Shown: one piece after another, positions 1 through 64,000 of the stretch
Layout of the letters: every line of letters starts with the position of its first letter
Position numbering within the stretch: the first letter of the stretch is position 1
DNA from: Chitinophagaceae bacterium
GTDB taxonomy: Bacteria > Bacteroidota > Bacteroidia > Chitinophagales > Chitinophagaceae
Length of the DNA: 64,000 nucleotides
NCBI GenBank assembly: GCA_947447825.1
Contig: CANFLL010000003.1
Span: 1-64,000 of the forward strand
Reading direction: 5' to 3'
The notes under the pieces: model-generated
What the model saw: the letters and a program-made list of their open reading frames with translations, nothing else
Database searches by the model: none
Told to the model about the DNA's origin: nothing
Position numbers and translations under genes: made by a program

Positions 1-545
1 TCCTGCACTTGTATAAGTAGAACCATTGAAAGTATAACTACCTCCTGAACAGATACTGGCAGTTGTGGTACTTGTAGATGTTGGTTTAACACTCAACACT
101 AAAGTAGCAGAACTATCACAACCCACACTGTTTGTTAGATGTGCGATGTATGTTCCTGCACTTGTATAAGTAGAACCATTGAAAGTATAACTACCTCCTG
201 AACAGATACTGGCAGTTGTGGTACTTGTAGATGTTGGTTTAACACTCAACACTAAAGTAGCAGCACTATCACAGCCTATACTGTTTGTTAAGTGTTTTAT
301 ATAAGTACCAGCTGAAGTATATGTTGAACCATTGAACGTATAGCTTCCACCAGAACAAATGCTTGCACTTGTGGTACTGGTTGATGTTGGTTTAACTGTC
401 AATACCAAAGTAGCAGTACTATCACAACCTACACTGTTCGTTAGATGTGCAATGTATGTTCCAGCACTTGTGTAAGTAGAACCATTGAAAGTATAGCTAC
501 CTCCAGAGCAAATACTTGCAGTTAAGGTACTGGTAGTTGGCTGAT
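1..545 (-). repeat. 153-bp coding tandem repeat, at least four copies, running off the edge
   Basis: The units start at 1, 154, 307 and 460, exactly 153 bp (51 codons) apart. Copies 1 and 2 are almost identical over their first 110 bp, while copies 3 and 4 differ more. Each encodes one SICSGGSYTFNGSTYTSAG...GCDSxATLVL module. The exact period and the local near-identity suggest recent duplication or gene conversion. Confidence 0.9.
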
Positions 546-3500
546 TTACCTTCATAGTTACCGCAGTACTTGTTACCGTTCTTGCTGTTACACAAGTCAC
601 GCTGCTAGTCAAAATACAAGTAATCTTATCTCCATTTACCAATGAGGCATCAGTATAAGTTGTTAATCCTGACCCCACATTGACGGCATTCTTTTGCCAT
701 TGATAAGTAGGAGTCGTTCCACCATTTGTAGGAGTAGCAGTAAAGGTTACACTTGTTCCTGTACAAATAGTTGTTGCAGAAGAAGCAACACTAACTGTTG
801 GTGTTGCATAAGCAGCTACAGCTACTTTAATACTATTACTAGTAGCGGTTGTAGAAGTTACACAAGTTAAACTACTTGTCATTACACAAGTTATTGCATC
901 ATTATTTGCTAATGTATTATCACTGTAAGTGCTTGAGTTCGTGCCAACATTATTTCCATTCTTTTTCCATTGATAGGTAGGAGTCGTTCCTCCATTTGTC
1001 GGTGTTGCAGTGAAGGTTACACTTGTTCCTGCACAAATACTTGTAGTAGAAGCACTGATTGAAACCGATGGTGTAACATTGGCAGTAAGCACCACAGTTT
1101 GAGAAGTACTATCTACACAACTACTATCGCTAGTAGCAGTTAATTGTACGGTATAGGTACCAGCTTTAGTATATGAATAAGTAGGACTTGTTGTTATTGA
1201 TGCACTACTGCCATCTCCAAAACTCCAGCTAAATGTCTGCTTGCCACTACTAATGGTACTAGCATTGGTAAATAAAAAACTATTACCTGTTAAACATTGA
1301 TTGGCAGTATTAATACTAAATGAAGGATTAGGTTTTGGATTCACAGTTACATTCTGGGTTGTACTATCAGCACAACCAGTACCACTAGTAACAACTAATT
1401 TAACAGTGTATTTTCCTGCAGAAGTAAATGTGTATGTAGGACTTGTAGTGGTAACAGTTTTACCATCTATTGTCCAAGAGTATGTAACTGAACCTGCGCT
1501 TATAGTACTCGTATTGGTAAATACAAACAGGTTACCACTTATACACTGAGAATTTTTATTTATGGTAAATGAAGCCGAAGGCGTTGCATTAACGGTTATT
1601 GGTTTAGTTACAGTTGCAACACAGCCATTACTATTAGTAACTGTATAACTAATCGTATCAACACCAGTTGATACTGTAGTTATTGTGCCAGCAGAAACTT
1701 TAGCTACCGCAGTATTACTACTACTCCAAACACCACCTACTGTAGCATCTACAAGGGTAGTAGTACTTCCGAAACAGATAGCTGCATTTCCAGTTATTGC
1801 GGCAACTACAGGAAGTGCATTGATGGTAACACTCTTTGTAACGGTAGTGGCACATCCGTAAGCGCTAGTCACTGTATATGTAATGTTTGTTGTTCCACCA
1901 GATACACCCGTAACTGTTCCTGTAGCATCTACCGTTGCAATGCTAGTATTACTACTAGCCCACACACCGCTTGCAGTTGCATCTGCTAACTTGCTAGTGC
2001 TTCCCTGACAGAAAGTAGTTGTACCAGTAATGGCTGCAACAACTGGCAAAGGCTCAACAGTTTCATTACCTATCACCGTTGTAGAGCAACCACTTTGGGT
2101 TACAGTATAAGTAGTAATAACATCGCCTATTGCCACACCTGTTACTAATCCACCAGTGGAGATTGTAGCTTTTGTAACATCATTAATGCCCCAAGTACCT
2201 CCAGAAGTTGCATTTAATAATTGAACCTTACTTCCCACACAAACAGTTGAAGAAGTAGATGTGATTGCTGCTACAGTAGGATTTGCATTGACTGTAAAAC
2301 TTGTAGAAACGGAATCAGCACAACCACTACTGTTGGTTATTTTGTAATATACCTTAACAGATCCTGCTGCTACTCCAGCTACAACCCCACTGGCACTGTT
2401 AACTGAAGCAATTGATGTATTGCTACTGCTCCAAACTGCAGAACCTCCGCTAGGTATGGTTGAAGTATTATATAATTGACTAGATGCCCCTACACAAGCA
2501 CTTGCAGTACCAGTAGATACACTTAATGTTGGCAAGGCATTGACCGTAACTGTTGTATTGGCTACGCTGGAACATCCAACACCATTAACTACTACATATT
2601 GTATGATGGCAGAACCAGCTTTAACAGCTGTTACTACACCCGTAGAACTATTTACAGTAGCAATCGAAGTATTGTCTGATGACCAATATCCACTTGCAGT
2701 TGCATTTGTGATAGTTACCGTATTTCCTACACACAATGAAGACGTGGTTGGTGTATTCCTATTAATTCTTGTTCCAGCATTAACTGTTACAGGAAAACTT
2801 ACAGTAGCAGAACATCCACCAACATTAGTAACCGTATAACTTATGTTAACAGAATTTGTAGCTGCAATACCAGTTACAGCACCTGTTGAAGAATCAACTG
2901 AAGCTTGTAAAGCATTGGCACTTGTCCATTTTCCACCACTTGTTGCATCAGATAAAGTAATGGTAGAACCCGTACAAACAGTGGCAGCACCTGAGATTGC
3001 ACCAACTGTTGGTGCTGCATATATCGTAATTGTTTTAGTAGCTGTGCCAGTACAACCACGTCCATTTGTAACTGTATAGGTTATGGTAACAGTTCCCGCA
3101 GCTGTTGGAGTAAGAACACCAGTATTTGCTACGATTGTAGCAGCACCAGTTCCATTGGTCACAGACCATGTAGCTGTTGCACCACCACCAGCACCTACGC
3201 TTGTAGTAGAGTCAGTGTAAGTAACAGCAGTTCCAACACAAGCAGTTGCAGCACCATCTATTGGTGATACGGAAACGCTAGTTGCTACGTCAAGTAATAT
3301 TGAAGAAACCGCCGAACAACTTCCATTAGTTACAGTGTATGCTATTGTTGTTGTGCCCACACTCAATGTGGTTGCACGAGCAGTAGTGCCACCAAAGTTT
3401 ACAATTGTTGCAACAGCCGTATTACTGCTACTCCATGCTCCACCTGTTCCGGTAGTTGTATAAGTTAAGCTAGTTCCTCTACAAGTTGCATCACTACCTG

Positions 3501-5577
3501 TGATAGTGAAGGCAGTAGGACTAGGATTTACTGTTAGTGAAGTAGCTGAAACAGCAGCACATCCCGAAGCATTCGTTATTGTGTAGCTTATTGTTGCTGT
3601 TTTAGTGGTAGTGGTTGTTACTGGTTTCACCTTACCGGTTTGAGAAACAGTAGCCACACTTGTATTGCTACTAGTCCAAACGCCACCACTTGTTGCATTG
3701 GTTATTTGTGATGAATCACTAGAGCAAAGAGTTAATGTAGAAACACTATTTGCAGTTATGGAAGGTGAAGTATTTACAGTAAGATTCCCGGAAGCAGAAT
3801 TGGTACAAGTACCACTACCCACCGTATATTTAATTACTGTGAACCCTGCAACAAGCGGGGTAACAACACCTGTTGAAGCATCAATTGTAGCTACAGAAGT
3901 ATTACTGCTACTCCATGTTCCACCTGTAGTAGCATCAGTTAAAGTAGTAACAGTTCCAGTACAAGCAGTTGAACTTCCAGAAATAGCAGAAACCGACAAT
4001 GCAGAGTTTACTGTTATTGCATAAGTAACTGTTGTAGTACATCCACCTGCATTAGTTACAGCATAGCTGATGGTATCTTTACCTAAGGCCACACCTGTTA
4101 CTAAGCCATTATTATCTACCGTAGCAATTGTTGTATTACTGCTACTCCATGTTCCTCCTGTTGTTGAATTTGCTAACTGAGAGGTAGAGCTAACACAAAG
4201 TGAATTAGTACCTGTAATAGCTGAAACCGCAGGCGAGGTATTAACAGTAATACTTGCAAATACAAATGAACTACAACCTGTACCATTGGTAACTGTGTAA
4301 ATAATGTTTGCAGTTCCAGCTGCTACTCCTGTAACTAACCCTGAACTATTTACTGTAGCAACAGCAGTATTTGAGGAAGCCCAAGTTCCTCCTGTAGTAG
4401 TACTTGCTAGCTGAGAAGAAGAAGCCACACAAACATTTGTATTACCAGTTAAAGCACCAATAACAGGTTTTGCAGCAACCGTAATAGCCAATTTACTCGA
4501 TGTAGAACATCCAGTGCCATTGGTAACCGTATATAATATAGTATCCGTTCCAGCACTTACTCCAGTTACAGTTGCAGATCTAAAACCAGCAGCAACAACT
4601 GTGGCAATTGCTGTATTGCTACTACTCCAAGTACCACCGGTAGTAGTTTCGGTTAATGTTGCCGTTGCCCCAATACACAAACTTGATGTAGTGGATGTAA
4701 TGGCCGCAACAGTAGGAGAATTGCTCACCACAATATTTTTACTGGAGGTAGAAGTACAACCATAGCTATTAGTAACTGAATAAGTAATTGATGATGTACC
4801 AGAAGCTACTGCCGTAATTAAACCAGAAGTACTATCTATGGTAGCTATGGTTTTGTTGCTACTGGTCCAAACGCCTCCTGAAGTAACGTTTGAAAATGTA
4901 GTGGTAGTACCTGCACATATTGGCGAAGTACCCGTAATGCCAGGAACATAAGGATAGGCACTTACACTAAACGTGGTTGTGGCAGCATTGCTACATCCTG
5001 TTGTTGCATTAGTTACAGTGTAGCTAATGGTAAAAGCACCAACTGCCAAAGCCGAAACAACACCTGTTAGGCTATCTACTGAGGCCCCAAGATCGTTAGA
5101 GCTACTCCATTTACCACCCTTAGTTGCATCGGCTAAAGTACTTGTTGCCCCCCTACAAGCGTAGTTAGTGCCTGTAATGGCGGCTACTGTGGGCAATGGA
5201 TTTATAGTTACACTTATGGTTGTGGTTGCCGAAGCAACACCATCCGATACTGTTATAGCAAAGGCATCTGTGCCACTGTAATTAGCCGAGGGAGAATAAT
5301 TAAAGCCCGAGGGAGAGAATACACTACCATTAGAACTTCCTGAACCAGGAAAGCCATGCAGCGTTCCGTGTGATGGTGCGGCTTTTATGGAATACGTTAA
5401 CAACAATCCTGATGTTGCATCGTAGGTAGGAAAATAATTGTCGATTACATAACTCGACGCATTTTCGCAAATGGTTAATGTCTGGGAACTTCCTCCTGTA
5501 AAGGATGGACTAGTTTGACTAAATCCTAAAAGGCTAATAACACTTAGCAATACCACAAGGATAAACTTATTCTTCAT
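1..5577 (-). CDS. Giant secreted repeat protein (Ig-like/PKD adhesin-like), C-terminus outside the window
   Basis: The frame opens with ATG at 5577 and runs leftwards without a stop to the window edge, so about 1,859 residues are visible and the C-terminus is missing. Residues 1-20 form a Sec signal peptide. A cadherin-like segment (about 20-120) follows, then about 15 tandem Ig-like repeats of roughly 80 residues with recurring GGxWSSSN, ATV and ITYTVTNxxGC motifs (BIG_2-like). Next come two PKD-like domains, one showing FSWSFGDG, two Ig-like domains with TPTYQWKKNG, and at least four copies of a 51-residue repeat beginning ASICSGGSYTFNGSTYTSAG. Proteins of this build in Bacteroidota are usually cell-surface stalks exported by type IX secretion, but the sorting domain would lie outside the window, so that is inference. 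No catalytic domain is visible. Confidence 0.85.
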   Translation of the reverse strand, partial: MKNKFILVVLLSVISLLGFSQTSPSFTGGSSQTLTICENASSYVIDNYFPTYDATSGLLLTYSIKAAPSHGTLHGFPGSGSSNGSVFSPSGFNYSPSANYSGTDAFAITVSDGVASATTTISVTINPLPTVAAITGTNYACRGATSTLADATKGGKWSSSNDLGASVDSLTGVVSALAVGAFTISYTVTNATTGCSNAATTTFSVSAYPYVPGITGTSPICAGTTTTFSNVTSGGVWTSSNKTIATIDSTSGLITAVASGTSSITYSVTNSYGCTSTSSKNIVVSNSPTVAAITSTTSSLCIGATATLTETTTGGTWSSSNTAIATVVAAGFRSATVTGVSAGTDTILYTVTNGTGCSTSSKLAITVAAKPVIGALTGNTNVCVASSSQLASTTTGGTWASSNTAVATVNSSGLVTGVAAGTANIIYTVTNGTGCSSFVFASITVNTSPAVSAITGTNSLCVSSTSQLANSTTGGTWSSSNTTIATVDNNGLVTGVALGKDTISYAVTNAGGCTTTVTYAITVNSALSVSAISGSSTACTGTVTTLTDATTGGTWSSSNTSVATIDASTGVVTPLVAGFTVIKYTVGSGTCTNSASGNLTVNTSPSITANSVSTLTLCSSDSSQITNATSGGVWTSSNTSVATVSQTGKVKPVTTTTTKTATISYTITNASGCAAVSATSLTVNPSPTAFTITGSDATCRGTSLTYTTTGTGGAWSSSNTAVATIVNFGGTTARATTLSVGTTTIAYTVTNGSCSAVSSILLDVATSVSVSPIDGAATACVGTAVTYTDSTTSVGAGGGATATWSVTNGTGAATIVANTGVLTPTAAGTVTITYTVTNGRGCTGTATKTITIYAAPTVGAISGAATVCTGSTITLSDATSGGKWTSANALQASVDSSTGAVTGIAATNSVNISYTVTNVGGCSATVSFPVTVNAGTRINRNTPTTSSLCVGNTVTITNATASGYWSSDNTSIATVNSSTGVVTAVKAGSAIIQYVVVNGVGCSSVANTTVTVNALPTLSVSTGTASACVGASSQLYNTSTIPSGGSAVWSSSNTSIASVNSASGVVAGVAAGSVKVYYKITNSSGCADSVSTSFTVNANPTVAAITSTSSTVCVGSKVQLLNATSGGTWGINDVTKATISTGGLVTGVAIGDVITTYTVTQSGCSTTVIGNETVEPLPVVAAITGTTTFCQGSTSKLADATASGVWASSNTSIATVDATGTVTGVSGGTTNITYTVTSAYGCATTVTKSVTINALPVVAAITGNAAICFGSTTTLVDATVGGVWSSSNTAVAKVSAGTITTVSTGVDTISYTVTNSNGCVATVTKPITVNATPSASFTINKNSQCISGNLFVFTNTSTISAGSVTYSWTIDGKTVTTTSPTYTFTSAGKYTVKLVVTSGTGCADSTTQNVTVNPKPNPSFSINTANQCLTGNSFLFTNASTISSGKQTFSWSFGDGSSASITTSPTYSYTKAGTYTVQLTATSDSSCVDSTSQTVVLTANVTPSVSISASTTSICAGTSVTFTATPTNGGTTPTYQWKKNGNNVGTNSSTYSDNTLANNDAITCVMTSSLTCVTSTTATSNSIKVAVAAYATPTVSVASSATTICTGTSVTFTATPTNGGTTPTYQWQKNAVNVGSGLTTYTDASLVNGDKITCILTSSVTCVTARTVTSTAVTMKVNQPTTSTLTASICSGGSYTFNGSTYTSAGTYIAHLTNSVGCDSTATLVLTVKPTSTSTTSASICSGGSYTFNGSTYTSAGTYIKHLTNSIGCDSAATLVLSVKPTSTSTTTASICSGGSYTFNGSTYTSAGTYIAHLTNSVGCDSSATLVLSVKPTSTSTTTASICSGGSYTFNGSTYTSAG
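1590..5215 (-). repeat. About 15 tandem Ig-like domain repeats (about 240 bp each)
   Basis: Within the giant surface protein the translated sequence cycles about every 80 residues through a cysteine near the start, GG-W-SSSN in the middle and YTVTN-GC at the end. The copies are clearly related but diverged at DNA level, which indicates an old array, in contrast to the nearly identical 153-bp units at the other end of the gene. Confidence 0.8.
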
Positions 5578-6051
5578 ATCTAGGCAGTTTTTTGAACAAA
5601 GATGCTCTATTAGAATGAATCGTTGCCTGTAGTATAGTTTTTTAAATCCTTTAATGAAATCTATGTAATAGCTGAAAGTTTCTTGCAATTAATCTTGCAT
5701 TTGGTTACACATTTAATTACTAGTCTACATAAAAAGTCCTTTGCGAAATAGCCAACTGTGTAGCATTTAATCATTTAGCCTTATGCAGAAAGATGCTTAC
5801 AGCATTACAAATTCGGGAAGGCTATTTTCATTTGGAGTGCATCTGAATTAGGATTCTTAAGATTAAAGGAATAGCAGGATTAGCGGCTGTATTAATCCTT
5901 CCTATCCTTACATCCTGAAAATCCTAATTCTGACAATTTTAAATTTCTAGGAAGGTGCTAAATAGGTGAAATGTGGGGTGTTGAGCTTCTTTTTTGTAGA
6001 CAGATTATATCATTTGTGGGAAAACATACCCCATTTGGGCTCTATATGTTG
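5578..6051. other. Intergenic region upstream of two divergent genes
   Basis: AT-rich sequence between the start of the giant repeat protein and the tandem repeat array. I see no gene, RNA or convincing promoter match in it. It must carry the promoter of the minus-strand surface protein. Confidence 0.5.
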
Positions 6052-6310
6052 AAATTCTAGTAGCAAAATGAGTCAATTATACTCAAAATTTAGAAATCTA
6101 GTAACAAATGACCTCAATTACGTCTAGAATTTGAAAATCTAACAAGAAACAGGAGTAATTATACTCAGATTTCGGAAATCTAGTAACAATCGGATGCAAT
6201 TGTACTCAGATTTCTAAATTCTACTAACAAATGGATACAATTATGCCTAGAATCCAAAAATCTAGCAATAGTTAGAATCATTTATACTCAGATTTTTAAA
6301 TGCTAGTTTG
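6052..6310. repeat. Degenerate tandem repeat with a 40-42 bp period, about 6 copies
   Basis: The motif AAATCTAGTAACAA begins units at 6052, 6094, 6135, 6176, 6216, 6258 and 6298. Each unit ends with a CTCAGATTT-like or CTAGAATT-like segment, so neighbouring ends form dyads such as AGATTTCGGAAATCT. The period is not a multiple of three and the units have no shared reading frame, so this is non-coding. It lies between divergent genes, about 100 bp before the DUF6261-like start. Confidence 0.85.
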
Positions 6311-6408
6311 AGACATTAGATTCCTGGCTATTAATTGTTATTTAGTATTACTAACTTTAATAGAGTTAGCTTGCCAGATTAATATTTTAAATTGATAAAT
6401 TTTTTCCA

Positions 6409-7182
6409 ATGGCAAAAGAACTTGAAGCGTTAAACATCGGTCACCTTACCAACCTTGAAGCTGGTCAGTTAGTAAAAAGTAACCTAAAAGATATGGGTAG
6501 TATCACCGCAGGCGAGATTGTAGATACCGTAGTTAAAAACTTTATCATCAGCCTTGGCAACAAGGAGGTTGATTATGATAAGGGTTTGGTGCAGGTGCAA
6601 AAAAATGATGAAACCGACAAGCTGATCGTGGCTGATAATAAAAGGGATAGATCTATCGGCGCCCTGAATGCTGCCATCCATTTGGGAAGCTATTCGGATG
6701 TGGAAACAGAAGTGCTGGCAGCTACAAGTTTGCATACCTTGGTAAGCACTTACACCAATCTTCAATACCTTAATTATGAGGCAGAAACTAATGGCATAGA
6801 CAATTTAGAAATCGATTTGGCAAATACCAAATATGCGCCTTTTGTTACACTTTTGGGTATTGGCAAATACGTTCTTCGCCTAAAAACAGATAATGAAGCC
6901 TTCAAAACCTTGTATAGTGGGCGCACGGTGGGCATTGCAAATACGGTGGTTTATAGCATGAAAACCCTTAGAAAGGACTTGTTTCTTGTTTATGGCAATT
7001 TCACTTCTTATATATTAACGATGTCTGAAAATGTAAATACACCTCAGTACAATGATGTATTAGCAGTGGTGAATGCTGGCAGAAAACAATATGCCGATAT
7101 GCTAGCCATCCGTGAAGGAAAAGCAGCAGCGGAAAAAGCAAAGGAAGAAGAGGCTAAATTAGTTGACAGTAAAAAGTTGTAA
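6409..7182 (+). CDS. DUF6261-like protein of unknown function
   Basis: This 257-residue soluble protein has no signal peptide or membrane segment. It is largely helical by composition and ends in a charged Ala/Glu/Lys-rich helix (about 230-257: GKAAAEKAKEEEAK). Length, an N-terminus beginning with a short leucine-containing motif and the alternating helical pattern resemble the DUF6261 proteins of Bacteroidota, but I assign this from memory of the family and no catalytic motif is visible. The start is ATG at 6409. It stands alone, downstream of the 41-bp repeat array and ahead of a strong bidirectional terminator. The function is not known. Confidence 0.6.
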   Translation: MAKELEALNIGHLTNLEAGQLVKSNLKDMGSITAGEIVDTVVKNFIISLGNKEVDYDKGLVQVQKNDETDKLIVADNKRDRSIGALNAAIHLGSYSDVETEVLAATSLHTLVSTYTNLQYLNYEAETNGIDNLEIDLANTKYAPFVTLLGIGKYVLRLKTDNEAFKTLYSGRTVGIANTVVYSMKTLRKDLFLVYGNFTSYILTMSENVNTPQYNDVLAVVNAGRKQYADMLAIREGKAAAEKAKEEEAKLVDSKKL

Positions 7183-7264
7183 GGGGAGTTTAAAGTAATG
7201 GGGTAGAGACACAACATTGAAGCGAAAGCTGCGCAATTTATTTTGACTAGATTCTTCAAAAAAC

Positions 7265-7307
7265 AAATGGGTATTTTTATTTCAGCACGAAATAAAAATA
7301 CCCATTT
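7265..7307. terminator. Bidirectional terminator, perfect 18-bp stem
   Basis: The inverted repeat AAATGGGTATTTTTATTT at 7265-7282 pairs perfectly with 7290-7307 around a 7-nt loop. It lies between the convergent DUF6261-like and gpmI genes. The A- and T-rich stem ends supply a U-tract on either strand. Confidence 0.85.
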
Positions 7308-7377
7308 TATCTTTTAAAACTATTAACCACAAAGAGATTAATATAAAAACATTGTGTTTTTTGTGGTTAAAAAACAA

Positions 7378-8895
7378 TTAGCTAACCAACACATCACCAG
7401 TCATTTCCTTCGGTATAGGCAATCCCATCACTGAAAGAATTGAAGGAGCAACGTCGCCTAGTTTACCAGCTTTCACCGTGCCATGCCATTCTTTATCTAT
7501 CACAAATAATGGAACCAAATTAAGCGAATGCTGTGTGTTTGGGCTTCCATCATCATTAACCATGTAATCGGCATTACCATGATCTGCTGTTAAAAATATG
7601 GTGTATCCATGATTCAACGCTGCCGTAACCACTCTTTCTACACATTTATCTACCGTTTCTACAGCCTTTACCACTGCACTAAAAACCCCAGTGTGACCAA
7701 CCATATCTGCATTGGCAAAGTTTAAACAAATGAAATCAGCAGATTCTTTTTCAATTTCAGGAACAAGTTTGTCTGCCAATTCGTATGCACTCATTTCTGG
7801 TTGCAAATCGTAGGTGGCCACCTTGGGGCTAGCAGCCATTATGCGCGATTCGCCTTCAAAAACATTTTCTCTTCCACCACTAAAAAAGAAAGTAACGTGT
7901 GGGTATTTTTCTGTTTCTGCAATGCGTATCTGCTTCTTTCCATTTGCAGCAAGCACTTCGCCCAATGTGTTATTGAGGTTATCATTCTGGAACATCACAT
8001 GCACATCCTTAAATGTTTTGTCATACTCTGTAATAGTTGTGTAGTATAGTTTTAGTTTATACATACCCAAATCTGCATGATCTTCTTGCGTTAGTACGTG
8101 GGTAATTTCACGACAACGATCTGTACGGAAGTTGAAACACAAGGCAGCATCACCTGCTTTTATTTTTCCGTTTTCCTTGATGTTACCATTAATAATTGGC
8201 TTAATAAATTCATCTGTAACACCATTAGCATACGAAGCTTCAATAGATGCCAACAAATCGGTAGAGGTTTCTCCCTCACCATTAACCATTGCATCATAAG
8301 CAAACTTCACACGTTCCCAGCGTTTATCTCTGTCCATTGCATAATAACGGCCAGTGATAGAAGAAATTTCACCTACTGATGTAGAAAGATGTTCTTGCAA
8401 TCCTTTGATGAAGCCTAGTCCGCTTTTAGGATCACAATCACGTCCATCAGTAAATGCGTGAATGTAAACTTCTGTAAGCCCCTGAGCCTTACAAACGTCC
8501 ACAATTGCTTTAACATGAGAAGTATGCGAATGCACACCGCCATCGCTTACTAAACCCAATAAGTGAAGGGGTTTGCCATTATCTTTTGCGTATTTAATTG
8601 TTGATAAAAGTGTTTCATTAGTTGCCAATTCTCCCGTTCGGATAGCCACATTTATTCGCTGCAGTTCCTGATACACTATGCGCCCTGCACCTAAATTAAG
8701 GTGTCCTACTTCACTATTACCCATTTGCCCATCAGGCAAACCCACTGCCTCACCGCAGGTAACCAACGTACTGTTGGGGTATTTACTATACAAAGACGTT
8801 ACGAAAGGAACGTTTGCATTTTGAATAGCATCTGAGGTTTTGCTTTTGCCAAGACCCCATCCATCCATGATTATTAATATTGCTTTCTTACTCAT
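7378..8895 (-). CDS. gpmI: 2,3-bisphosphoglycerate-independent phosphoglycerate mutase
   Basis: This glycolytic and gluconeogenic enzyme interconverts 3- and 2-phosphoglycerate in the cytosol using two metal ions. The 505-residue length is normal for the family. Near the N-terminus IIMDGWG supplies the first metal ligands, GNSEVGHLNLGAGR carries the catalytic serine (about residue 62), and TADHGNAD near residue 445 gives later metal ligands. HTSH and TDGRDCDPKSG match the substrate-binding region. It is a single-gene unit, divergent from the DUF4783 gene, with the box TAGTTTTA just upstream of its ATG. Identification is secure. Confidence 0.97.
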   Translation of the reverse strand: MSKKAILIIMDGWGLGKSKTSDAIQNANVPFVTSLYSKYPNSTLVTCGEAVGLPDGQMGNSEVGHLNLGAGRIVYQELQRINVAIRTGELATNETLLSTIKYAKDNGKPLHLLGLVSDGGVHSHTSHVKAIVDVCKAQGLTEVYIHAFTDGRDCDPKSGLGFIKGLQEHLSTSVGEISSITGRYYAMDRDKRWERVKFAYDAMVNGEGETSTDLLASIEASYANGVTDEFIKPIINGNIKENGKIKAGDAALCFNFRTDRCREITHVLTQEDHADLGMYKLKLYYTTITEYDKTFKDVHVMFQNDNLNNTLGEVLAANGKKQIRIAETEKYPHVTFFFSGGRENVFEGESRIMAASPKVATYDLQPEMSAYELADKLVPEIEKESADFICLNFANADMVGHTGVFSAVVKAVETVDKCVERVVTAALNHGYTIFLTADHGNADYMVNDDGSPNTQHSLNLVPLFVIDKEWHGTVKAGKLGDVAPSILSVMGLPIPKEMTGDVLVS

Positions 8896-8995
8896 GCGAT
8901 AAAACTACGATTTTTAACCAATTAAACTAAAACGATAGCGTTAATTTCAACTTGTTGGCATGTTTTTAGCTAAATTCACGCAATAAATTATTAGA

Positions 8996-9376
8996 ATGAA
9001 AACACTTTTACTTTCCATCGGCTTAGGATTAATTCTTAGTTCATTTACTTTTTTTGATAACTCGTCAGCAATTATCAATGCCTTAAAAGAAGGCAATGCA
9101 GAAGTAGTAAGTAGATATTTTGACAACTATATAGATATGAAGTTACCTGAAAAAGGAGAAATAAAGAACATTGGAAAAAACCAAGCAGGCATTTCACTTC
9201 AAAGTTTTTTTAAAGAAAACAACATTAAAAGCTTCGAATTACTCAGTCAGCGAGATATGAATGGCACCATGTATTTGGCTGGAAAACTAATTAATGACGG
9301 AAAAGGATATAACATAACTATACTATTGAAAACAAAAGATACCAACCAAGAAATAATAACAATTAGAATAAACTAA
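8996..9376 (+). CDS. DUF4783 family secreted protein
   Basis: This 126-residue protein has a hydrophobic N-terminal signal segment (about 1-20, MKTLLLSIGLGLILSSFTFF) followed by a small alpha/beta domain. The pattern SAIINALKEGNAEVVSRYFD, then a KNQAGISLQSFF segment and a final TILLKT strand fits DUF4783, an NTF2-like periplasmic family typical of Bacteroidota. The start is ATG at 8996. No enzymatic residues are evident, and in this fold the cavity may bind a ligand, but that is inference. It is divergent from gpmI and appears to be monocistronic. Confidence 0.75.
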   Translation: MKTLLLSIGLGLILSSFTFFDNSSAIINALKEGNAEVVSRYFDNYIDMKLPEKGEIKNIGKNQAGISLQSFFKENNIKSFELLSQRDMNGTMYLAGKLINDGKGYNITILLKTKDTNQEIITIRIN

Positions 9377-9539
9377 AAAACGAGTACCCTCTTTTTTAGG
9401 AAGAAATAGGTTGTAAGTATTAAGAATTAAGTGATTAACACTCTCCACCTCTGCATTCATATAATCAAGCTAATTTTCTACATCTTAAGGTTTTCACTCT
9501 GCGGTTATTTTTTCTCTTAACCAAAAGGTATTGATATAC

Positions 9540-9575
9540 AAGGGCTGTTTCAGTAAATGAGACAGCCCTTTTTTC
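9540..9575 (+). terminator. Rho-independent terminator
   Basis: AAGGGCTGTTTCA and TGAGACAGCCCTT form a 13-bp stem with one wobble pair, followed by a T-run. It lies about 165 bp after the DUF4783 stop, and the sequence between holds nothing else that I recognise. Confidence 0.8.
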
Positions 9576-9820
9576 TGTTGGTTATCCAAAAAATATAAAG
9601 CTTGCAATCATTCTTCCAAAACATTCTATTATCTTGCGGCTCTAATAAAAGAATATGTTTTTTCTGCACAAAAATTTAGATCTCCTCAATCATCCCTTTG
9701 GGTTGTAGTACATTCTTTTTCATCAACTTACCAAAACTTCAATACTTAATTTATTTATTTTCATATTTGAGCGCATCTAGCCTAATAGCTGTATGCCCTC
9801 AATACTATTAATTTTTACAA
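9576..9820. other. Upstream region of rocD
   Basis: AT-rich intergenic DNA between the terminator and rocD. No extra gene is visible. ATTAATTTTTACA just before the rocD ATG may be a weak promoter box with a very short leader. Confidence 0.4.
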
Positions 9821-11053
9821 ATGACTACAAGTACATTATCTGATAAAAGCAATTTTTATCTGGAATTAGAAGACAAATTTGGTGCACACAATTATCATCC
9901 ATTGCCAGTTGTATTAAAAGAAGGCAAAGGCGTTTATCTTACAGATGTGGATGGCAAAAAATATTATGACTTCTTAAGTGGTTATTCTGCTGTTAACCAA
10001 GGTCATTGCCATCCAGCAATCATAGATGCTCTCATTAATCAGGCACAAACACTAACCCTTACTTCACGTGCATTTCATAATAATATTCTGGGAGAATATG
10101 AAAAATATATCACCGAATTTTTTGGATTCGATAAAGTTCTGCCAATGAACACTGGTGTAGAAGGTGGCGAAACAGCTATTAAACTAGCCAGACGCTGGGC
10201 TTACACACACAAAGGGGTACCAGAAAATAAAGCGAAAATAATTTTTGCAGAAGGCAACTTCTGGGGTAGAACATTAGCAGCCATATCGGCATCTACTGAT
10301 CCAAGTAGCTACAAAAATTTTGGTCCGTTTATGCCAGGGTTTGCTAATATTCCATACAATGACACAGTTGCACTCGAAGCAGCTTTGCAAGACTCTAATG
10401 TTGCGGCCTTTATGGTTGAACCAATTCAGGGTGAAGCTGGTGTTGTAATTCCTGATGAAGGGTATTTATTAAAAGTTAGAGAACTATGTACCAAGTACAA
10501 TGTGCTTTTCATTGCAGATGAAATACAAACAGGCCTTTGCCGTACAGGTAAAGTGCTTGCTTGTGATCATGAAGCTGTTAAACCTGATATTCTTATTTTA
10601 GGAAAAGCACTAAGTGGGGGCACAATGCCAGTTGCAGCAATATTAGCAAATGATGAAGTGATGCTTACCATAAAACCAGGCGAACATGGAAGTACTTATG
10701 GCGGTAATCCGTTGGCTTGTGCTGTGGCAATAGCTTCATTGAAAGTGCTTAAAGAAGAAAAATTAGCGGAAAACGCAGAGTCAATGGGAATATTATTGAG
10801 AGAAGGATTGTCAAAACTAAATTCTCCTTTAATAAAAACAATTCGTGGCAAAGGATTATTGAATGCAATTGTTATTGAACATGAAAACCCTGATGCTTCA
10901 TGGGATTTATGTTTGGCTTTAAGAGATAATGGATTATTAGCGAAGCCAACTCATGGCGATAAAATTCGCTTTGCACCACCATTGGTCATTACAAAAGAAC
11001 AAATATTCGAGTGTGTAGATATTATTGCAAGATCATTGAAAACTTTAGAATAA
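9821..11053 (+). CDS. rocD: Ornithine--oxo-acid transaminase (ornithine aminotransferase)
   Basis: This PLP enzyme transfers the delta-amino group of ornithine to 2-oxoglutarate, giving glutamate semialdehyde and glutamate, and links arginine and proline metabolism. The 410 residues are family length. Diagnostic segments are [17 protein letters not shown], the Asp-containing [14 protein letters not shown], and ILGKALSGG with the PLP-binding lysine near residue 260. [15 protein letters not shown] contacts the cofactor of the partner subunit. The class-III aminotransferase family includes acetylornithine aminotransferase, but the N-terminal NYHPLPVVL and GVEGGE signatures favour RocD. It is monocistronic, and a clear terminator follows. 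Confidence 0.95.
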
Positions 11054-11232
11054 GGTATGAATTTCAGTTCGGGGATTTCAAACCGTCGTGTACACTTAAA
11101 ATTTCACAAAGAACACTAGGATTATTGGGTAATATTTGTGTAGAATTGCTAATATCAACAACAAATCCTTATGTCCTTATTGTTAAAATCGCTTAATTGC
11201 AACAGGACTTGATTTCTAGATGCTATCAAAGT

Positions 11233-11270
11233 AAAGAGACTGCCGACATTAAATGGCAGTCTCTTTAATG
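11233..11270 (+). terminator. Rho-independent terminator after rocD
   Basis: AAAGAGACTGCC at 11233 pairs perfectly with GGCAGTCTCTTT at 11255-11266 around a 10-nt loop. The 180 bp between the rocD stop and this hairpin has no convincing gene. Confidence 0.8.
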
Positions 11271-11409
11271 TTGCAATATTGTTTAAAAGGAATAGGAATA
11301 AAGCATTCCCAATACTCTCATAATTTTTTACTTAAACGCTCAAATAATCTTATGAGCCAGTTATATCGCTTACTTTTACGCCTTTTAGTAAAACGATTGA
11401 CATTTATTA

Positions 11410-11427
11410 ACTGAATATATATTCAGT
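11410..11427. promoter_or_regulatory. 18-bp perfect palindrome, candidate operator
   Basis: ACTGAATATATATTCAGT is a perfect 18-bp palindrome ending 30 bp before the lipid kinase ATG, and a TACATTGC box lies between. The length and position suit a dimeric repressor site. No cognate regulator can be named. Confidence 0.45.
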
Positions 11428-11457
11428 TTCTACATTGCTTGTTATAAAGAATTGGTT

Positions 11458-12357
11458 ATGGAAAGAAGATTAGTTTATTTGGTGAATCCAATATCTGGAA
11501 CCCAAAAGAAAGAGGAGATAAAACAGCAAATAATAGACCTTACCACAGCTCAAAACATACCCTTTGAAATAGTACCAACAAATGCCAGCGGCAACTATGA
11601 TTTTTTGAAAGATAAGATTCAAAAGGAATCCATAACAGATTTAATAATTGTGGGCGGAGATGGTACTGTTAACCAAGTGGTTGGCTCACTTCACAAACAT
11701 GTGAATGTAAGCTTTGGAATTATCCCCGTTGGATCAGGAAATGGGCTTGCCAATGCAGCAGGAATACCAAGAAAAGCAAAGGATGCCATTCTGTTTCTAT
11801 TTTCAAATGCAGGAAAATATGTAGATGCCTTTACCATCAATGACAATTTTTCTTGCATGTTAAGTGGGGTAGGTTTTGATGCTCAAGTGGCGCAAGATTT
11901 TGCAACAAGTGGTAACAGAGGTTTACTTACCTATACACAACAAAGTTTATTAAACTTTTTTAAGGCACAACCCTATCAATTCGAGATTACAGTTGATGAT
12001 TTCACTTTCTTCACGGAATCCTATTTTGTAAGCATTGCCAATGGCAATCAATTTGGCAATAATGTTACCATTGCTCCTTTAGCAAATCTTAGTGATGGCT
12101 TGCTTGATGTGGTTATTGTTCAAAAAATGAGTAAAGCAAAGTTGCCATTTGCTGTGTTGAAACAAATTAGAGGTAACAATAAGTTGCAAGAATTGGTAAA
12201 TGAAATCAATACTAAAAATGTACTCTACTTTCAAACACAAAGCTTGTCTGTACGAAACATCAAACTTGCACCCCTCCATATAGATGGAGAACCGACTGAA
12301 ACCGCTGATTTTTTTAAGATTGATATACTCAAGGATTGTTTCAAGCTTATCCATTAA
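11458..12357 (+). CDS. Diacylglycerol kinase-type lipid kinase (YegS/BmrU family)
   Basis: This protein phosphorylates a diacylglycerol-like or related lipid with ATP at the membrane face. The N-terminal VNPISGTQKK and IVGGDGTVNQV (about residue 67) are the nucleotide-binding signatures of the DAGK catalytic domain, and PVGSGNGLANA follows at about residue 96. The C-terminal half (DGEPTE) is the usual beta-sandwich. I chose ATG at 11458. A TTG two codons upstream is possible but less likely. The predicted product has 299 residues, normal for the family. Substrate specificity cannot be read from the sequence, and a sphingosine kinase-like role is possible in sphingolipid-making Bacteroidota. 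Confidence 0.9.
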   Translation: MERRLVYLVNPISGTQKKEEIKQQIIDLTTAQNIPFEIVPTNASGNYDFLKDKIQKESITDLIIVGGDGTVNQVVGSLHKHVNVSFGIIPVGSGNGLANAAGIPRKAKDAILFLFSNAGKYVDAFTINDNFSCMLSGVGFDAQVAQDFATSGNRGLLTYTQQSLLNFFKAQPYQFEITVDDFTFFTESYFVSIANGNQFGNNVTIAPLANLSDGLLDVVIVQKMSKAKLPFAVLKQIRGNNKLQELVNEINTKNVLYFQTQSLSVRNIKLAPLHIDGEPTETADFFKIDILKDCFKLIH

Positions 12358-12423
12358 TTTCTATATTTAAAAAATAAAAGGGTGCATAAATAATTTTTGG
12401 ATAGTTATTTCAAATAATCCCCC

Positions 12424-12431
12424 TATATTTG
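12424..12431 (+). promoter_or_regulatory. -7 promoter box of tRNA-Phe
   Basis: TATATTTG matches the Bacteroidota TAnnTTTG consensus and lies 16 bp before the tRNA. A TTTG upstream is 24 bp away, longer than the usual spacer, so the -33 element is uncertain. Confidence 0.6.
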
Positions 12432-12447
12432 CACTCCCTTTACAGAT

Positions 12448-12520
12448 GGTGCGGTAGCTCAGTCGGTAGAGCAAAGGACTGAAAATCCTTGTGTCGCCGG
12501 TTCGATCCCGGCTCACACCA
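12448..12520 (+). tRNA. tRNA-Phe (GAA)
   Basis: The 73-nt cloverleaf has D stem GCTC/GAGC, anticodon stem AAGGA/TCCTT with loop CTGAAAA (anticodon GAA), T stem GCCGG/CCGGC with loop TTCGATC, and discriminator A73. CCA is not encoded. The acceptor stem GGTGCGG/TCACACC contains a C5-A68 mismatch and a G7-T66 wobble, which is unusual. A terminator follows four bases later. Confidence 0.93.
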
Positions 12521-12523
12521 CAG

Positions 12524-12556
12524 AAAAAGCTTCTACATTTGTAGAGGCTTTTTTTA
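12524..12556 (+). terminator. Terminator after tRNA-Phe
   Basis: AAAAAGCTTCTAC pairs with GTAGAGGCTTTTT around a short loop (13 bp, one wobble) and ends in a T-run. Confidence 0.8.
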
Positions 12557-13349
12557 TGTCATTATGTTTCACAAAGTTTTCCCAGTTAACATTGTCAACT
12601 GGTTCAAATCCTTCTTTCTAAACACTTAAAATGAGACCCGCCATTTTAAATTTCCAGCCTTGCATCTTGAAAGTAAACAGTTTGAATAGAACTTAACCCA
12701 AGTTGCAGCACGGTTACCTAATTTCTATCATTATCTAACTTGTTTTAGGCAAATGGATAGTTATTCTTTCCAAAATTCCTGCTTTTAAATCATTTTGCGC
12801 TAATACCATTTTATAAAATATGGAAGACATTTATGAGAAAGGTTTTCTACTTGCCCTCATGTATTTAAAGGTTTCATTCAGACATAATTCTACCACTAAT
12901 TGCATTTTGGCTTTCTATTGTTTGTGGGTAGTATGGAAAGATAAGTACAATCATAGTTTTTTGAAAGTGGAAAGCCTTACAAAAGGGCTGAATGAGCAAG
13001 ACGCCAACAAAACAAATACATAAGGCACTCAAGAATCAACAAATAGAGCCGTTTGAGCAGACCACCCCTTTAGTATAAAGACGCATACTAATAAATGAAA
13101 GACATTGAAAACTGTAATCCTCAACCCAATTAGTTTCAGATTATGTTTTAGCAAATATAAATTATAGAAATACAGATTATTTTAGGCAACATATATTTAA
13201 AATCACTGCCAATTACTCCAAAAATTTTCATAAATCTCTCAAAATAAAAACACCGACAAGTTTGGTTGTTTTTTCAAAACCTTATCCATAGAGAAAAGTT
13301 TTTGTGCAATTTTTCATACAAAGAAAAAAGCAATTTGGTTAAGCAATAC
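12557..13349. other. Long intergenic region
   Basis: Almost 800 bp of AT-rich DNA lies between tRNA-Phe and the 42-bp repeat array. A 67-codon open frame at 12820-13023 has no recognisable family features. CCAGTT...AACTGG near 12587 is a short inverted repeat around ACATTGTC. I see nothing else that I can name. Confidence 0.4.
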
Positions 13350-13590
13350 GAAAGCATACGTTGACAATAATATTGTCAATCGATACAATATGAAAGCATT
13401 GTTTGACTAAAACATTGTCAACAGAGGCATTATGAATGCATCGGTTGACTAAAATATTGTCAAACGAAGCAATATGAAAGCATACGTTGACAATAATATT
13501 GTCAATCGATACAACACGAAAGCATCGTTTGACTAAAATATTGTCAAACGAAGCAATATGAAAGCATCGAGAGGCAATATGAAGCCAATC
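13350..13590. repeat. 42-bp tandem repeat with dyad-symmetric core, 5-6 copies
   Basis: GAAAGCAT (once GAATGCAT) starts units at 13350, 13392, 13434, 13476, 13518 and 13560, exactly 42 bp apart, and a final half-step of 21 bp occurs at 13581. Each unit contains an inverted repeat, either CGTTTGAC...GTCAAACG or the perfect palindrome TTGACAATAATATTGTCAA. The array ends next to the stop codon of the GH30 gene (13599). Confidence 0.9.
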
Positions 13591-13598
13591 GTCTGTAA

Positions 13599-15017
13599 TT
13601 ATTTGTCAATGATAAAAGTATTAAATGAACTGGCAGCAAGCGTGGCAGTAACGGTTTTGTTACCAATAACAATGGAAAAAGGCTTTTCCTGTTTTTTGTT
13701 TTCTACAACAACCACAACACTTCCATCAGGGTTAATGAAGGAAAGTGCACTGCTATCTTTATTTTCATTTTTAAGCAGATATGCACCTGGACTCACAAAA
13801 CGACTGAAGTGTTTCATTACATAAAACTGTGGATTGTAAATTACCTTCTTTGCTTTGGTATCGATGGTTATGGAACTATTCTGACTCCAGGCCCAACTGC
13901 TCAATCCTGTTTCATCAAGCACCATATTCCAATACATATAAGCTTGGCAACCTCCATTAATATATTGTTTCATTTGGCCGTATGTGTCGTCAGCTTCCTT
14001 CCAAGAGTTTTTGCCATTGTAGCATTTAGTTTCTGTTTCCATCATCGGTAAGTTTGTTTGCCTCCTTAAAAAAGACAATACAAACCTACTATTGTATTGT
14101 AAGCCTAGCCCAGAAACGTATTTCATGGTTTCTTTATCGTCCAAAATATGTTTAAACCAGTTTGTGTCTTTATTTGTGATAGTTCCTAACCAAATTTGGG
14201 CAGGAATTTTTTCTTTGACGAATGTTGGTCCAAGATAATTCTTGATATAATTATTCATTGTTTCAGGATTATCCCATTTGCAAGAAGGATATTTGGTTTC
14301 CATGATAGGTTCATTTTGAGGATGAATTTGGGTAATATTGATACCTGCTTTTTTATATTCCAACACGTACTTAGCCTGATAATGTGCATAAGCATTTAGT
14401 ATGGCAGACTCCATACGCAAACTACCACTATCATATTGATTATTGGTTTTCATCCAGGCCGGCGGACTCCAAGGAGAAGCCCATAGTTTGAGGTTAGGAT
14501 TAATTTTCAGAGCGGCTTTTATGTACGGTATCAAATGCTTTTTATCTCGATCAATAGAGAATCCTTTCATGTCATAATCGCCTGGCACATCATCATAGGA
14601 GTAGGCATCTAAAGCAAAATCACTTGCAGCCATGGGGGTTCGGCAAATATTAAATCTACTACCCTCCTTTGGGTCAAACAATGCTTTCATTGCTTCATCC
14701 CTATCTTTTTCATCCAATGCAAGCAAGGCTTTCCACCCCAGTTCGTTGAAGCAACCACCCCAACCTTTTATTTTTTGTTCGGTGGCCTTTATATTTAATA
14801 CTAAAGCAGAATCTAGATTTTGAGACAAAACTGTTTGTAATGTTAAAGGGGGTTGCTCAACCCATGGCGCATTTTCGGAAGTACTTACCCATTTAACTTT
14901 TTGTGCAATTAGTGTTGAATGGATGCCAACAAATGAAATCAGTTGAACAATAACAATCCTCCAAAAGGCTCTTAATTTCTTGTTTGTGGACATTAATCGA
15001 TGAATTCTATTTTTCAT
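13599..15017 (-). CDS. Secreted glycoside hydrolase family 30 (glucosylceramidase-like)
   Basis: A clan GH-A retaining glycosidase, probably acting outside the inner membrane on beta-glucosidic, beta-xylosidic or related linkages. ATG at 15017 gives 472 residues with a basic N-terminus and a hydrophobic signal (WRIVIVQLISFVGIHSTLIA). An upstream frame extension to 15041 is possible. ASPWSPPAWMKTN is a GH30 hallmark. HPQNEP carries the acid/base Glu and METETKCY the nucleophile Glu. The C-terminal beta-sandwich supplies the last 90 residues. Substrate is not decided by sequence. Pectin lyases elsewhere in the window make a plant-polysaccharide role likely. Confidence 0.88.
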   Translation of the reverse strand: MKNRIHRLMSTNKKLRAFWRIVIVQLISFVGIHSTLIAQKVKWVSTSENAPWVEQPPLTLQTVLSQNLDSALVLNIKATEQKIKGWGGCFNELGWKALLALDEKDRDEAMKALFDPKEGSRFNICRTPMAASDFALDAYSYDDVPGDYDMKGFSIDRDKKHLIPYIKAALKINPNLKLWASPWSPPAWMKTNNQYDSGSLRMESAILNAYAHYQAKYVLEYKKAGINITQIHPQNEPIMETKYPSCKWDNPETMNNYIKNYLGPTFVKEKIPAQIWLGTITNKDTNWFKHILDDKETMKYVSGLGLQYNSRFVLSFLRRQTNLPMMETETKCYNGKNSWKEADDTYGQMKQYINGGCQAYMYWNMVLDETGLSSWAWSQNSSITIDTKAKKVIYNPQFYVMKHFSRFVSPGAYLLKNENKDSSALSFINPDGSVVVVVENKKQEKPFSIVIGNKTVTATLAASSFNTFIIDK

Positions 15018-15639
15018 AAATCTTATTTTTTGCAAAAGCAATGTTTGTTATACCAACAATATTACTAAAAGTTTAACCTCAAAAAACAGAAAATGTATAA
15101 TATACTTCCGCTTTGAATATTAAACTACTTATAAAATTGACTTCTTTTCCTCTTTCCATTTGCACTGTGGCTTCAGTGACAATTAAAAAAACCTCCAAGA
15201 TAAAAAAGTGGTTGCCACAGATTGTAAAGAGAGAACTGAAAAAGAGAATTGATAAATTTTGAGAATACGAATCATAATTCAATACGATTTAGTTAACCTA
15301 AATTTTATAATACTCTAGACCTCTGCGTTCTTAAATTCAAACATTTTATAAGCTATTCTTGATTTTACCCTGCGGTTCTTTGCGCTTATTTTTCCTCCTA
15401 ACTAAACAACATAGAATCATAATTTATAGTTACGTTTCAGTTTGAGGTAATCACTCATTACTAAATACATCTACCCCAAAACACACGGCAATATTTTAAA
15501 ATACTATTCAAATTTGTTAACTAAACCTTTTTTGCAGCCTTTGTTCCAAAAATCAATACATCGATTTAGCAAATCAAACCCTCAACTCCCTACTTTTACG
15601 CCTTATCTTTCATACAATAAACAGCATAACACAAACTAC
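15018..15639. other. Intergenic region between divergent GH30 and murA genes
   Basis: About 620 bp of AT-rich DNA holds the promoters of both genes. A short minus-strand open frame (15079-15282) lacks any family signature. CTGCGGTTCTTTGCG-like text (about 15371) also appears in altered form near 9500 as CTCTGCGGTTATTTT, a dispersed short motif. Confidence 0.4.
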
Positions 15640-16944
15640 ATGTCATCATTCATCGTTCAGGGAGGCAACAAACTAAAAGGCACCATCATTCCTCAAGGTG
15701 CTAAAAACGAAGCCCTTCAAATAATAAGTGCAGTACTACTAACAGCCTCTCCAGTAACGGTAAATAATATTCCAGACATCCTCGATGTTAATTTACTGAT
15801 AGAACTATTGGCAGACATGGGCGTTAAAGTGAATAGGGTAGATAGACACACTTGCATTTTTACTGCCGATAAAGTAGATACTGACTATTTTACTTCGGAG
15901 GCATTTAGAATTAAAGGTGGCAGATTGAGAGGGTCTGTATTGTTGGCAGGCCCCATGTTGGCTAGGTTTAAAAAGGCTTATATCCCTAAACCTGGTGGAG
16001 ACAAAATTGGCAGACGAAGACTTGATACCCACATTATAGGATTTGAAAAACTAGGTGCTAAGTTTGAATATGACCATACCCTTAGTATTTTTAAACTTAG
16101 CTCCCCGCAACTTAAAGGCGCATTCATGTTGCTCGACGAACCTTCTGTTACTGGCACGGCAAACATTGTGATGGCAGCCGTTTTAGCCGAAGGAATAACC
16201 ACCATCTATAATGCTGCTTGCGAACCTTACTTACAACAACTTTGTAATATGTTGTGCCGTATGGGCGCAAAGATTTCTGGAGTAGGGAGTAACCTTTTAG
16301 TTATTGAAGGCGTTATTGAACTCCAAGGAACAGCTCACACAATGTTGCCCGACATGATTGAAGTAGGAAGCTTTATTGGTTTGGCAGCCATGACACAAAG
16401 TGAAATAACTATTAAAGGAGCTGGCATTGATTATTTGGGAATGATACCTGAAAAGTTTGCGCAAATGGGTATTCAGTTTTCAATAAAAGGAGACGACATT
16501 TATGTTCCAGCCCAAGATAGTTATGAAGTAACTACTTATATGGATGGGGGCATATTAACCATTTACGATCATCCATGGCCTGGATTCACCCCCGATTTAA
16601 TTAGCATTATGCTAGTAATTGCCACACAAGCAAGGGGTAGTGTGTTGATTCATCAAAAAATGTTTGAAAGCCGTTTATTCTTTGTAGATAAACTTATTGA
16701 TATGGGTGCGCAGATTATTCTTTGTGATCCACATAGAGCCACCGTAATTGGTCTTGGAAGAAAGTATGCATTAAGGGGTATCACAATGAGTAGTCCGGAT
16801 ATTAGAGCTGGACAAGCTTTATTGATTGCTGCTTTGAGTGCAGAAGGCAAAAGTACTATTCAGAACATTGAACAAATAGATAGAGGTTACCAAAATATTG
16901 ATACTAGATTGAGGGCTTTAGGAGCAGATATTACAAGGGGTTAG
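15640..16944 (+). CDS. murA: UDP-N-acetylglucosamine 1-carboxyvinyltransferase, Asp variant
   Basis: MurA transfers enolpyruvate from PEP to UDP-GlcNAc, the first committed step of peptidoglycan synthesis in the cytosol. ATG at 15640 gives 434 residues beginning at FIVQGGNKLKG. A longer TTG-started frame adds a 42-residue stretch unlike the family. QGAKNEALQ holds the PEP-contact Lys/Asn pair. The active-site loop reads PKPGGDKIGRRR, so Asp121 stands where Escherichia coli has Cys115, the residue alkylated by fosfomycin. Asp at this site is active and resistant in characterised MurA enzymes. The SDR gene follows 20 bp downstream and is probably cotranscribed. Confidence 0.95.
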   Translation: MSSFIVQGGNKLKGTIIPQGAKNEALQIISAVLLTASPVTVNNIPDILDVNLLIELLADMGVKVNRVDRHTCIFTADKVDTDYFTSEAFRIKGGRLRGSVLLAGPMLARFKKAYIPKPGGDKIGRRRLDTHIIGFEKLGAKFEYDHTLSIFKLSSPQLKGAFMLLDEPSVTGTANIVMAAVLAEGITTIYNAACEPYLQQLCNMLCRMGAKISGVGSNLLVIEGVIELQGTAHTMLPDMIEVGSFIGLAAMTQSEITIKGAGIDYLGMIPEKFAQMGIQFSIKGDDIYVPAQDSYEVTTYMDGGILTIYDHPWPGFTPDLISIMLVIATQARGSVLIHQKMFESRLFFVDKLIDMGAQIILCDPHRATVIGLGRKYALRGITMSSPDIRAGQALLIAALSAEGKSTIQNIEQIDRGYQNIDTRLRALGADITRG

Positions 16945-16963
16945 AAAATTTTAAATCATCTTT

Positions 16964-17935
16964 ATGGTATTAGTCACGGGAGGAAGCGGTTTGGTTGGTA
17001 GTCATTTAATTGTTTCTCTAATAAAAGAAGAAAAACATGTTAGGGCAATGTACCACTCTAATCATCCCGTAATAAATCATAAAAACCTTGAATGGTTTAA
17101 AGGAGACATATTAGATGTTCTAGATGTAGAGGAGGCGATGCATGGGATAAGTCAAGTATATCATTGCGCAGCGATTGTTTCTTTTAACCCCAAAGACAAA
17201 GAACAACTTTTCAAAACAAATGTAGAAGGCACGGCCAATATAGTAAATGCAAGTTTAGACGCTGGTATTGAAAAACTAGTTTATGTTAGTTCGGTTGCAG
17301 CTCTCGGACGAACAAGAGAGGATAAGCCAATAGATGAAACGATGACCTGGAGCGAAGAAACGGGTAACAGTGAGTATGGCAGATCGAAATATTTGGCAGA
17401 AATGGAGGTTTGGAGAGGGGTTGGTGAGGGGTTGCAAGCGGTAATCATTAACCCAACGATCATTCTTGGAGCCGCGGATTGGAACAAAGGAAGTGCAGGG
17501 ATTTTTAAATCTGTATTTAATGAATTCCCTTGGTACACCAATGGAATATCTGGTTTTGTGGATGTTATGGATGTAGTGAAGGCAATGATGCTACTGATGG
17601 AAAGCAACATTGTGTCACAAAGATTTATTGTGAATGGCCATAATGTTAGCTACAAAGATTTGTTTACAATGATTGCCAAAGTTTTTGGCAAACACCCCCC
17701 TACCAAAAAAGTGACAAGAACCATTGCAGAGATAGTTTGGAGACTGGAAGCCATAAAAGGATTAATTACTGGTAAAAACCCCCTTTTAACTAAAGAAACA
17801 GCCCATACTGCACAGCTTAAAGTTCATTTCAATAATGACAAGCTGCTAAGTGCGCTTCAATCCTTTCAATACACACCAATTGGGGTCTCAATTAAAAGAA
17901 TATGTGAGGAATTAAGGAAGATTCATCAAGTTTAG
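16964..17935 (+). CDS. NAD(P)-dependent epimerase/dehydratase (extended SDR)
   Basis: A 323-residue Rossmann-fold protein. VLVTGGSGLVGSHL gives the extended-SDR nucleotide motif at residues 2-15, VYHCAAIVSF the central strand, and YGRSKYLAE the catalytic YxxxK near residue 138. NPTIILGA marks the substrate domain, and the C-terminal 60 residues are helical. The fold is shared with sugar-nucleotide epimerases, dihydroflavonol reductase-like enzymes and 3-beta-HSD-like enzymes. The substrate is not determinable here. It lies 20 bp after murA, suggesting an operon, and its stop overlaps the end of the convergent hemD gene by 4 bp. Confidence 0.85.
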   Translation: MVLVTGGSGLVGSHLIVSLIKEEKHVRAMYHSNHPVINHKNLEWFKGDILDVLDVEEAMHGISQVYHCAAIVSFNPKDKEQLFKTNVEGTANIVNASLDAGIEKLVYVSSVAALGRTREDKPIDETMTWSEETGNSEYGRSKYLAEMEVWRGVGEGLQAVIINPTIILGAADWNKGSAGIFKSVFNEFPWYTNGISGFVDVMDVVKAMMLLMESNIVSQRFIVNGHNVSYKDLFTMIAKVFGKHPPTKKVTRTIAEIVWRLEAIKGLITGKNPLLTKETAHTAQLKVHFNNDKLLSALQSFQYTPIGVSIKRICEELRKIHQV

Positions 17936-18735
17936 AGAACTTCCTTTTTAGCTTCTTCTGCAAGAAACCTTTCCAATGCGGTAACCATACTTGGTGCTTG
18001 AGGCGCTGGGGCTTTTATGCCAATACTGTAGCCAGCTTCAATAACAGCTTTAGAAGTGTTTTCTCCAAAAGTTCCTAGAATAGTTCCATTTTGATTGTAT
18101 TCTGGAAAGTTATCTATTAAACTTTTCACGCCACTTGGTGTGAAGAGACAAATTACATCAAACTCTTGTTCGTCAAAAAGAGTTTTGATATCATTACTAA
18201 CACTTCTGTACATGAACGCAAGGCTAAAGTCGCACTTATTAGTTTTTAGCCAATTAACAATCTCATTGTCTTGTTGATTTTCGCTACATACATATAAAAA
18301 ACTTTGGTTGTCTTTATGTTTATTTATCACATCAAACAAACTCTTGTTATTGGCTGTAGCGCCAAAAAATACTTTTCGCTTTCTATATAAGATGAACTTT
18401 TGAAGGTAAAGCGCAACAGATTCGGTGGTACAGAAATACTTTGTCTCCTGATCTATCGAACGCTTCATGTCTTCGTTCATTCTGAAATAATGATCAATAG
18501 CATTTCGGCTAGTGAAAATGACAGAGGAGTACTTAGTTAAATCGATTTTTTGTTTTCTAAATTCTTTGGCAGTAATTCCTTCAATTTTAATGAAGGGATA
18601 AAAAACAAGTTCAACGGGGAACTTACGCTGCAATTCAAAATAAGGGGACTTATCGCTATCAGGCCTAGCTTGAGAAATAAGTATTTTCTTCGAAATATTT
18701 TCAGTAACGGGCTTGTTCTCTTCCTTGGTAACCAT
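17932..18735 (-). CDS. hemD: Uroporphyrinogen-III synthase
   Basis: HemD closes hydroxymethylbilane to uroporphyrinogen III in haem biosynthesis. The 267-residue protein shows the two-domain pattern of the family: KILISQARPD at the N-terminus, VIFTSRNAIDHYF in domain 1, and VICLFTPSGVKSLIDNF followed by GTFGENTSKAVIEAG in domain 2. HemD is poorly conserved, so the assignment rests on these motifs and on context, since DUF4271 proteins lie directly upstream of hemD in many Bacteroidota. Spacing to that gene is 25 bp, consistent with one operon on the minus strand. Confidence 0.85.
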   Translation of the reverse strand: MVTKEENKPVTENISKKILISQARPDSDKSPYFELQRKFPVELVFYPFIKIEGITAKEFRKQKIDLTKYSSVIFTSRNAIDHYFRMNEDMKRSIDQETKYFCTTESVALYLQKFILYRKRKVFFGATANNKSLFDVINKHKDNQSFLYVCSENQQDNEIVNWLKTNKCDFSLAFMYRSVSNDIKTLFDEQEFDVICLFTPSGVKSLIDNFPEYNQNGTILGTFGENTSKAVIEAGYSIGIKAPAPQAPSMVTALERFLAEEAKKEVL

Positions 18736-18760
18736 TCTTCTTATCTAAGGTTGTGCAAAA

Positions 18761-19828
18761 TTATATGCTTGTGGTTATTAAATTTAAAACTGCCTTTAAA
18801 ATAAGTAACAATGGCAATATCTCAACGGCGCAAAGGTATAGGAAAAAATGCAAGGGGTGAACGCTTAGCTCATTTCTTAATGAACTCATTGCTACAAAAT
18901 ATCTGTAAACAAGTACTAATCCCAAAAGACAGTAAGTAGCTATTAACCCAATTGCTGCAATTTCTCCTCCTGTGAATGCCAATAAAAACAAAAAAGGTAT
19001 TAAAAGAATTGCGGTTATTTTATTGCCTAAAAACACTACAAAGATGTATGATTCTAATGCCTTTACTTCATTGAACACCCATCCTATAAACGTTAAAAAT
19101 ATGAATTTGAATAAATAAACACCACCCACTAAGGCTAATGAATAAAGTAGCACTTGCCAAAATTTGATATGAATAAGTCCTTTGTTAAAAAGAACAATTG
19201 TTAGGTAGAATGCAAGACTAATAACGAATACCGCATTTAATATTAGTGAAGATATTTTATTGTTTGTTATTTGCTCAATTGCCTGTTTTTGTCGATATGA
19301 TTTTTGAAATAATAAAGAAAAGATATTAGAGAAATATCTAGGAAAAAGTGCTTTAGTAAACGCAACCAATGCAACTAACCCAACCAAAATGTAAAATATC
19401 ATTTCTTTTCCTTCTGGATTCCTCTCTTTTTCTAGCAACGCCATAGCGTTTAATCGAATAGGAATAAATGATCCTCCAAAAATTTCAGCATAAGAAGAAG
19501 TGTCAATTTTATTAGCTAATAACGCTATGTTATTTTTTATTGAGTCTACTCTTAATGAGTCTATTTTTTTTTGCGCAAGTAATAAGGAGTCTTTTATCTG
19601 CAGTGAATCCTTCCCATTAGTAGTTAGGCTTTGGTAAAAAGAAGTGTCATACAATTTTTTTGTATACACAGAGTTCTTTTTTACAATGGTCTTTCCAACT
19701 GGCTTTACAGGTTTAACATCAATTGATTTTATTGGTATATCAACATTAGCAGTGTCCTGCTGTGCAATAGCAATAAAAGTAGAGGCCAATAGGCAAAACA
19801 ACAAGAATATTTTTCTATTTCCACACAT
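18761..19828 (-). CDS. DUF4271 membrane protein
   Basis: A 355-residue inner-membrane protein with an N-terminal signal-like segment (IFLLFCLLASTFIAIAQ), a polar linker rich in Lys/Asp/Ser to about residue 135, then six to seven hydrophobic segments in the C-terminal 220 residues. Length, linker and membrane pattern fit DUF4271, a Bacteroidota-specific family. Its function is unknown. The conserved position directly upstream of hemD suggests a link to envelope or haem metabolism, but this is inference. Confidence 0.8.
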   Translation of the reverse strand: MCGNRKIFLLFCLLASTFIAIAQQDTANVDIPIKSIDVKPVKPVGKTIVKKNSVYTKKLYDTSFYQSLTTNGKDSLQIKDSLLLAQKKIDSLRVDSIKNNIALLANKIDTSSYAEIFGGSFIPIRLNAMALLEKERNPEGKEMIFYILVGLVALVAFTKALFPRYFSNIFSLLFQKSYRQKQAIEQITNNKISSLILNAVFVISLAFYLTIVLFNKGLIHIKFWQVLLYSLALVGGVYLFKFIFLTFIGWVFNEVKALESYIFVVFLGNKITAILLIPFLFLLAFTGGEIAAIGLIATYCLLGLVLVYRYFVAMSSLRNELSVHPLHFFLYLCAVEILPLLLILKAVLNLITTSI

Positions 19829-20234
19829 CGAAACAAAAATAAGTATTTCCTAAACAAGATATTCTAGAATGCAAAACGGTTTGCGTGCATTGTTTTGAAT
19901 CAGGTAATTAATAATAGATAAAGGGGTAAAATAATAGGCCAATTATAAATGAATTTTACAATCAAGAGCATCACAGAATAAGTACCAACGCTCCTTTTTT
20001 AAAAATAAAGCTTAGATACTCTCATTCTCGTTTAATATTATTTTTTTTCAAACAATGTACAGCAAATAAATAATTCAAAGTATCTACCGCATTAATAATT
20101 GATAGTTTAGATTTTTAAAACAAAGCAAAACGGCAAATAAATTAAAGATGATTGCTGTTACGAAAGTTTTTATCTTCAAGATGAATTTTTGTATTCAAGA
20201 TATATATACTTTGCAAGATTTTAAATTACCAATA
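19829..20234. other. Intergenic region between divergent genes
   Basis: About 400 bp, strongly AT-rich, between the DUF4271 gene and the outer-membrane protein gene. No RNA or repeat is visible. Promoters for both genes must lie here. Confidence 0.4.
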
Positions 20235-20993
20235 ATGAAGCATGTAGTTTTATTTTTTTTTATACCCTTTTGTTTTTTTGAAATAGTAAATGCTCAGGCT
20301 AAAATTTCATTAGGCTTAAAACTTGGGTCAACAATTCCTGGAATAGGATTAAATAGTTCTAATCCTATAATGGATGGTTACAAAAATCAATTAGCACCTT
20401 GTTATGGAGTTGTTCTAGAAACTGGCCTAAATAAAAAATGGTCATTGTTGAATGAAGTTAATTATACCACTATCAAAATAAAAAAGAATGGGGGTCAGGT
20501 GATACCAAAAAGTATTATTAAGTACTTTAATTTAACAAGTTTGAACCTACCAGATGATTTATATGCAAATTTTGAAAGCAACATAAACATGAATTATTTT
20601 GAAGTTCCGATAATGTTAAAATATTTCTTTCATCAAACTGAGAAATTTAACTGTTTTGCAAATGGAGGTTTCTTTGTTGGCACATTGGTTAATGGAAATA
20701 TAAATACAAAAGGACAAGGAAATGTATATTCAGATGCGGCACATACTAATTCAATTACACCATTTCCTATTTTTTTAAATACTAACATTAATGTACAAAA
20801 TTGGTTAAATGATTTTAACTACGGATTTCAAGGAGGAATAGGATGTACTTTAAAATTCAATACAGGCGAAATTTTTGCTAATTTGAGTGGTAGTATTGGA
20901 TTTAATAATATGCAAATAAATAAAGATGATGGTGAAAACAAGTCTAGAGAAGGAACTTTATGTGTGGGGTACTTAATTCATCTAAGCAAATAA
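20235..20993 (+). CDS. Outer-membrane beta-barrel protein (PorT-like fold)
   Basis: From ATG at 20235 the protein has 252 residues with a signal peptide (MKHVVLFFFIPFCFFEIVNA, cleavage near AQA). Upstream codons in the same frame would bury the signal, so this start is preferred. The rest alternates polar and aromatic residues as in small transmembrane barrels (GLKLGSTIPGIGLN, EVPIMLKYFFHQTEKFNCFANGG [read as two segments], YGFQGGIGCTLKF). EVPIMLKY followed by a glycine-rich strand is typical of the outer-membrane beta-barrel domain of Bacteroidota. The function is unknown. The final strand is not a perfect aromatic-ended barrel signature. Codon use is very AT-rich. Confidence 0.75.
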   Translation: MKHVVLFFFIPFCFFEIVNAQAKISLGLKLGSTIPGIGLNSSNPIMDGYKNQLAPCYGVVLETGLNKKWSLLNEVNYTTIKIKKNGGQVIPKSIIKYFNLTSLNLPDDLYANFESNINMNYFEVPIMLKYFFHQTEKFNCFANGGFFVGTLVNGNINTKGQGNVYSDAAHTNSITPFPIFLNTNINVQNWLNDFNYGFQGGIGCTLKFNTGEIFANLSGSIGFNNMQINKDDGENKSREGTLCVGYLIHLSK

Positions 20994-21168
20994 TATATAT
21001 AAATTACTTGTACGAAGATTCAGAATGGGGTTTTACCGATTACAAAATAAATTAAGCAATTCATTAGCAAATGAAAAATCATTTGGCATTTGGTTTGATA
21101 ATATTGAACACATAAGTAACAAATAAATCATTTACGTCTTTTCTCATAAGCAGTTAGTTTTGGTTGCG
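20994..21168. other. Short intergenic segment
   Basis: AT-rich DNA after the outer-membrane protein stop. Nothing is recognised before the terminator hairpins that follow. Confidence 0.3.
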
Positions 21169-21200
21169 GCTCCGATTTTTATCGGGGCCAATTTTTTTAA
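21169..21200 (+). terminator. Terminator for the outer-membrane protein gene
   Basis: GGCTCCGAT and ATCGGGGCC pair around TTTT with one wobble, and AATTTTTTTAA follows on the plus strand. Confidence 0.75.
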
Positions 21201-21273
21201 TGACTTATAAGGTTAAAACAATTCAACATTATAATCAAACAAGATTATTGCAGAAACAATAGCAGATGTAAAA

Positions 21274-21315
21274 AAATAAAAAAACCTCCTGAAAGTAGAA
21301 TACTCTCAAGAGGCT
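21274..21315 (-). terminator. Terminator for pyrH
   Basis: On the minus strand GCCTCTTGAGAG and CTTTCAGGAGG form a stem with wobble pairs, followed by a long T-run (the A-run at 21271-21284). Confidence 0.75.
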
Positions 21316-21372
21316 TAAATAATCGCAAAGTACACAAAGTTCTTGAAAACAAAATCCTATATAAAAACAAGT

Positions 21373-22089
21373 TTATTTAACCAAAGTTCCCACATTCATA
21401 CCTTCAACTACCCTTAGGAAATTTCCAGGTTGATTCATATCAAAAACAATAATAGGCATTTTGTTTTCCATACATAATGTGAAAGCTGTCATATCCATCA
21501 CTTTTAAATTTTTTTGAATACACTCATCATACGTAAGATTTTCATAACGAGTGGCAGCCGGATCTTTTTCAGGATCGGCGGTGTAAATACCGTCAACCCT
21601 TGTACCTTTCAAAATCACGTCTGTTTTCATTTCAATAGCCCTTAAACTACCTGCTGTATCAGTGGTAAAGTATGGATTTCCTGTTCCAGCTCCAAAAATT
21701 ACTACGCGACCTTTTTCAAGGTGTCTCAAAGCCTTTCTACGAATGTAAGGTTCTGCAACTTGTTCCATGTTAATGGCACTTTGCAAACGAGTATAAACTC
21801 CCTTTTTTTCAAGCATCGCCTGCATTGCCATCGCATTAATCACTGTGGCAAGCATACCCATATAATCACCATGAGCACGCTCAATTCCACTTTCGGCTTC
21901 ATTCATTCCACGATAAATGTTTCCGCCACCAATAACAATGGCTACCTGAACACCCAAATCAGTAACTGACTTGATATCAATTGCATATTGTTCAATAATT
22001 TTCGGATTAAATGGATCTCCATTTCTCTGATTGCCTAACAAGGCCTCTCCCGATAACTTTAATAACACACGTTTGTACTTAGGTAACAT
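21373..22089 (-). CDS. pyrH: UMP kinase
   Basis: PyrH phosphorylates UMP to UDP with ATP, a hexameric amino-acid-kinase-fold enzyme of pyrimidine synthesis. The 238 residues match the family. [14 protein letters not shown] is the N-terminal phosphate-binding strand, [13 protein letters not shown] the glycine-rich loop, [15 protein letters not shown] the UMP-binding segment, and [12 protein letters not shown] the ATP site. In many bacteria frr follows, but here the downstream neighbour is unrelated and a terminator follows. A TATTTG box lies about 40 bp upstream of the ATG. Confidence 0.97.
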
Positions 22090-22383
22090 TAGCTATTTCT
22101 TTAGTTCGGCTGCAAATAACCTCATTTTTTAGGGTTAATCCAAAGGCAATTTTAAATTACATCAATTTATTCTCGAATTTCTAATTCAGTCATCCACCGT
22201 GAACTCATCTAAAAACAGTGTTTATAGAAAAGGATATACAACATTTAGAATATTTTTTAATTTATTGCAGATAAAACAATAAAAACTATTATTGAAAGTA
22301 CAATTTAAAAAACAGAATATCAATTTGTAAAAGTGTATACCATAAAAATAACGCACTCTAAAATTATATTCAAGGATTACAAC
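22090..22383. other. Intergenic region upstream of pyrH
   Basis: About 300 bp of AT-rich DNA carrying the pyrH promoter region. No gene or repeat is seen. Confidence 0.35.
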
Positions 22384-22418
22384 AAAAAAATTGGAAAACA
22401 CTTTGCAGTGTTTTCCAA
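22384..22418 (-). terminator. Terminator of the rimP-nusA-infB operon
   Basis: TTGGAAAACACT at 22391-22402 pairs perfectly with AGTGTTTTCCAA at 22407-22418 around TTGC. On the minus strand it is followed by seven T residues. Confidence 0.85.
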
Positions 22419-22484
22419 TAAATTATGAAAGCAATTAATCTCTAAGATTTAATTATAAAGTAAATCCAAACTCAACTTTGCTTA

Positions 22485-25400
22485 TTACAATGTACGTTTA
22501 ACTTCTTCTTCTTCATAAGCAATAATGCTATCACCCACATTCAGGTCGCTAAAGCCCTTAACGGTCAATCCGCACTCGTAGCCATTATTTACTTCCTTCA
22601 TATCATCTTTAAAGCGTTTCAAGCTGCCAAGCTCTGCAAATCCACCTTCCTGACGAGGATAAACGAGGATACCATCACGGAATACTCGGATTTTATGATC
22701 ACGCTTAATCTTACCCTCTTGAACATAACAACCAGCAACTGTTGCCTTATCAAACTTGTATACCTCTTTAACTTCAACTGTTGCTACTTCTTTTTCTTCA
22801 ACCTTAGGCTCTAGCATACCTTCCATTGCGCTGCGTATTTCGTCAATAGCGGTGTAGATGATAGAGTACATCTTAACCTGTACCCCTTCATTTTCTGCTA
22901 ATTTATTTGCTTGAGAAGAAGGACGAACATTGAATCCGATAACAATGGCATCGGAAGCAGCAGCCAATAATACATCACTTTCAGAAATCTGACCAACCGC
23001 TTTATGTACAACACGTATAGCAATTTCTTGGTTAGATAGTTTTTGTAATGAATCGCTCAATGCCTCAACAGATCCATCCACATCACCCTTAATGATGATA
23101 TTAAGTTCTTTAAAGTTACCCAATGCCAAACGACGACCAATTTCATCCAACGTAATGTGTTTCCTTGCACGCAAACCTTGTTCACGAGAAATCTGTGCAC
23201 GTTTAGTTGCAATGTCTTTTGCTTCGCTTTCGTCGGTATAAATCTTAAATTTCTCACCTGCTTGTGGTGCACCATTCAAACCTAAAATAACAACCGGGGT
23301 AGATGGTGGCGCTTCGGTAACACGTTGGTTACGCTCATTAAACATTGCCTTAACCCTACCATAATACTGGCCAGAAACCATCAAGTCGCCCTGACGAAGT
23401 GTTCCGTTTTGTACAAGTATGGTGGCAACATAACCACGACCCTTATCTAAAGAAGCTTCAATGATAGATCCTACAGCATCTCTTTTAGGATTTGCTTTAA
23501 CATCTAATAATTCAGCTTCTAATAATATTTTTTCTAATAATAAATCAACATTCAAGCCCTTCTTAGCTGCCAATTCCTGACTTTGATATTTACCGCCCCA
23601 GCTTTCTACCAAGATGTTCATACCAGCTAATTGTTCGTAAATCTTTTGAGGATTTGCACCGTCCTTATCCATTTTATTAACGGCAAAGATCATTGGTACA
23701 GACGCAGCTTGTGCGTGGCTGATAGCCTCTCTTGTTTGAGGCATTACCGCATCATCCGCTGCTACAACTATAACTGCAATATCGGTAATCTTGGCACCTC
23801 TAGCACGCATTGCCGTAAAGGCTTCGTGACCCGGAGTATCTAAGAAGGTAATTGCTTTTCCATCGGGAAGTGTAACTTCATAAGCTCCAATGTGCTGCGT
23901 GATACCACCGGCTTCACCAGCTACCACATTTGCACTACGGATATAATCTAGCAACGATGTTTTACCATGATCTACGTGACCCATGATAGTAACTATTGGA
24001 GGACGAGTTACAGAATCAGCCAAATCTTCTTCTTCCTCTTCCTCATCCATTTCGTCTATATCATCAACACCAATGAATTCTACTTCATAATCAAATTCGC
24101 TTGCTACTAATTCAATTACTTCGGCATCCAAACGTTGGTTAATGCTTACCATGATACCAAGACCCATACACTTGCCAATAACTTCGGCAAAGCTTACGTC
24201 CATTAGGTTGGCCAACTCACTCACCGTTACAAACTCTGTAACTTGTAGTTTGTTGTCATCACCATCCATGTCGTTCATTGCTTCGGCTGCTTCATCACGT
24301 TTTGCACGACGATATTTGGCTTTCAGACTCTTACCTCTTCCGCCTCCACCAGCAAGCTTGGCTTGGGTTTCCTTAATCTTATCTTGAATTTCTTTTGCGT
24401 CAATCTCTCTATCGTCTCTACGTCCAGGAGTTCTGTTGTTACTACCAGCACTATTTCTATTAGAACCACCACCTGGTCTGTTGTTATCTCTATTAAAGCT
24501 ACCCCCCCCTTGGCCACCACGAGAATTGTTATTGTTGGCAGGTACTACTGGTCTACTAGCTCTAGCATCTTGGGCAGGAGATTGATAAGGAGACGCTGTT
24601 CTATCTCTATTAAATCCTCCTTGGCCTTGTTGATGATTTCTATTTTGAAAATTAGCTGGCGCATGACTCTGACCATGACCAGATTGATTAGGTTGTCCTC
24701 CATGATGAGGCTGTCCATGATGGGGTTGCCCTTGTTGTTGCCCTCCACCATGTTGAGGATGATTGTGTTGAGGATGGTTATGATTTCCACCAACTCTCCT
24801 ATTATCAACAGGAATTCTCTTACGTTTTTTTCTATCTTCAGCACTACTGCTGGGCTTGGGTCTGGTATCACTATCAATTGGTAGCTCTATCTTACCCAAA
24901 ATTTTAGGCCCAGTAATTTTTTCAGCACGAATGTTTTCAATAACAACACCTGTTTCAGGAGAAGTCTCCTGTGGAGGAGACGCTACAACAACTTTTTCTA
25001 CAGTAACAGCTTCAACTATTTTTACTGGTATAACTTCTTCATTTTTAATTATAGGTTCAGAAAAAGCAGGAATCGTTACTACAGGTACAATAACTTTCTC
25101 TTCTATTATTAAAGGAGAAGTAGATTCAGCAACTGGTATTGTCACTGGCATTTCTTTAGGGATTTCTGGTGTAGGTTCTTGAGGTTTAACTTCTTCTATT
25201 TTTTGTACAGTAGCTTTCTTCGGTCTAGTAGAAAAGTCAATTGTAGATAAATCTATTTTACTTAAAATTTTTGGACCTTCCAATTCTGGTGCCTCAATTT
25301 TAATAATTGTACTTTCCTTAGGTTCTTCACTTACTTTATGTTCGGCACTAATAATGTTTATTGGGGCTTCAACTATTGTTTCAGTTATTTTTTCAATAAC

Positions 25401-25862
25401 AACTTCAACAGGAGCAACCTCAATTGGTTTAAAAACATCTGCAACAGGAACTACCACAGGAGTAGGAAGTGGTGCAGGTGATGGTTCTGGCTCAGAAACT
25501 TCAGCAACCACAGGGGGGGCTACTTGAACAACAGGGATAGTATCCACTTTAACCTCTTCTTTAGGTTGTTGCGGCTTTCTATCTCTATCGTCTCGCCTAA
25601 ACGTAATCTCTTCTTCATCACGTTTTCTTCGTTCACTTTGTTGACTTTTTGGTATCTCAACCAAATCAGCTTTATTCTTAGCTTGTTTGTCATTTTGGAA
25701 CTCAGCCTGTAAAGAATAGTACATAGCCTCAGTGAGCTTTGCTGTTGGTTTCAGTTCATCCTTATTAAATCCTTTTTTCGACAAAAAGTCTATAAGGGTA
25801 TCCTGTCCCACATTAAACTCTTTAGCTGCTGCTAATAACCTCGGTAATTTCAGTTCTGACAT
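22485..25862 (-). CDS. infB: Translation initiation factor IF-2
   Basis: IF-2 is a GTPase that brings initiator tRNA to the ribosome. At 1,125 residues it is long. An N-terminal IF2_N-like helix (about 1-55) is followed by a roughly 500-residue disordered linker rich in Pro/Glu/Val and then in His/Gln/Gly/Asn. The G domain begins near residue 625 with [12 protein letters not shown], then DTPGHEAF and NKMD. Domains II, III (IF2 core) and C2 complete the C-terminus. The long linker is common in Chitinophagaceae-type IF-2. It is the last gene of the rimP-nusA-infB operon, 150 bp after nusA, and a terminator follows. Confidence 0.97.
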
Positions 25863-26012
25863 TCAGTGCTTTTTAATCCACAGGCTATGAAAACAATCAA
25901 TTCGTCATAGCCGCTTGTATATTTTTTGTGAAAAACAAATATTTATTTGTTCAGTAAACTTAATTCAATAATGACCCACAAAGTAACCTTATAATTTTTG
26001 AATTATTAACAG

Positions 26013-27266
26013 TTATTCTTCTTCTCTTTCAAATTCTTCCTTCAAAATTTTAATTACATCCGCAATTGTTTCTTTTTCTAAATCAGTACGTCTCTCCAAT
26101 TCGCTCGGTGTAAGCGATAAAACGCTTCTTGCAGTATCACAACCTACACGCTTGAATTCATCAATAATCCAAGATTCAATTTCATCACCAAATTCATCTA
26201 AGTCAATGTCGAACTCATTGGTTTGTTCTTCATCTTCTCTAAAGGCATCTATTTCATAGCCTGTCAATTCGCAAGCTAATTTAATATTTACGCCTCTACG
26301 TCCAATGGCTAATGAAACCTGATCAGCTTTAAGATATACATCAACTTGCTTTTTAGCTTCGTCGATACGCATATAGCTAATCTTTGCAGGCGTTAAAGAA
26401 CGTTGAATTAATAATTGCACGTTATTGGTGAAATTGATAACATCAATGTTTTCATTTTTTAATTCACGAACAATTCCATGAATACGGCTTCCTTTCATAC
26501 CAACGCAAGCACCTACAGGATCAATTCTGTCATCATAGCTTTCTACAGCTACCTTGGCTCTTTCCCCTGGTTCTCTTACTATCTTTTTAATAGCTATTAA
26601 ACCATCGAATATTTCTGGCACTTCTATCTCTAGTAGTTTAGATAAAAATAGAGGACTTGTTCTAGACAATATAATAACTGGATTATTATTCTTCACATCT
26701 ACCCTTACGATAACCGCTCTTGCGTTTTCTCCTTTTTTAAAGAAGTCGTTACCTATTTGTTCCGATTTGGGCAATATTAATTCATTACCCTCTTCATCTA
26801 ATAACAATACTTCTTTCTTCCATACCTGATAAACTTCGGCAGAAATAATTTCACCAATTCTATCTTCATATTTCTTAACAAGTGCACTCTTTTTTAAATC
26901 GCCAATTCTGCTTGCCAGTGTTTGTTTGGCAGCTAAAATAGCACGACGACCAAAATCGAGCATATCTACTTCTTCATACAATTCTTCACCAACTTCGAAA
27001 TCTGGTTCAATCTTGGTTGCTTCCGAATAAGAAACTTCTTCATTAGGATCCATCACATCACCATCTTCCACAATCATTCTTCTACGAATAATTTCCAAAT
27101 CCCCTTTCTCAGCATTTACGATTACATCAAAATTTTCATCACTACCATATTTTTTACGAAGCAGTGTTTTGAATACGTCCTCCACCACTTTCATCATCGT
27201 GGGACGATCTAGTTTCTCGGCATCTTTGAAGTCCTGAAACGCATCAATCAAGTTTATACTTGCCAT
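26013..27266 (-). CDS. nusA: Transcription termination/antitermination factor NusA
   Basis: NusA binds RNA polymerase and nascent RNA and modulates pausing, termination and antitermination. The 417-residue protein has the N-terminal polymerase-binding domain, an S1 domain (about 130-200), and two KH domains including RVDVKNNNPVIILSRTSP, DPVGACVGMKGSRI and SLAIGRRGVNIKLA. The long acidic C-terminal repeats of enterobacterial NusA are absent, as is usual in Bacteroidota. It sits 31 bp after rimP and before infB, the conserved operon order. Confidence 0.97.
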   Translation of the reverse strand: MASINLIDAFQDFKDAEKLDRPTMMKVVEDVFKTLLRKKYGSDENFDVIVNAEKGDLEIIRRRMIVEDGDVMDPNEEVSYSEATKIEPDFEVGEELYEEVDMLDFGRRAILAAKQTLASRIGDLKKSALVKKYEDRIGEIISAEVYQVWKKEVLLLDEEGNELILPKSEQIGNDFFKKGENARAVIVRVDVKNNNPVIILSRTSPLFLSKLLEIEVPEIFDGLIAIKKIVREPGERAKVAVESYDDRIDPVGACVGMKGSRIHGIVRELKNENIDVINFTNNVQLLIQRSLTPAKISYMRIDEAKKQVDVYLKADQVSLAIGRRGVNIKLACELTGYEIDAFREDEEQTNEFDIDLDEFGDEIESWIIDEFKRVGCDTARSVLSLTPSELERRTDLEKETIADVIKILKEEFEREEE

Positions 27267-27297
27267 AATCTATAAATCTATTTTTGGAATGTTCTTT

Positions 27298-27765
27298 TTA
27301 AAATTTAATTTGAATTATTGCCGACTTAATATTCGTAAAAGGAATCACCAATTGTTGCACAATCGCTTTCTTCCCTTTTCCTTCAGTATGTTCTATAATG
27401 ATGTCTTCTTCTGCCACCGTTAATAGTGTTCCTATTTTTGCAGTATCATCATTAAAAACAATTTCAATATCCCTTCCAATATTTTTAGTGTATTGTCTAT
27501 GCAATTTTAACGGTTCGGTTACGCCAGGACTTGAAACTTCTAGACTGAACTCTCCTTCTGGATAAATGAGCGATTCTTCAATGGCTTTATATAATCTTCT
27601 GTTGATTCGAGTACATGAATCAATAGAAAAACCATTGTCTCCATCAATAAAAATCTTGAAATTATTGGTTGGTTTAACCTTAATGCTAACAAGAAATAAT
27701 TCAGGATAATCTGTCAATATTCCTTCTAACCAAGTTTGTATTTGTTGTAATTTATCTTCTGCCAT
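27298..27765 (-). CDS. rimP: Ribosome maturation factor RimP
   Basis: RimP assists 30S subunit maturation. ATG at 27765 gives 155 residues beginning MAEDKLQQ. An in-frame TTG at 27846 would add 27 residues of hairpin-encoded sequence and overlaps the promoter, so it is rejected. The N-terminal domain shows IFIDGDNGFSIDSC and the strand LEVSSPGVTEPL, the best conserved RimP segment. The C-terminal SH3-like domain follows. It is first in the rimP-nusA-infB operon, downstream of a well-formed promoter and a leader hairpin. Confidence 0.92.
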   Translation of the reverse strand: MAEDKLQQIQTWLEGILTDYPELFLVSIKVKPTNNFKIFIDGDNGFSIDSCTRINRRLYKAIEESLIYPEGEFSLEVSSPGVTEPLKLHRQYTKNIGRDIEIVFNDDTAKIGTLLTVAEEDIIIEHTEGKGKKAIVQQLVIPFTNIKSAIIQIKF

Positions 27766-27775
27766 AGATATAAAG

Positions 27776-27806
27776 AAGAAGGGAACGATAGTCGTTCCCT
27801 CTTTTT
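27776..27806 (-). promoter_or_regulatory. Leader hairpin in the rimP-nusA-infB mRNA
   Basis: On the minus strand GGGAACGA and TCGTTCCC pair around a 3-nt loop just upstream of the rimP ATG and immediately downstream of the inferred transcription start. A T-rich stretch (TTCTTCTTT) follows. It could attenuate or block initiation. On the plus strand the same hairpin is followed by a T-run, but no plus-strand gene precedes it. Confidence 0.55.
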
Positions 27807-27816
27807 TTCTTCGTTG

Positions 27817-27847
27817 CAAATGTAGAGTAATGTTACTATATTTCAAA
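27817..27847 (-). promoter_or_regulatory. Promoter of the rimP-nusA-infB operon
   Basis: Read on the minus strand, TTTG (27847-27844) and TACATTTG (27824-27817) are separated by 19 bp, matching the Bacteroidota primary-sigma pattern TTTG-N19-TAnnTTTG. The transcription start should fall near 27810, giving a leader of about 45 nt. Confidence 0.8.
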
Positions 27848-27947
27848 TAAAAAATAAAAGCCCGATGTTTTATTAAAATATGGAGGCTGATTTAACCGCC
27901 AAGTAAGCGAAGTTTACCGCATCAATATCGAATAACATCCCGTTGAT

Positions 27948-28197
27948 TTAACTTTTCGGAAAGTTGACACCTTTGTTTAAGCTGAACACCAAACCAAGAT
28001 TAACACAGATGAAAACTCCATAAAAAAGAGGATTGGAAGGGCTACCGTAGGTTTCGTTTGACAGGTTTTTCATTGCATGCCCTCCTAGTGCAACAAAAAC
28101 CTAGTTGTCGTAGGTAGCCAAATGGTTAGGTGTGTCCACCTTGTTCATTGTCAAGTTAGGTCAACTGTAAATGTTGTTAGGGTATTCATTTAACACT
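27948..28197 (-). pseudogene. Decayed C-terminal gene fragment, family unknown
   Basis: One minus-strand frame reads protein-like over about 80 codons but contains two internal stops (after NEYPNNIYS and after PNHLATYDN), ending with an uninterrupted 49-codon stretch: VFVALGGHAMKNLSNE, then YGSPSNPLFYGVF and CVNLGLVFSLNKG. The final hydrophobic strand pattern could belong to an outer-membrane or secreted protein. I do not recognise the family. It abuts the 21-bp repeat array, which may mark the break point. Confidence 0.4.
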
Positions 28198-28227
28198 CTT
28201 TAAGTAAAAACAAGGCAAAATAGTTGT

Positions 28228-28415
28228 GGTTTATTTAAAGATTGATGCCCTGTATTTGAAGTTGGCTAGGTTTTATTCGTCAAATTATATGCTACCCTGT
28301 CAGTCGGGTGGGGTTTATTTAATATTCCTAAGGTTTATTCGTCTTTCGATGTGCCACATTTGCAGTTGGATGAGGTTTATTCGATGTTGCCTATGGTTTA
28401 TTTGATATTAAATAA
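28228..28415. repeat. Degenerate 21-bp tandem repeat
   Basis: GGTTTATT occurs at about 28228, 28269, 28312, 28332, 28374 and 28395, with spacings of about 41, 43, 20, 42 and 21 bp. The best preserved unit is GGTTTATTCGATGTTGCCTA. Units at missing multiples of 21 are degraded. The array follows the gene remnant and precedes a hairpin. Confidence 0.7.
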
Positions 28416-28423
28416 AGGAAAAT

Positions 28424-28456
28424 AAGGAAGATTTCACCCCAAGTGAAGCCTTCCTT
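28424..28456. terminator. Hairpin, possible terminator
   Basis: AAGGAAGATTTCAC and GTGAAGCCTTCCTT form an imperfect 14-bp stem around a short C/A loop. A related GAAGGTTTTG...CAAAGCCTTCCTT hairpin occurs at 29160-29196. Direction is uncertain because no T-run is strong. Confidence 0.4.
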
Positions 28457-28690
28457 TGTATAATTATGTCCTGTCCATACCAACTGTAAAGAAGGAAGAA
28501 GAACGTCTTAATTTAATTATTCAATTTGCTATTTAGCTTTGGGCATCTCTTGTTCTATAGAAAACCCAAAGTATTGTCTAGAATAAAATTTATTAAACAA
28601 TATGGATTTAATTCCTTTTATATACCTGATATCTTATCCAGCAAAAGATGAGATGTAATCATCTGGTCTATCAGAATACTCTACTTGGTT

Positions 28691-29161
28691 TTATCCATTT
28701 AAAGCTGCTTCATTTTTTATATTTAACCAACCACATTGACATCTAAAACCAACTTTAATGTTATAAAATGGGTTTTTATCCCAATCTAAGCTTTTTACTG
28801 TGATGTATATTTGACTGCCTTTGTAATTCAACTCAAATTCTGAAGAGTTTACATATAAATCGTGTTTTCCAGTTTCTTCGTTATACTCTTCTAATTCTTG
28901 ATTCTCCAAACTGCTTACATAATCAAAAATATCTCTATAAAAATCTTTACAATGACGTGGGTTTATACGTCCCTGATTTGCCAACTTTTCAGAAGTTGGT
29001 AAATCTAAATGTGGCAAGTCTCTGTCCGTTAGATTTGGCAACTTCCAAAAAGTTACCAAATCATAGCCCCACACGTCATTCACATTTTTTTCTGGTGCGC
29101 CAGATGAGACATTCGAAATGATATAAAAATGCCGTTTTGTTAAGTGAAATTCTACATACAA
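28691..29161 (-). CDS. Hypothetical protein with repeat-derived N-terminal half, possibly decaying
   Basis: The frame encodes 156 residues. I do not recognise a family. Residues about 30-65 (LVTFWKLPNL, DLPTSEKLANQG) are encoded by two REP-like palindromes, so this part looks inserted rather than ancestral. The remainder is acidic (LENQELEEYNEETGKHD) and ends with a CQCGW motif. After the stop at 28691 the same frame remains largely open for about 60 more codons with only two stops, as if a longer gene had been truncated. It may be a relic. There is no signal peptide. Confidence 0.45.
   Translation of the reverse strand: MYVEFHLTKRHFYIISNVSSGAPEKNVNDVWGYDLVTFWKLPNLTDRDLPHLDLPTSEKLANQGRINPRHCKDFYRDIFDYVSSLENQELEEYNEETGKHDLYVNSSEFELNYKGSQIYITVKSLDWDKNPFYNIKVGFRCQCGWLNIKNEAALNG
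28975..29062. repeat. Pair of REP-like palindromes inside a coding frame
   Basis: GATTTGCCAACTT...AAGTTGGTAAATC (28975-29005) and GATTTGGCAACTT...AAGTTACCAAATC (29032-29062) are two imperfect palindromes of the same family, about 26 bp apart. The pair itself is also mutually inverted. They are read in frame by the hypothetical gene. Confidence 0.75.
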
Positions 29162-29229
29162 AAGAAGGTTTTGCTTAAAACAAAGCCTTCCTTAACTAAA
29201 CGGTAGTGAATGATATAAGCAAACACTTA

Positions 29230-29365
29230 AGCTTTGTTTCCTTTTTTTCTTCATGTACTTGTGGTAAAGCTTCTGAATAATAACAAAAAAATGTGCTTCT
29301 CACGTGTACTAACGCCAAGGGCAATAGGAGAAAAAAATGGATACTAACGTTTAGCTTTTGCACTT
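29230..29365 (-). repeat. About 130-bp dispersed non-coding repeat, copy A
   Basis: The reverse complement of this segment aligns over about 130 bp with 56279-56412. Shared blocks include TGCAAAAGCTAAA, TTAGTATCCATT, GTTAGTACAC, TGAGAAG, TTTTTTGTTATTAT and AAGCTTTACCACAAGTACA. It lies 22 bp after the stop of the large sensor kinase gene. Confidence 0.8.
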
Positions 29366-29386
29366 ATGCCTCATCTTCCACTATCC

Positions 29387-32300
29387 CTATTTTATAACTA
29401 TCCATTTCGATTTCTTTTTTTGTTGTTGTTTACTTTTAAATTCAATTAATATTTCAGTTCCTTCCTTGTATTTGTAGGTTGCACATCCATTCAATTGATT
29501 CGAAAGACCATTAATAATTTTTAATCCTAATGAATTGGCGGTTGCAAAATCAATCCCACCGCTAATGCCAGAACCATTATCCTTGTATAACAAACAAAAC
29601 TCACCAGCTTCCACTTCGTTTAGGGTAATTGACACATTGTTTTCCTTGTTGTTTTTTGGTAGAAATTTATGAGCATTGGTCACTAGTTCATTCACAATTA
29701 ATCCTAATGAAACTACCGTATCTACATTCAACAATATCTTTTCCTCGCCTATATTGAATTTGATAAACTGATTGTCTATGGCTAATAGTTCAGCTAGTTT
29801 TCCTACTAAATCCTTAACAAATTCATGAAAGTTAATTGTACCAATAGCTTCATGCCTATATAAATTTTCGTGAATCAAAGCAATACTATTAACCCTATTT
29901 TCCCCTTCTTGAAATGCTTTCTTCAATGTTTCATCTTCTATCGAATTACTTTGCAACTGTAACAACCCAGAAATAACTTGTAAATTGTTCTTTACCCTAT
30001 GATGAATTTCGGCTAACAATAAGTCCTTATCACCCATTATTTTTTGTAGCTCTTCGGTTATTTTAATGACAGCTTGCTCTAAGCCTAATTTGTCGGCTTT
30101 AAGCATTCTGGTTCTAAAATAGGAATACAACAAAACAAGCACTAACAATAGAAGCATGCAAAGCACTACAAACCAGCCATGAAGATAGAATGGCTTGAGA
30201 ACTAATAGCGGAATCGTAATCTCATTTTTATTCCATCGCCCATTCTCTAACTGTGCCTTAATTCGCAATGTATATTCCCCCGCAGGCAACCCGCTTATGC
30301 GCAGCGAACCGTCTTCCAAAATGTTCCAATCTTTATCAAACCCATCAATTTTATAGGCATAATGATGAATTCTTTGTTGAAAGTCCAACAAGGAAAACGC
30401 TACAGATAAGAACTTCTCCCCTACACTCAATATGATTTTCTGGTCTTGTTTAAATTCTAATAAGCAATCTACTAAGCTATTGTTTGTGGTAGAAAACTTT
30501 GAAATATTAGTCAATTTAAACGGAATATCCACAGACTCAATTTCACTATTTAAATCTTTAGGTAAAAAGGCATTTACCCCATTCATACTGCCAAAATAGA
30601 GACCTCCACTCGTAGATTTGTAGGAAGAAATCCTATTAAATTCATTTGTAGTAAGCCCATCTTTCACTGTATAAACCATACTTGTATTGCTATGGGGATC
30701 AAAACGCAACAAACCATTGTAGGTGCCAATCCATAAATTATCTTGGTCGTCTTGTTCTATTCGGTATAAAACTAAAGAAGGCAGACCATCGGTCATCGTA
30801 AAACACTTTATGCTATTATCTGCATCTATGTTTGTATTCCACTTCCATTTAAACAATCCCTCCCCATCACTTGCAATCCAGCAAACACCCTGTTTATCTT
30901 CTAGCAAATCATTAATAGTTGCAATAGGAAGTTTGTGGTTTTGGTCTCTTGCTTCTTTACCATAATAATCTACTATTTGTAGTTTATTGTCTATACAATA
31001 AATTCCATTCTCAGCTACTGCAATTAATCCTTTAGATGGAGAAATAAATATTTTGTATACATTTTTTACTTTTGGCATATTCGAGGACGCATAAATAAGC
31101 ATAGTCCTTTTACCTGAATGTAAATCGTAACTGTTAATGCCATTTGCATATCCTGCCAATAATATATTGTCAGAATATCGGAATAACGACCATATTATTT
31201 CAGCATAAGCTGCGGTATCAATTGGTAAAAAAGTGCCACTCTCAGGAAGATACTTCATCAAACGATTAGCCCCAATATAGATGCCTTCCTTTTGATATAG
31301 TATAGCATAATTAATTCCTTCAATTCCCTTTTTCAACGCATCTTTTTGATGTTGATGTATCAACAAATCAAAGTAAACATTGGCATACAAAGAGGTATCT
31401 CCCTTAACACTTTCATCAACATACAATCCCCTTGTTTGATTGCTGGTAGAGGATAACATAGTCTTAGAATGCTCAAAATAGTGAGTGAAATGATTCTTCC
31501 TAATTGTAACTTCCAATACCCCTACATTAGTGCATATCCATCGGTTACCAAGCCTATCTACATAATTTTTTGAGAGGGTAAACTCAAAAAAATCTTTCAA
31601 TTCATCTGGTGTAAACAACAGTTTAACGCTTTGTTTAGTTTGAAGATAAATTCCTTTCTGCTCAATATAAAACAAGGAAGAAGCATCATTAACACTTGCT
31701 ATATCAACAAAATCTGTGAAACTAATTTTATCCTGTTCAATCACCTTTACTTCCTTATCAACCAAGTATTGATGATCGTTTTTGTTTTTTTCTAGAACAC
31801 TATTGTAGTAGGCGTAATCAGGCATTTGCCTTTTTAGCTTGTCATCCGTAATTGGAATGGGCTTTGAAATTAGCAAGGCTGTGTCTTTTGTTACTAAGAA
31901 CCCGCTATGTTCATTGAGAACTATGGCAGCTTTATTACTTCTGAATACGCTTTTACTTCCATATACCGCATACATATTACTTTCAAAAGCTAAGTTTTGG
32001 TTCTTTTCCTTAAACTCATATTGTTTATCAAACCCTGATGCAGCATTGTATTTCCACCAAGTAAAGTTATTATATGTTAAAAAATTCAAACTCTTCGTTT
32101 CATCATTTGCAATCCAATAAATTTTGTTCACATCAAAAGGTAAATGATTATACACTTTTTTTAATGACTTTAGTTCATTAGTACTCAAATCTAACACCTG
32201 AATTCTACTATCAATTGTAGCTTTTATCCCCTCAACATTTTCATATATGATAATTAGGTTGTTTTGGTCATCTATAGCTAATTGCTTTATAGAATTATTG

Positions 32301-32551
32301 CTCAATCCGGTATTAGCAGAATTATACAGTTTAAAAGTTTTACCATCAAATCGGTTTAGTCCATTGCTTGTGCCAAACCACATAAACCCATCCTTATCCT
32401 GCACCGCACAGCGTACATCTCTGGCAGCCATTCCATCCTCTACAGAAAAAAATCGTTTGGTTATAATAGTATTATCATTGCTTTGGGCTATTGCCAAGCA
32501 ATAAATTAATAATCCGTATATGCCAAATAAATATTTCTTCAATATATTCAA
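29387..32551 (-). CDS. Reg_prop/Y_Y_Y membrane sensor histidine kinase (HisKA_2 type)
   Basis: This 1,054-residue sensor has a signal segment (about 1-22, LFGIYGLLIYCLAIAQ). A long periplasmic beta-propeller follows with Reg_prop signatures (GFMWFGTSNGLNRFDG, NLWIGTYNGLLRFDP). A Y_Y_Y domain lies at about 700-785, one transmembrane helix at about 793-815, then HisKA_2 with EIHHRVKNNLQVISGLL (phosphoacceptor His about 849) and HATPase_c (NELVTNAHKF, DNGSG, SLGLKI). No ATG exists before residue 41, so a TTG start (32551 or 32542) is required. There is no receiver or AraC output domain, and no regulator gene is adjacent. Such propeller sensors often detect polysaccharide fragments. Confidence 0.9.
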   Translation of the reverse strand: MNILKKYLFGIYGLLIYCLAIAQSNDNTIITKRFFSVEDGMAARDVRCAVQDKDGFMWFGTSNGLNRFDGKTFKLYNSANTGLSNNSIKQLAIDDQNNLIIIYENVEGIKATIDSRIQVLDLSTNELKSLKKVYNHLPFDVNKIYWIANDETKSLNFLTYNNFTWWKYNAASGFDKQYEFKEKNQNLAFESNMYAVYGSKSVFRSNKAAIVLNEHSGFLVTKDTALLISKPIPITDDKLKRQMPDYAYYNSVLEKNKNDHQYLVDKEVKVIEQDKISFTDFVDIASVNDASSLFYIEQKGIYLQTKQSVKLLFTPDELKDFFEFTLSKNYVDRLGNRWICTNVGVLEVTIRKNHFTHYFEHSKTMLSSTSNQTRGLYVDESVKGDTSLYANVYFDLLIHQHQKDALKKGIEGINYAILYQKEGIYIGANRLMKYLPESGTFLPIDTAAYAEIIWSLFRYSDNILLAGYANGINSYDLHSGKRTMLIYASSNMPKVKNVYKIFISPSKGLIAVAENGIYCIDNKLQIVDYYGKEARDQNHKLPIATINDLLEDKQGVCWIASDGEGLFKWKWNTNIDADNSIKCFTMTDGLPSLVLYRIEQDDQDNLWIGTYNGLLRFDPHSNTSMVYTVKDGLTTNEFNRISSYKSTSGGLYFGSMNGVNAFLPKDLNSEIESVDIPFKLTNISKFSTTNNSLVDCLLEFKQDQKIILSVGEKFLSVAFSLLDFQQRIHHYAYKIDGFDKDWNILEDGSLRISGLPAGEYTLRIKAQLENGRWNKNEITIPLLVLKPFYLHGWFVVLCMLLLLVLVLLYSYFRTRMLKADKLGLEQAVIKITEELQKIMGDKDLLLAEIHHRVKNNLQVISGLLQLQSNSIEDETLKKAFQEGENRVNSIALIHENLYRHEAIGTINFHEFVKDLVGKLAELLAIDNQFIKFNIGEEKILLNVDTVVSLGLIVNELVTNAHKFLPKNNKENNVSITLNEVEAGEFCLLYKDNGSGISGGIDFATANSLGLKIINGLSNQLNGCATYKYKEGTEILIEFKSKQQQKKKSKWIVIK

Positions 32552-33227
32552 TTACTTATTACCGAATGCAAAGACACTAAAAAAGGGATGAACTTTGAAT
32601 TTTAGTTCGATTTATTAAAAAATTAACGCTTCCATCCATTTTAAATGTAATAGTAGAAATGTATTAGCTTCTATTATAATTAGCATAAAGTATTCATAAT
32701 TTACCATTTCAGTATTCTTATCACTTTTTACAATAGGTAAGTTATGAAAACAAGTTGCTACTCGGAAGCTTTATCACTAAGTATACAATGTAAAAACTAA
32801 GGACAATAATGTTAATAACACCGGGTGTTTATGCTAATTAAATAATCCCAAAAAAAACTTGTGTTCTTTGTGAAACCTTTATGGTAGATATGCCTAAGAG
32901 AGGTAACGAAAATAGCAGACATAAATCAGCATTTAGTTTTTTGACAGACATTAAAAATAACTTGACGAATAAAAATATAGTTACAATGATTAAAGTTTAA
33001 TGGTAAATGTGGTTGATTCTTTTATTGACTGAATCTTTTTAAGTCCATTACCTTCTGTTTATACACAAATGAACAAGGAATAGTAATTAGATGGTTGCTT
33101 AAAGTTGAGTAAATGCAAGTTTTTAGTATCAACTTAAACAAGGAATGCGGCAATACGATATGGAGGATTTTGCACCCAATGAAGCTAATATTTCACCTAG
33201 AACTTAAAATCCAAAATATAAAACTAC
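32552..33227. other. Intergenic region of about 680 bp
   Basis: AT-rich DNA upstream of the sensor kinase and downstream of the FAD protein gene. Short text such as TTGTGTTCTTTGTGAAACC (about 32860) belongs to a dispersed CACAAAG/CTTTGTG motif family. No gene is recognised. Confidence 0.35.
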
Positions 33228-34874
33228 TTAAAGCATTGCAGCAATCATCGTAGCCACCCTTTCCCCATCCATGGCTGCACTAACAATGCCTCCAGCATAG
33301 CCGGCACCTTCTCCGCAAGGATAAAGTTTTTTTAACTGAGGATGCTGTAAGGAGTCTACATCTCTAGGAATTCGAACTGGCGAAGATGTCCTGCTTTCTG
33401 TAGCCACAACCACAGCTTCATTAGTATAGTAACCTTTCATCTTTTTTCCAAATGCTCTGAAGCCATGTTGCAACGTTTTATGAATAAAAGCAGGAAGTGC
33501 TTCGCTTAAATTAACCGCTTTAATGCCAGGTACATAACTACAATCAGGAAAGTTGGTGGATACTTTTCCATTACAAAAGTCTTCCATTCTTTGTGCAGGA
33601 GCAACGAAACTACCACCACCAATGGTATAACATTTTTGCTCTATTGCCTGTTGAAATTGAAGAAGAAGCAAAGGGCTAACCGTTGACCGTTTACTGTTTA
33701 CCGTAGTTAACATGCCCTCTTCGGTTAACGGTAAACGGTTAACGGTATCCATCTTAAAATATTCCGCCGCATCTTTTTCATCCACCGTAACCACCATCCC
33801 ACTATTCGAGTAAGGGTTATTTCTTTTGCTCGGACTCCACCCATTCACCACCACTTCATTTGCATTGGTAGCTGCTGGAGCAATTATTCCGCCTGGGCAC
33901 ATACAAAAACTAAACACCCCACGTCCGTTTACCTGCTCCACCAAACTATATGAGGCAGGAGGCAAATGGTTGCCACGGGATAATGCTGTAGAATTAGGAA
34001 GATTATATTGAATACTATCTATTAATGCCTGCGGATGTTCTATCCGTACCCCAAGGGCAAATGGTTTTGACTCAATAAGGATATTTTTATGGTGCAATAA
34101 CTCAAATATATCTCTAGCCGAATGTCCTGTTGCCAATATTACCGCATCAGCATTAATGGAGATTCCGTTATGGGTCATAATTCCCACAATGGTGTCGTTT
34201 TTAATAATGAAGTCAGTTACTTTTTCTTCAAATAAAAAATCACCTCCATTACCAATAATAGCTTCTCGCATTGCTGTTATGATATGGGGCAATTTATTAG
34301 TGCCAATATGCGGATGCGCTTCGTATAATATTCTTTCTTCGGCACCAAACTGCACAAATAGGTTCAATATTCTATTAATATCACCTCGTTTATTGCTACG
34401 CGTATATAGTTTTCCATCGCTGTACGTGCCGGCACCACCTTCGCCAAAACAATAGTTACTTTCGGGGTTAATGATGCCTTCTTTGTTCAGTTTTGCCAAA
34501 TCACGTCGTCTAGCTCGCACATCTTTTCCTCTTTCCACAATGATGGGCTTAATGCCTAGTTCTATCAATTGCAAAGCCGCAAATAATCCTGCGGGGCCAG
34601 CACCAACAATAATTACTCTTTTGGATGTATGGGAAACATCTTTAAACTGAATATAGGTAACAGGTCGTGTTACAAAAGGCTCATTAATAAAAACTAGAAG
34701 GGTAAGGTTGATCCATATCTGCCTAGTACTACGTGCATCAATAGATTGTTTCAGTTTATAAAACCCAGTGATACTCGAAGAGGGTTTACCTGTTTCTTTG
34801 GTAATATATTGGGTAATAATTGCATTGTCATCCGCCTCGGAAGGCTTTACTTTAATGGAGAGTTGCTGTTGCAT
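33228..34874 (-). CDS. FAD-dependent oxidoreductase (COG2509-type)
   Basis: A 548-residue flavoprotein. An N-terminal domain of about 85 residues precedes the dinucleotide fold RVIIVGAGPAGLFAALQLIE (about residue 88). RGKDVRARRRDLAKLN and CFGEGGAGTYSDGKLYTR are strong COG2509 markers, and VILATGHSARDIFELL closes the FAD domain. The C-terminus has YPCGEGAGYAGGIVSAAMDG. The physiological reaction of this family is not established. Unusually, residues around RLPLTEEGMLTTVNSKRSTV are encoded by a heptanucleotide inverted repeat, apparently an in-frame insertion. It is monocistronic. Confidence 0.88.
   Translation of the reverse strand: MQQQLSIKVKPSEADDNAIITQYITKETGKPSSSITGFYKLKQSIDARSTRQIWINLTLLVFINEPFVTRPVTYIQFKDVSHTSKRVIIVGAGPAGLFAALQLIELGIKPIIVERGKDVRARRRDLAKLNKEGIINPESNYCFGEGGAGTYSDGKLYTRSNKRGDINRILNLFVQFGAEERILYEAHPHIGTNKLPHIITAMREAIIGNGGDFLFEEKVTDFIIKNDTIVGIMTHNGISINADAVILATGHSARDIFELLHHKNILIESKPFALGVRIEHPQALIDSIQYNLPNSTALSRGNHLPPASYSLVEQVNGRGVFSFCMCPGGIIAPAATNANEVVVNGWSPSKRNNPYSNSGMVVTVDEKDAAEYFKMDTVNRLPLTEEGMLTTVNSKRSTVSPLLLLQFQQAIEQKCYTIGGGSFVAPAQRMEDFCNGKVSTNFPDCSYVPGIKAVNLSEALPAFIHKTLQHGFRAFGKKMKGYYTNEAVVVATESRTSSPVRIPRDVDSLQHPQLKKLYPCGEGAGYAGGIVSAAMDGERVATMIAAML
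33678..33750. repeat. Heptanucleotide inverted repeat within the FAD protein gene
   Basis: The left arm 33678-33711 (AACCGTTGACCGTTTACTG...) and the right arm 33722-33750 (GGTTAACGGTAAACGGTT...) are inverted copies, each made of 7-bp units such as GGTTAAC, GGTAAAC and GGTTAAC. The loop is about 10 bp. The reading frame stays open through it. Confidence 0.8.
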
Positions 34875-34958
34875 AATGTGTTAGGTGTTTATCCTAAAAA
34901 CTTATATTATTTACCACAAAGGGTATTCAGGTTAACCACAAAGTACACTAAGATAAAA

Positions 34959-35000
34959 CACAAGGAACACAAAGTTTATTAAATCCTTGTGTTCCTTGTG
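34959..35000 (-). terminator. Terminator of the DUF3127 gene, CACAAAG family hairpin
   Basis: CACAAGGAACACAA and TTGTGTTCCTTGTG pair perfectly over 14 bp. The outer flanks ACCACAAAGG and CCTTTGTGGT (about 34912 to 35023) can extend the fold. On the minus strand a T-rich stretch follows. Confidence 0.65.
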
Positions 35001-35033
35001 AAAACCTTTGTGTCCTTTGTGGTAAGATTTACT

Positions 35034-35411
35034 TTAAAATGGCAAGTCGTCTACCATTTCATCTGGAGGAGGAGGAATATTTTTAAAATCAGGTTCAGGC
35101 ATCGTGTCTTGTTGGCCAATTTTCACAGTCTCAACTCTCCAGGCATCAAGATTGGTAATGTAATTTTCTCTACCATCTTTCATCCATTTACTTCCTTTAA
35201 GGTTAAAAGAAACCTTCACTTCATCGCCTTGGTTAAACCTATCAAGTATGCTGGTTTTATCCTGCACACACTGAAACTTCACATAGTTTGTAATTATTCT
35301 ACCGCCAATATCTTCACTTTTTTCTAGCACAAATTCTCTTGTTTTAAACGTTTCTGAACGTTGCACTGTGTCGTACTTGGCTAATAGTTTCCCTGTAATT
35401 TCGTAACTCAT
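35034..35411 (-). CDS. DUF3127 protein with SSB-like C-terminal tail
   Basis: A 125-residue protein with an OB-fold-like beta pattern (EITGKLLAKYDTVQRSETFK, REFVLE, YVKFQCVQDK, EVKVSFNLKGSKW). The family DUF3127 is small and almost confined to Bacteroidota. After the fold comes a Pro/Asp-rich linker (PEPDFKNIPPPPDEM) and a terminal VDDLPF. Single-stranded DNA-binding protein ends in a similar acidic DDxPF peptide that recruits repair proteins, so the tail suggests a nucleic-acid role or mimicry. That is inference. A TACATTTG box (35438-35431) lies 20 bp upstream of the ATG. Confidence 0.85.
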   Translation of the reverse strand: MSYEITGKLLAKYDTVQRSETFKTREFVLEKSEDIGGRIITNYVKFQCVQDKTSILDRFNQGDEVKVSFNLKGSKWMKDGRENYITNLDAWRVETVKIGQQDTMPEPDFKNIPPPPDEMVDDLPF

Positions 35412-35523
35412 AATTATTTATTAAAGACGACAAATGTAAAGGAAGTTATGTGTTATGGATGATGAGTTATAAAGTTATGAAAAGAACGGCTAGTAATTAA
35501 TCGAAAGAGACTACCTAGAAGTT

Positions 35524-35795
35524 CTCCAGCGAGTTTACTTTAAACTCCAGTGAGTTTACTTTAAACTCCAGTGAGTTTACTTTAAACTCCAGTGAGTTTA
35601 CTTTAAACTCCAGTGAGTTTACTTTAAACCCCAGTGAGTTTACTTTAAACTCCAGTGAGTTTACTTTAAACTCCAGTGAGTTTACTTTAAACTCCAGTGA
35701 GTTTACTTTAAACTCCAGTGAGTTTACTTTAAACCCCAGCGAGTTTACTTTAAACCCCAGCGAGTTTACTTTGACTCCAACTAGATTACTTTAAA
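35524..35795. repeat. 21-bp tandem repeat, 13 copies
   Basis: The unit CTCCAGTGAGTTTACTTTAA(A) recurs every 21 bp from 35524 to 35775, most copies differing by zero or one base; the penultimate unit is 20 bp and the last is diverged. The unit contains the dyad GAGTTTACTTTAAACTC across unit borders. One frame on each strand stays open (SSEFTLN on plus, FKVNSLE on minus), but no start codon or gene context supports translation. It lies between the divergent DUF3127 and Bor-like genes. Confidence 0.97.
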
Positions 35796-36083
35796 CTTTT
35801 GTTGAGGCAAAATGAAGTGTCTTTTGGACTAATTATCTTTACTTTAATACGATAGTAATAATGATCACAATCTATTAGCCTAAAATGAAAACCGATTATC
35901 TGCCATTTTTAACTTTGGATTTAAGACCTTATATTGGCATTCACATAATCTTTTATGTTATCAATATAAATTTACTTAGTTTATTTGCGCTGTAAGGGTT
36001 AAATTAAAACAATGGCTAAATGAATAATTCAGTTTTTGATTGAGTAGCGACTGACATGTTCAGTTGTTTAGTTAAAACATATT
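35796..36083. other. Upstream region of the Bor-like lipoprotein gene
   Basis: AT-rich DNA after the repeat array, presumably carrying the lipoprotein promoter. Nothing else is recognised. Confidence 0.35.
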
Positions 36084-36380
36084 ATGAAAAATAAATGTAG
36101 ACAAGTAATTTTAGTAGCATTTACATCAATCATGCTGTCATCCTGTTGTTCTAGTATTTTCATAGCAGGAACAGGAGCATCAAAAAGTATTGTTACCTCA
36201 AAAAAACAATGGTTTGCTTTGTGGGGATTAGTGCGTTGCAATAAGGTTAATCCAAAAGCAATGGCAAGCGAAACAAACAATTACACAGTAAAAACAGAAT
36301 TTACATTTGGAGATATGTTCACCAATATGTTCACATCTATTCTATCTTTTCAGAAAGAAACCATTACAGTAATAAAATAA
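36084..36380 (+). CDS. Bor-like lipoprotein
   Basis: A 98-residue protein with a lipoprotein signal: basic start, hydrophobic stretch and lipobox LSSC with Cys21 as the probable lipidated residue, followed by a second Cys. The mature part, with KKQWFALWGLVRCNKVNPKA and YTVKTEFTFGDMF, resembles the Bor family (named after the phage lambda serum-resistance lipoprotein) as found in Bacteroidota, where its role is unknown. No phage genes are nearby. A bidirectional terminator follows 9 bp after the stop. Confidence 0.7.
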   Translation: MKNKCRQVILVAFTSIMLSSCCSSIFIAGTGASKSIVTSKKQWFALWGLVRCNKVNPKAMASETNNYTVKTEFTFGDMFTNMFTSILSFQKETITVIK

Positions 36381-36388
36381 TAAGCACA

Positions 36389-36420
36389 AAAAAGGCTATC
36401 CTTGTTGGGATAGCCTTTTT
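36389..36420. terminator. Bidirectional terminator, perfect 13-bp stem
   Basis: AAAAAGGCTATCC and GGATAGCCTTTTT pair perfectly around a 6-nt loop between the convergent Bor-like gene and the following small gene. Confidence 0.9.
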
Positions 36421-36448
36421 AGAAAACAGAAAGGATTTCTTCATTAAA

Positions 36449-36655
36449 TTAGAATGCTTTTGTAGCAACGCCATCAGCAATAGCTTGTAAAGCTTTAGCT
36501 TCGCCCAAAATACTAACTATTTTGTTGCCTTTTCCATCATTGCCCGAAGCTAAATACCCACCTCTAGCTGTTTTTGTAATTACAGCATCTTGCATAGGAA
36601 CTTGCTTTTCCTTTGTTTTTAAGCAATAGGCTTTAATCATTTTACTTGTATCCAT
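36449..36655 (-). CDS. Small conserved protein, DUF5679-like without zinc ligands
   Basis: A 68-residue basic protein. AYCLKTKEKQVPMQDAVITK followed by RGGYLASGNDGKGNK resembles the layout of DUF5679-type small proteins (AYCVKCKxKREM...), but the cysteines that would form a zinc knuckle are replaced except for one. The C-terminus ends in an alanine-rich helix. The resemblance is from memory and the function is unknown. The start ATG at 36655 is clear, and the gene has its own terminator, so it is likely expressed. Confidence 0.65.
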   Translation of the reverse strand: MDTSKMIKAYCLKTKEKQVPMQDAVITKTARGGYLASGNDGKGNKIVSILGEAKALQAIADGVATKAF

Positions 36656-36834
36656 TATAGCTGATTTGATGCCTTAGTATATTAGTATTACTATAGTAAT
36701 ATTCCAAAAGGCAAGGTTAAAAAAAACATTTCGCAGTACAAACTACCGCATTATTTTGGAAATTAAACAATCTTTCTTTATTATTTAATCCACAATGTTT
36801 AATAATGCTCAAATTTACCTACATGAAATTAACA

Positions 36835-39198
<2,364 letters not shown>

Positions 39199-39441
39199 AT
39201 GTCAACACTTAAATTTGTTTTCAGTCACGATGACTTGAAAAATTTGATGGATTCTGCAGAATCGCATGAAGGAGGAAAAAAGCTAGTTCATTTTGAATTA
39301 AGTTTCGATTCTAGCAAAGGTGTGGTTGAGCCAACTTTGCACGCAACCAATTTACATAAACTTTCAAATGGCACATTGCAACCATCTGCACTTACTGCAT
39401 CAGTAAAAGGTTGTCCAAATCCACCTTGTTCTTGTTGCTAA
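39199..39441 (+). CDS. Small protein with Cys-rich C-terminal tail, first gene of a signalling unit
   Basis: An 80-residue protein with no signal peptide. The body (LKFVFSHDDLKNLMDSAE, LVHFELSFDSSKGVVEP) looks like a small alpha/beta fold. The last ten residues read GCPNPPCSCC, with cysteines at 72, 77, 79 and 80. I do not recognise a named family. Sixteen bases after its stop begins a polytopic membrane protein, then a kinase and a response regulator, all on the plus strand, so it is very probably part of that unit. The tail could bind metal, carry a modification, or be the part that is processed or sensed. All of these are hypotheses. Confidence 0.75.
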   Translation: MSTLKFVFSHDDLKNLMDSAESHEGGKKLVHFELSFDSSKGVVEPTLHATNLHKLSNGTLQPSALTASVKGCPNPPCSCC

Positions 39442-39457
39442 ATAAAGTTATTTAAAA

Positions 39458-40108
39458 TTGATTTTTCTTCTAAATAATTTAGACATCATTAGTCCCCTCT
39501 CGGTATTGGTTTATCTTTTCTATGGAAAACATAAAATTGAGGGGGCTTTTAAGTGGTTTATAGTCTTTGTAAGTGCCTTATTCTTATGTAACCTCTGTTC
39601 ATTTTTAGTTCAAACAGTGCCAACTTATTTTGGCAAAAAACCCGGAATGAATCTGTTTGTATATCATATTGGATGTTCATTTTATGTGTTATTACTCTAC
39701 AAGTTTTTTTCCTTAGTTTTAAATTCAAAATCAAGAATTCTTGATTTGATATTTTTAATTCCATTTGTTTTTCTTTCTGTTTTGAATATTCTATATCTAA
39801 ACAGAACGTTTACCATTTATGGGGTAACTTCTATATGGGTTGTTATTAAATGCTTGTCCTATTATGCACAAAAATTTCAAGAACCCCCAAAAGAAGATTT
39901 ATTAAAAAGCTGGTTATTCTGGTTTGTTTCTGGTTTGTTTTTATACTTTTCTGTAGCATTCTTTACATTCATCACTTACGATTTTTTTACTATTGGTATC
40001 ATAAAAGGAGTCTTTTCTAAGTCATTAGGCGAATTTTGGTTAGTACATAATGTAATTCTTGCTGTATCTTGCCTCTTTTATGTAAAGGCTATCAAATGCA
40101 TGGAATAA
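39458..40108 (+). CDS. Polytopic membrane protein, probable sensor partner
   Basis: A 216-residue membrane protein with six to seven hydrophobic segments (for example WFIVFVSALFLCNLCSFLV, IFLIPFVFLSVLNILYL, WLFWFVSGLFLYFSVAFFTF). Short loops dominate and there is no soluble domain. No ATG exists before residue 64, so the TTG at 39458 is the likely start, 16 bp after the previous stop. Its last codons overlap the kinase start by 13 bp, indicating translational coupling. The arrangement resembles a membrane receptor encoded apart from its kinase. I do not recognise a named family. Confidence 0.75.
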   Translation: MIFLLNNLDIISPLSVLVYLFYGKHKIEGAFKWFIVFVSALFLCNLCSFLVQTVPTYFGKKPGMNLFVYHIGCSFYVLLLYKFFSLVLNSKSRILDLIFLIPFVFLSVLNILYLNRTFTIYGVTSIWVVIKCLSYYAQKFQEPPKEDLLKSWLFWFVSGLFLYFSVAFFTFITYDFFTIGIIKGVFSKSLGEFWLVHNVILAVSCLFYVKAIKCME

Positions 40109-40863
40109 GTGGAGATATAATTATTGTGGCTGCTGGAACTCTTTTGCTGCTTTGTATATTTGGCTTTGTATTCTTTTTTGTAATAGCCTACAATAAACGA
40201 TACCGGCTATATGAAGAAGAAAAAGCTGAATTGTTACGAAAATTTGAATTAGAAAAACTTAATTCACAATTAGAAATTCAGGAACAAACCCTTAAACATA
40301 TAAGTGGAGAAATTCATGACAACATTGGTCAGATTCTTAGTTTAGTAGGGCTGCAATTGAGTACGCTCCCTACTTCAAACGAAGAAAAAAGAGAACATAC
40401 AACTGAATTGCTAAACAAAGCAATTGGCGATTTACGAAGTTTAAGTAAAAGCCTAGATACCGACAGAATTACTTCCATAGGAATTGTGGAGGCCGTAGAT
40501 TATGAATTACAATTGTTGGAAAAAACTGGAAATTATAAAACAAATCTTCAAATAGAAGGAGACTTTGAAGAACTTACCCCAGACAAAACAATCATCTTAT
40601 ACAGGATTGTGCAAGAGGTAATTAATAACATTATAAAACATGCAAAAGCAGATTCTGTAAGTATTTTCATTGGGGGCAATAAAACAGAAAGTTTTTTTAC
40701 CATTAAAGATAATGGAGTGGGTTTCATTGCTGGCGAACTAATTAATAAAGGATTGGGCTTAAAAAACATTATTAACCGAGCTTCCTTAGTGGGAGGTTCT
40801 GCAAAAATTGACAGCCTTCTGAATGAGGGAACAACAATAACTTTCAATATTCCAAAAACATAA
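40096..40863 (+). CDS. Sensor histidine kinase (HisKA_3, NarL-partner type)
   Basis: From ATG at 40096 the protein has 255 residues: one transmembrane helix (about 7-31), a coiled-coil linker, a HisKA_3 dimerisation domain with EIHDNIGQILSLVGLQL (phosphoacceptor His about 74), and a HATPase_c domain with QEVINNIIKHA, IKDNGVGF and GLGLKNI. This compact class works with LuxR-type response regulators. It has almost no extracytoplasmic sensing domain, so the polytopic protein encoded just before it probably supplies the input. The regulator gene starts 4 bp after its stop. Confidence 0.93.
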   Translation: MHGISGDIIIVAAGTLLLLCIFGFVFFFVIAYNKRYRLYEEEKAELLRKFELEKLNSQLEIQEQTLKHISGEIHDNIGQILSLVGLQLSTLPTSNEEKREHTTELLNKAIGDLRSLSKSLDTDRITSIGIVEAVDYELQLLEKTGNYKTNLQIEGDFEELTPDKTIILYRIVQEVINNIIKHAKADSVSIFIGGNKTESFFTIKDNGVGFIAGELINKGLGLKNIINRASLVGGSAKIDSLLNEGTTITFNIPKT

Positions 40864-40866
40864 TTT

Positions 40867-41517
40867 ATGTATAAAGTAGTTTTAGTAGACGATCATCCAT
40901 TACTGAGAAATGGAATAGCAAATTTAATAAACTCTTATGACGCTTTCACTGTCCTCTTCGAGGCTGATAATGGATTGGATTTTATTAAACAAGTAGATGA
41001 AAATAATCTTCCCAATCTTGTTTTATTGGACATAACAATGCCAGAAATGGATGGTTATGCAACAGCAAAATGGATAAAAGAACATCATCCACAAATTAAA
41101 ATCATTGCGTTAAGCATGATGGATGACGAGTATTCTATTATTAGAATGCTTAAAAATGGCGCAAGGGGATATGTAGTAAAAAATACAAATGCTAAGGAAC
41201 TTTTGCAAGCATTGAAAGATGTGATGGAAGTTGGTTTCTATTTCAATAATCAAATCAACAATAAAATAGCCAATTCTATCTATCATTCGGCAGAGGTAGG
41301 CAGTGATGCTTACATGCTTAGTAACGTAACAGAAAAAGAAATAGAATTACTTATTCAAGTTTGTAGCGATAAAACATACAAAGAGATAGCCGCATCCATG
41401 ACTATTAGTCCTAGAACAGTTGACAGTTATCGTGATTCTCTTTTTGAAAAGCTCAATGTAAAATCGAGGGTTGGGTTGGTAATGTTTGCCCTAAAAACAG
41501 GGTTAGTGAAATTGTAG
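40867..41517 (+). CDS. LuxR/NarL-family response regulator
   Basis: A 216-residue regulator. The receiver domain starts KVVLVDDHPLLRNGI (acidic pocket) and carries NLVLLDITMPEMDGY with the phosphoacceptor Asp near residue 55 and GYVVKN with the conserved Lys. The C-terminal HTH has KTYKEIAASMTISPRTVDSY, the recognition helix of the LuxR class. It is the cognate partner of the kinase 4 bp upstream and would control genes not identifiable here. The final nine codons form one arm of a 26-bp perfect hairpin. Confidence 0.95.
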   Translation: MYKVVLVDDHPLLRNGIANLINSYDAFTVLFEADNGLDFIKQVDENNLPNLVLLDITMPEMDGYATAKWIKEHHPQIKIIALSMMDDEYSIIRMLKNGARGYVVKNTNAKELLQALKDVMEVGFYFNNQINNKIANSIYHSAEVGSDAYMLSNVTEKEIELLIQVCSDKTYKEIAASMTISPRTVDSYRDSLFEKLNVKSRVGLVMFALKTGLVKL

Positions 41518-41550
41518 TTAAATATACAATTTCACTAACCCTGTTTTTAG
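41491..41550. terminator. 26-bp perfect hairpin overlapping the response regulator stop codon
   Basis: 41491-41516 (CTAAAAACAGGGTTAGTGAA...) and 41525-41550 are perfect reverse complements, with an 8-nt loop GTTAAATA. The left arm encodes the last residues LKTGLVKL plus part of the stop codon. It can terminate the operon and also the convergent DUF3109 transcript. Confidence 0.9.
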
Positions 41551-41610
41551 GTAATCTATTCTAAATTTATTGAGCAAGATTCACTTCAATAAAGTGTCTT
41601 TTGGGGCTTA

Positions 41611-42198
41611 TTACTTTCTTTTTCCAAGATGTTGCGCACTTGCTTCTAAAGCTTCATAAAACTCTTCCCCATATTTTCTGATGATGGGCTCTTTCAAGAA
41701 TTCATAAACGGGCACTTTCAGTTTCTTACCCAAACTACAAGCTGCAGCACAAAGTTCATGACGAGGTTCGTAGTTTAAATATTCCATATCTGGATCTTGT
41801 TTGCTTTGCGAAACCCTGATTGGGAATAAATGACAACTGATTGGTTTTTTCCAGCTTATCTTTCCTGCATTGTACGCTTGTTCAAAGCTACACTGAATTA
41901 CGCCCAACTTATCTTTATAGCCATACACACACAAGCCATCATTTATGGTAGGCGTTACCCAGCCAAACTCTTTATCATATACATACTTCCCTGTTTTCTC
42001 AATTACTTTAAGACCTTTCTGTGTAAGATAGGGCTTCACTATTTCAAGGTATTTGGCTATTTCATCCTTTTCCCAATCCTCCAGAGGTGCTCCTGCATCT
42101 CCATCTTCGCAGCAGCCGCCTTTACAACTAGTGAGATCGCACACAAATTGTTCCTCTAAAATATCATCGCTAATCAGTTTATTGTCTATTGCTATCAT
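41611..42198 (-). CDS. DUF3109 family cysteine-rich protein
   Basis: A 195-residue cytosolic protein with conserved cysteines: FVCDLTSCKGGCCEDGDAGA near the N-terminus, then GLCVYGY, IQCSFEQAYNAG, ISCHLFPIR and ELCAAACSLG. This pattern is that of DUF3109, common in Bacteroidota and related to the metal-binding YkgJ-type cysteine cluster families. The cysteines probably bind zinc or an iron-sulphur cluster. The function is unknown. It is transcribed alone, convergent with the two-component operon. Confidence 0.88.
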   Translation of the reverse strand: MIAIDNKLISDDILEEQFVCDLTSCKGGCCEDGDAGAPLEDWEKDEIAKYLEIVKPYLTQKGLKVIEKTGKYVYDKEFGWVTPTINDGLCVYGYKDKLGVIQCSFEQAYNAGKISWKKPISCHLFPIRVSQSKQDPDMEYLNYEPRHELCAAACSLGKKLKVPVYEFLKEPIIRKYGEEFYEALEASAQHLGKRK

Positions 42199-42756
42199 TT
42201 GTTTTTTATTGTTAAAACTACTAAGATATTTTCACGGCAATAATAGGTTAAAATGATATTTATATGATTGCTGAATATTATTTTAAGTGTTTCAGCACTT
42301 TTAGGTGTAGGGTTCAAGTATAGGTTTATGACTGAAAATAAAACCAGCATAAACTTGACAGGTTAAGCGTTATGCGCAATTAAGCACTGTTTTACCCTAA
42401 GAATGCTTTGGCTATAATATGCTTTTTTCCTCTCCTATTTACCCTTTCTATCTCCCAATAACAACAATTCCCCTCAAAACATACCCTTCTTTTAGCATTA
42501 GTGCGTGTGTTTTCATATCTTCTTTGGATTGTGCTATATTTTTCTTTTCATAAAGTGATGATAACATTGCCTTGTATGTTGTTAGGGTAACGCTATTTAA
42601 TACTATTGAAACGACCTTACATTGTTATATATTAACGGTAGGAGTATTATCGGTTAAACTAAGAACTCGAATTTAAATAACCATTTATGACATGTAACCA
42701 AAAGAATAATACCCTCATTTTAAACAAATAATATTACTTTAGCTAAAACGATTGAT
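42199..42756. other. Intergenic region between divergent genes
   Basis: About 560 bp of AT-rich DNA between the DUF3109 and reductase genes. No gene, repeat or RNA is recognised. A TATTACTTTAG stretch about 25 bp before the reductase ATG may be its promoter. Confidence 0.35.
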
Positions 42757-43500
42757 ATGCAAGGATCATGGATGATTGGGAAAATGATTAATATAGAGGA
42801 TGAAACTATTAACACTAAACGTTTCTGGATTCAAATACCAGAATTAGAACGGTTCGATTTTGAACCAGGACAGTTCGTTACGCTCGATTTGCCAATTCAT
42901 GAACAAAAAAACAAACGCTGGCGTAGCTATTCAATAGCCTCTGCTCCAAATGGCACCAATGTTATAGAGTTGGTGATTGTTCGTTTGGAAGGTGGAGCTG
43001 GAACTAGTTACTTGTTTAAGGAAGGGGAGATTGGTATGGAAGTGATGTTGCGTGGTCCAATTGGGAGGTTTACACTGCCCGAAACTTTACATAATGATTT
43101 ATACCTCATCTGCACTGGCACTGGCATTGCTCCTTTCCGATCGATGATAAACTATATTCATTCAAATAAACTACCTCATAAAAAAATTTTTATCATTTTT
43201 GGTTGTAGAAAAATAGAAGACAGTTTGTATTTAGATGAATTAAAGCAAATGGAAATAGATGAACCCGGCTTTTTCTTTTGCCCCACCTATTCTAGAGAAT
43301 CCGAAGTGCCTGATGGATCTTTCATGGGATATGTACATAAGGTATATGAATCCTTCATCAATCAAGCTAAGACTGAAGGCGAACTCCCTCCTGCAAACTT
43401 CTTTTTGTGTGGCTGGAAAAACATGGTGGATGAAGCAAGGGATAAATTGATTAGTTTAGGCTATGACAAAAAGGATATACATCTTGAACTTTATGGGTAA
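42757..43500 (+). CDS. Ferredoxin--NADP reductase-like flavoprotein
   Basis: A 247-residue protein of the ferredoxin reductase superfamily, moving electrons between NAD(P)H and an iron-sulphur or flavodoxin partner. The FAD domain shows FEPGQFVTLDLP and RWRSYSIASAP (about residue 58). The nucleotide domain shows LICTGTGIAPFRSMI (about 118), IIFGCRKIEDSLY and a late FFLCGWKNMVDEARD. There is no attached 2Fe-2S domain. The specific acceptor is not determinable. The gene stands alone. Confidence 0.85.
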   Translation: MQGSWMIGKMINIEDETINTKRFWIQIPELERFDFEPGQFVTLDLPIHEQKNKRWRSYSIASAPNGTNVIELVIVRLEGGAGTSYLFKEGEIGMEVMLRGPIGRFTLPETLHNDLYLICTGTGIAPFRSMINYIHSNKLPHKKIFIIFGCRKIEDSLYLDELKQMEIDEPGFFFCPTYSRESEVPDGSFMGYVHKVYESFINQAKTEGELPPANFFLCGWKNMVDEARDKLISLGYDKKDIHLELYG

Positions 43501-43764
43501 TGTGGTGGGTAAGTTTATTAAACTTTAGTAAGTTGCAGCTAACAAGTTAAGTAGAAACTTAATTTAGCTATAAACTGCTCATTTTATTCCAGTCCTTAGG
43601 AATTGTTTCATAATCAAAAATTACCACAAAGGAAAAAAGGGAAAGAAATAATTACACCGTTTATTAATGTAAAAATTTCCATCCTTTAATGAATAATAAA
43701 CTACTATACTAGTGTTCTTTGTTAACCCCTCCCCCTCCATTGTGGTAAAAAAATTATATTAATT

Positions 43765-44418
43765 CTATTGCATTCTAGAAACATATTTTTCTAGTTCTTT
43801 TATCTGATCTAGAACAGGTTTTGTTTTTGGTTTACATTCCTTGGCCTTTCTAAAGAAATCTTTAGAAGCTTTATATTGACGCTTCTGCATATAAATTTGA
43901 CAAAGCCCAAGGTAGGCAACAGCCTCACTGTCTTTATCAACTACACCAAAACGCAATGCTGCCCTAATATAGCTTTCTGCTCCCTTGAAATCATTTTTTT
44001 GCATTGCCATCATGCCTAATTGTAATTTATTAGATCCTTCTGCTTGCGGAATAGAATTGCCTAAAGAAGAACTTTCTTTTAAATATTTTTCGGCTGAATC
44101 AAAATCTTTATTTGACATGGCAAGATTCCCTTTTATGGTAAAATATCCACTTCTTACTGGCTTAATAAGTAGGTTAGGAAACCATACTGTAGATAGTATT
44201 TTTTCTACTTCTTCAAGATTACCTTCTTCCATAGGTTCTTGAACCAAACGAAGTGGGCCAATTAAAAAATGACTAACTAACCCGATTACGCCCAAAAAAT
44301 ACAAAGGGAAAGAAGGCCAAAAACCTGCAATGTGTGTAACATTGAAAATAATTGCAATTGCTAAACTTGCCAAACTCAACCAGAAACGATAACGTATCAC
44401 TAAAACGTAAAACTTCAT
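43765..44418 (-). CDS. Membrane-anchored TPR protein
   Basis: A 217-residue protein with two N-terminal transmembrane segments (FWLSLASLAIAIIFNVTHIA, FPLYFLGVIGLVSHFLI) and a cytosolic or periplasmic part with about three TPR-like repeats (GNLAMSNKDFDSAEKYLKES, GMMAMQKNDFKGAESYIRAA, GLCQIYMQKRQYKASKDFF). TPRs mediate protein interactions. No enzymatic motif is present and the partner is unknown. The promoter box TATATTTG (44443-44436) lies 18 bp upstream of the start. Confidence 0.75.
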   Translation of the reverse strand: MKFYVLVIRYRFWLSLASLAIAIIFNVTHIAGFWPSFPLYFLGVIGLVSHFLIGPLRLVQEPMEEGNLEEVEKILSTVWFPNLLIKPVRSGYFTIKGNLAMSNKDFDSAEKYLKESSSLGNSIPQAEGSNKLQLGMMAMQKNDFKGAESYIRAALRFGVVDKDSEAVAYLGLCQIYMQKRQYKASKDFFRKAKECKPKTKPVLDQIKELEKYVSRMQ

Positions 44419-44435
44419 AAATGTAAATTAGGGGT

Positions 44436-44443
44436 CAAATATA
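44436..44443 (-). promoter_or_regulatory. -7 promoter box of the TPR protein gene
   Basis: TATATTTG on the minus strand matches TAnnTTTG. The upstream -33 element is not obvious. Confidence 0.55.
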
Positions 44444-44603
44444 AGGAGAGTTTATAGTAAGCACTTTAACTGTTGTAGTTGTAAAGCTGATTTATTGAAT
44501 TGAAATAGGTTGTAATTTGGTTATGAGCTTTGAATTTGAACCTAGAAAAAGACTGTTTCAGCAAAAAACTTAAATTAGTAAAGCAGCGTGAAGTGATAAC
44601 CAT

Positions 44604-44611
44604 TATTTTTG
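44604..44611 (+). promoter_or_regulatory. -7 promoter box of tRNA-Arg
   Basis: TATTTTTG lies 9 bp before the tRNA 5' end. The same box and following GTCGC occur before the HAD gene at 49743. Confidence 0.55.
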
Positions 44612-44620
44612 TCGCCATCT

Positions 44621-44692
44621 GGTCTCGTAGTTCAATGGATAGAATAGAAGTTTCCTAAACTTTAGATCCAAGTTCGATTCTTGGCGAGACCA
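44621..44692 (+). tRNA. tRNA-Arg (CCT)
   Basis: The 72-nt cloverleaf has the perfect acceptor stem GGTCTCG/CGAGACC, anticodon stem GAAGT/ACTTT with loop TTCCTAA (anticodon CCT, reading AGG), T stem CCAAG/CTTGG with loop TTCGATT, and discriminator A. CCA is not encoded. Confidence 0.93.
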
Positions 44693-44726
44693 CTTTCTTA
44701 AAGTCATTATTTAATTCCTCAATAAA

Positions 44727-44755
44727 TTGGCTAGACAAATTTGTCTGGCTTTTTT
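44727..44755 (+). terminator. Terminator after tRNA-Arg
   Basis: GCTAGACAAATTTGTCTGGC forms a short near-palindromic stem followed by TTTTTTATTT. Confidence 0.7.
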
Positions 44756-45016
44756 ATTTGTCTAGCATTATTTGCATTAATGACAGTAAAAAAGATTGTC
44801 ATTACCCAATTATGTTTTCCTATTTTGTGTAATTATTTTTGCATATTGTATTTCATGTTCTTTTAATAGTTGTTTATAATTTCTAAACTACCCTCCATTT
44901 GGAATCAAGCGAAAATAAATTGAGCAATAATCACTTATTACGTTCAACTTCACTAGGCTGATTATTATAAAAACATTAAGTCACTACATAATTTAGCTAC
45001 CTATATCTTTACGGCA

Positions 45017-46219
45017 ATGCAAAAAATAATTAACGACCCTGTTTATGGGTTCATTACCATCAGCGACCCTTTACTTTTTAAGGTTATTGCACATCCTTAT
45101 TTTCAGCGATTACGCCGCATTCATCAAATGGCTTTGGCCTACCTTGTTTATCCTGGTGCCGTTCACACAAGGCTTCATCATGCCCTTGGAGCTTATCATT
45201 TAATGAGTAATGCAATTAAGGAACTTAAAACAAAAGGTATAGACATTACTTACGAAGAAGAAGTGGCTGCGCAAGCTGCTATTTTATTGCACGATGTGGG
45301 GCATGGCCCTTTTTCTCATGCGCTAGAAAAACATATTGTGGTTGGCACACACCATGAGGAGTTAAGCCTCTCCTTGATGCAATCGATGAACGAAGAGTTT
45401 GGTGGTGAACTGGATATGGCCATTGCTATTTTTACTAATAAATATCCAAAAAAATTCTTGCATCAATTGGTTAGTGGACAGGTTGATGTGGATAGGATGG
45501 ACTACCTTACAAGAGACAGCTTTTTTACTGGTGTAAGCGAAGGTGTTATTGGCTATCACCGAATTTTGAAAATGCTTACAGTTCACAATGGTGAACTAAT
45601 GGTGGAAGAGAAAGGAATTTATAGTATAGAAAAGTTTTTAGTGGCTAGGCGGCAAATGTATTGGCAAGTATATCTGCACAAAACAGTACTCAGTGCAGAG
45701 ATAATGTTAGTTAATCTATTGAAAAGAGCAAAGTTACTTGCATCTTCTGGCGATAGAAGACTTGCTAGTGGTGGACCTTTAGATTATTTTTTGTTCGATT
45801 TTAAAGGGGGCGTTAGCAAAGAAATGCTGGAGAAGTTTTGTTTATTAGATGATATTGATTGTTCTTTTGCCATCAAACGTTGGATGAATCATCCAGACTT
45901 TGTTTTAAGTGAATTATGTAAATGTTTATTGAATAGACGATTATTGAAAATAAAACTACAATCCGAACCTTTTGAAGCTGCACTATTGCAACAGAAACTG
46001 CAATATGCTAAAGACATTTTAGGTATTGATGATGAAGCAGCATCCTATTTTGTTTTTGTGGGTGAAGCTGATAATACAATGTATAATATGGGTGATGACA
46101 AGATAAATATTGTGTTTAAAGATTGGAGTGTTAAGGATATTGCTAATATAGATAACCCATTAATCCATCAAACAATTTCTGCCCCAATAAAAAAATTCTA
46201 CATTTGCTCACTTATCTGA
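45017..46219 (+). CDS. HD domain phosphohydrolase (dGTPase/SAMHD1-like)
   Basis: A 400-residue HD-superfamily protein of the COG1078 type, related to dNTP triphosphohydrolases. RLHHALGAYHL supplies the first His, LLHDVGHGPFSHALE (about residue 91) the HD pair and a further His, and SGQVDVDRMDYLTRDSFFTG the last Asp. The N-terminal NDPVYGFITI and FQRLRRIHQM match the family. Substrate is probably a nucleoside triphosphate, but this is inferred. It precedes lpxD by 76 bp. Cotranscription is possible. Confidence 0.9.
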   Translation: MQKIINDPVYGFITISDPLLFKVIAHPYFQRLRRIHQMALAYLVYPGAVHTRLHHALGAYHLMSNAIKELKTKGIDITYEEEVAAQAAILLHDVGHGPFSHALEKHIVVGTHHEELSLSLMQSMNEEFGGELDMAIAIFTNKYPKKFLHQLVSGQVDVDRMDYLTRDSFFTGVSEGVIGYHRILKMLTVHNGELMVEEKGIYSIEKFLVARRQMYWQVYLHKTVLSAEIMLVNLLKRAKLLASSGDRRLASGGPLDYFLFDFKGGVSKEMLEKFCLLDDIDCSFAIKRWMNHPDFVLSELCKCLLNRRLLKIKLQSEPFEAALLQQKLQYAKDILGIDDEAASYFVFVGEADNTMYNMGDDKINIVFKDWSVKDIANIDNPLIHQTISAPIKKFYICSLI

Positions 46220-46295
46220 TGATTGTGCCTCTTTTTGTAAATTTCATTAGTCAGTTTTCAGTTGAAATAGTCTGGATTTATCAATTATATATTTT

Positions 46296-47324
46296 ATGCG
46301 TTTTACTGCTGCTCAGATTGCCATGTTGATTGATGCTACCGTTGAAGGAGATTCTTCTGCTTCGGTTGATAGTTTTGGAAAAATAGAAGAAGCGAAGGAT
46401 GGGCAGCTTGCCTTTTTGGCAAATCCTAAGTACGAAGAATTTTTGTATGCTACTAATGCTTCTATCGTAATAGTTAATAATAGTCTGGAACTAAAAGAAA
46501 CTATTTCTACCACTTTGTTGCGTGTGCCAGATGCATATTCAGCCTTTGCAACTCTGCTAAAAAAGTACGAGGAAATAGCAAGTCTACAATTAGTGGGCAT
46601 TCAAGAGCCTTCTTTTATTGCTAAAACAGCCAAACTAGGCAATAATGTTTTTATTGCCGCTTTTGCATACCTAAGCGAAAATGTTACCATTGGTAATAAC
46701 GTAAAAATATATTCTGGTGTAGTATTAGGAAATAATGTTGTTGTGGGTGACAATGTTGTGTTGCACCCTGGTGTTAAAATATATCACGACTGTGTTTTAG
46801 GAAACAATGTAACTATTCATGCAGGAACTGTTGTGGGCAGTGATGGCTTTGGATTTGCCCCGCTTACAGACGGTACTTACAAAAAAATTCCACAAATAGG
46901 CAATGTGGTGATTGAAGATGATGTGGAAATTGGTGCAAATTCAACTATTGATAGAGCCACAATGGGTTCCACCATCATTAAGAAAGGAGCTAAGTTGGAT
47001 AACTTAATTCAAATTGGTCATAATGCAGAAGTAGGTGGTGATACGGTTATTGCTGCACAGGTTGGTGTGAGTGGTAGTAGCAAAATTGGTAATAATGTAA
47101 TGATTGGCGGACAGGCGGGCATCACTGGTCACATTAGCATTGCGGATGGCACTAAAATAAATGGCAAGAGTGGTGTTTCTAAAACAATCAAGATTCCAAA
47201 CAAAGCCATTTCTGGTAGTCCTGCAGAAGATTTTATGAAGATGAAACGCATTGAAGCCATATATAGAAATCTCCCAGAACTAGAAAAAAGAGTTAGAGAA
47301 TTAGAGAAGAAATTGAGTTCATAG
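46296..47324 (+). CDS. lpxD: UDP-3-O-acylglucosamine N-acyltransferase
   Basis: LpxD adds the second hydroxyacyl chain to UDP-3-O-acylglucosamine in lipid A synthesis, confirming a Gram-negative outer membrane. The 342-residue protein has the N-terminal uridine-binding domain ([27 protein letters not shown]), then a left-handed beta-helix of hexapeptide repeats ([20 protein letters not shown]), and [11 protein letters not shown] with the catalytic His near residue 240. A C-terminal helix closes the trimer. ATG at 46296. Confidence 0.97.
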
Positions 47325-47394
47325 TTAAGAGTTGAAAGTTAGAAGTCGATTATAACCTTTCGACTTTTACCTTTCTATTCTGAACTCTCTTCTA
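47323..47394. terminator. Hairpin between convergent lpxD and GH25, built on a heptanucleotide repeat
   Basis: AGTTAAG, AGTTGAA, AGTTAGA and AGTCGAT are four consecutive 7-bp units. The other arm (TCGACTTTTACC ... TGAACTCT) is roughly complementary. It probably terminates both genes. Confidence 0.55.
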
Positions 47395-48204
47395 GTGTAA
47401 TCTTAACTTCTGGAATGCAGTTGAATCTCCATTAAACACAGAAAAGTCAACTTTGGTAGCAATTCCATTAACATGACCAGATTCGCTGTGTTGCCAAAAT
47501 AACCATTCTCGTTCTATTCTTGGCTTCTCCGGTTCATCGTAATGGGCAACCCATAATGGATAGTCATTAAATTCACTCCGCAAATATTTTTCATAAAAAT
47601 CTACGTTGCTATACAGAATCGGTTTTGTTTTATAAACAATTTCCATTGCATCAAGGCATTCTTTCAGTCTTTTTCGCATCATCAAAGGTGGCACACCATA
47701 TAATTGCTCTATGTCAACAACAGGTGGAAGGTCGCCAATACTTAATTGAACCGTCCTTACAAAGTTTGCCGCCTGAACGGTGCCACTTTTTGTTGGCAAA
47801 AAGAAATGGTAAGCACCGCAGATAATTCCCGCTCTTTTTGCATTAGTATAATTCTTTCGAAAATTTTCATCAACATTGCCTAAACCTTCGGTAGCCTTAA
47901 TGTAAGCAAAGCCCATACGCACATTATTTACTTTCATAGATGCTACTTTTTTCCAAGCAATACTATTTTGAAAGCTACTCACATCAATGCCATGTATATA
48001 ATAATTGTGAGGCATATCTACTCCAAAAGCAACATATATAGCAGCATCCGCCTTCGCCTCCTCCCGTTGCAGTTTCCAAACGTGCGCCACATACCAACCA
48101 AATAATGCCATTATTAGTAATACGCCCAACCAAATAAAGATGCTATTAATCTTTTTATTAGACTTATTCCCACTTTGTGGCTTCTGAACCTTACGCTTAG
48201 CCAT
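47392..48204 (-). CDS. Glycoside hydrolase family 25 (lysozyme-like) membrane-anchored protein
   Basis: GH25 enzymes cleave the MurNAc-GlcNAc bond of peptidoglycan. The 270-residue protein has a basic cytosolic N-terminus, one transmembrane helix (about 22-44, IFIWLGVLLIMALFGWYVA) and the GH25 domain: IHGIDVSSFQ with the first catalytic Asp, FAYIKATEGLG, GAYHFFLP, LPPVVDIEQLYG with the second Asp/Glu pair, and LFWQHSESGHV. The helix would hold it in the periplasm for wall remodelling rather than secretion. Confidence 0.9.
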   Translation of the reverse strand: MAKRKVQKPQSGNKSNKKINSIFIWLGVLLIMALFGWYVAHVWKLQREEAKADAAIYVAFGVDMPHNYYIHGIDVSSFQNSIAWKKVASMKVNNVRMGFAYIKATEGLGNVDENFRKNYTNAKRAGIICGAYHFFLPTKSGTVQAANFVRTVQLSIGDLPPVVDIEQLYGVPPLMMRKRLKECLDAMEIVYKTKPILYSNVDFYEKYLRSEFNDYPLWVAHYDEPEKPRIEREWLFWQHSESGHVNGIATKVDFSVFNGDSTAFQKLRLH

Positions 48205-48644
48205 TATTATATTACTTAAATAAAAAATATTTACTACTTATTTAGTATCACCACCAAGCATACTAAGGAAAAACTAAGTATATAAAGGGAGGTTGTCACG
48301 TTTGTGATTACTTATATGTAGTGAAACAAACGTCCATTTGATAATCCCATCTTTGCATCCTTAAATTGCAACGTTTTGCCTTAATTACTTCTTCTTTTGT
48401 TACTAATTTATAAAAAACTTTGTGGACTTTTCAGTAAAGTATGCTCCGTGATTTAACTACAAATGGTGTGTTTATTTCAAATTAACCACTAGTTTGGAAC
48501 AATGCGTAACTATTATTTTCTTAATGAAATCCTCTGTGTTTCTAATAGTAAAATGCCCCTTTCGTAGTAACCTTTTTTTCGAAAAAGAAAGTAAAAGTAC
48601 CCAATTAGTCTCTAAATAGATAATGTAACCTTACTTTTACCTTC
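48205..48644. other. Intergenic region between divergent genes
   Basis: About 440 bp of AT-rich DNA. TTACTTTTAC directly before the radical SAM start may be a promoter with almost no leader. Nothing else is recognised. Confidence 0.35.
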
Positions 48645-49676
48645 ATGGTTTATTTCAATTTAACAGATAGTATCAACCTTTTAAAGAAGCTAACAGCTCG
48701 AAGAGTATGGAATGCAGTAAAAGTTATGAGCAGCTTTCAGCTAAGTAAAATACTTAAAAAGCCTATTCAATGGGGGTATCCTATTTCTATTTCATTCGAA
48801 CCTACTACCAGTTGCAATCTTCGTTGCCCAGAATGCCCAAGTGGCTTAAGGGAGTTTACTCGCCCAACCGGAATGCTGCAAAAAGATTTTTTTAGAGAAA
48901 CGATAGACGATATATATAAAGAAATTCTTTACTTGATATTTTATTTTCAAGGAGAGCCTTATCTCAATCCCGACTTTTTAGAGATGGTTAAGTATGCCAG
49001 TTACAAAGGAATATATACAGCCACAAGTACAAATGCACATTATCTTACTGATGAAAAAGCAAAAAAAACGGTTGAAAGTGGTTTGGACAGATTAATCATT
49101 TCAGTTGATGGAACAACGCAGGATGTATACCAACAATACAGAGTGGGTGGTAAGCTAGACAAAGTATTAGAAGGGGCAAGAAATATTGTGAAATGGAAAA
49201 AAGAACTAAATAGTAAAACACCTTTTATCTTCTTTCAGTTTTTAGTGGTAAAGCCCAATGAACATCAAATAGAAGATATAAAAAAACTAGGGGCAGAAAT
49301 TGGTGTTGATCAAGTTCGATTCAAGACTGCACAGGTATATGATTTTCAGAATGACCCCAATCAATTAATACCTACCATCGAAAAATATAGCCGTTACAAA
49401 AAAGATAAGAATGGCGAGGTAAAGTCTAGAAGTGGAATGCAAAATCATTGCTGGAAACTGTGGCATGCCAATGTGATTACTTGGGATGGCTTGGTGGTTC
49501 CTTGTTGTTTTGATAAAGACGCAACGCATCAATTGGGCAATTTAAAAACACAAAGCTTTAAAGAAACCTGGAATAATGATAACTATAAACAATTCCGCCG
49601 TGAACTAATGACAAGCAGAAAGAATATTGATATATGTGCTAATTGTAGCGAGGGACTTACGGTATGGGAGGATTAG
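48645..49676 (+). CDS. Radical SAM/SPASM domain protein
   Basis: A 343-residue radical S-adenosylmethionine enzyme. TTSCNLRCPECPSG holds the CxxxCxxC motif for the SAM-bound 4Fe-4S cluster (about residues 57-64). ISVDGTTQDVYQQYR and KTAQVYDF follow along the barrel. The C-terminal SPASM part has NHCWKLWHANVITWDGLVVP, then a PCCF motif, LGNLKTQSFKETWN and ICANCSEG, providing ligands for an auxiliary cluster. Substrate is unknown. SPASM enzymes often modify peptides or sugars. It has no peptide precursor gene beside it. Confidence 0.9.
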   Translation: MVYFNLTDSINLLKKLTARRVWNAVKVMSSFQLSKILKKPIQWGYPISISFEPTTSCNLRCPECPSGLREFTRPTGMLQKDFFRETIDDIYKEILYLIFYFQGEPYLNPDFLEMVKYASYKGIYTATSTNAHYLTDEKAKKTVESGLDRLIISVDGTTQDVYQQYRVGGKLDKVLEGARNIVKWKKELNSKTPFIFFQFLVVKPNEHQIEDIKKLGAEIGVDQVRFKTAQVYDFQNDPNQLIPTIEKYSRYKKDKNGEVKSRSGMQNHCWKLWHANVITWDGLVVPCCFDKDATHQLGNLKTQSFKETWNNDNYKQFRRELMTSRKNIDICANCSEGLTVWED

Positions 49677-49742
49677 CTTAAATAAGTTAATATAAATTGA
49701 TATTTAATTGTTGCTTCTTGTAATATCCATGCCTGTTACCAT

Positions 49743-49750
49743 TATTTTTG
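49743..49750 (+). promoter_or_regulatory. -7 promoter box very close to the HAD start codon
   Basis: TATTTTTG ends 4 bp before the ATG at 49755, implying a leaderless or nearly leaderless transcript. Confidence 0.55.
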
Positions 49751-49754
49751 TCGC

Positions 49755-50369
49755 ATGCAAGCAGTTAAAAACATAATTTTCGACTTAGGAGGAATCTTTC
49801 TAGCACTTAACTATCAACGTACTAAAGATTTATTTATTGAATTTGGGGTTACTGAATTTGATGAGTTCTTTACCCAGCACCATGCAAATGATTTATTTGA
49901 AGATTTGGAGAAAGGTTTAATATCACCTGAACAGTTTTATGATGCATTCAGATCTGAAACCAAGACTAATTTAACTAACGAAGAAATTAAAACAGCTTGG
50001 AATGCCATGCTTGTTTCTTTTCCAAAGGAGCGAATTGAATGGCTAAGGTCTATTAAAGAACGTTACAACATCTTTCTCTTTTCTAATACCAACCAGATTC
50101 ATTACGACCAAATAATGGAGTTGTACAAACGGGACTTAGGTGTAGCCGATTTCAATGAACTATTCTTAAAGCCCTACTATTCGCATGAGATGAGGTTGCG
50201 CAAACCCTACCCAGAATCATTCTTACATATTATTAATGAACAAAATCTAACAATTGCCGAAACTTTGTTTATTGATGATACCATCAAAAACATTGAAGCT
50301 GCTGATGCTTTAGGCTTACAAACTATTCATCTAGTGGGTCCAAAAACTGTTTTAGATTTAGACTTATAA
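49755..50369 (+). CDS. HAD-superfamily hydrolase (HAD-IA, YihX-like)
   Basis: A 204-residue phosphatase-like protein. KNIIFDLGGIFLALN is motif I with the nucleophile Asp, but the usual second Asp is Gly, as in YihX-type sugar phosphatases (DLGN/DLGG). FLFSNTNQIH is motif II, LRKPYPESF motif III with its Lys, and LFIDDTIKNIEAA motif IV. The helical cap lies between motifs I and II. Substrate is undetermined. A terminator follows 27 bp after the stop. Confidence 0.88.
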   Translation: MQAVKNIIFDLGGIFLALNYQRTKDLFIEFGVTEFDEFFTQHHANDLFEDLEKGLISPEQFYDAFRSETKTNLTNEEIKTAWNAMLVSFPKERIEWLRSIKERYNIFLFSNTNQIHYDQIMELYKRDLGVADFNELFLKPYYSHEMRLRKPYPESFLHIINEQNLTIAETLFIDDTIKNIEAADALGLQTIHLVGPKTVLDLDL

Positions 50370-50395
50370 TTAAATTCCGTTAATACATTGGCTGC

Positions 50396-50432
50396 AAACT
50401 ATCCGAAAGATTTAAACTTTCGGATAGTTTTT
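50396..50432 (+). terminator. Terminator after the HAD gene, perfect 14-bp stem
   Basis: AAACTATCCGAAAG and CTTTCGGATAGTTT pair perfectly around a 7-nt loop, with T residues following. Confidence 0.88.
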
Positions 50433-50878
50433 CAATAAAACTGAATAATCCCTTTTCGGTTAATTTTAAGCTGTCAAAAGTGTCTTTGTGTATTAATCTA
50501 ATTATACCTAAAACAGAAAAACAACCCATAAATATACCATTATGAAAACGCACCCCTTCTGTTTAGTTCAATGGATTAATTAAATTATTTCTTCACTTAT
50601 TATTTGTTAGCACCATTTTTTGGTTTTCGATTTGTATAAACCTATAAATGCTGATGAATTTGTTATTACAGATTAAAAACGGATTAAAAATAAATAAATA
50701 TATAGCCAAAATGAAAAATACCTTTTCAAAATGAAATGGTATTTATAAATTTGCCCACTCTTTAGATATATTCTAATTCTTTAAGATGATAATATTCTAC
50801 ACCATCATCATAAGTGAAGATTTTAATAGTAGTTCTTTTTCAAATCAATTTCATTTTCAATCTTAAGCAAATTACAAA
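50433..50878. other. Upstream region of kup
   Basis: About 450 bp, AT-rich. This is a long leader or promoter region for a potassium transporter. I looked for a c-di-AMP riboswitch-like structure by eye and could not support one. Confidence 0.35.
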
Positions 50879-52873
50879 ATGCATTCAACCTCAAAGAAAG
50901 TTACGGCAGCAGGATTACTTATTGCATTAGGAATTATTTACGGTGACATTGGTACATCGCCATTGTATGTTTTGAATGCTATCGTGAAGGGTAGAAGCAT
51001 TACAGAAGAACTAATTTTTGGCTCTTTATCCTGCATTATTTGGACACTTACCCTTCAAACTACTATTAAATATGTTATTCTAACCCTCAATGCTGACAAC
51101 AAGGGTGAAGGTGGCATTTTCAGCTTATTTGCATTGGTTAGACGTCGAAAAAAATGGTTGGTAATTCCAGCAATGATTGGTGGGGCGGCACTTTTGGCAG
51201 ATGGCATCATTACTCCCCCTATTTCAGTAACCTCTGCAATAGAAGGTTTGCAACAATTACCCGTTTTTCACGACATCGAAACAAAAACTATTGTAGTAAT
51301 TGTTATTGGCGTAATCTCTTCACTCTTTGTTCTCCAACAGTTTGGTACTGCTTCTATCGGCAAACTCTTCGGACCATTAATGGGTATTTGGTTTTCAATG
51401 TTGGCCATTCTGGGCATGTCGCATTTGTCGGACGATTTTAGTATTTTCAAAGCATTAAGCCCACACTACGCAATAGAATTATTAACATTCTATCCAAAAG
51501 GGTTTTGGATTTTAGGTGCAGTATTCCTATGTACAACAGGAGCAGAGGCTTTATACTCCGATTTAGGTCACTGCGGCAAAGAAAACATTCGTTACTCATG
51601 GGTGTTCGTAAAAGCATGTTTAATTGTAAATTATCTAGGTCAAGGAGCATGGTTACTGGCTAATTATAAAAACCAAACCATTGCCGATGCTGTTTTCGAT
51701 GCAGGTTTCAATCCTTTTTTTGGCATTATGCCCCATTGGTTTAAGCTTATAGGGGTAATCATCGCAACAGTAGCAGCCATCATAGCAAGCCAAGCCTTAA
51801 TTTCTGGATCATTTACATTGATTGCGGAAGCAATGAGGCTTAACCTTTGGCCTAAAATGAAAATCATTTATCCCACCGAAGAAAAAGGGCAGTTATTTAT
51901 CCCTGGCATTAACTTACTACTATTTGTGGGTTGCATTGGTGTAGTGCTTTTCTTCCAGAAGTCAACAAACATGGAAGCGGCTTACGGGTTAGCCATTACA
52001 TTATGTATGATTAGTACCTCCATCTTATTTGCTAACTTTTTGGTTAGGCATAGAACCTTACCAATATGGATTTACATCTATTTGGTCGTTTATATCACCA
52101 TTGAATCTTCATTCTTGATCGCTAATTTAGAAAAGTTTCCACATGGTGGTTATGTAACCTTACTTGTGGGTGGAGGTTTGTTCTGGGTGATGTATGTGTG
52201 GTTTAGAAGTCGGAAAATTAAGAATAGATATATTGAGTTTGTTCGTCTTCAAACCTATATCCCCATGATTAAGGACCTGATGAAAGACGAAACTGTTCCT
52301 ATTTATTCTACCCATCTGGTTTATATGACTAGTTCTTCAAACCCAAAAGAATTAGAGCATAAAATTCTTTACTCTATCTTAAACATGAAACCGAAAAGAG
52401 CTAATGTTTATTGGTTTGTTCATGTTGAAGTACTAGATGATCCTTATACTTGCGAATATTATGTGGATCACATTGTTCCTAATGAGATAATTAGGGTAGA
52501 ATTCAGGCTAGGATTTAGGGTTCAACAAAGAATTACTTTAATGTTAAGACAAGTTCTTCAGGATATGGTTGCAAACAATGAAGTAAACGAATTGAGTAGG
52601 CATCCGAGTCTTTCTAAGAACCATATTCCTGGAGATTACAGAGTAATCGTTATGGAGAAATTCTTGAGTAGGGATAATGAATTGCCTCTGTTTGAAAGAA
52701 TTATCATGCGTTTCTATTTCTGGATAAAAGAAATTAGTTTGAGTGAAGAAAGAGGTTTTGGATTGGATACTAGTTATGTTACTGTAGAAAAGTTCCCATT
52801 AATAGTTTCTCCTTACAATAAATTAAACTTAAAACGAGTAGAACATGCGGTTCATCCACATGCGCATCATTAA
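50879..52873 (+). CDS. kup: Potassium uptake protein Kup
   Basis: Kup is a proton-coupled potassium importer of the inner membrane. The 664-residue protein has about 12 transmembrane segments in its first 450 residues and a soluble C-terminal domain of about 200. The N-terminal LGIIYGDIGTSPLYVLNAI is the family signature, followed by NADNKGEGGIFSLFALVRRR, LLADGIITPPISVTSAIEGL and FLCTTGAEALYSDLGHCG. Length and motifs are standard. It is a single-gene unit with a strong terminator. Confidence 0.96.
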   Translation: MHSTSKKVTAAGLLIALGIIYGDIGTSPLYVLNAIVKGRSITEELIFGSLSCIIWTLTLQTTIKYVILTLNADNKGEGGIFSLFALVRRRKKWLVIPAMIGGAALLADGIITPPISVTSAIEGLQQLPVFHDIETKTIVVIVIGVISSLFVLQQFGTASIGKLFGPLMGIWFSMLAILGMSHLSDDFSIFKALSPHYAIELLTFYPKGFWILGAVFLCTTGAEALYSDLGHCGKENIRYSWVFVKACLIVNYLGQGAWLLANYKNQTIADAVFDAGFNPFFGIMPHWFKLIGVIIATVAAIIASQALISGSFTLIAEAMRLNLWPKMKIIYPTEEKGQLFIPGINLLLFVGCIGVVLFFQKSTNMEAAYGLAITLCMISTSILFANFLVRHRTLPIWIYIYLVVYITIESSFLIANLEKFPHGGYVTLLVGGGLFWVMYVWFRSRKIKNRYIEFVRLQTYIPMIKDLMKDETVPIYSTHLVYMTSSSNPKELEHKILYSILNMKPKRANVYWFVHVEVLDDPYTCEYYVDHIVPNEIIRVEFRLGFRVQQRITLMLRQVLQDMVANNEVNELSRHPSLSKNHIPGDYRVIVMEKFLSRDNELPLFERIIMRFYFWIKEISLSEERGFGLDTSYVTVEKFPLIVSPYNKLNLKRVEHAVHPHAHH

Positions 52874-52936
52874 AGAAGTTATTTTGAATTTAAATTAAGG
52901 AGATAAGTTATTACTTTAATTAGATTTATTAAATGG

Positions 52937-52980
52937 ATAAGCCTGCATCAAATTTTTAGATGCAGGCTTATTTTTTTTTG
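52937..52980 (+). terminator. Terminator of kup
   Basis: ATAAGCCTGCATC and GATGCAGGCTTAT pair perfectly (13 bp) around a 9-nt loop, followed by nine T residues. Confidence 0.92.
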
Positions 52981-53003
52981 TTTAAATAATCTTTATAAAA
53001 CAA

Positions 53004-53213
53004 GTTCCAATACCCTATAGGGATGTTCCGATAGTTCTGGGGAGTGTTCCAGATATTCTGGAACTTGTTCTGAAACTCCCAGAATATGTTCCAGAACCTT
53101 CGGGGGATGTTCCAAAACCTTCAGGGGATGTTCCAGAACTTTATGGGGATGTTCTAAAAATCCTGGAACAAGTTCTAGTACCTTCTGGGAGTGTTCCAAT
53201 GACAGGATGAAGC
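53004..53213. repeat. 21-bp tandem repeat, 10 copies
   Basis: GTTCC (or GTTCT) occurs exactly every 21 bp at 53004, 53025, 53046, 53067, 53088, 53109, 53130, 53151, 53172 and 53193. The consensus is GTTCCAGAACCTTCGGGGGA(T), and GTTCCAGAAC is a dyad. The minus-strand frame stays open and would encode heptapeptides such as LEHPPKV, but the frame is probably a by-product of the period. It lies between convergent kup and GH2 genes. Confidence 0.95.
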
Positions 53214-53221
53214 GTTAATTT

Positions 53222-56056
53222 TTACTCCTTTCCAAACACTTTTACTACTCCCCCTAAACCTCCACGGCCATTATCTGCTTCAATCAAAACGGTAATTGTT
53301 CTGTTGTTATTGCCAGCAGGTAAATTCAAAGTAAAATCTCCTCTTTCGGCTTTTTCTTTTGTGCCAACCAATTGTTTATCCAACCAAAACTCTGCCTTGC
53401 CTGTAACAGATTTAAACACAACTCTTCCTCCTTTCTCGCATTCTTCTGTGTAGGGTTTAAAATTAACTCGATACAAGGCGTATTTATTCTCCGCAAACTT
53501 TTGCAAACTTCCAGGCCTAGTTGTTCCCCATGTATTCATATCATAATTAGCTACTTCCATATTTGGATCTGGTTTCTCAGTATAAAAAGGAGATAATTTC
53601 CATCTGTCTAATATCAAAGCAACTTTTGCAACAGGAACTGAAGGGATCTGAACAGCTTCTTTTACCGTTAAATGAATGGTGGCTACTTTTAAATTACCCG
53701 ATTTTGCCGTCAGCACAACATCACCTGCACTTGCAGCATTACTCTGAATAATTACTTGCGCCAATCCATTATATAAACTGTATTTATTACCTTTTTCTGG
53801 CTCATGATTATTGTGGTCTCCATTACCCATACCAATAATAGTTGCCGGGCCACTTATTTCAAATTCAATAGGCAAATTGGCAGTTTCTATGGGTCTTCCT
53901 TTTGCATCAATAGCTTTCACGGTGATAGGAATTGCATCCTCACCATCGCCTGCTAGCGTATTTCTGTCAGGAACCAATTGTAATCCAACAGCATCTCCCG
54001 TTGTTTCTACCACAAAATGAGACACTTCTTTGCCATTTCTATAGCCAAAAGCCTCTAATTTTCCTGGCTGATAAGGCACTTGAAAAGTATTCATTTCAAA
54101 ATAATCTACTTTTTGTTCACCAATCCATTTGCCATTCAATTTCAGTTTAATAGTTTCTGCATTGCTCATAGCCATCACCCTAATGTTTTTACCAATACTA
54201 TCTTTTGACCAATTCCAATGAGGAACTAATTGCAAAACAGGCTTTGAGGTAGGCACCCATTGCGCCTGATGAATGTAGAAAGCCGTTTTTGGAAAACCAC
54301 ACACATCCATACAACCAAAAACAGAACTAGCAGAAGGCCACTCAAAAGGCTGCGGTTCGCCACGATAATCAAATCCTGTCCAAATAAAACAACCAGCCAC
54401 ATAGGGTTTGGTGGCAATCATTTTCCAAGAAGCACGGTGCGTATTTCCCCAGCTCGGTTTAATGTCATCGTAAGCAGCCAAATATTGTTTCTTTTTATCA
54501 CTCACATATTCGCCCCTATCCATCTGCCCAGAAACATCTTCAGAACTAGTTATGGGCTTATTAGGAAACTGTTTGTGGTATTTTTCATAATCATTTTGCT
54601 GATAATTAAACCCTACTACATCAACAGCATGAGAAACATTGATGGGGGTAAACATGCCGTTGCTTTGTGCGGCAGTTATGAGCCTAGAGGTATCCAAAAC
54701 CTTCACCACGTTACTCATTCGGCGCACCATTTCGTAGCCATTTTCGGTTCCTTGCATCGGTTCTTCGTTAAAAACACTCCACAAAATAATGCTTGGATGG
54801 TTTCTGTCGCGGCGCACCATCCATTCCAATTGACGTTGATATTCGGGAGAAACATTAAAGTTTCTATTTTCATCCATCACCATAATACCGTTCCTATCGC
54901 AAGCGTCTAAAAACTCATTAGAAGGAGGATTGTGCGAACAACGGTTTGCATTAACGCCCATTTCTTTTAGCTTTTTAATTCTAAATTCCCATAAGGCATC
55001 CGGAACGGCAACGCCCACACCCGCATGATCTTGGTGGTTGCAAGTGCCCTGTATTTTAACCCATTTATCGTTTAGATAAAAGCCAGAATCGGCTCTAAAT
55101 TGAATGGTTCTAAAACCACAAGTGGTAATAATGGTATCAACAGGACTTCCATTTTGCAAAACCACGGTTCTAACTTTATATAAAGCAGGGTTTTCTAAAG
55201 TCCATAAATCAGGATTATGTACAGGGATATTCAATTTGGCAACACCTCTCACCAAAGGGCTAAGTATTCCTCCATCGGCATTTCCTTCGCCAACCAGTTT
55301 TCCATTATCGGTTAACAAACTAGTGTGAATAGTGTAATTGGCCGCTTCTTTACCACTGTTTTCAACTGTTGCTTCCACAGGAAGCATCCATTCGCCATGT
55401 TCATTTTTAACAGGTTGAGCAAATATTCCATCGGTAATAATGTGTACGGGAGATTGTTTTACCAACCAAGTATGCCTATACAAGCCAGCCCCCTCATACC
55501 ACCAACCTTCTTGCGGAACAGCATCTACACGGATGGCTATATTGTTTAAATCATCGCCATATTTAGCCATCGATGTAATGTCGATGTACGAAGAGGTGTA
55601 GCCGCAAAAATTACGGTGCATAACAGTTCCATTAAACCAGATAGTGCAATTGGTAGCAATGCCATCAAACTGAAGTTCTAAGTATTTGCCTTTGTCTTTA
55701 GCATCCAATTTAAAGTTTCGTCTGTACCAACCTATACCTCTTTTGCGGTATCCTTGCGTAGCGTTCTCGGTACTGTCATAAGCAGATTCTACTGACCAAT
55801 CGTGAGGCAGATTTAGCAAACGCCACTTAGTATCGTCAAAACCCGGGTCGGCAGCACCCCAAGATTTACCAGCTTTAGCGTTAGAATAGCTCATATCCTG
55901 ACCTCTGATGATTGGGAAAGGAATATCTCCCAAATAAAAACGCCAGCCATTATCTAATAATAGACGCTCGTGAGGAACTGCAATAGTTTTTGATTGAGCA
56001 AAAGACAGATGGAAAAGAGATAGAAAGGTAAATAAAACGAAAACGTTTTTTTTCAT
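53222..56056 (-). CDS. Secreted glycoside hydrolase family 2 (beta-galactosidase-like)
   Basis: From ATG at 56056 the protein has 944 residues with a signal peptide (MKKNVFVLFTFLSLFHLSFA). A frame extension to a TTG two codons upstream is not needed. Domains in order: jelly-roll sugar-binding domain (LPHDWSVE, about 75-200), Ig-like domain, TIM barrel with CNHQDHAGVG and ILWSVFNEEPMQ (acid/base Glu about 430) and SSEDVSGQ (probable nucleophile region), a DUF4982-type domain (QWVPTSKPVLQLVPHWNW), an Ig-like domain (ITVKAIDAKGRPI), and a C-terminal beta-sandwich. It fits a periplasmic beta-galactosidase or related exo-enzyme acting on pectic side chains, but the substrate is inferred. Confidence 0.92.
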   Translation of the reverse strand: MKKNVFVLFTFLSLFHLSFAQSKTIAVPHERLLLDNGWRFYLGDIPFPIIRGQDMSYSNAKAGKSWGAADPGFDDTKWRLLNLPHDWSVESAYDSTENATQGYRKRGIGWYRRNFKLDAKDKGKYLELQFDGIATNCTIWFNGTVMHRNFCGYTSSYIDITSMAKYGDDLNNIAIRVDAVPQEGWWYEGAGLYRHTWLVKQSPVHIITDGIFAQPVKNEHGEWMLPVEATVENSGKEAANYTIHTSLLTDNGKLVGEGNADGGILSPLVRGVAKLNIPVHNPDLWTLENPALYKVRTVVLQNGSPVDTIITTCGFRTIQFRADSGFYLNDKWVKIQGTCNHQDHAGVGVAVPDALWEFRIKKLKEMGVNANRCSHNPPSNEFLDACDRNGIMVMDENRNFNVSPEYQRQLEWMVRRDRNHPSIILWSVFNEEPMQGTENGYEMVRRMSNVVKVLDTSRLITAAQSNGMFTPINVSHAVDVVGFNYQQNDYEKYHKQFPNKPITSSEDVSGQMDRGEYVSDKKKQYLAAYDDIKPSWGNTHRASWKMIATKPYVAGCFIWTGFDYRGEPQPFEWPSASSVFGCMDVCGFPKTAFYIHQAQWVPTSKPVLQLVPHWNWSKDSIGKNIRVMAMSNAETIKLKLNGKWIGEQKVDYFEMNTFQVPYQPGKLEAFGYRNGKEVSHFVVETTGDAVGLQLVPDRNTLAGDGEDAIPITVKAIDAKGRPIETANLPIEFEISGPATIIGMGNGDHNNHEPEKGNKYSLYNGLAQVIIQSNAASAGDVVLTAKSGNLKVATIHLTVKEAVQIPSVPVAKVALILDRWKLSPFYTEKPDPNMEVANYDMNTWGTTRPGSLQKFAENKYALYRVNFKPYTEECEKGGRVVFKSVTGKAEFWLDKQLVGTKEKAERGDFTLNLPAGNNNRTITVLIEADNGRGGLGGVVKVFGKE

Positions 56057-56278
56057 AAACAAGAAGTTTTTTTGTCTGATGCAATATTAGGAAAATCGTT
56101 TAAAGGAAGGAGATTACACTAAAAGAAATTAGTTTATGGTTTGCAAAATATAGTTATAGATTGAAAAAAAAAGCTTGCCAATTAATACTACTTCTTAAAA
56201 TTTATTACGTCATTCTTAAACGATGTTACATTTTAGAAAATAAGGAAGAATTTGTTTTTTTTCTTATTATGGAATCAT

Positions 56279-56412
56279 AAATGCAAAAGCTAAAGTTTAG
56301 TATCCATTGTTATGTCCCTTTGCACTTGGAGTTAGTACACATGAGAAGTACTTTTTTGTTATTATCAATAAGCTTTACCACAAGTACACGAAAAAAAAGG
56401 AAAGTGCTTACA
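56279..56412 (+). repeat. About 130-bp dispersed non-coding repeat, copy B
   Basis: Aligns with the reverse complement of 29230-29365 through blocks such as TGCAAAAGCTAAA, TTAGTATCCATT, GTTAGTACACATGAGAAG and AAGCTTTACCACAAGTACA. It lies in the gap upstream of the GH2 gene. No open reading frame runs through it. Confidence 0.8.
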
Positions 56413-56505
56413 GACGGAAGTAACTGAGCAATTGTACTTTCTTTTAGCAGCAATTTCGGGATATTCTATATAAACACCTATTCTGATTTCATTGCCCTAA
56501 TAAAC

Positions 56506-56541
56506 AAAAAAGGGATGCTTCAATTGAAACATCCCTTTTTT
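56506..56541 (-). terminator. Terminator of the DUF1573 pair
   Basis: AAAAAAGGGATG and CATCCCTTTTTT pair perfectly over 12 bp. The 12-nt loop contains the palindrome TTCAATTGAA. On the minus strand a T-run follows. Confidence 0.88.
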
Positions 56542-56581
56542 AATTAATTAATATTCTTTGTTTAATTCAGTAAGTCAATAC

Positions 56582-56944
56582 TTACTTTTCCACTTCACCA
56601 TCAATCACCAAAATTGTTGGCTCGGCATGATTTGCAAACTTAACGGTAACTTCTTTTTTAAATGCGCCTAAAGCTGCTGCATTGTAGGTTACCTTAATTT
56701 TTGATTCCTTGCCTTTTCCAATTGGCTCTTTTGGATATTCTGGAGTGGTACATCCACAGCCAGCCATTGCATTTTCAACGATTAATGGCTTGCCCCCTTC
56801 ATTAGTGAAGGAGAAATTGAATGTAACAGGTTTGTTTTGTTTTATCTTACCAAAACTGTGCTTTAATTCTTTAAACTTAATGTCGCTTTGAGCAGACAAT
56901 TTTAAACAAACAAAAAGGCAGAAAACAATTATTATCTTATTCAT
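56582..56944 (-). CDS. DUF1573 periplasmic protein (second of two)
   Basis: A 120-residue protein with a signal peptide (MNKIIIVFCLFVCLKLSA) and one DUF1573 Ig-like domain of the ASH/Hydin type. Key features are FKELKHSFGKIKQNKPV, VTFNFSFTNEGGKPL and ENAMAGCGCTTPEYP with the conserved GCGC turn. The gene lies 5 bp after its paralogue, so the two are one operon. Function is unknown. The family is often periplasmic in Bacteroidota. Confidence 0.88.
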   Translation of the reverse strand: MNKIIIVFCLFVCLKLSAQSDIKFKELKHSFGKIKQNKPVTFNFSFTNEGGKPLIVENAMAGCGCTTPEYPKEPIGKGKESKIKVTYNAAALGAFKKEVTVKFANHAEPTILVIDGEVEK

Positions 56945-56949
56945 ATTTA

Positions 56950-57432
56950 CTAATTAGATGGGTTCTTTAGTTTTTGTGTTACATTATTTGCTGGGGCTGG
57001 CTCTTCTGCTGGTTTAAATGTTTCGCCATGAAAAGTTACTTGCTTTTGTAAACCTCCACTGAAGAAGAAAGTAACAAACTTTGTGAACGCACCATTCGTT
57101 CCACCATTAAATCCTAGTGTAACCTCTTTAGATTTTCCTGGAGCAATTTTTTCACCTCTTGTATATCCTTTTGGTGTTGTGCAACCACAACCAGCCTGAA
57201 CATTTTCTAGCGTTACAGAATCGGCACTTAAGTTTTTAACTGTAACTGTATATTCAGTAGGCTTTCCAAAAACGATTTTACCAAAGTTGTAATCAGCATT
57301 GGTAAACTGAAGAATGCTGTTAATGTCCTTTTTTGCATCAATAACACCAGGGGTTGTAGTTGTCTGAATTTGTGCTTTTGAAACAGTAGCCATTGCCAAG
57401 ATAGCACATGCAATAAGTGTAATTTTTTTCAT
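56950..57432 (-). CDS. DUF1573 periplasmic protein (first of two)
   Basis: A 160-residue protein with a signal peptide (MKKITLIACAILAMATVSKA) and a DUF1573 domain: FTNADYNFGKIVFGKPTEYT, LENVQAGCGCTTPKGYT and KEVTLGFNGGTNGAFTKFVT. A Pro/Ala tail follows. It shares the GCGCTTP turn with the next gene but is only moderately similar, so the duplication is not recent. Its start is divergent from the E1 fusion gene, separated by 179 bp. Confidence 0.88.
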   Translation of the reverse strand: MKKITLIACAILAMATVSKAQIQTTTTPGVIDAKKDINSILQFTNADYNFGKIVFGKPTEYTVTVKNLSADSVTLENVQAGCGCTTPKGYTRGEKIAPGKSKEVTLGFNGGTNGAFTKFVTFFFSGGLQKQVTFHGETFKPAEEPAPANNVTQKLKNPSN

Positions 57433-57599
57433 TGTTGTAAATTTTAGCTGTAAAAATATCTTTTTAATTTGTCTTTTTACTAAATATCAAGCCAATTTTT
57501 TACAACTCCCAGACTTTAATATTTTTTTAAATTTCGTTCACACATTATTTTCATCTTTGCGATATTAATAACTCTGGTTTTTGAAGTGTTACTATTAAT

Positions 57600-57607
57600 T
57601 ACATTTG
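57600..57607 (+). promoter_or_regulatory. -7 promoter box close to the E1 start codon
   Basis: TACATTTG ends 4 bp before the ATG at 57612. A TTTG at 57580-57583 lies 16 bp upstream, slightly short for a -33 box. A very short leader is implied. Confidence 0.55.
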
Positions 57608-57611
57608 TGCA

Positions 57612-60002
57612 ATGGAACAAACATTAAACTTGTCTTACAAAGATGATATGCTCTCCTACGATGGCTTCAGAAATGAAGTTCTTCACGATTATAGGATGGC
57701 TATTTTTAGCCGTGAAGTAAGCCTTTTAGGCCGAAGAGAAGTATTGACGGGAAAGGCTAAGTTTGGTATTTTTGGTGATGGAAAAGAACTGGCGCAGATA
57801 GCCATGGCCAAATTTTTTAAGCCTGGCGACTTTAGAGCGGGTTACTACCGAGACCAAACTTTTATGTTTGCTTCTGGTTTGGCAAGTGCCGAACAATTTT
57901 TTGCGCAACTATATGCAGATGCAGACATTAAAAATGAGCCATGCAGTGCTGGCAGACAAATGGTGTCGCATTTTGCTTCAAGATTTGTGGATGATAATGG
58001 TAATTGGCTCGATTTGGCGAACAGAAAAAATGTCACGTCGGATATGGCACCTACCGCCTCTCAAATGCCCCGAGCTTTGGGACTTGCTTTTGCCTCTAAA
58101 TGTTTCCGAAACTCCCCCCATTTAAGACGATATGAAAATTTAAGCCACAATGGTAATGAAGTTTGCTTTTGCACCATTGGAGATGCAAGCACTAGCGAAG
58201 GTCATTTTTTGGAAGCCATTAATGCAGCAGGTGTGTTGCAAGTTCCCTTAGCCATTTTTGTGTGGGATGATGGTTACGGTATCTCTGTTCCTAAATCGCA
58301 GCAAACCACTAAAGGGTCTATTTCAGCAGCACTGAAAGGTTATCAAAAAATTGATGGCACCAACGGAATTAATATCTATAAAGTAAAGGCATGGGATTAC
58401 CCAGGCATGTGTGAAGTTTTTGAAGAAGGGATTCAGAAAGCTAGAGAAACACATACTCCTGTGTTGTTTCATGTAGAAGAAGTAACCCAGCCACAGGGTC
58501 ATAGCACAAGTGGCAGCCATGAACGATATAAAAAACCAGAAAGATTGCAATGGGAAAGAGATTGGGACTGTATTAAAAAGATGCGGGAGTGGATTATTGA
58601 AAACGCACTAGGTAGTGAGGAAGAGTTGCAAGGTTTTGAATTGGAAGCAAAAAACAAAGCACGTGAAAGTAAAGATCGTGCATGGGAAAATTACTTGCTT
58701 CCGTTAAATCTTCAAAGTGAAAAATCGATTGAATTAATCAATGGACTCGTTGTTAGTGACGTTGAAACACAAAGCCAATTACAAAAACTTTGTGCTAGTC
58801 TGCAGCAGAATCCTGAACATTTCAGAAGGCATATCATGCGCACATTGGCATTAGCCATTGATGCAGCCCCTAATGCTTCGAATATTGAAACGGTAAAAAA
58901 ATATTATGAATACCTATTGGAGCAGAATAAAAAGCTGTACAACACCTTTTTATATAATGAAGGACCAAAGAGTATTTTTAAAGTTGAAGAGGTAAGACCA
59001 CTAGTTCCATTTGATGCTCCTCAATTTAATGGTTATGAAATATTGAATAAATATTTCGACACCCTATTTTCTAATAATCCTTTCGTTTTTGCTTTTGGTG
59101 AAGATGTTGGAATGATTGGCGATGTAAATCAAGGTTTTGCTGGCTTGCAATTAAAGCATGGCGAGAATAGAATTTTTGATACCGGAATCCGTGAATTAAC
59201 TATTATTGGTCAAGCAATTGGGATGGCTTTACGTGGATTGAGACCAATTGCAGAAATTCAGTACTTAGATTATTTAGTTTATGGACTTCAACCATTAACA
59301 GACGATGTATCCACCTTACATTTCAGAACTTATGGACAACAAAGCTGCCCAGTAATTATTCGTACCAGAGGACATCGATTGGAAGGGATATGGCATAGTG
59401 GTAGCCCGATGGGGATGATTATTAATTCTCTTAGAGGTATGCATGTTTGCGTTCCAAGAAACATGGTTCAAGCTGTTGGAATGTACAATACATTACTCAA
59501 AGGAAATGATCCTGCGGTAGTAGTGGAATGCCTTAATGGGTATAGACTAAAAGAAAAAATGCCTGCCAACTTATTAGAGTTAACAGTGCCACTGGGAGTG
59601 CCAGAGGTTATTAAAGAAGGCAGCGACATCACAATAGTGTCTTATGGTTCCACGCTTCGTATTATTTATGATGCAGTAGAACGATTGGAAAAAGAAGGTA
59701 TTAGTTGCGAAATTATTGACGTGCAAACGCTTCTTCCTTTCGATGTGAATCACCTTATTTTGAACTCACTTAAAAAGACCAATCGTATTATATTTATAGA
59801 TGAAGATGTGCCAGGCGGTGCTGCAGCTTATATGTATAATAAAGTGATGGAAGAACAAGGAGGCTATAAATGGATAGATGTTGCTCCAAGAACACTTACT
59901 GGTAAGGCACATCGCCCTGGTTATGGTAGTGATGGTGATTATTTTAGCAAACCAAATGCTGAAGAAATTTCTGCAACTATTAGGGCAATGATTAATGAAT
60001 AG
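57612..60002 (+). CDS. 2-oxoacid dehydrogenase E1, fused alpha and beta subunits
   Basis: This thiamine-diphosphate enzyme decarboxylates a 2-oxoacid (branched-chain keto acid or pyruvate type) and passes the acyl group to E2. The 796-residue protein is a fusion of E1-alpha (about 1-400, with CTIGDASTSEGHFLEAINAA and WDDGYGISVP as the ThDP/Mg site) and E1-beta (about 460-796, with FGEDVGMIGDVNQGFAGLQ, DTGIRELTIIGQAIGMA, GAYM-type C-terminal motif AAAYMYNKVMEE). Such fusions are common in Bacteroidota. E2 and E3 are not in the window. Substrate preference is not decided. Confidence 0.92.
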   Translation: MEQTLNLSYKDDMLSYDGFRNEVLHDYRMAIFSREVSLLGRREVLTGKAKFGIFGDGKELAQIAMAKFFKPGDFRAGYYRDQTFMFASGLASAEQFFAQLYADADIKNEPCSAGRQMVSHFASRFVDDNGNWLDLANRKNVTSDMAPTASQMPRALGLAFASKCFRNSPHLRRYENLSHNGNEVCFCTIGDASTSEGHFLEAINAAGVLQVPLAIFVWDDGYGISVPKSQQTTKGSISAALKGYQKIDGTNGINIYKVKAWDYPGMCEVFEEGIQKARETHTPVLFHVEEVTQPQGHSTSGSHERYKKPERLQWERDWDCIKKMREWIIENALGSEEELQGFELEAKNKARESKDRAWENYLLPLNLQSEKSIELINGLVVSDVETQSQLQKLCASLQQNPEHFRRHIMRTLALAIDAAPNASNIETVKKYYEYLLEQNKKLYNTFLYNEGPKSIFKVEEVRPLVPFDAPQFNGYEILNKYFDTLFSNNPFVFAFGEDVGMIGDVNQGFAGLQLKHGENRIFDTGIRELTIIGQAIGMALRGLRPIAEIQYLDYLVYGLQPLTDDVSTLHFRTYGQQSCPVIIRTRGHRLEGIWHSGSPMGMIINSLRGMHVCVPRNMVQAVGMYNTLLKGNDPAVVVECLNGYRLKEKMPANLLELTVPLGVPEVIKEGSDITIVSYGSTLRIIYDAVERLEKEGISCEIIDVQTLLPFDVNHLILNSLKKTNRIIFIDEDVPGGAAAYMYNKVMEEQGGYKWIDVAPRTLTGKAHRPGYGSDGDYFSKPNAEEISATIRAMINE

Positions 60003-60014
60003 ACGATACTTAGA

Positions 60015-60072
60015 AATTTGTAAGTAATAATTCAAAAATAATGCAATGTTTTACAATTATTACTTACAAATT
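60015..60072. terminator. Perfect 18-bp inverted repeat after the E1 gene
   Basis: AATTTGTAAGTAATAATT at 60015-60032 and its exact reverse complement at 60055-60072 flank a 22-nt loop, 12 bp after the E1 stop. The stem is AT-only apart from three G:C pairs, so its strength as a terminator is moderate. Confidence 0.6.
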
Positions 60073-60406
60073 CTTACCTGAAAAATATTCTAATCAAGAT
60101 AGAAATAAATGTGCAATTTAATCGTTTAATTACAAAGGATCATCAACCTCATTGTCCGCAAAGTTTTCAAGTAAAGGAGGAGTGATAAGAATCTAGGAGG
60201 GGAGGAGTATTTTAATTCCTACAAGAATGAAAATCATAACTAACAAACCTATGAATAGAAATGCTTAAATCAAAATGCAGGTTTCGCAATTCCAGTTTAG
60301 TATATACTTCTATTCCCTAATGCGAATAAAGAGTTGGAAATAGTACAAATATTTTCCTAGCTGTAGTTACAACACTTTATTTGCATAATTAATTGCTACA
60401 AATTTC
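60073..60406. other. Intergenic region between convergent genes
   Basis: AT-rich DNA after the hairpin, before the stop of the PL10 gene. AGGAGGAGT at about 60177 and GGAGGGGAGGAG at about 60196 are purine-rich but precede no open frame. Nothing else is recognised. Confidence 0.35.
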
Positions 60407-61447
60407 TTATCTACCATTTTTTCTAACCCAATCAGCGTACCTTTTATCCAATAATAAATGAGGCCATGTGCCATACCAAGCATATCCATTACGGCGTTCG
60501 TAACCTATTTCGGCAAGCGAATATTTTTTAATGCCATCCCTATCACAAAAGAATGGTTTATTGGTTTCTATTTCATAATACCTCGCCCAAATAGTAGAAG
60601 AAACATCTTCCACTAGCTTTTTATCTTTACCTTTTGGAGAGGTTGGGTCTGCTACTTTTTCTACTTTATAGCCTACAATCTTTACCTTATCTAACCAAGC
60701 ACACGCAGCATTTACCGCATCTTTTATTTCTTGCTTGGGCGAGGGAATAGACATTAAGAACTCTACAATGCCTACTGTTTCTGCACCACTAATAGACGGT
60801 AACTCGTAAGCCCTTGCTTTTGCCGGCTGAAGTGTTACTTCATTATATTGCTGACACCAAGCGGTAAGTTTTCCATCCACCCTAATCTGTGTTTTCAAAA
60901 TACAATCTACCCCCTTAGCAACCGCAACAGCGCATGGCTGTACCAATGAAGGATCAACTATATCTAAATCTAATTTTTTTAAAACAACTGCTTGCAACAC
61001 CCTCATTGCATTAATCATTGCATTATCGTTGAAGGTAATTTCGGCTCTGTACATCTTTTTATCAGGATAATACTGAGGCCATCCACCATTATCGTATTGT
61101 GCTTTTAATAAATATCGAATACCGCTTTCTACCGCAGCCAAGTACTTCGGGTTATGGTATTGCTTATACGCTATTGCCAAGTACTTTATCTCTTTGGTAG
61201 TCGCTTCATTGTCGATTGTAGCATCTTCATCATTGTTCTGAGCTGCTATTTGTGCCTTTATATCTGCAGAAAACTCTGTGTCGTATTTGATTCCTTTATC
61301 ATTAAAATGTTTAGGCCATCCACCATAACTACGCTGAAACAACAGCATATTATCTGCTTTCAAATCTTGCGCATTTAGCTGCATCCCCCAGATGAAAGCT
61401 GCAATAATCAGTATATTCTTCATTACGTTTAAATTGATACTTTTCAT
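60407..61447 (-). CDS. Secreted pectate lyase, polysaccharide lyase family 10
   Basis: PL10 enzymes cleave polygalacturonate by beta-elimination. From ATG at 61447 the protein has 346 residues with a signal peptide (ILIIAAFIWGMQLNA). ATG at 61423 is an equally possible start. FQRSYGGWPKHF, TIDNEATTKEIKYLA, GIRYLLKAQYDNGGWPQYYP, ITFNDNAMINAMRVLQ and the final ARYYEIETNKPFFCDRDG are PL10 landmarks of the alpha/alpha barrel. It is followed upstream by the PL4 lyase gene on the same strand, 130 bp apart, which suggests joint pectin degradation. Confidence 0.9.
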   Translation of the reverse strand: MKSINLNVMKNILIIAAFIWGMQLNAQDLKADNMLLFQRSYGGWPKHFNDKGIKYDTEFSADIKAQIAAQNNDEDATIDNEATTKEIKYLAIAYKQYHNPKYLAAVESGIRYLLKAQYDNGGWPQYYPDKKMYRAEITFNDNAMINAMRVLQAVVLKKLDLDIVDPSLVQPCAVAVAKGVDCILKTQIRVDGKLTAWCQQYNEVTLQPAKARAYELPSISGAETVGIVEFLMSIPSPKQEIKDAVNAACAWLDKVKIVGYKVEKVADPTSPKGKDKKLVEDVSSTIWARYYEIETNKPFFCDRDGIKKYSLAEIGYERRNGYAWYGTWPHLLLDKRYADWVRKNGR

Positions 61448-61501
61448 ATTGATTAATTGAATGCTTATTGAAGGAAATGTTACCACAAAGAACAGTTTTA
61501 G

Positions 61502-61570
61502 GTAATAAGTATTAAGTTTCTAATAGAAAATACTCCTGTTATACTAAATCTAAGACCTAATACTTATTAC
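61502..61570 (-). terminator. Inverted repeat between PL4 and PL10
   Basis: GTAATAAGTATTA (61502-61514) and TAATACTTATTAC (61558-61570) are perfect 13-bp arms with a 43-nt loop. It could be a weak terminator or processing site after the PL4 gene. Confidence 0.4.
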
Positions 61571-61577
61571 GTAGTAC

Positions 61578-63515
61578 TTATTCTTTAACCACTTTAGTGC
61601 CAGCAGCTTCTAGTCGTATATAATCGTACATAATATCGGCATCTCTAACGCCCCCTTTCATGTGTAAACCAAAGGTTATTTTGTTTATTCCTTTTTGCAG
61701 ATATTCAGCAGGAAAGTTATACCTCAAATCGCCCCAAGCACCATGAATACCTTTTCTTATCATTGCATTAGATGGATAGGTAATAGACTTTTCTGGTAAT
61801 GGATTCACCGCATGTCCATTTACATCAACCGTAAGATTACCATTCCAAATGGCCGCATAAGCCACATAAACAGAGGCCTGAGAATTTGTTGTGGGAGCAG
61901 AAGATAAATTGAAGTTTACTTTCCATTCTGGATTAATTGTGTTGGTGGCAGGTTGCACAAAATTCCAATCAATGCTATCAATACTCTTACCCACCGTATA
62001 GTTTACATCATTAGGAAACTCTTTTGGATAATCCATAAACTTACCCCAGTTTTCATCAGGATAAGTGTTGCTTGTAAACCAATCTTTGCCATGCTTAAAT
62101 TCCATTGCATTTCTATCAGGAACACCTATCTCCCAAACGGTTGGTGCCACCCTCGTTGGTTCCCAAACCACATTACCTATTTCGGTCGTTTTTTGTGGGG
62201 CAACATTCACCGCTTTTAGTTTAGAGAATGTGCCAGCAGCTTTATCGCCAAAGGCATAGATGTTGTAACCATCGGCAGCAATTACATTAGGAATTAAAAA
62301 GTTACCATCCTTGTCTGTTTTCACCCAGAACTGATAGTTCTTAGCCCAGAATTGAAAGTCAGTAACATTCTTTGTAGATAAAGGCGTTGTTGCCACACCA
62401 ATCCAAACATTGGCAGCAGAAATAGGATTATTGATGGTGGCATCTTTAATCACCAATTTACCCCTTATTGCACCACGATCTTTTGCCTTGGCATAAGACG
62501 GATTTGAGAACCAATCATAAGGCCATTTAGCTTGTTCTTGCTTTGTTTTTGCCAAAGCATCTCTCCATAACACATTATGAGAATCTAGCGTTGATGGGCT
62601 AGTTTTATTACAATAAATAAGGAACGGTCCATACACTTTCTGCCAGTTTTCATTTGGCGCAACTTCCATGTCGCCACCCATCCTGTAGTGTGTTCCTCCA
62701 AGCATATTTAAAAGAATAGCACTAGCATGGCACATCAATTCACGCTTCATAGGGCCACCATTATAATACTCTTTACTCGGTGTAGTCATCCATAATCCTA
62801 TATGTTTTACAGAACTACTAAAACCCCAAGCATCGGTAACCCCAAAATCGGCACTATAATCATATTTGCATTCATATTGGTTATTATAATCGCCTGAAAT
62901 GATGCGAGTAACTTCCTTTGGTGCGCCAGGAACAGGCAATGATTTGTCCATTTCTGGTTGGGTAGGTAGTTTTTTATTTCGCAAAGAATCAACCGTCATC
63001 CAGTCAAAGATGGAACTAGGATAAATAACCATACGCCATTCACCTCCTGCATAATTAGGATAACTTGCCGGGTGTGTTAACGTTGCAGCAGCATAAAAAC
63101 CTTCTGTTTCTTTTTGCATGGAGTAATAAATATCTACATCCATTGCCGCATGTTTTTCAGAACCATCCCAATGGGTGCTTAATTTTATTTCAGCATATTC
63201 GCCATTATTAGTAGCTGGATCAACGGTTAGCGTATATGCACAGTTTGAAGGGTTTTCGTAAGCAGGCATATTCCAACTCCAATAACCTTTTCCGCCCCTT
63301 ATTCCTCCAGAGATTAAATTGGTTGAATTGTAGATGATACTATTTAATTCTGCATTAGACTTATTGATGGTTACTGCTACCGATGCATTTTGGAGTGTTA
63401 CCGTATTATCCTTTTCGGTAACGGTTACTTTATGGTCATTATTGGCAAAAACAATTGTCTGTAAACAAAGGATAAGTGCTAAAAAGAAAACAATTGACTT
63501 AATGTGGTGGCGCAT
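61578..63515 (-). CDS. Secreted rhamnogalacturonan lyase, polysaccharide lyase family 4
   Basis: PL4 enzymes cleave the rhamnogalacturonan-I backbone of pectin. The 645-residue protein has a signal peptide (about 1-24), a catalytic beta-sandwich domain (about 25-380), then the fnIII-like domain II (GAIRGKLVIKD, NYQFWVKTDKDGNFLIPNV, NIYAFGDKAAGTF), and the carbohydrate-binding-like domain III (VWEIGVPDRNAMEFKHG, GIHGAWGDLRYNFPAEYLQ). Motifs in domains II and III are the strongest evidence. It is the promoter-distal neighbour of a T9SS-sorted protein on the same strand. Confidence 0.9.
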   Translation of the reverse strand: MRHHIKSIVFFLALILCLQTIVFANNDHKVTVTEKDNTVTLQNASVAVTINKSNAELNSIIYNSTNLISGGIRGGKGYWSWNMPAYENPSNCAYTLTVDPATNNGEYAEIKLSTHWDGSEKHAAMDVDIYYSMQKETEGFYAAATLTHPASYPNYAGGEWRMVIYPSSIFDWMTVDSLRNKKLPTQPEMDKSLPVPGAPKEVTRIISGDYNNQYECKYDYSADFGVTDAWGFSSSVKHIGLWMTTPSKEYYNGGPMKRELMCHASAILLNMLGGTHYRMGGDMEVAPNENWQKVYGPFLIYCNKTSPSTLDSHNVLWRDALAKTKQEQAKWPYDWFSNPSYAKAKDRGAIRGKLVIKDATINNPISAANVWIGVATTPLSTKNVTDFQFWAKNYQFWVKTDKDGNFLIPNVIAADGYNIYAFGDKAAGTFSKLKAVNVAPQKTTEIGNVVWEPTRVAPTVWEIGVPDRNAMEFKHGKDWFTSNTYPDENWGKFMDYPKEFPNDVNYTVGKSIDSIDWNFVQPATNTINPEWKVNFNLSSAPTTNSQASVYVAYAAIWNGNLTVDVNGHAVNPLPEKSITYPSNAMIRKGIHGAWGDLRYNFPAEYLQKGINKITFGLHMKGGVRDADIMYDYIRLEAAGTKVVKE

Positions 63516-63582
63516 GAGTGAATTAATTTATGATGAATGTTTAATGAAAACGTTTAACTTATTTATGTTCTGCAAAATGACT

Positions 63583-63634
63583 AATGGTTTATGATAATAG
63601 AAAAGTTAAGCCCTTTCTACTATCACAAACCATT
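63583..63634 (-). terminator. Long imperfect hairpin after the T9SS-sorted protein gene
   Basis: AATGGTTTATGATAATAGAA and TTCTACTATCACAAACCATT pair with two wobble or mismatch positions over about 20 bp. It follows the stop of the minus-strand gene at 63663. Confidence 0.75.
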
Positions 63635-63662
63635 TTGTATTTATAGTGTATCCCGTAGTTGA

Positions 63663-64000
63663 TTATTCTTTAGTAATTTTTTTTGTAATGATTCCATCTG
63701 TAAGTGTAGAAATTTTAACCCAATAATTACCTGCTGTTAAACCAGAAAGGTTAAGATGAGCTGTAGTTTCTCCAACAGAAACTTTATAAGTAAGTACTAT
63801 TTTTCCAGAAGCATCAACTACTGAAATCACCTTCATGTCAGTAGCCTTTATCTGTAATAATCCTTTAGTAGGATTGGGATAAAGGAGTTCATTCGAAGCA
63901 ATGGCAAAACCAAACTTTACTTGTTTAACATCATAATAAACTATTCTGCCATCATTATCATGTTCCACCACTCTGTAATAGTTAGTGCCACGAGCAGGTG
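63663..64000 (-). CDS. C-terminal end of a T9SS-sorted secreted protein (partial)
   Basis: The last 112 residues of a gene that enters from beyond the right edge. The visible part reads ARGTNYYRVVEHDNDGRI, then LLYPNPTKGLLQI and a terminal beta-rich region (NLSGLTAGNYWVKISTL, KKITKE). YPNPTKG and the closing KK-hydrophobic-TK are the type IX secretion type-A sorting domain, so the protein is exported and probably surface-attached or released. The enzymatic part lies outside. Given the neighbours, a carbohydrate-active enzyme is likely but not shown. Confidence 0.9.
   Translation of the reverse strand, partial: PARGTNYYRVVEHDNDGRIVYYDVKQVKFGFAIASNELLYPNPTKGLLQIKATDMKVISVVDASGKIVLTYKVSVGETTAHLNLSGLTAGNYWVKISTLTDGIITKKITKE

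Follow-up and report, generated by a model that had tools for sequence, protein, structure and literature searches.

The four genes listed first in the table, located in the window (the whole stretch of 64,000 nucleotides that was analysed), belong to a family of bacterial signalling units that is large and, it appears, undescribed. Its units combine a small protein ending in prolines and cysteines with a seven-helix membrane protein and, in most cases, a bare sensor kinase and a regulator. The explanation that accounts best for the data, and that we regard as the probable one, is a four-part chain with feedback, running from a small protein through a seven-helix membrane protein (7TM) and a histidine kinase to a response regulator. 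The small protein would be a dedicated partner and regulator of the 7TM receptor, on which it probably acts with the proline tail at its C-terminus. This receptor would in turn control the kinase, which itself lacks a sensory domain and would phosphorylate the NarL-type regulator. The regulator then probably controls its own unit, as well as a kinase-less pair of small protein and 7TM genes, through a shared DNA element, which would close a feedback loop. The data show the order of the genes, their linkage across the phylum, the seven helices of the model, the pattern of divergence and the shared element; from these we infer physical contact between the partners, the direction and sign of signalling along the chain and the binding of the element by the regulator.

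Table 1. Positions of the unit in the window and of features at related loci (locus name before the positions)
Feature	Position	Strand	Description
Small protein gene	39199..39441	+	80 aa, tail GCPNPPCSCC at codons 39409-39438
Seven-helix membrane protein (7TM) gene	39458..40108	+	216 aa, TTG start
Histidine kinase gene	40096..40863	+	255 aa, ATG start, HisKA_3 and HATPase_c (Pfam)
NarL-type response regulator gene	40867..41517	+	216 aa, Response_reg and GerE (Pfam)
Two-block cis element GTATTTTARCGG-N29-ATTNNTTNTCAA	39040..39092	+	putative binding site for the regulator of the unit
PF07484 gene	L115:5081-5617	divergent	
PF07484 gene	L135:886-1425	divergent	
PF07484 gene	L137:861-1415	divergent	
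PF07484 gene	L186:618-1169	divergent	
PF07484 gene	L192:6291-6845	divergent	
T6SS Tle1-like phospholipase domain gene	L193:4863-6203		
feoB	L096:1020-3134		
Small protein gene, apparent internal duplication	L128:1081-1830		

The order of the four genes, the 16 bp between the small protein and 7TM genes and the 13 bp overlap of the 7TM and kinase genes had been described in the original prediction and agree with the ORF coordinates; the gap between kinase and regulator, given there as 4 bp, is 3 bp (40864-40866). The TTG start of the 7TM gene is also the listed start in its closest homologue. In the kinase, the only Pfam domains above cut-offs are HisKA_3 and HATPase-type, in line with the proposal that it lacks a sensory domain; it has a single N-terminal hydrophobic helix, and its matches include UhpB and LiaS. 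The unit is flanked by gyrB-like sequence upstream, on the opposite strand, and by a DUF3109 gene downstream. Its closest relative, L048 in genome G004 of the same genus, carries these four genes in this order. Between the two units silent changes outnumber replacement changes in all four genes, with pN/pS values, obtained with synonymous change near saturation, of 0.27 for the small protein, 0.24 for the 7TM protein, 0.12 for the kinase and 0.10 for the regulator.

A single-sequence search detected the 7TM protein in 29 of 244 family genomes, and a 34-row profile, which matched open frames of 187-290 aa, detected it in 59 of 296 genomes across the phylum. Within the window's family (Chitinophagaceae) a 103-row profile found it in 52 of 60 genomes, and phylum-wide in 38 of 148, three of these 38 being doubtful (weak, short matches that lie within frames of some 800 codons). 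The highest number of copies in a genome is eight (G041). The window's genome has three, namely that of the unit and those of two loci, L046 and L096, in which a small gene accompanies the 7TM gene and no adjacent kinase or regulator was found. The 92 stretches examined, 32 from the single-sequence search and 60 from the 34-row profile search, contained 107 7TM ORFs, of which 93 were kept with an upstream small ORF (that of L053 was chosen by hand, replacing the automatic pick). For ten no candidate lay upstream: seven of them are second or third array copies, one is at the contig end of L042 and two are in L154, where there is no small ORF. Four more were left out, being two later copies in L119 and weak matches in L111 and L141. 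A kinase followed 86 of the 93 kept pairs, and a kinase and a regulator 76. In L036, L044, L104, L119 and L141, two or three 7TM genes are arrayed behind one small gene.

Searches that started from the other genes led back to the same neighbourhood. A 17-row profile of the small protein hit 52 places, spread over 40 of 296 genomes; 51 adjoin a 7TM gene and one lies at a contig edge. At 44 of them a match to the 34-row 7TM profile followed within 600 bp on the same strand; the other eight comprise six with a weaker 7TM relative downstream, the contig-edge case and L192, where a second small gene sits between the 7TM and kinase genes. Another subfamily of the small protein, searched in named genomes that include the cultured relatives Hydrotalea sandarakina DSM 23241 and Hydrotalea flava CCUG 51397, gave 70 loci, 65 of them readable (at least 1 kb downstream). 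A 7TM gene lay within 0.9 kb at 64 of these; at the last (L250), where other genes are inserted, it lay at about 2 kb. Where at least 3 kb could be read, all three partners were present in 57 of 60 loci. The small protein, which might have proved widespread on its own, was thus without a 7TM gene in 0 of 51 and 0 of 65 readable places. Nor was the kinase/regulator pair conserved with unrelated upstream genes: among the best matches of the kinase search, taken at one locus per genome, a 7TM gene lay upstream in 29 of 30, a count that is silent on weaker matches because the search also hits many other kinases (77 of 79 genomes). At the sole exception, L212, a lipid A acyltransferase gene lies upstream instead. 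The 7TM, small-protein and kinase searches recover each other's partners, and the four genes, as had been proposed, form a conserved unit.

Departures from the full arrangement bear on the chain in both directions. Small protein and 7TM genes occur without a detected kinase in L046, L096, L139 and L146, and in L123 and L141 they are followed by a PAS-type kinase in place of the HisKA_3 kinase, which fits a receptor able to couple to different kinases. The persistence of these pairs without a HisKA_3 kinase counts for the chain. The small proteins of L053, L054 and L055, which lack the tail motif, and the missing small ORF of L154 count against it. So does the absence of a fusion, no ORF in the 92 stretches matching both the 7TM and the kinase profile. 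The three loci L053 to L055 also carry two kinase-like genes in tandem.

The membrane protein, predicted from the letters to have six to seven helices, has seven in an AlphaFold2 model with a mean pLDDT of 93.5. Loops 1, 3 and 5 contain 1.98, 2.48 and 1.89 Lys/Arg per sequence and loops 2, 4 and 6 0.88, 0.63 and 0.57, which by the positive-inside rule places the N-terminus outside and the C-terminus inside (predicted); the kinase gene starts at the C-terminal end. Conservation is highest at G159, F154 and W155, which lie at the inner end of helix 6, and at N65 on the outer side. In the 103 aligned 7TM proteins no column reaches 50% for His, Cys, Asp, Glu, Lys, Arg or Ser, so that no enzyme active site is visible, and the helix-7 columns (190-210) hold Lys, the retinal-binding residue of microbial rhodopsin, in at most 15 of the 103. 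All 50 structure matches listed by the fold search are GPCRs, rhodopsins or GPCR-like proteins, with VIA Z values of up to 12.7, within the range of unrelated helical bundles, for which the tool gives about 13; the best Foldseek E value was 0.13. On this evidence the 7TM protein behaves as a receptor-like protein, and we do not claim membership of the GPCR or rhodopsin family. The role assigned to it in the original prediction, that of receptor for a kinase without a sensory domain, is likely.

By family searches, neither the 7TM protein nor the small protein falls in any Pfam or NCBIfam family; the only matches to curated families were single-member ones at E values of 0.0005-0.009, and they were rejected as chance. 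Neither 7TMR-DISM nor LytS-type 7TM domains were matched in Pfam by the 103 members, and PADLOC had no match for the six proteins tested. Pairs of small protein and 7TM genes that lack a detected kinase (L046, L096, L139, L146) could be taken to mean that the small protein is processed or exported by the 7TM protein, as AgrD is by AgrB, but none of the 14 Pfam families to which any of the 103 members matched (E <= 0.01) is AgrB, and no conserved catalytic set is visible in them, which makes such a role very unlikely.

To see which proteins pair, pairwise divergences of the four proteins were compared over 73 complete units, and partial correlations were controlled for the other two proteins. 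Along the chain they were 0.54 for small protein and 7TM, 0.23 for 7TM and kinase and 0.80 for kinase and regulator, and off the chain 0.15 for small protein and kinase, 0.05 for 7TM and regulator and −0.15 for small protein and regulator. Alignment-free distances gave 0.65, 0.21 and 0.82 for the three on-chain links. The correlation of small protein and 7TM was 0.24 after the closest 10% of pairs had been dropped and 0.25 after dereplication to 35 units (0 of 2000 permutations). In these stricter versions kinase and regulator stayed at 0.73-0.80, and 7TM and kinase fell to 0.02 and 0.09. The link to the 7TM protein was the strongest of the small protein in every version; its correlation with the kinase also exceeded all permutations in the full set. 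As the correlation holds across versions, the pairing of small protein and 7TM is supported, and the link from 7TM to kinase weakly so. The small protein diverges with the 7TM protein more than with kinase or regulator, which supports the order small protein, 7TM, kinase, regulator. The same pattern bears on the idea that the small protein is a co-transcribed, regulated target without a signalling role, as its gene's place at the head of the unit, adjoining the candidate element, might suggest. Such a target would hardly be expected to diverge with the 7TM protein and not with the regulator (partial correlation −0.15), or to stay with the 7TM gene where HisKA_3 kinase and regulator are not found, and we consider the idea extremely improbable.

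In the window's subfamily the body of the small protein is short, and in the others it is longer. One group shares the pattern GxRxYxG...LVGVD, and another (alignment A7) keeps 49-71% identity between genera over its full length. Its predicted structure (pLDDT 73, pTM 0.52) had no Foldseek match at E <= 0.001 and was set aside. Among the 93 upstream ORFs the C-terminal tail is Cys-Pro followed after one to six residues by Cys (CP-1 to 6-C) in 63, CP in 5, PP in 17 and a terminal Pro in 5, and 3 have none of these. A Cys-Pro, Pro-Pro or terminal-Pro tail is therefore present in 90 of 93, compared with 25 of the 245 neighbouring genes, a contrast somewhat inflated because the choice of upstream ORF favoured the tail motif; the profile-based searches for the small protein are free of this bias. 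The invariant Pro of alignment A3 is likewise partly a product of choice, its 63 rows having been picked by hand, mostly for clear tails. Alignment A5, in which the row for L050 was trimmed at the wrong end, was left out. In L128 the small protein seems internally duplicated, with two bodies and a tail-like end after each.

The most constant feature of the tail is proline, not cysteine, the second or both Cys being absent in many relatives, and this weakens a general metal or redox role. The four Cys within ten residues of the window's tail, and the CP-1 to 6-C motif near the end of 63 of 93 upstream ORFs, would suit a tail that binds metal or serves as a thiol redox switch in a unit sensing copper, zinc or oxidation. 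Yet 22 of the 93 tails (e.g. L138, L142, L143) keep only Pro-Pro or a terminal Pro, and the aligned 7TM proteins offer no His, Cys, Asp or Glu position at 50%; we find this role quite unlikely. The small protein is upheld as a specific companion of the 7TM protein; the function of a Cys-tail carrier of cofactor, among those first suggested for it, or of metal is not upheld as a general role. The CPxPPC tail itself, flagged for a search, does recur with the 7TM protein in its CP..C form, without being general.

A conserved end rich in proline could also stall ribosomes, the small ORF then being a translation-arrest leader that controls the 7TM gene. Pro stands near the end in 90 of 93 ORFs and is the last residue in five, and the end is kept in proteins whose N-termini differ in localisation. 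Translation arrest usually tolerates change in the peptide body, however, and here the body is a conserved domain (the identities in A7); the distances from tail to stop and from tail to 7TM gene also vary widely (8 to 529 bp). A leader function is on these grounds highly improbable.

The localisation of the small protein is the main fact that the chain leaves unexplained, and it counts against it. By eye, 16 of the 93 small ORFs carry an N-terminal lipoprotein or membrane signal, which would place them on the periplasmic side, and 77 do not; the window's protein has no hydrophobic N-terminus, and no signal peptide was seen. The topology of the 7TM protein is identical with both kinds, and one binding side could hardly serve both, unless the signal-less proteins use another export route. 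The small protein may act as a tethered modulator, as a cytoplasmic partner or as a released signal.

The two-block element upstream of the unit was found by aligning four upstream regions, those of the window unit, L048, L046 and L047, and is common to five, including that of the second 7TM gene of L047. The window's whole genome has two exact matches, one before the unit and one before the kinase-less pair L046. Across 13 genomes of the genus there are five, each before these genes, and none for the reversed-control pattern; since the pattern was drawn from the same sites, their recovery is by construction, and what carries information is that no other sites turned up. A looser search of the window's genome (3 mismatches) gave three further places, with nothing obviously related, and one reversed-control match. 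The first block looks like an inverted repeat (CCGTnTTTTnACGG in L047), which would suit a dimeric regulator binding here. The element had no match in 10 of the 13 genomes, including the 7TM-bearing G011 and G006, and is thus not a feature of the whole family.

A target operon downstream was considered and rejected, 62 of 97 first downstream neighbours lying on the opposite strand. No Pfam family is common to more than 7 of 96 downstream neighbours; the commonest neighbour is carbamoyl-phosphate synthase, beside several related units. Phage-tail-collar proteins (PF07484) are encoded divergently upstream in five loci of several families and are a possible recurrent target. In L193 the gene with the phospholipase domain follows the regulator on the same strand. 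In the window's genome feoB follows the kinase-less pair of L096, and a similar-looking frame follows such a pair in L225, a near relative.

The neighbours also bear on another reading, in which the small protein gives rise to a secreted signal, protein or peptide, and the unit serves cell-cell communication with the 7TM protein as receptor. Paralogous units, up to eight per genome, an apparent feedback element, the joint divergence of small protein and receptor and the GPCR- or rhodopsin-like helix arrangement of the model (with Z in the unrelated-bundle range) would all suit such a system. Against it, most small proteins lack an export signal, no dedicated transporter or peptidase family recurs in the 96 downstream neighbours among the 25 families listed, and conservation spans the whole body of the small protein, not the tail alone. 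We consider communication of this kind unlikely, and retain the chain in which the small protein acts as dedicated partner of the 7TM receptor.

Several known systems resemble parts of this chain. UhpC-UhpB-UhpA and LiaF-LiaS-LiaR contain intramembrane-sensing kinases with a separate membrane sensor or modulator. They share with the window unit a kinase without a sensory domain, a regulator of NarL/LuxR type and a separate membrane protein; the partner here differs in having seven helices, no Pfam match and a dedicated small protein. Two features of a split sensor were found, the kinase without sensory domain and the separate membrane gene beside it (29 of 30 loci); a third, control of the kinase by the membrane protein, is predicted by the chain. 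In agr, four genes encode a small protein, a membrane protein, a kinase and a regulator; the membrane protein AgrB is a peptidase, AgrC combines receptor and kinase, and AgrA is of the LytTR type. The two systems thus have the same four kinds of component, but the parallel with agr drawn in the original prediction does not hold further: there is no AgrB match, the window's regulator is Response_reg plus GerE and not LytTR, and receptor and kinase are separate genes. An agr-like precursor would also need a Cys to form its thiolactone peptide, and the tail Cys is missing in many relatives. For agr quorum sensing see PMC10891604.

In 7TMR-DISM kinases and the LytS-type BtsS (PMC10653868), seven-helix receptor and kinase are fused in one chain. 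The seven helices, here those of the AlphaFold2 model, and a receptor that would control a histidine kinase are common to both, whereas the window unit has separate genes. In DbfQ-DbfS-DbfR of Vibrio cholerae, a small protein encoded beside a two-component system has been shown to act on its kinase; DbfQ is a periplasmic protein that binds the sensory domain of the kinase itself (PMC12714742). The window's small protein is likewise encoded beside a two-component system, but most of its relatives have no signal peptide, and the 7TM protein stands between small protein and kinase. No description of small-protein/7TM/kinase units was found in the full-text literature, where coverage of subscription journals is thin. 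What appears to be new is a two-component system whose seven-helix receptor is split from the kinase and accompanied by a cognate small protein.

In a wider and more doubtful reading, which we put forward tentatively, Bacteroidota would possess, across the phylum, a paralogous family of cognate small-protein ligands and GPCR-like receptors, each with its own bare kinase and regulator and with feedback on the ligand and receptor genes, as a Gram-negative form of protein-pheromone signalling or self-sensing. Many Bacteroidota genomes hold one to eight units, and both upstream proteins are without a Pfam or NCBIfam family name. If the four-part chain is correct, it would provide a receptor and a candidate partner for kinases that look sensorless, and the tail would offer a simple handle for testing how a histidine kinase is driven by a seven-helix protein that is not part of it.
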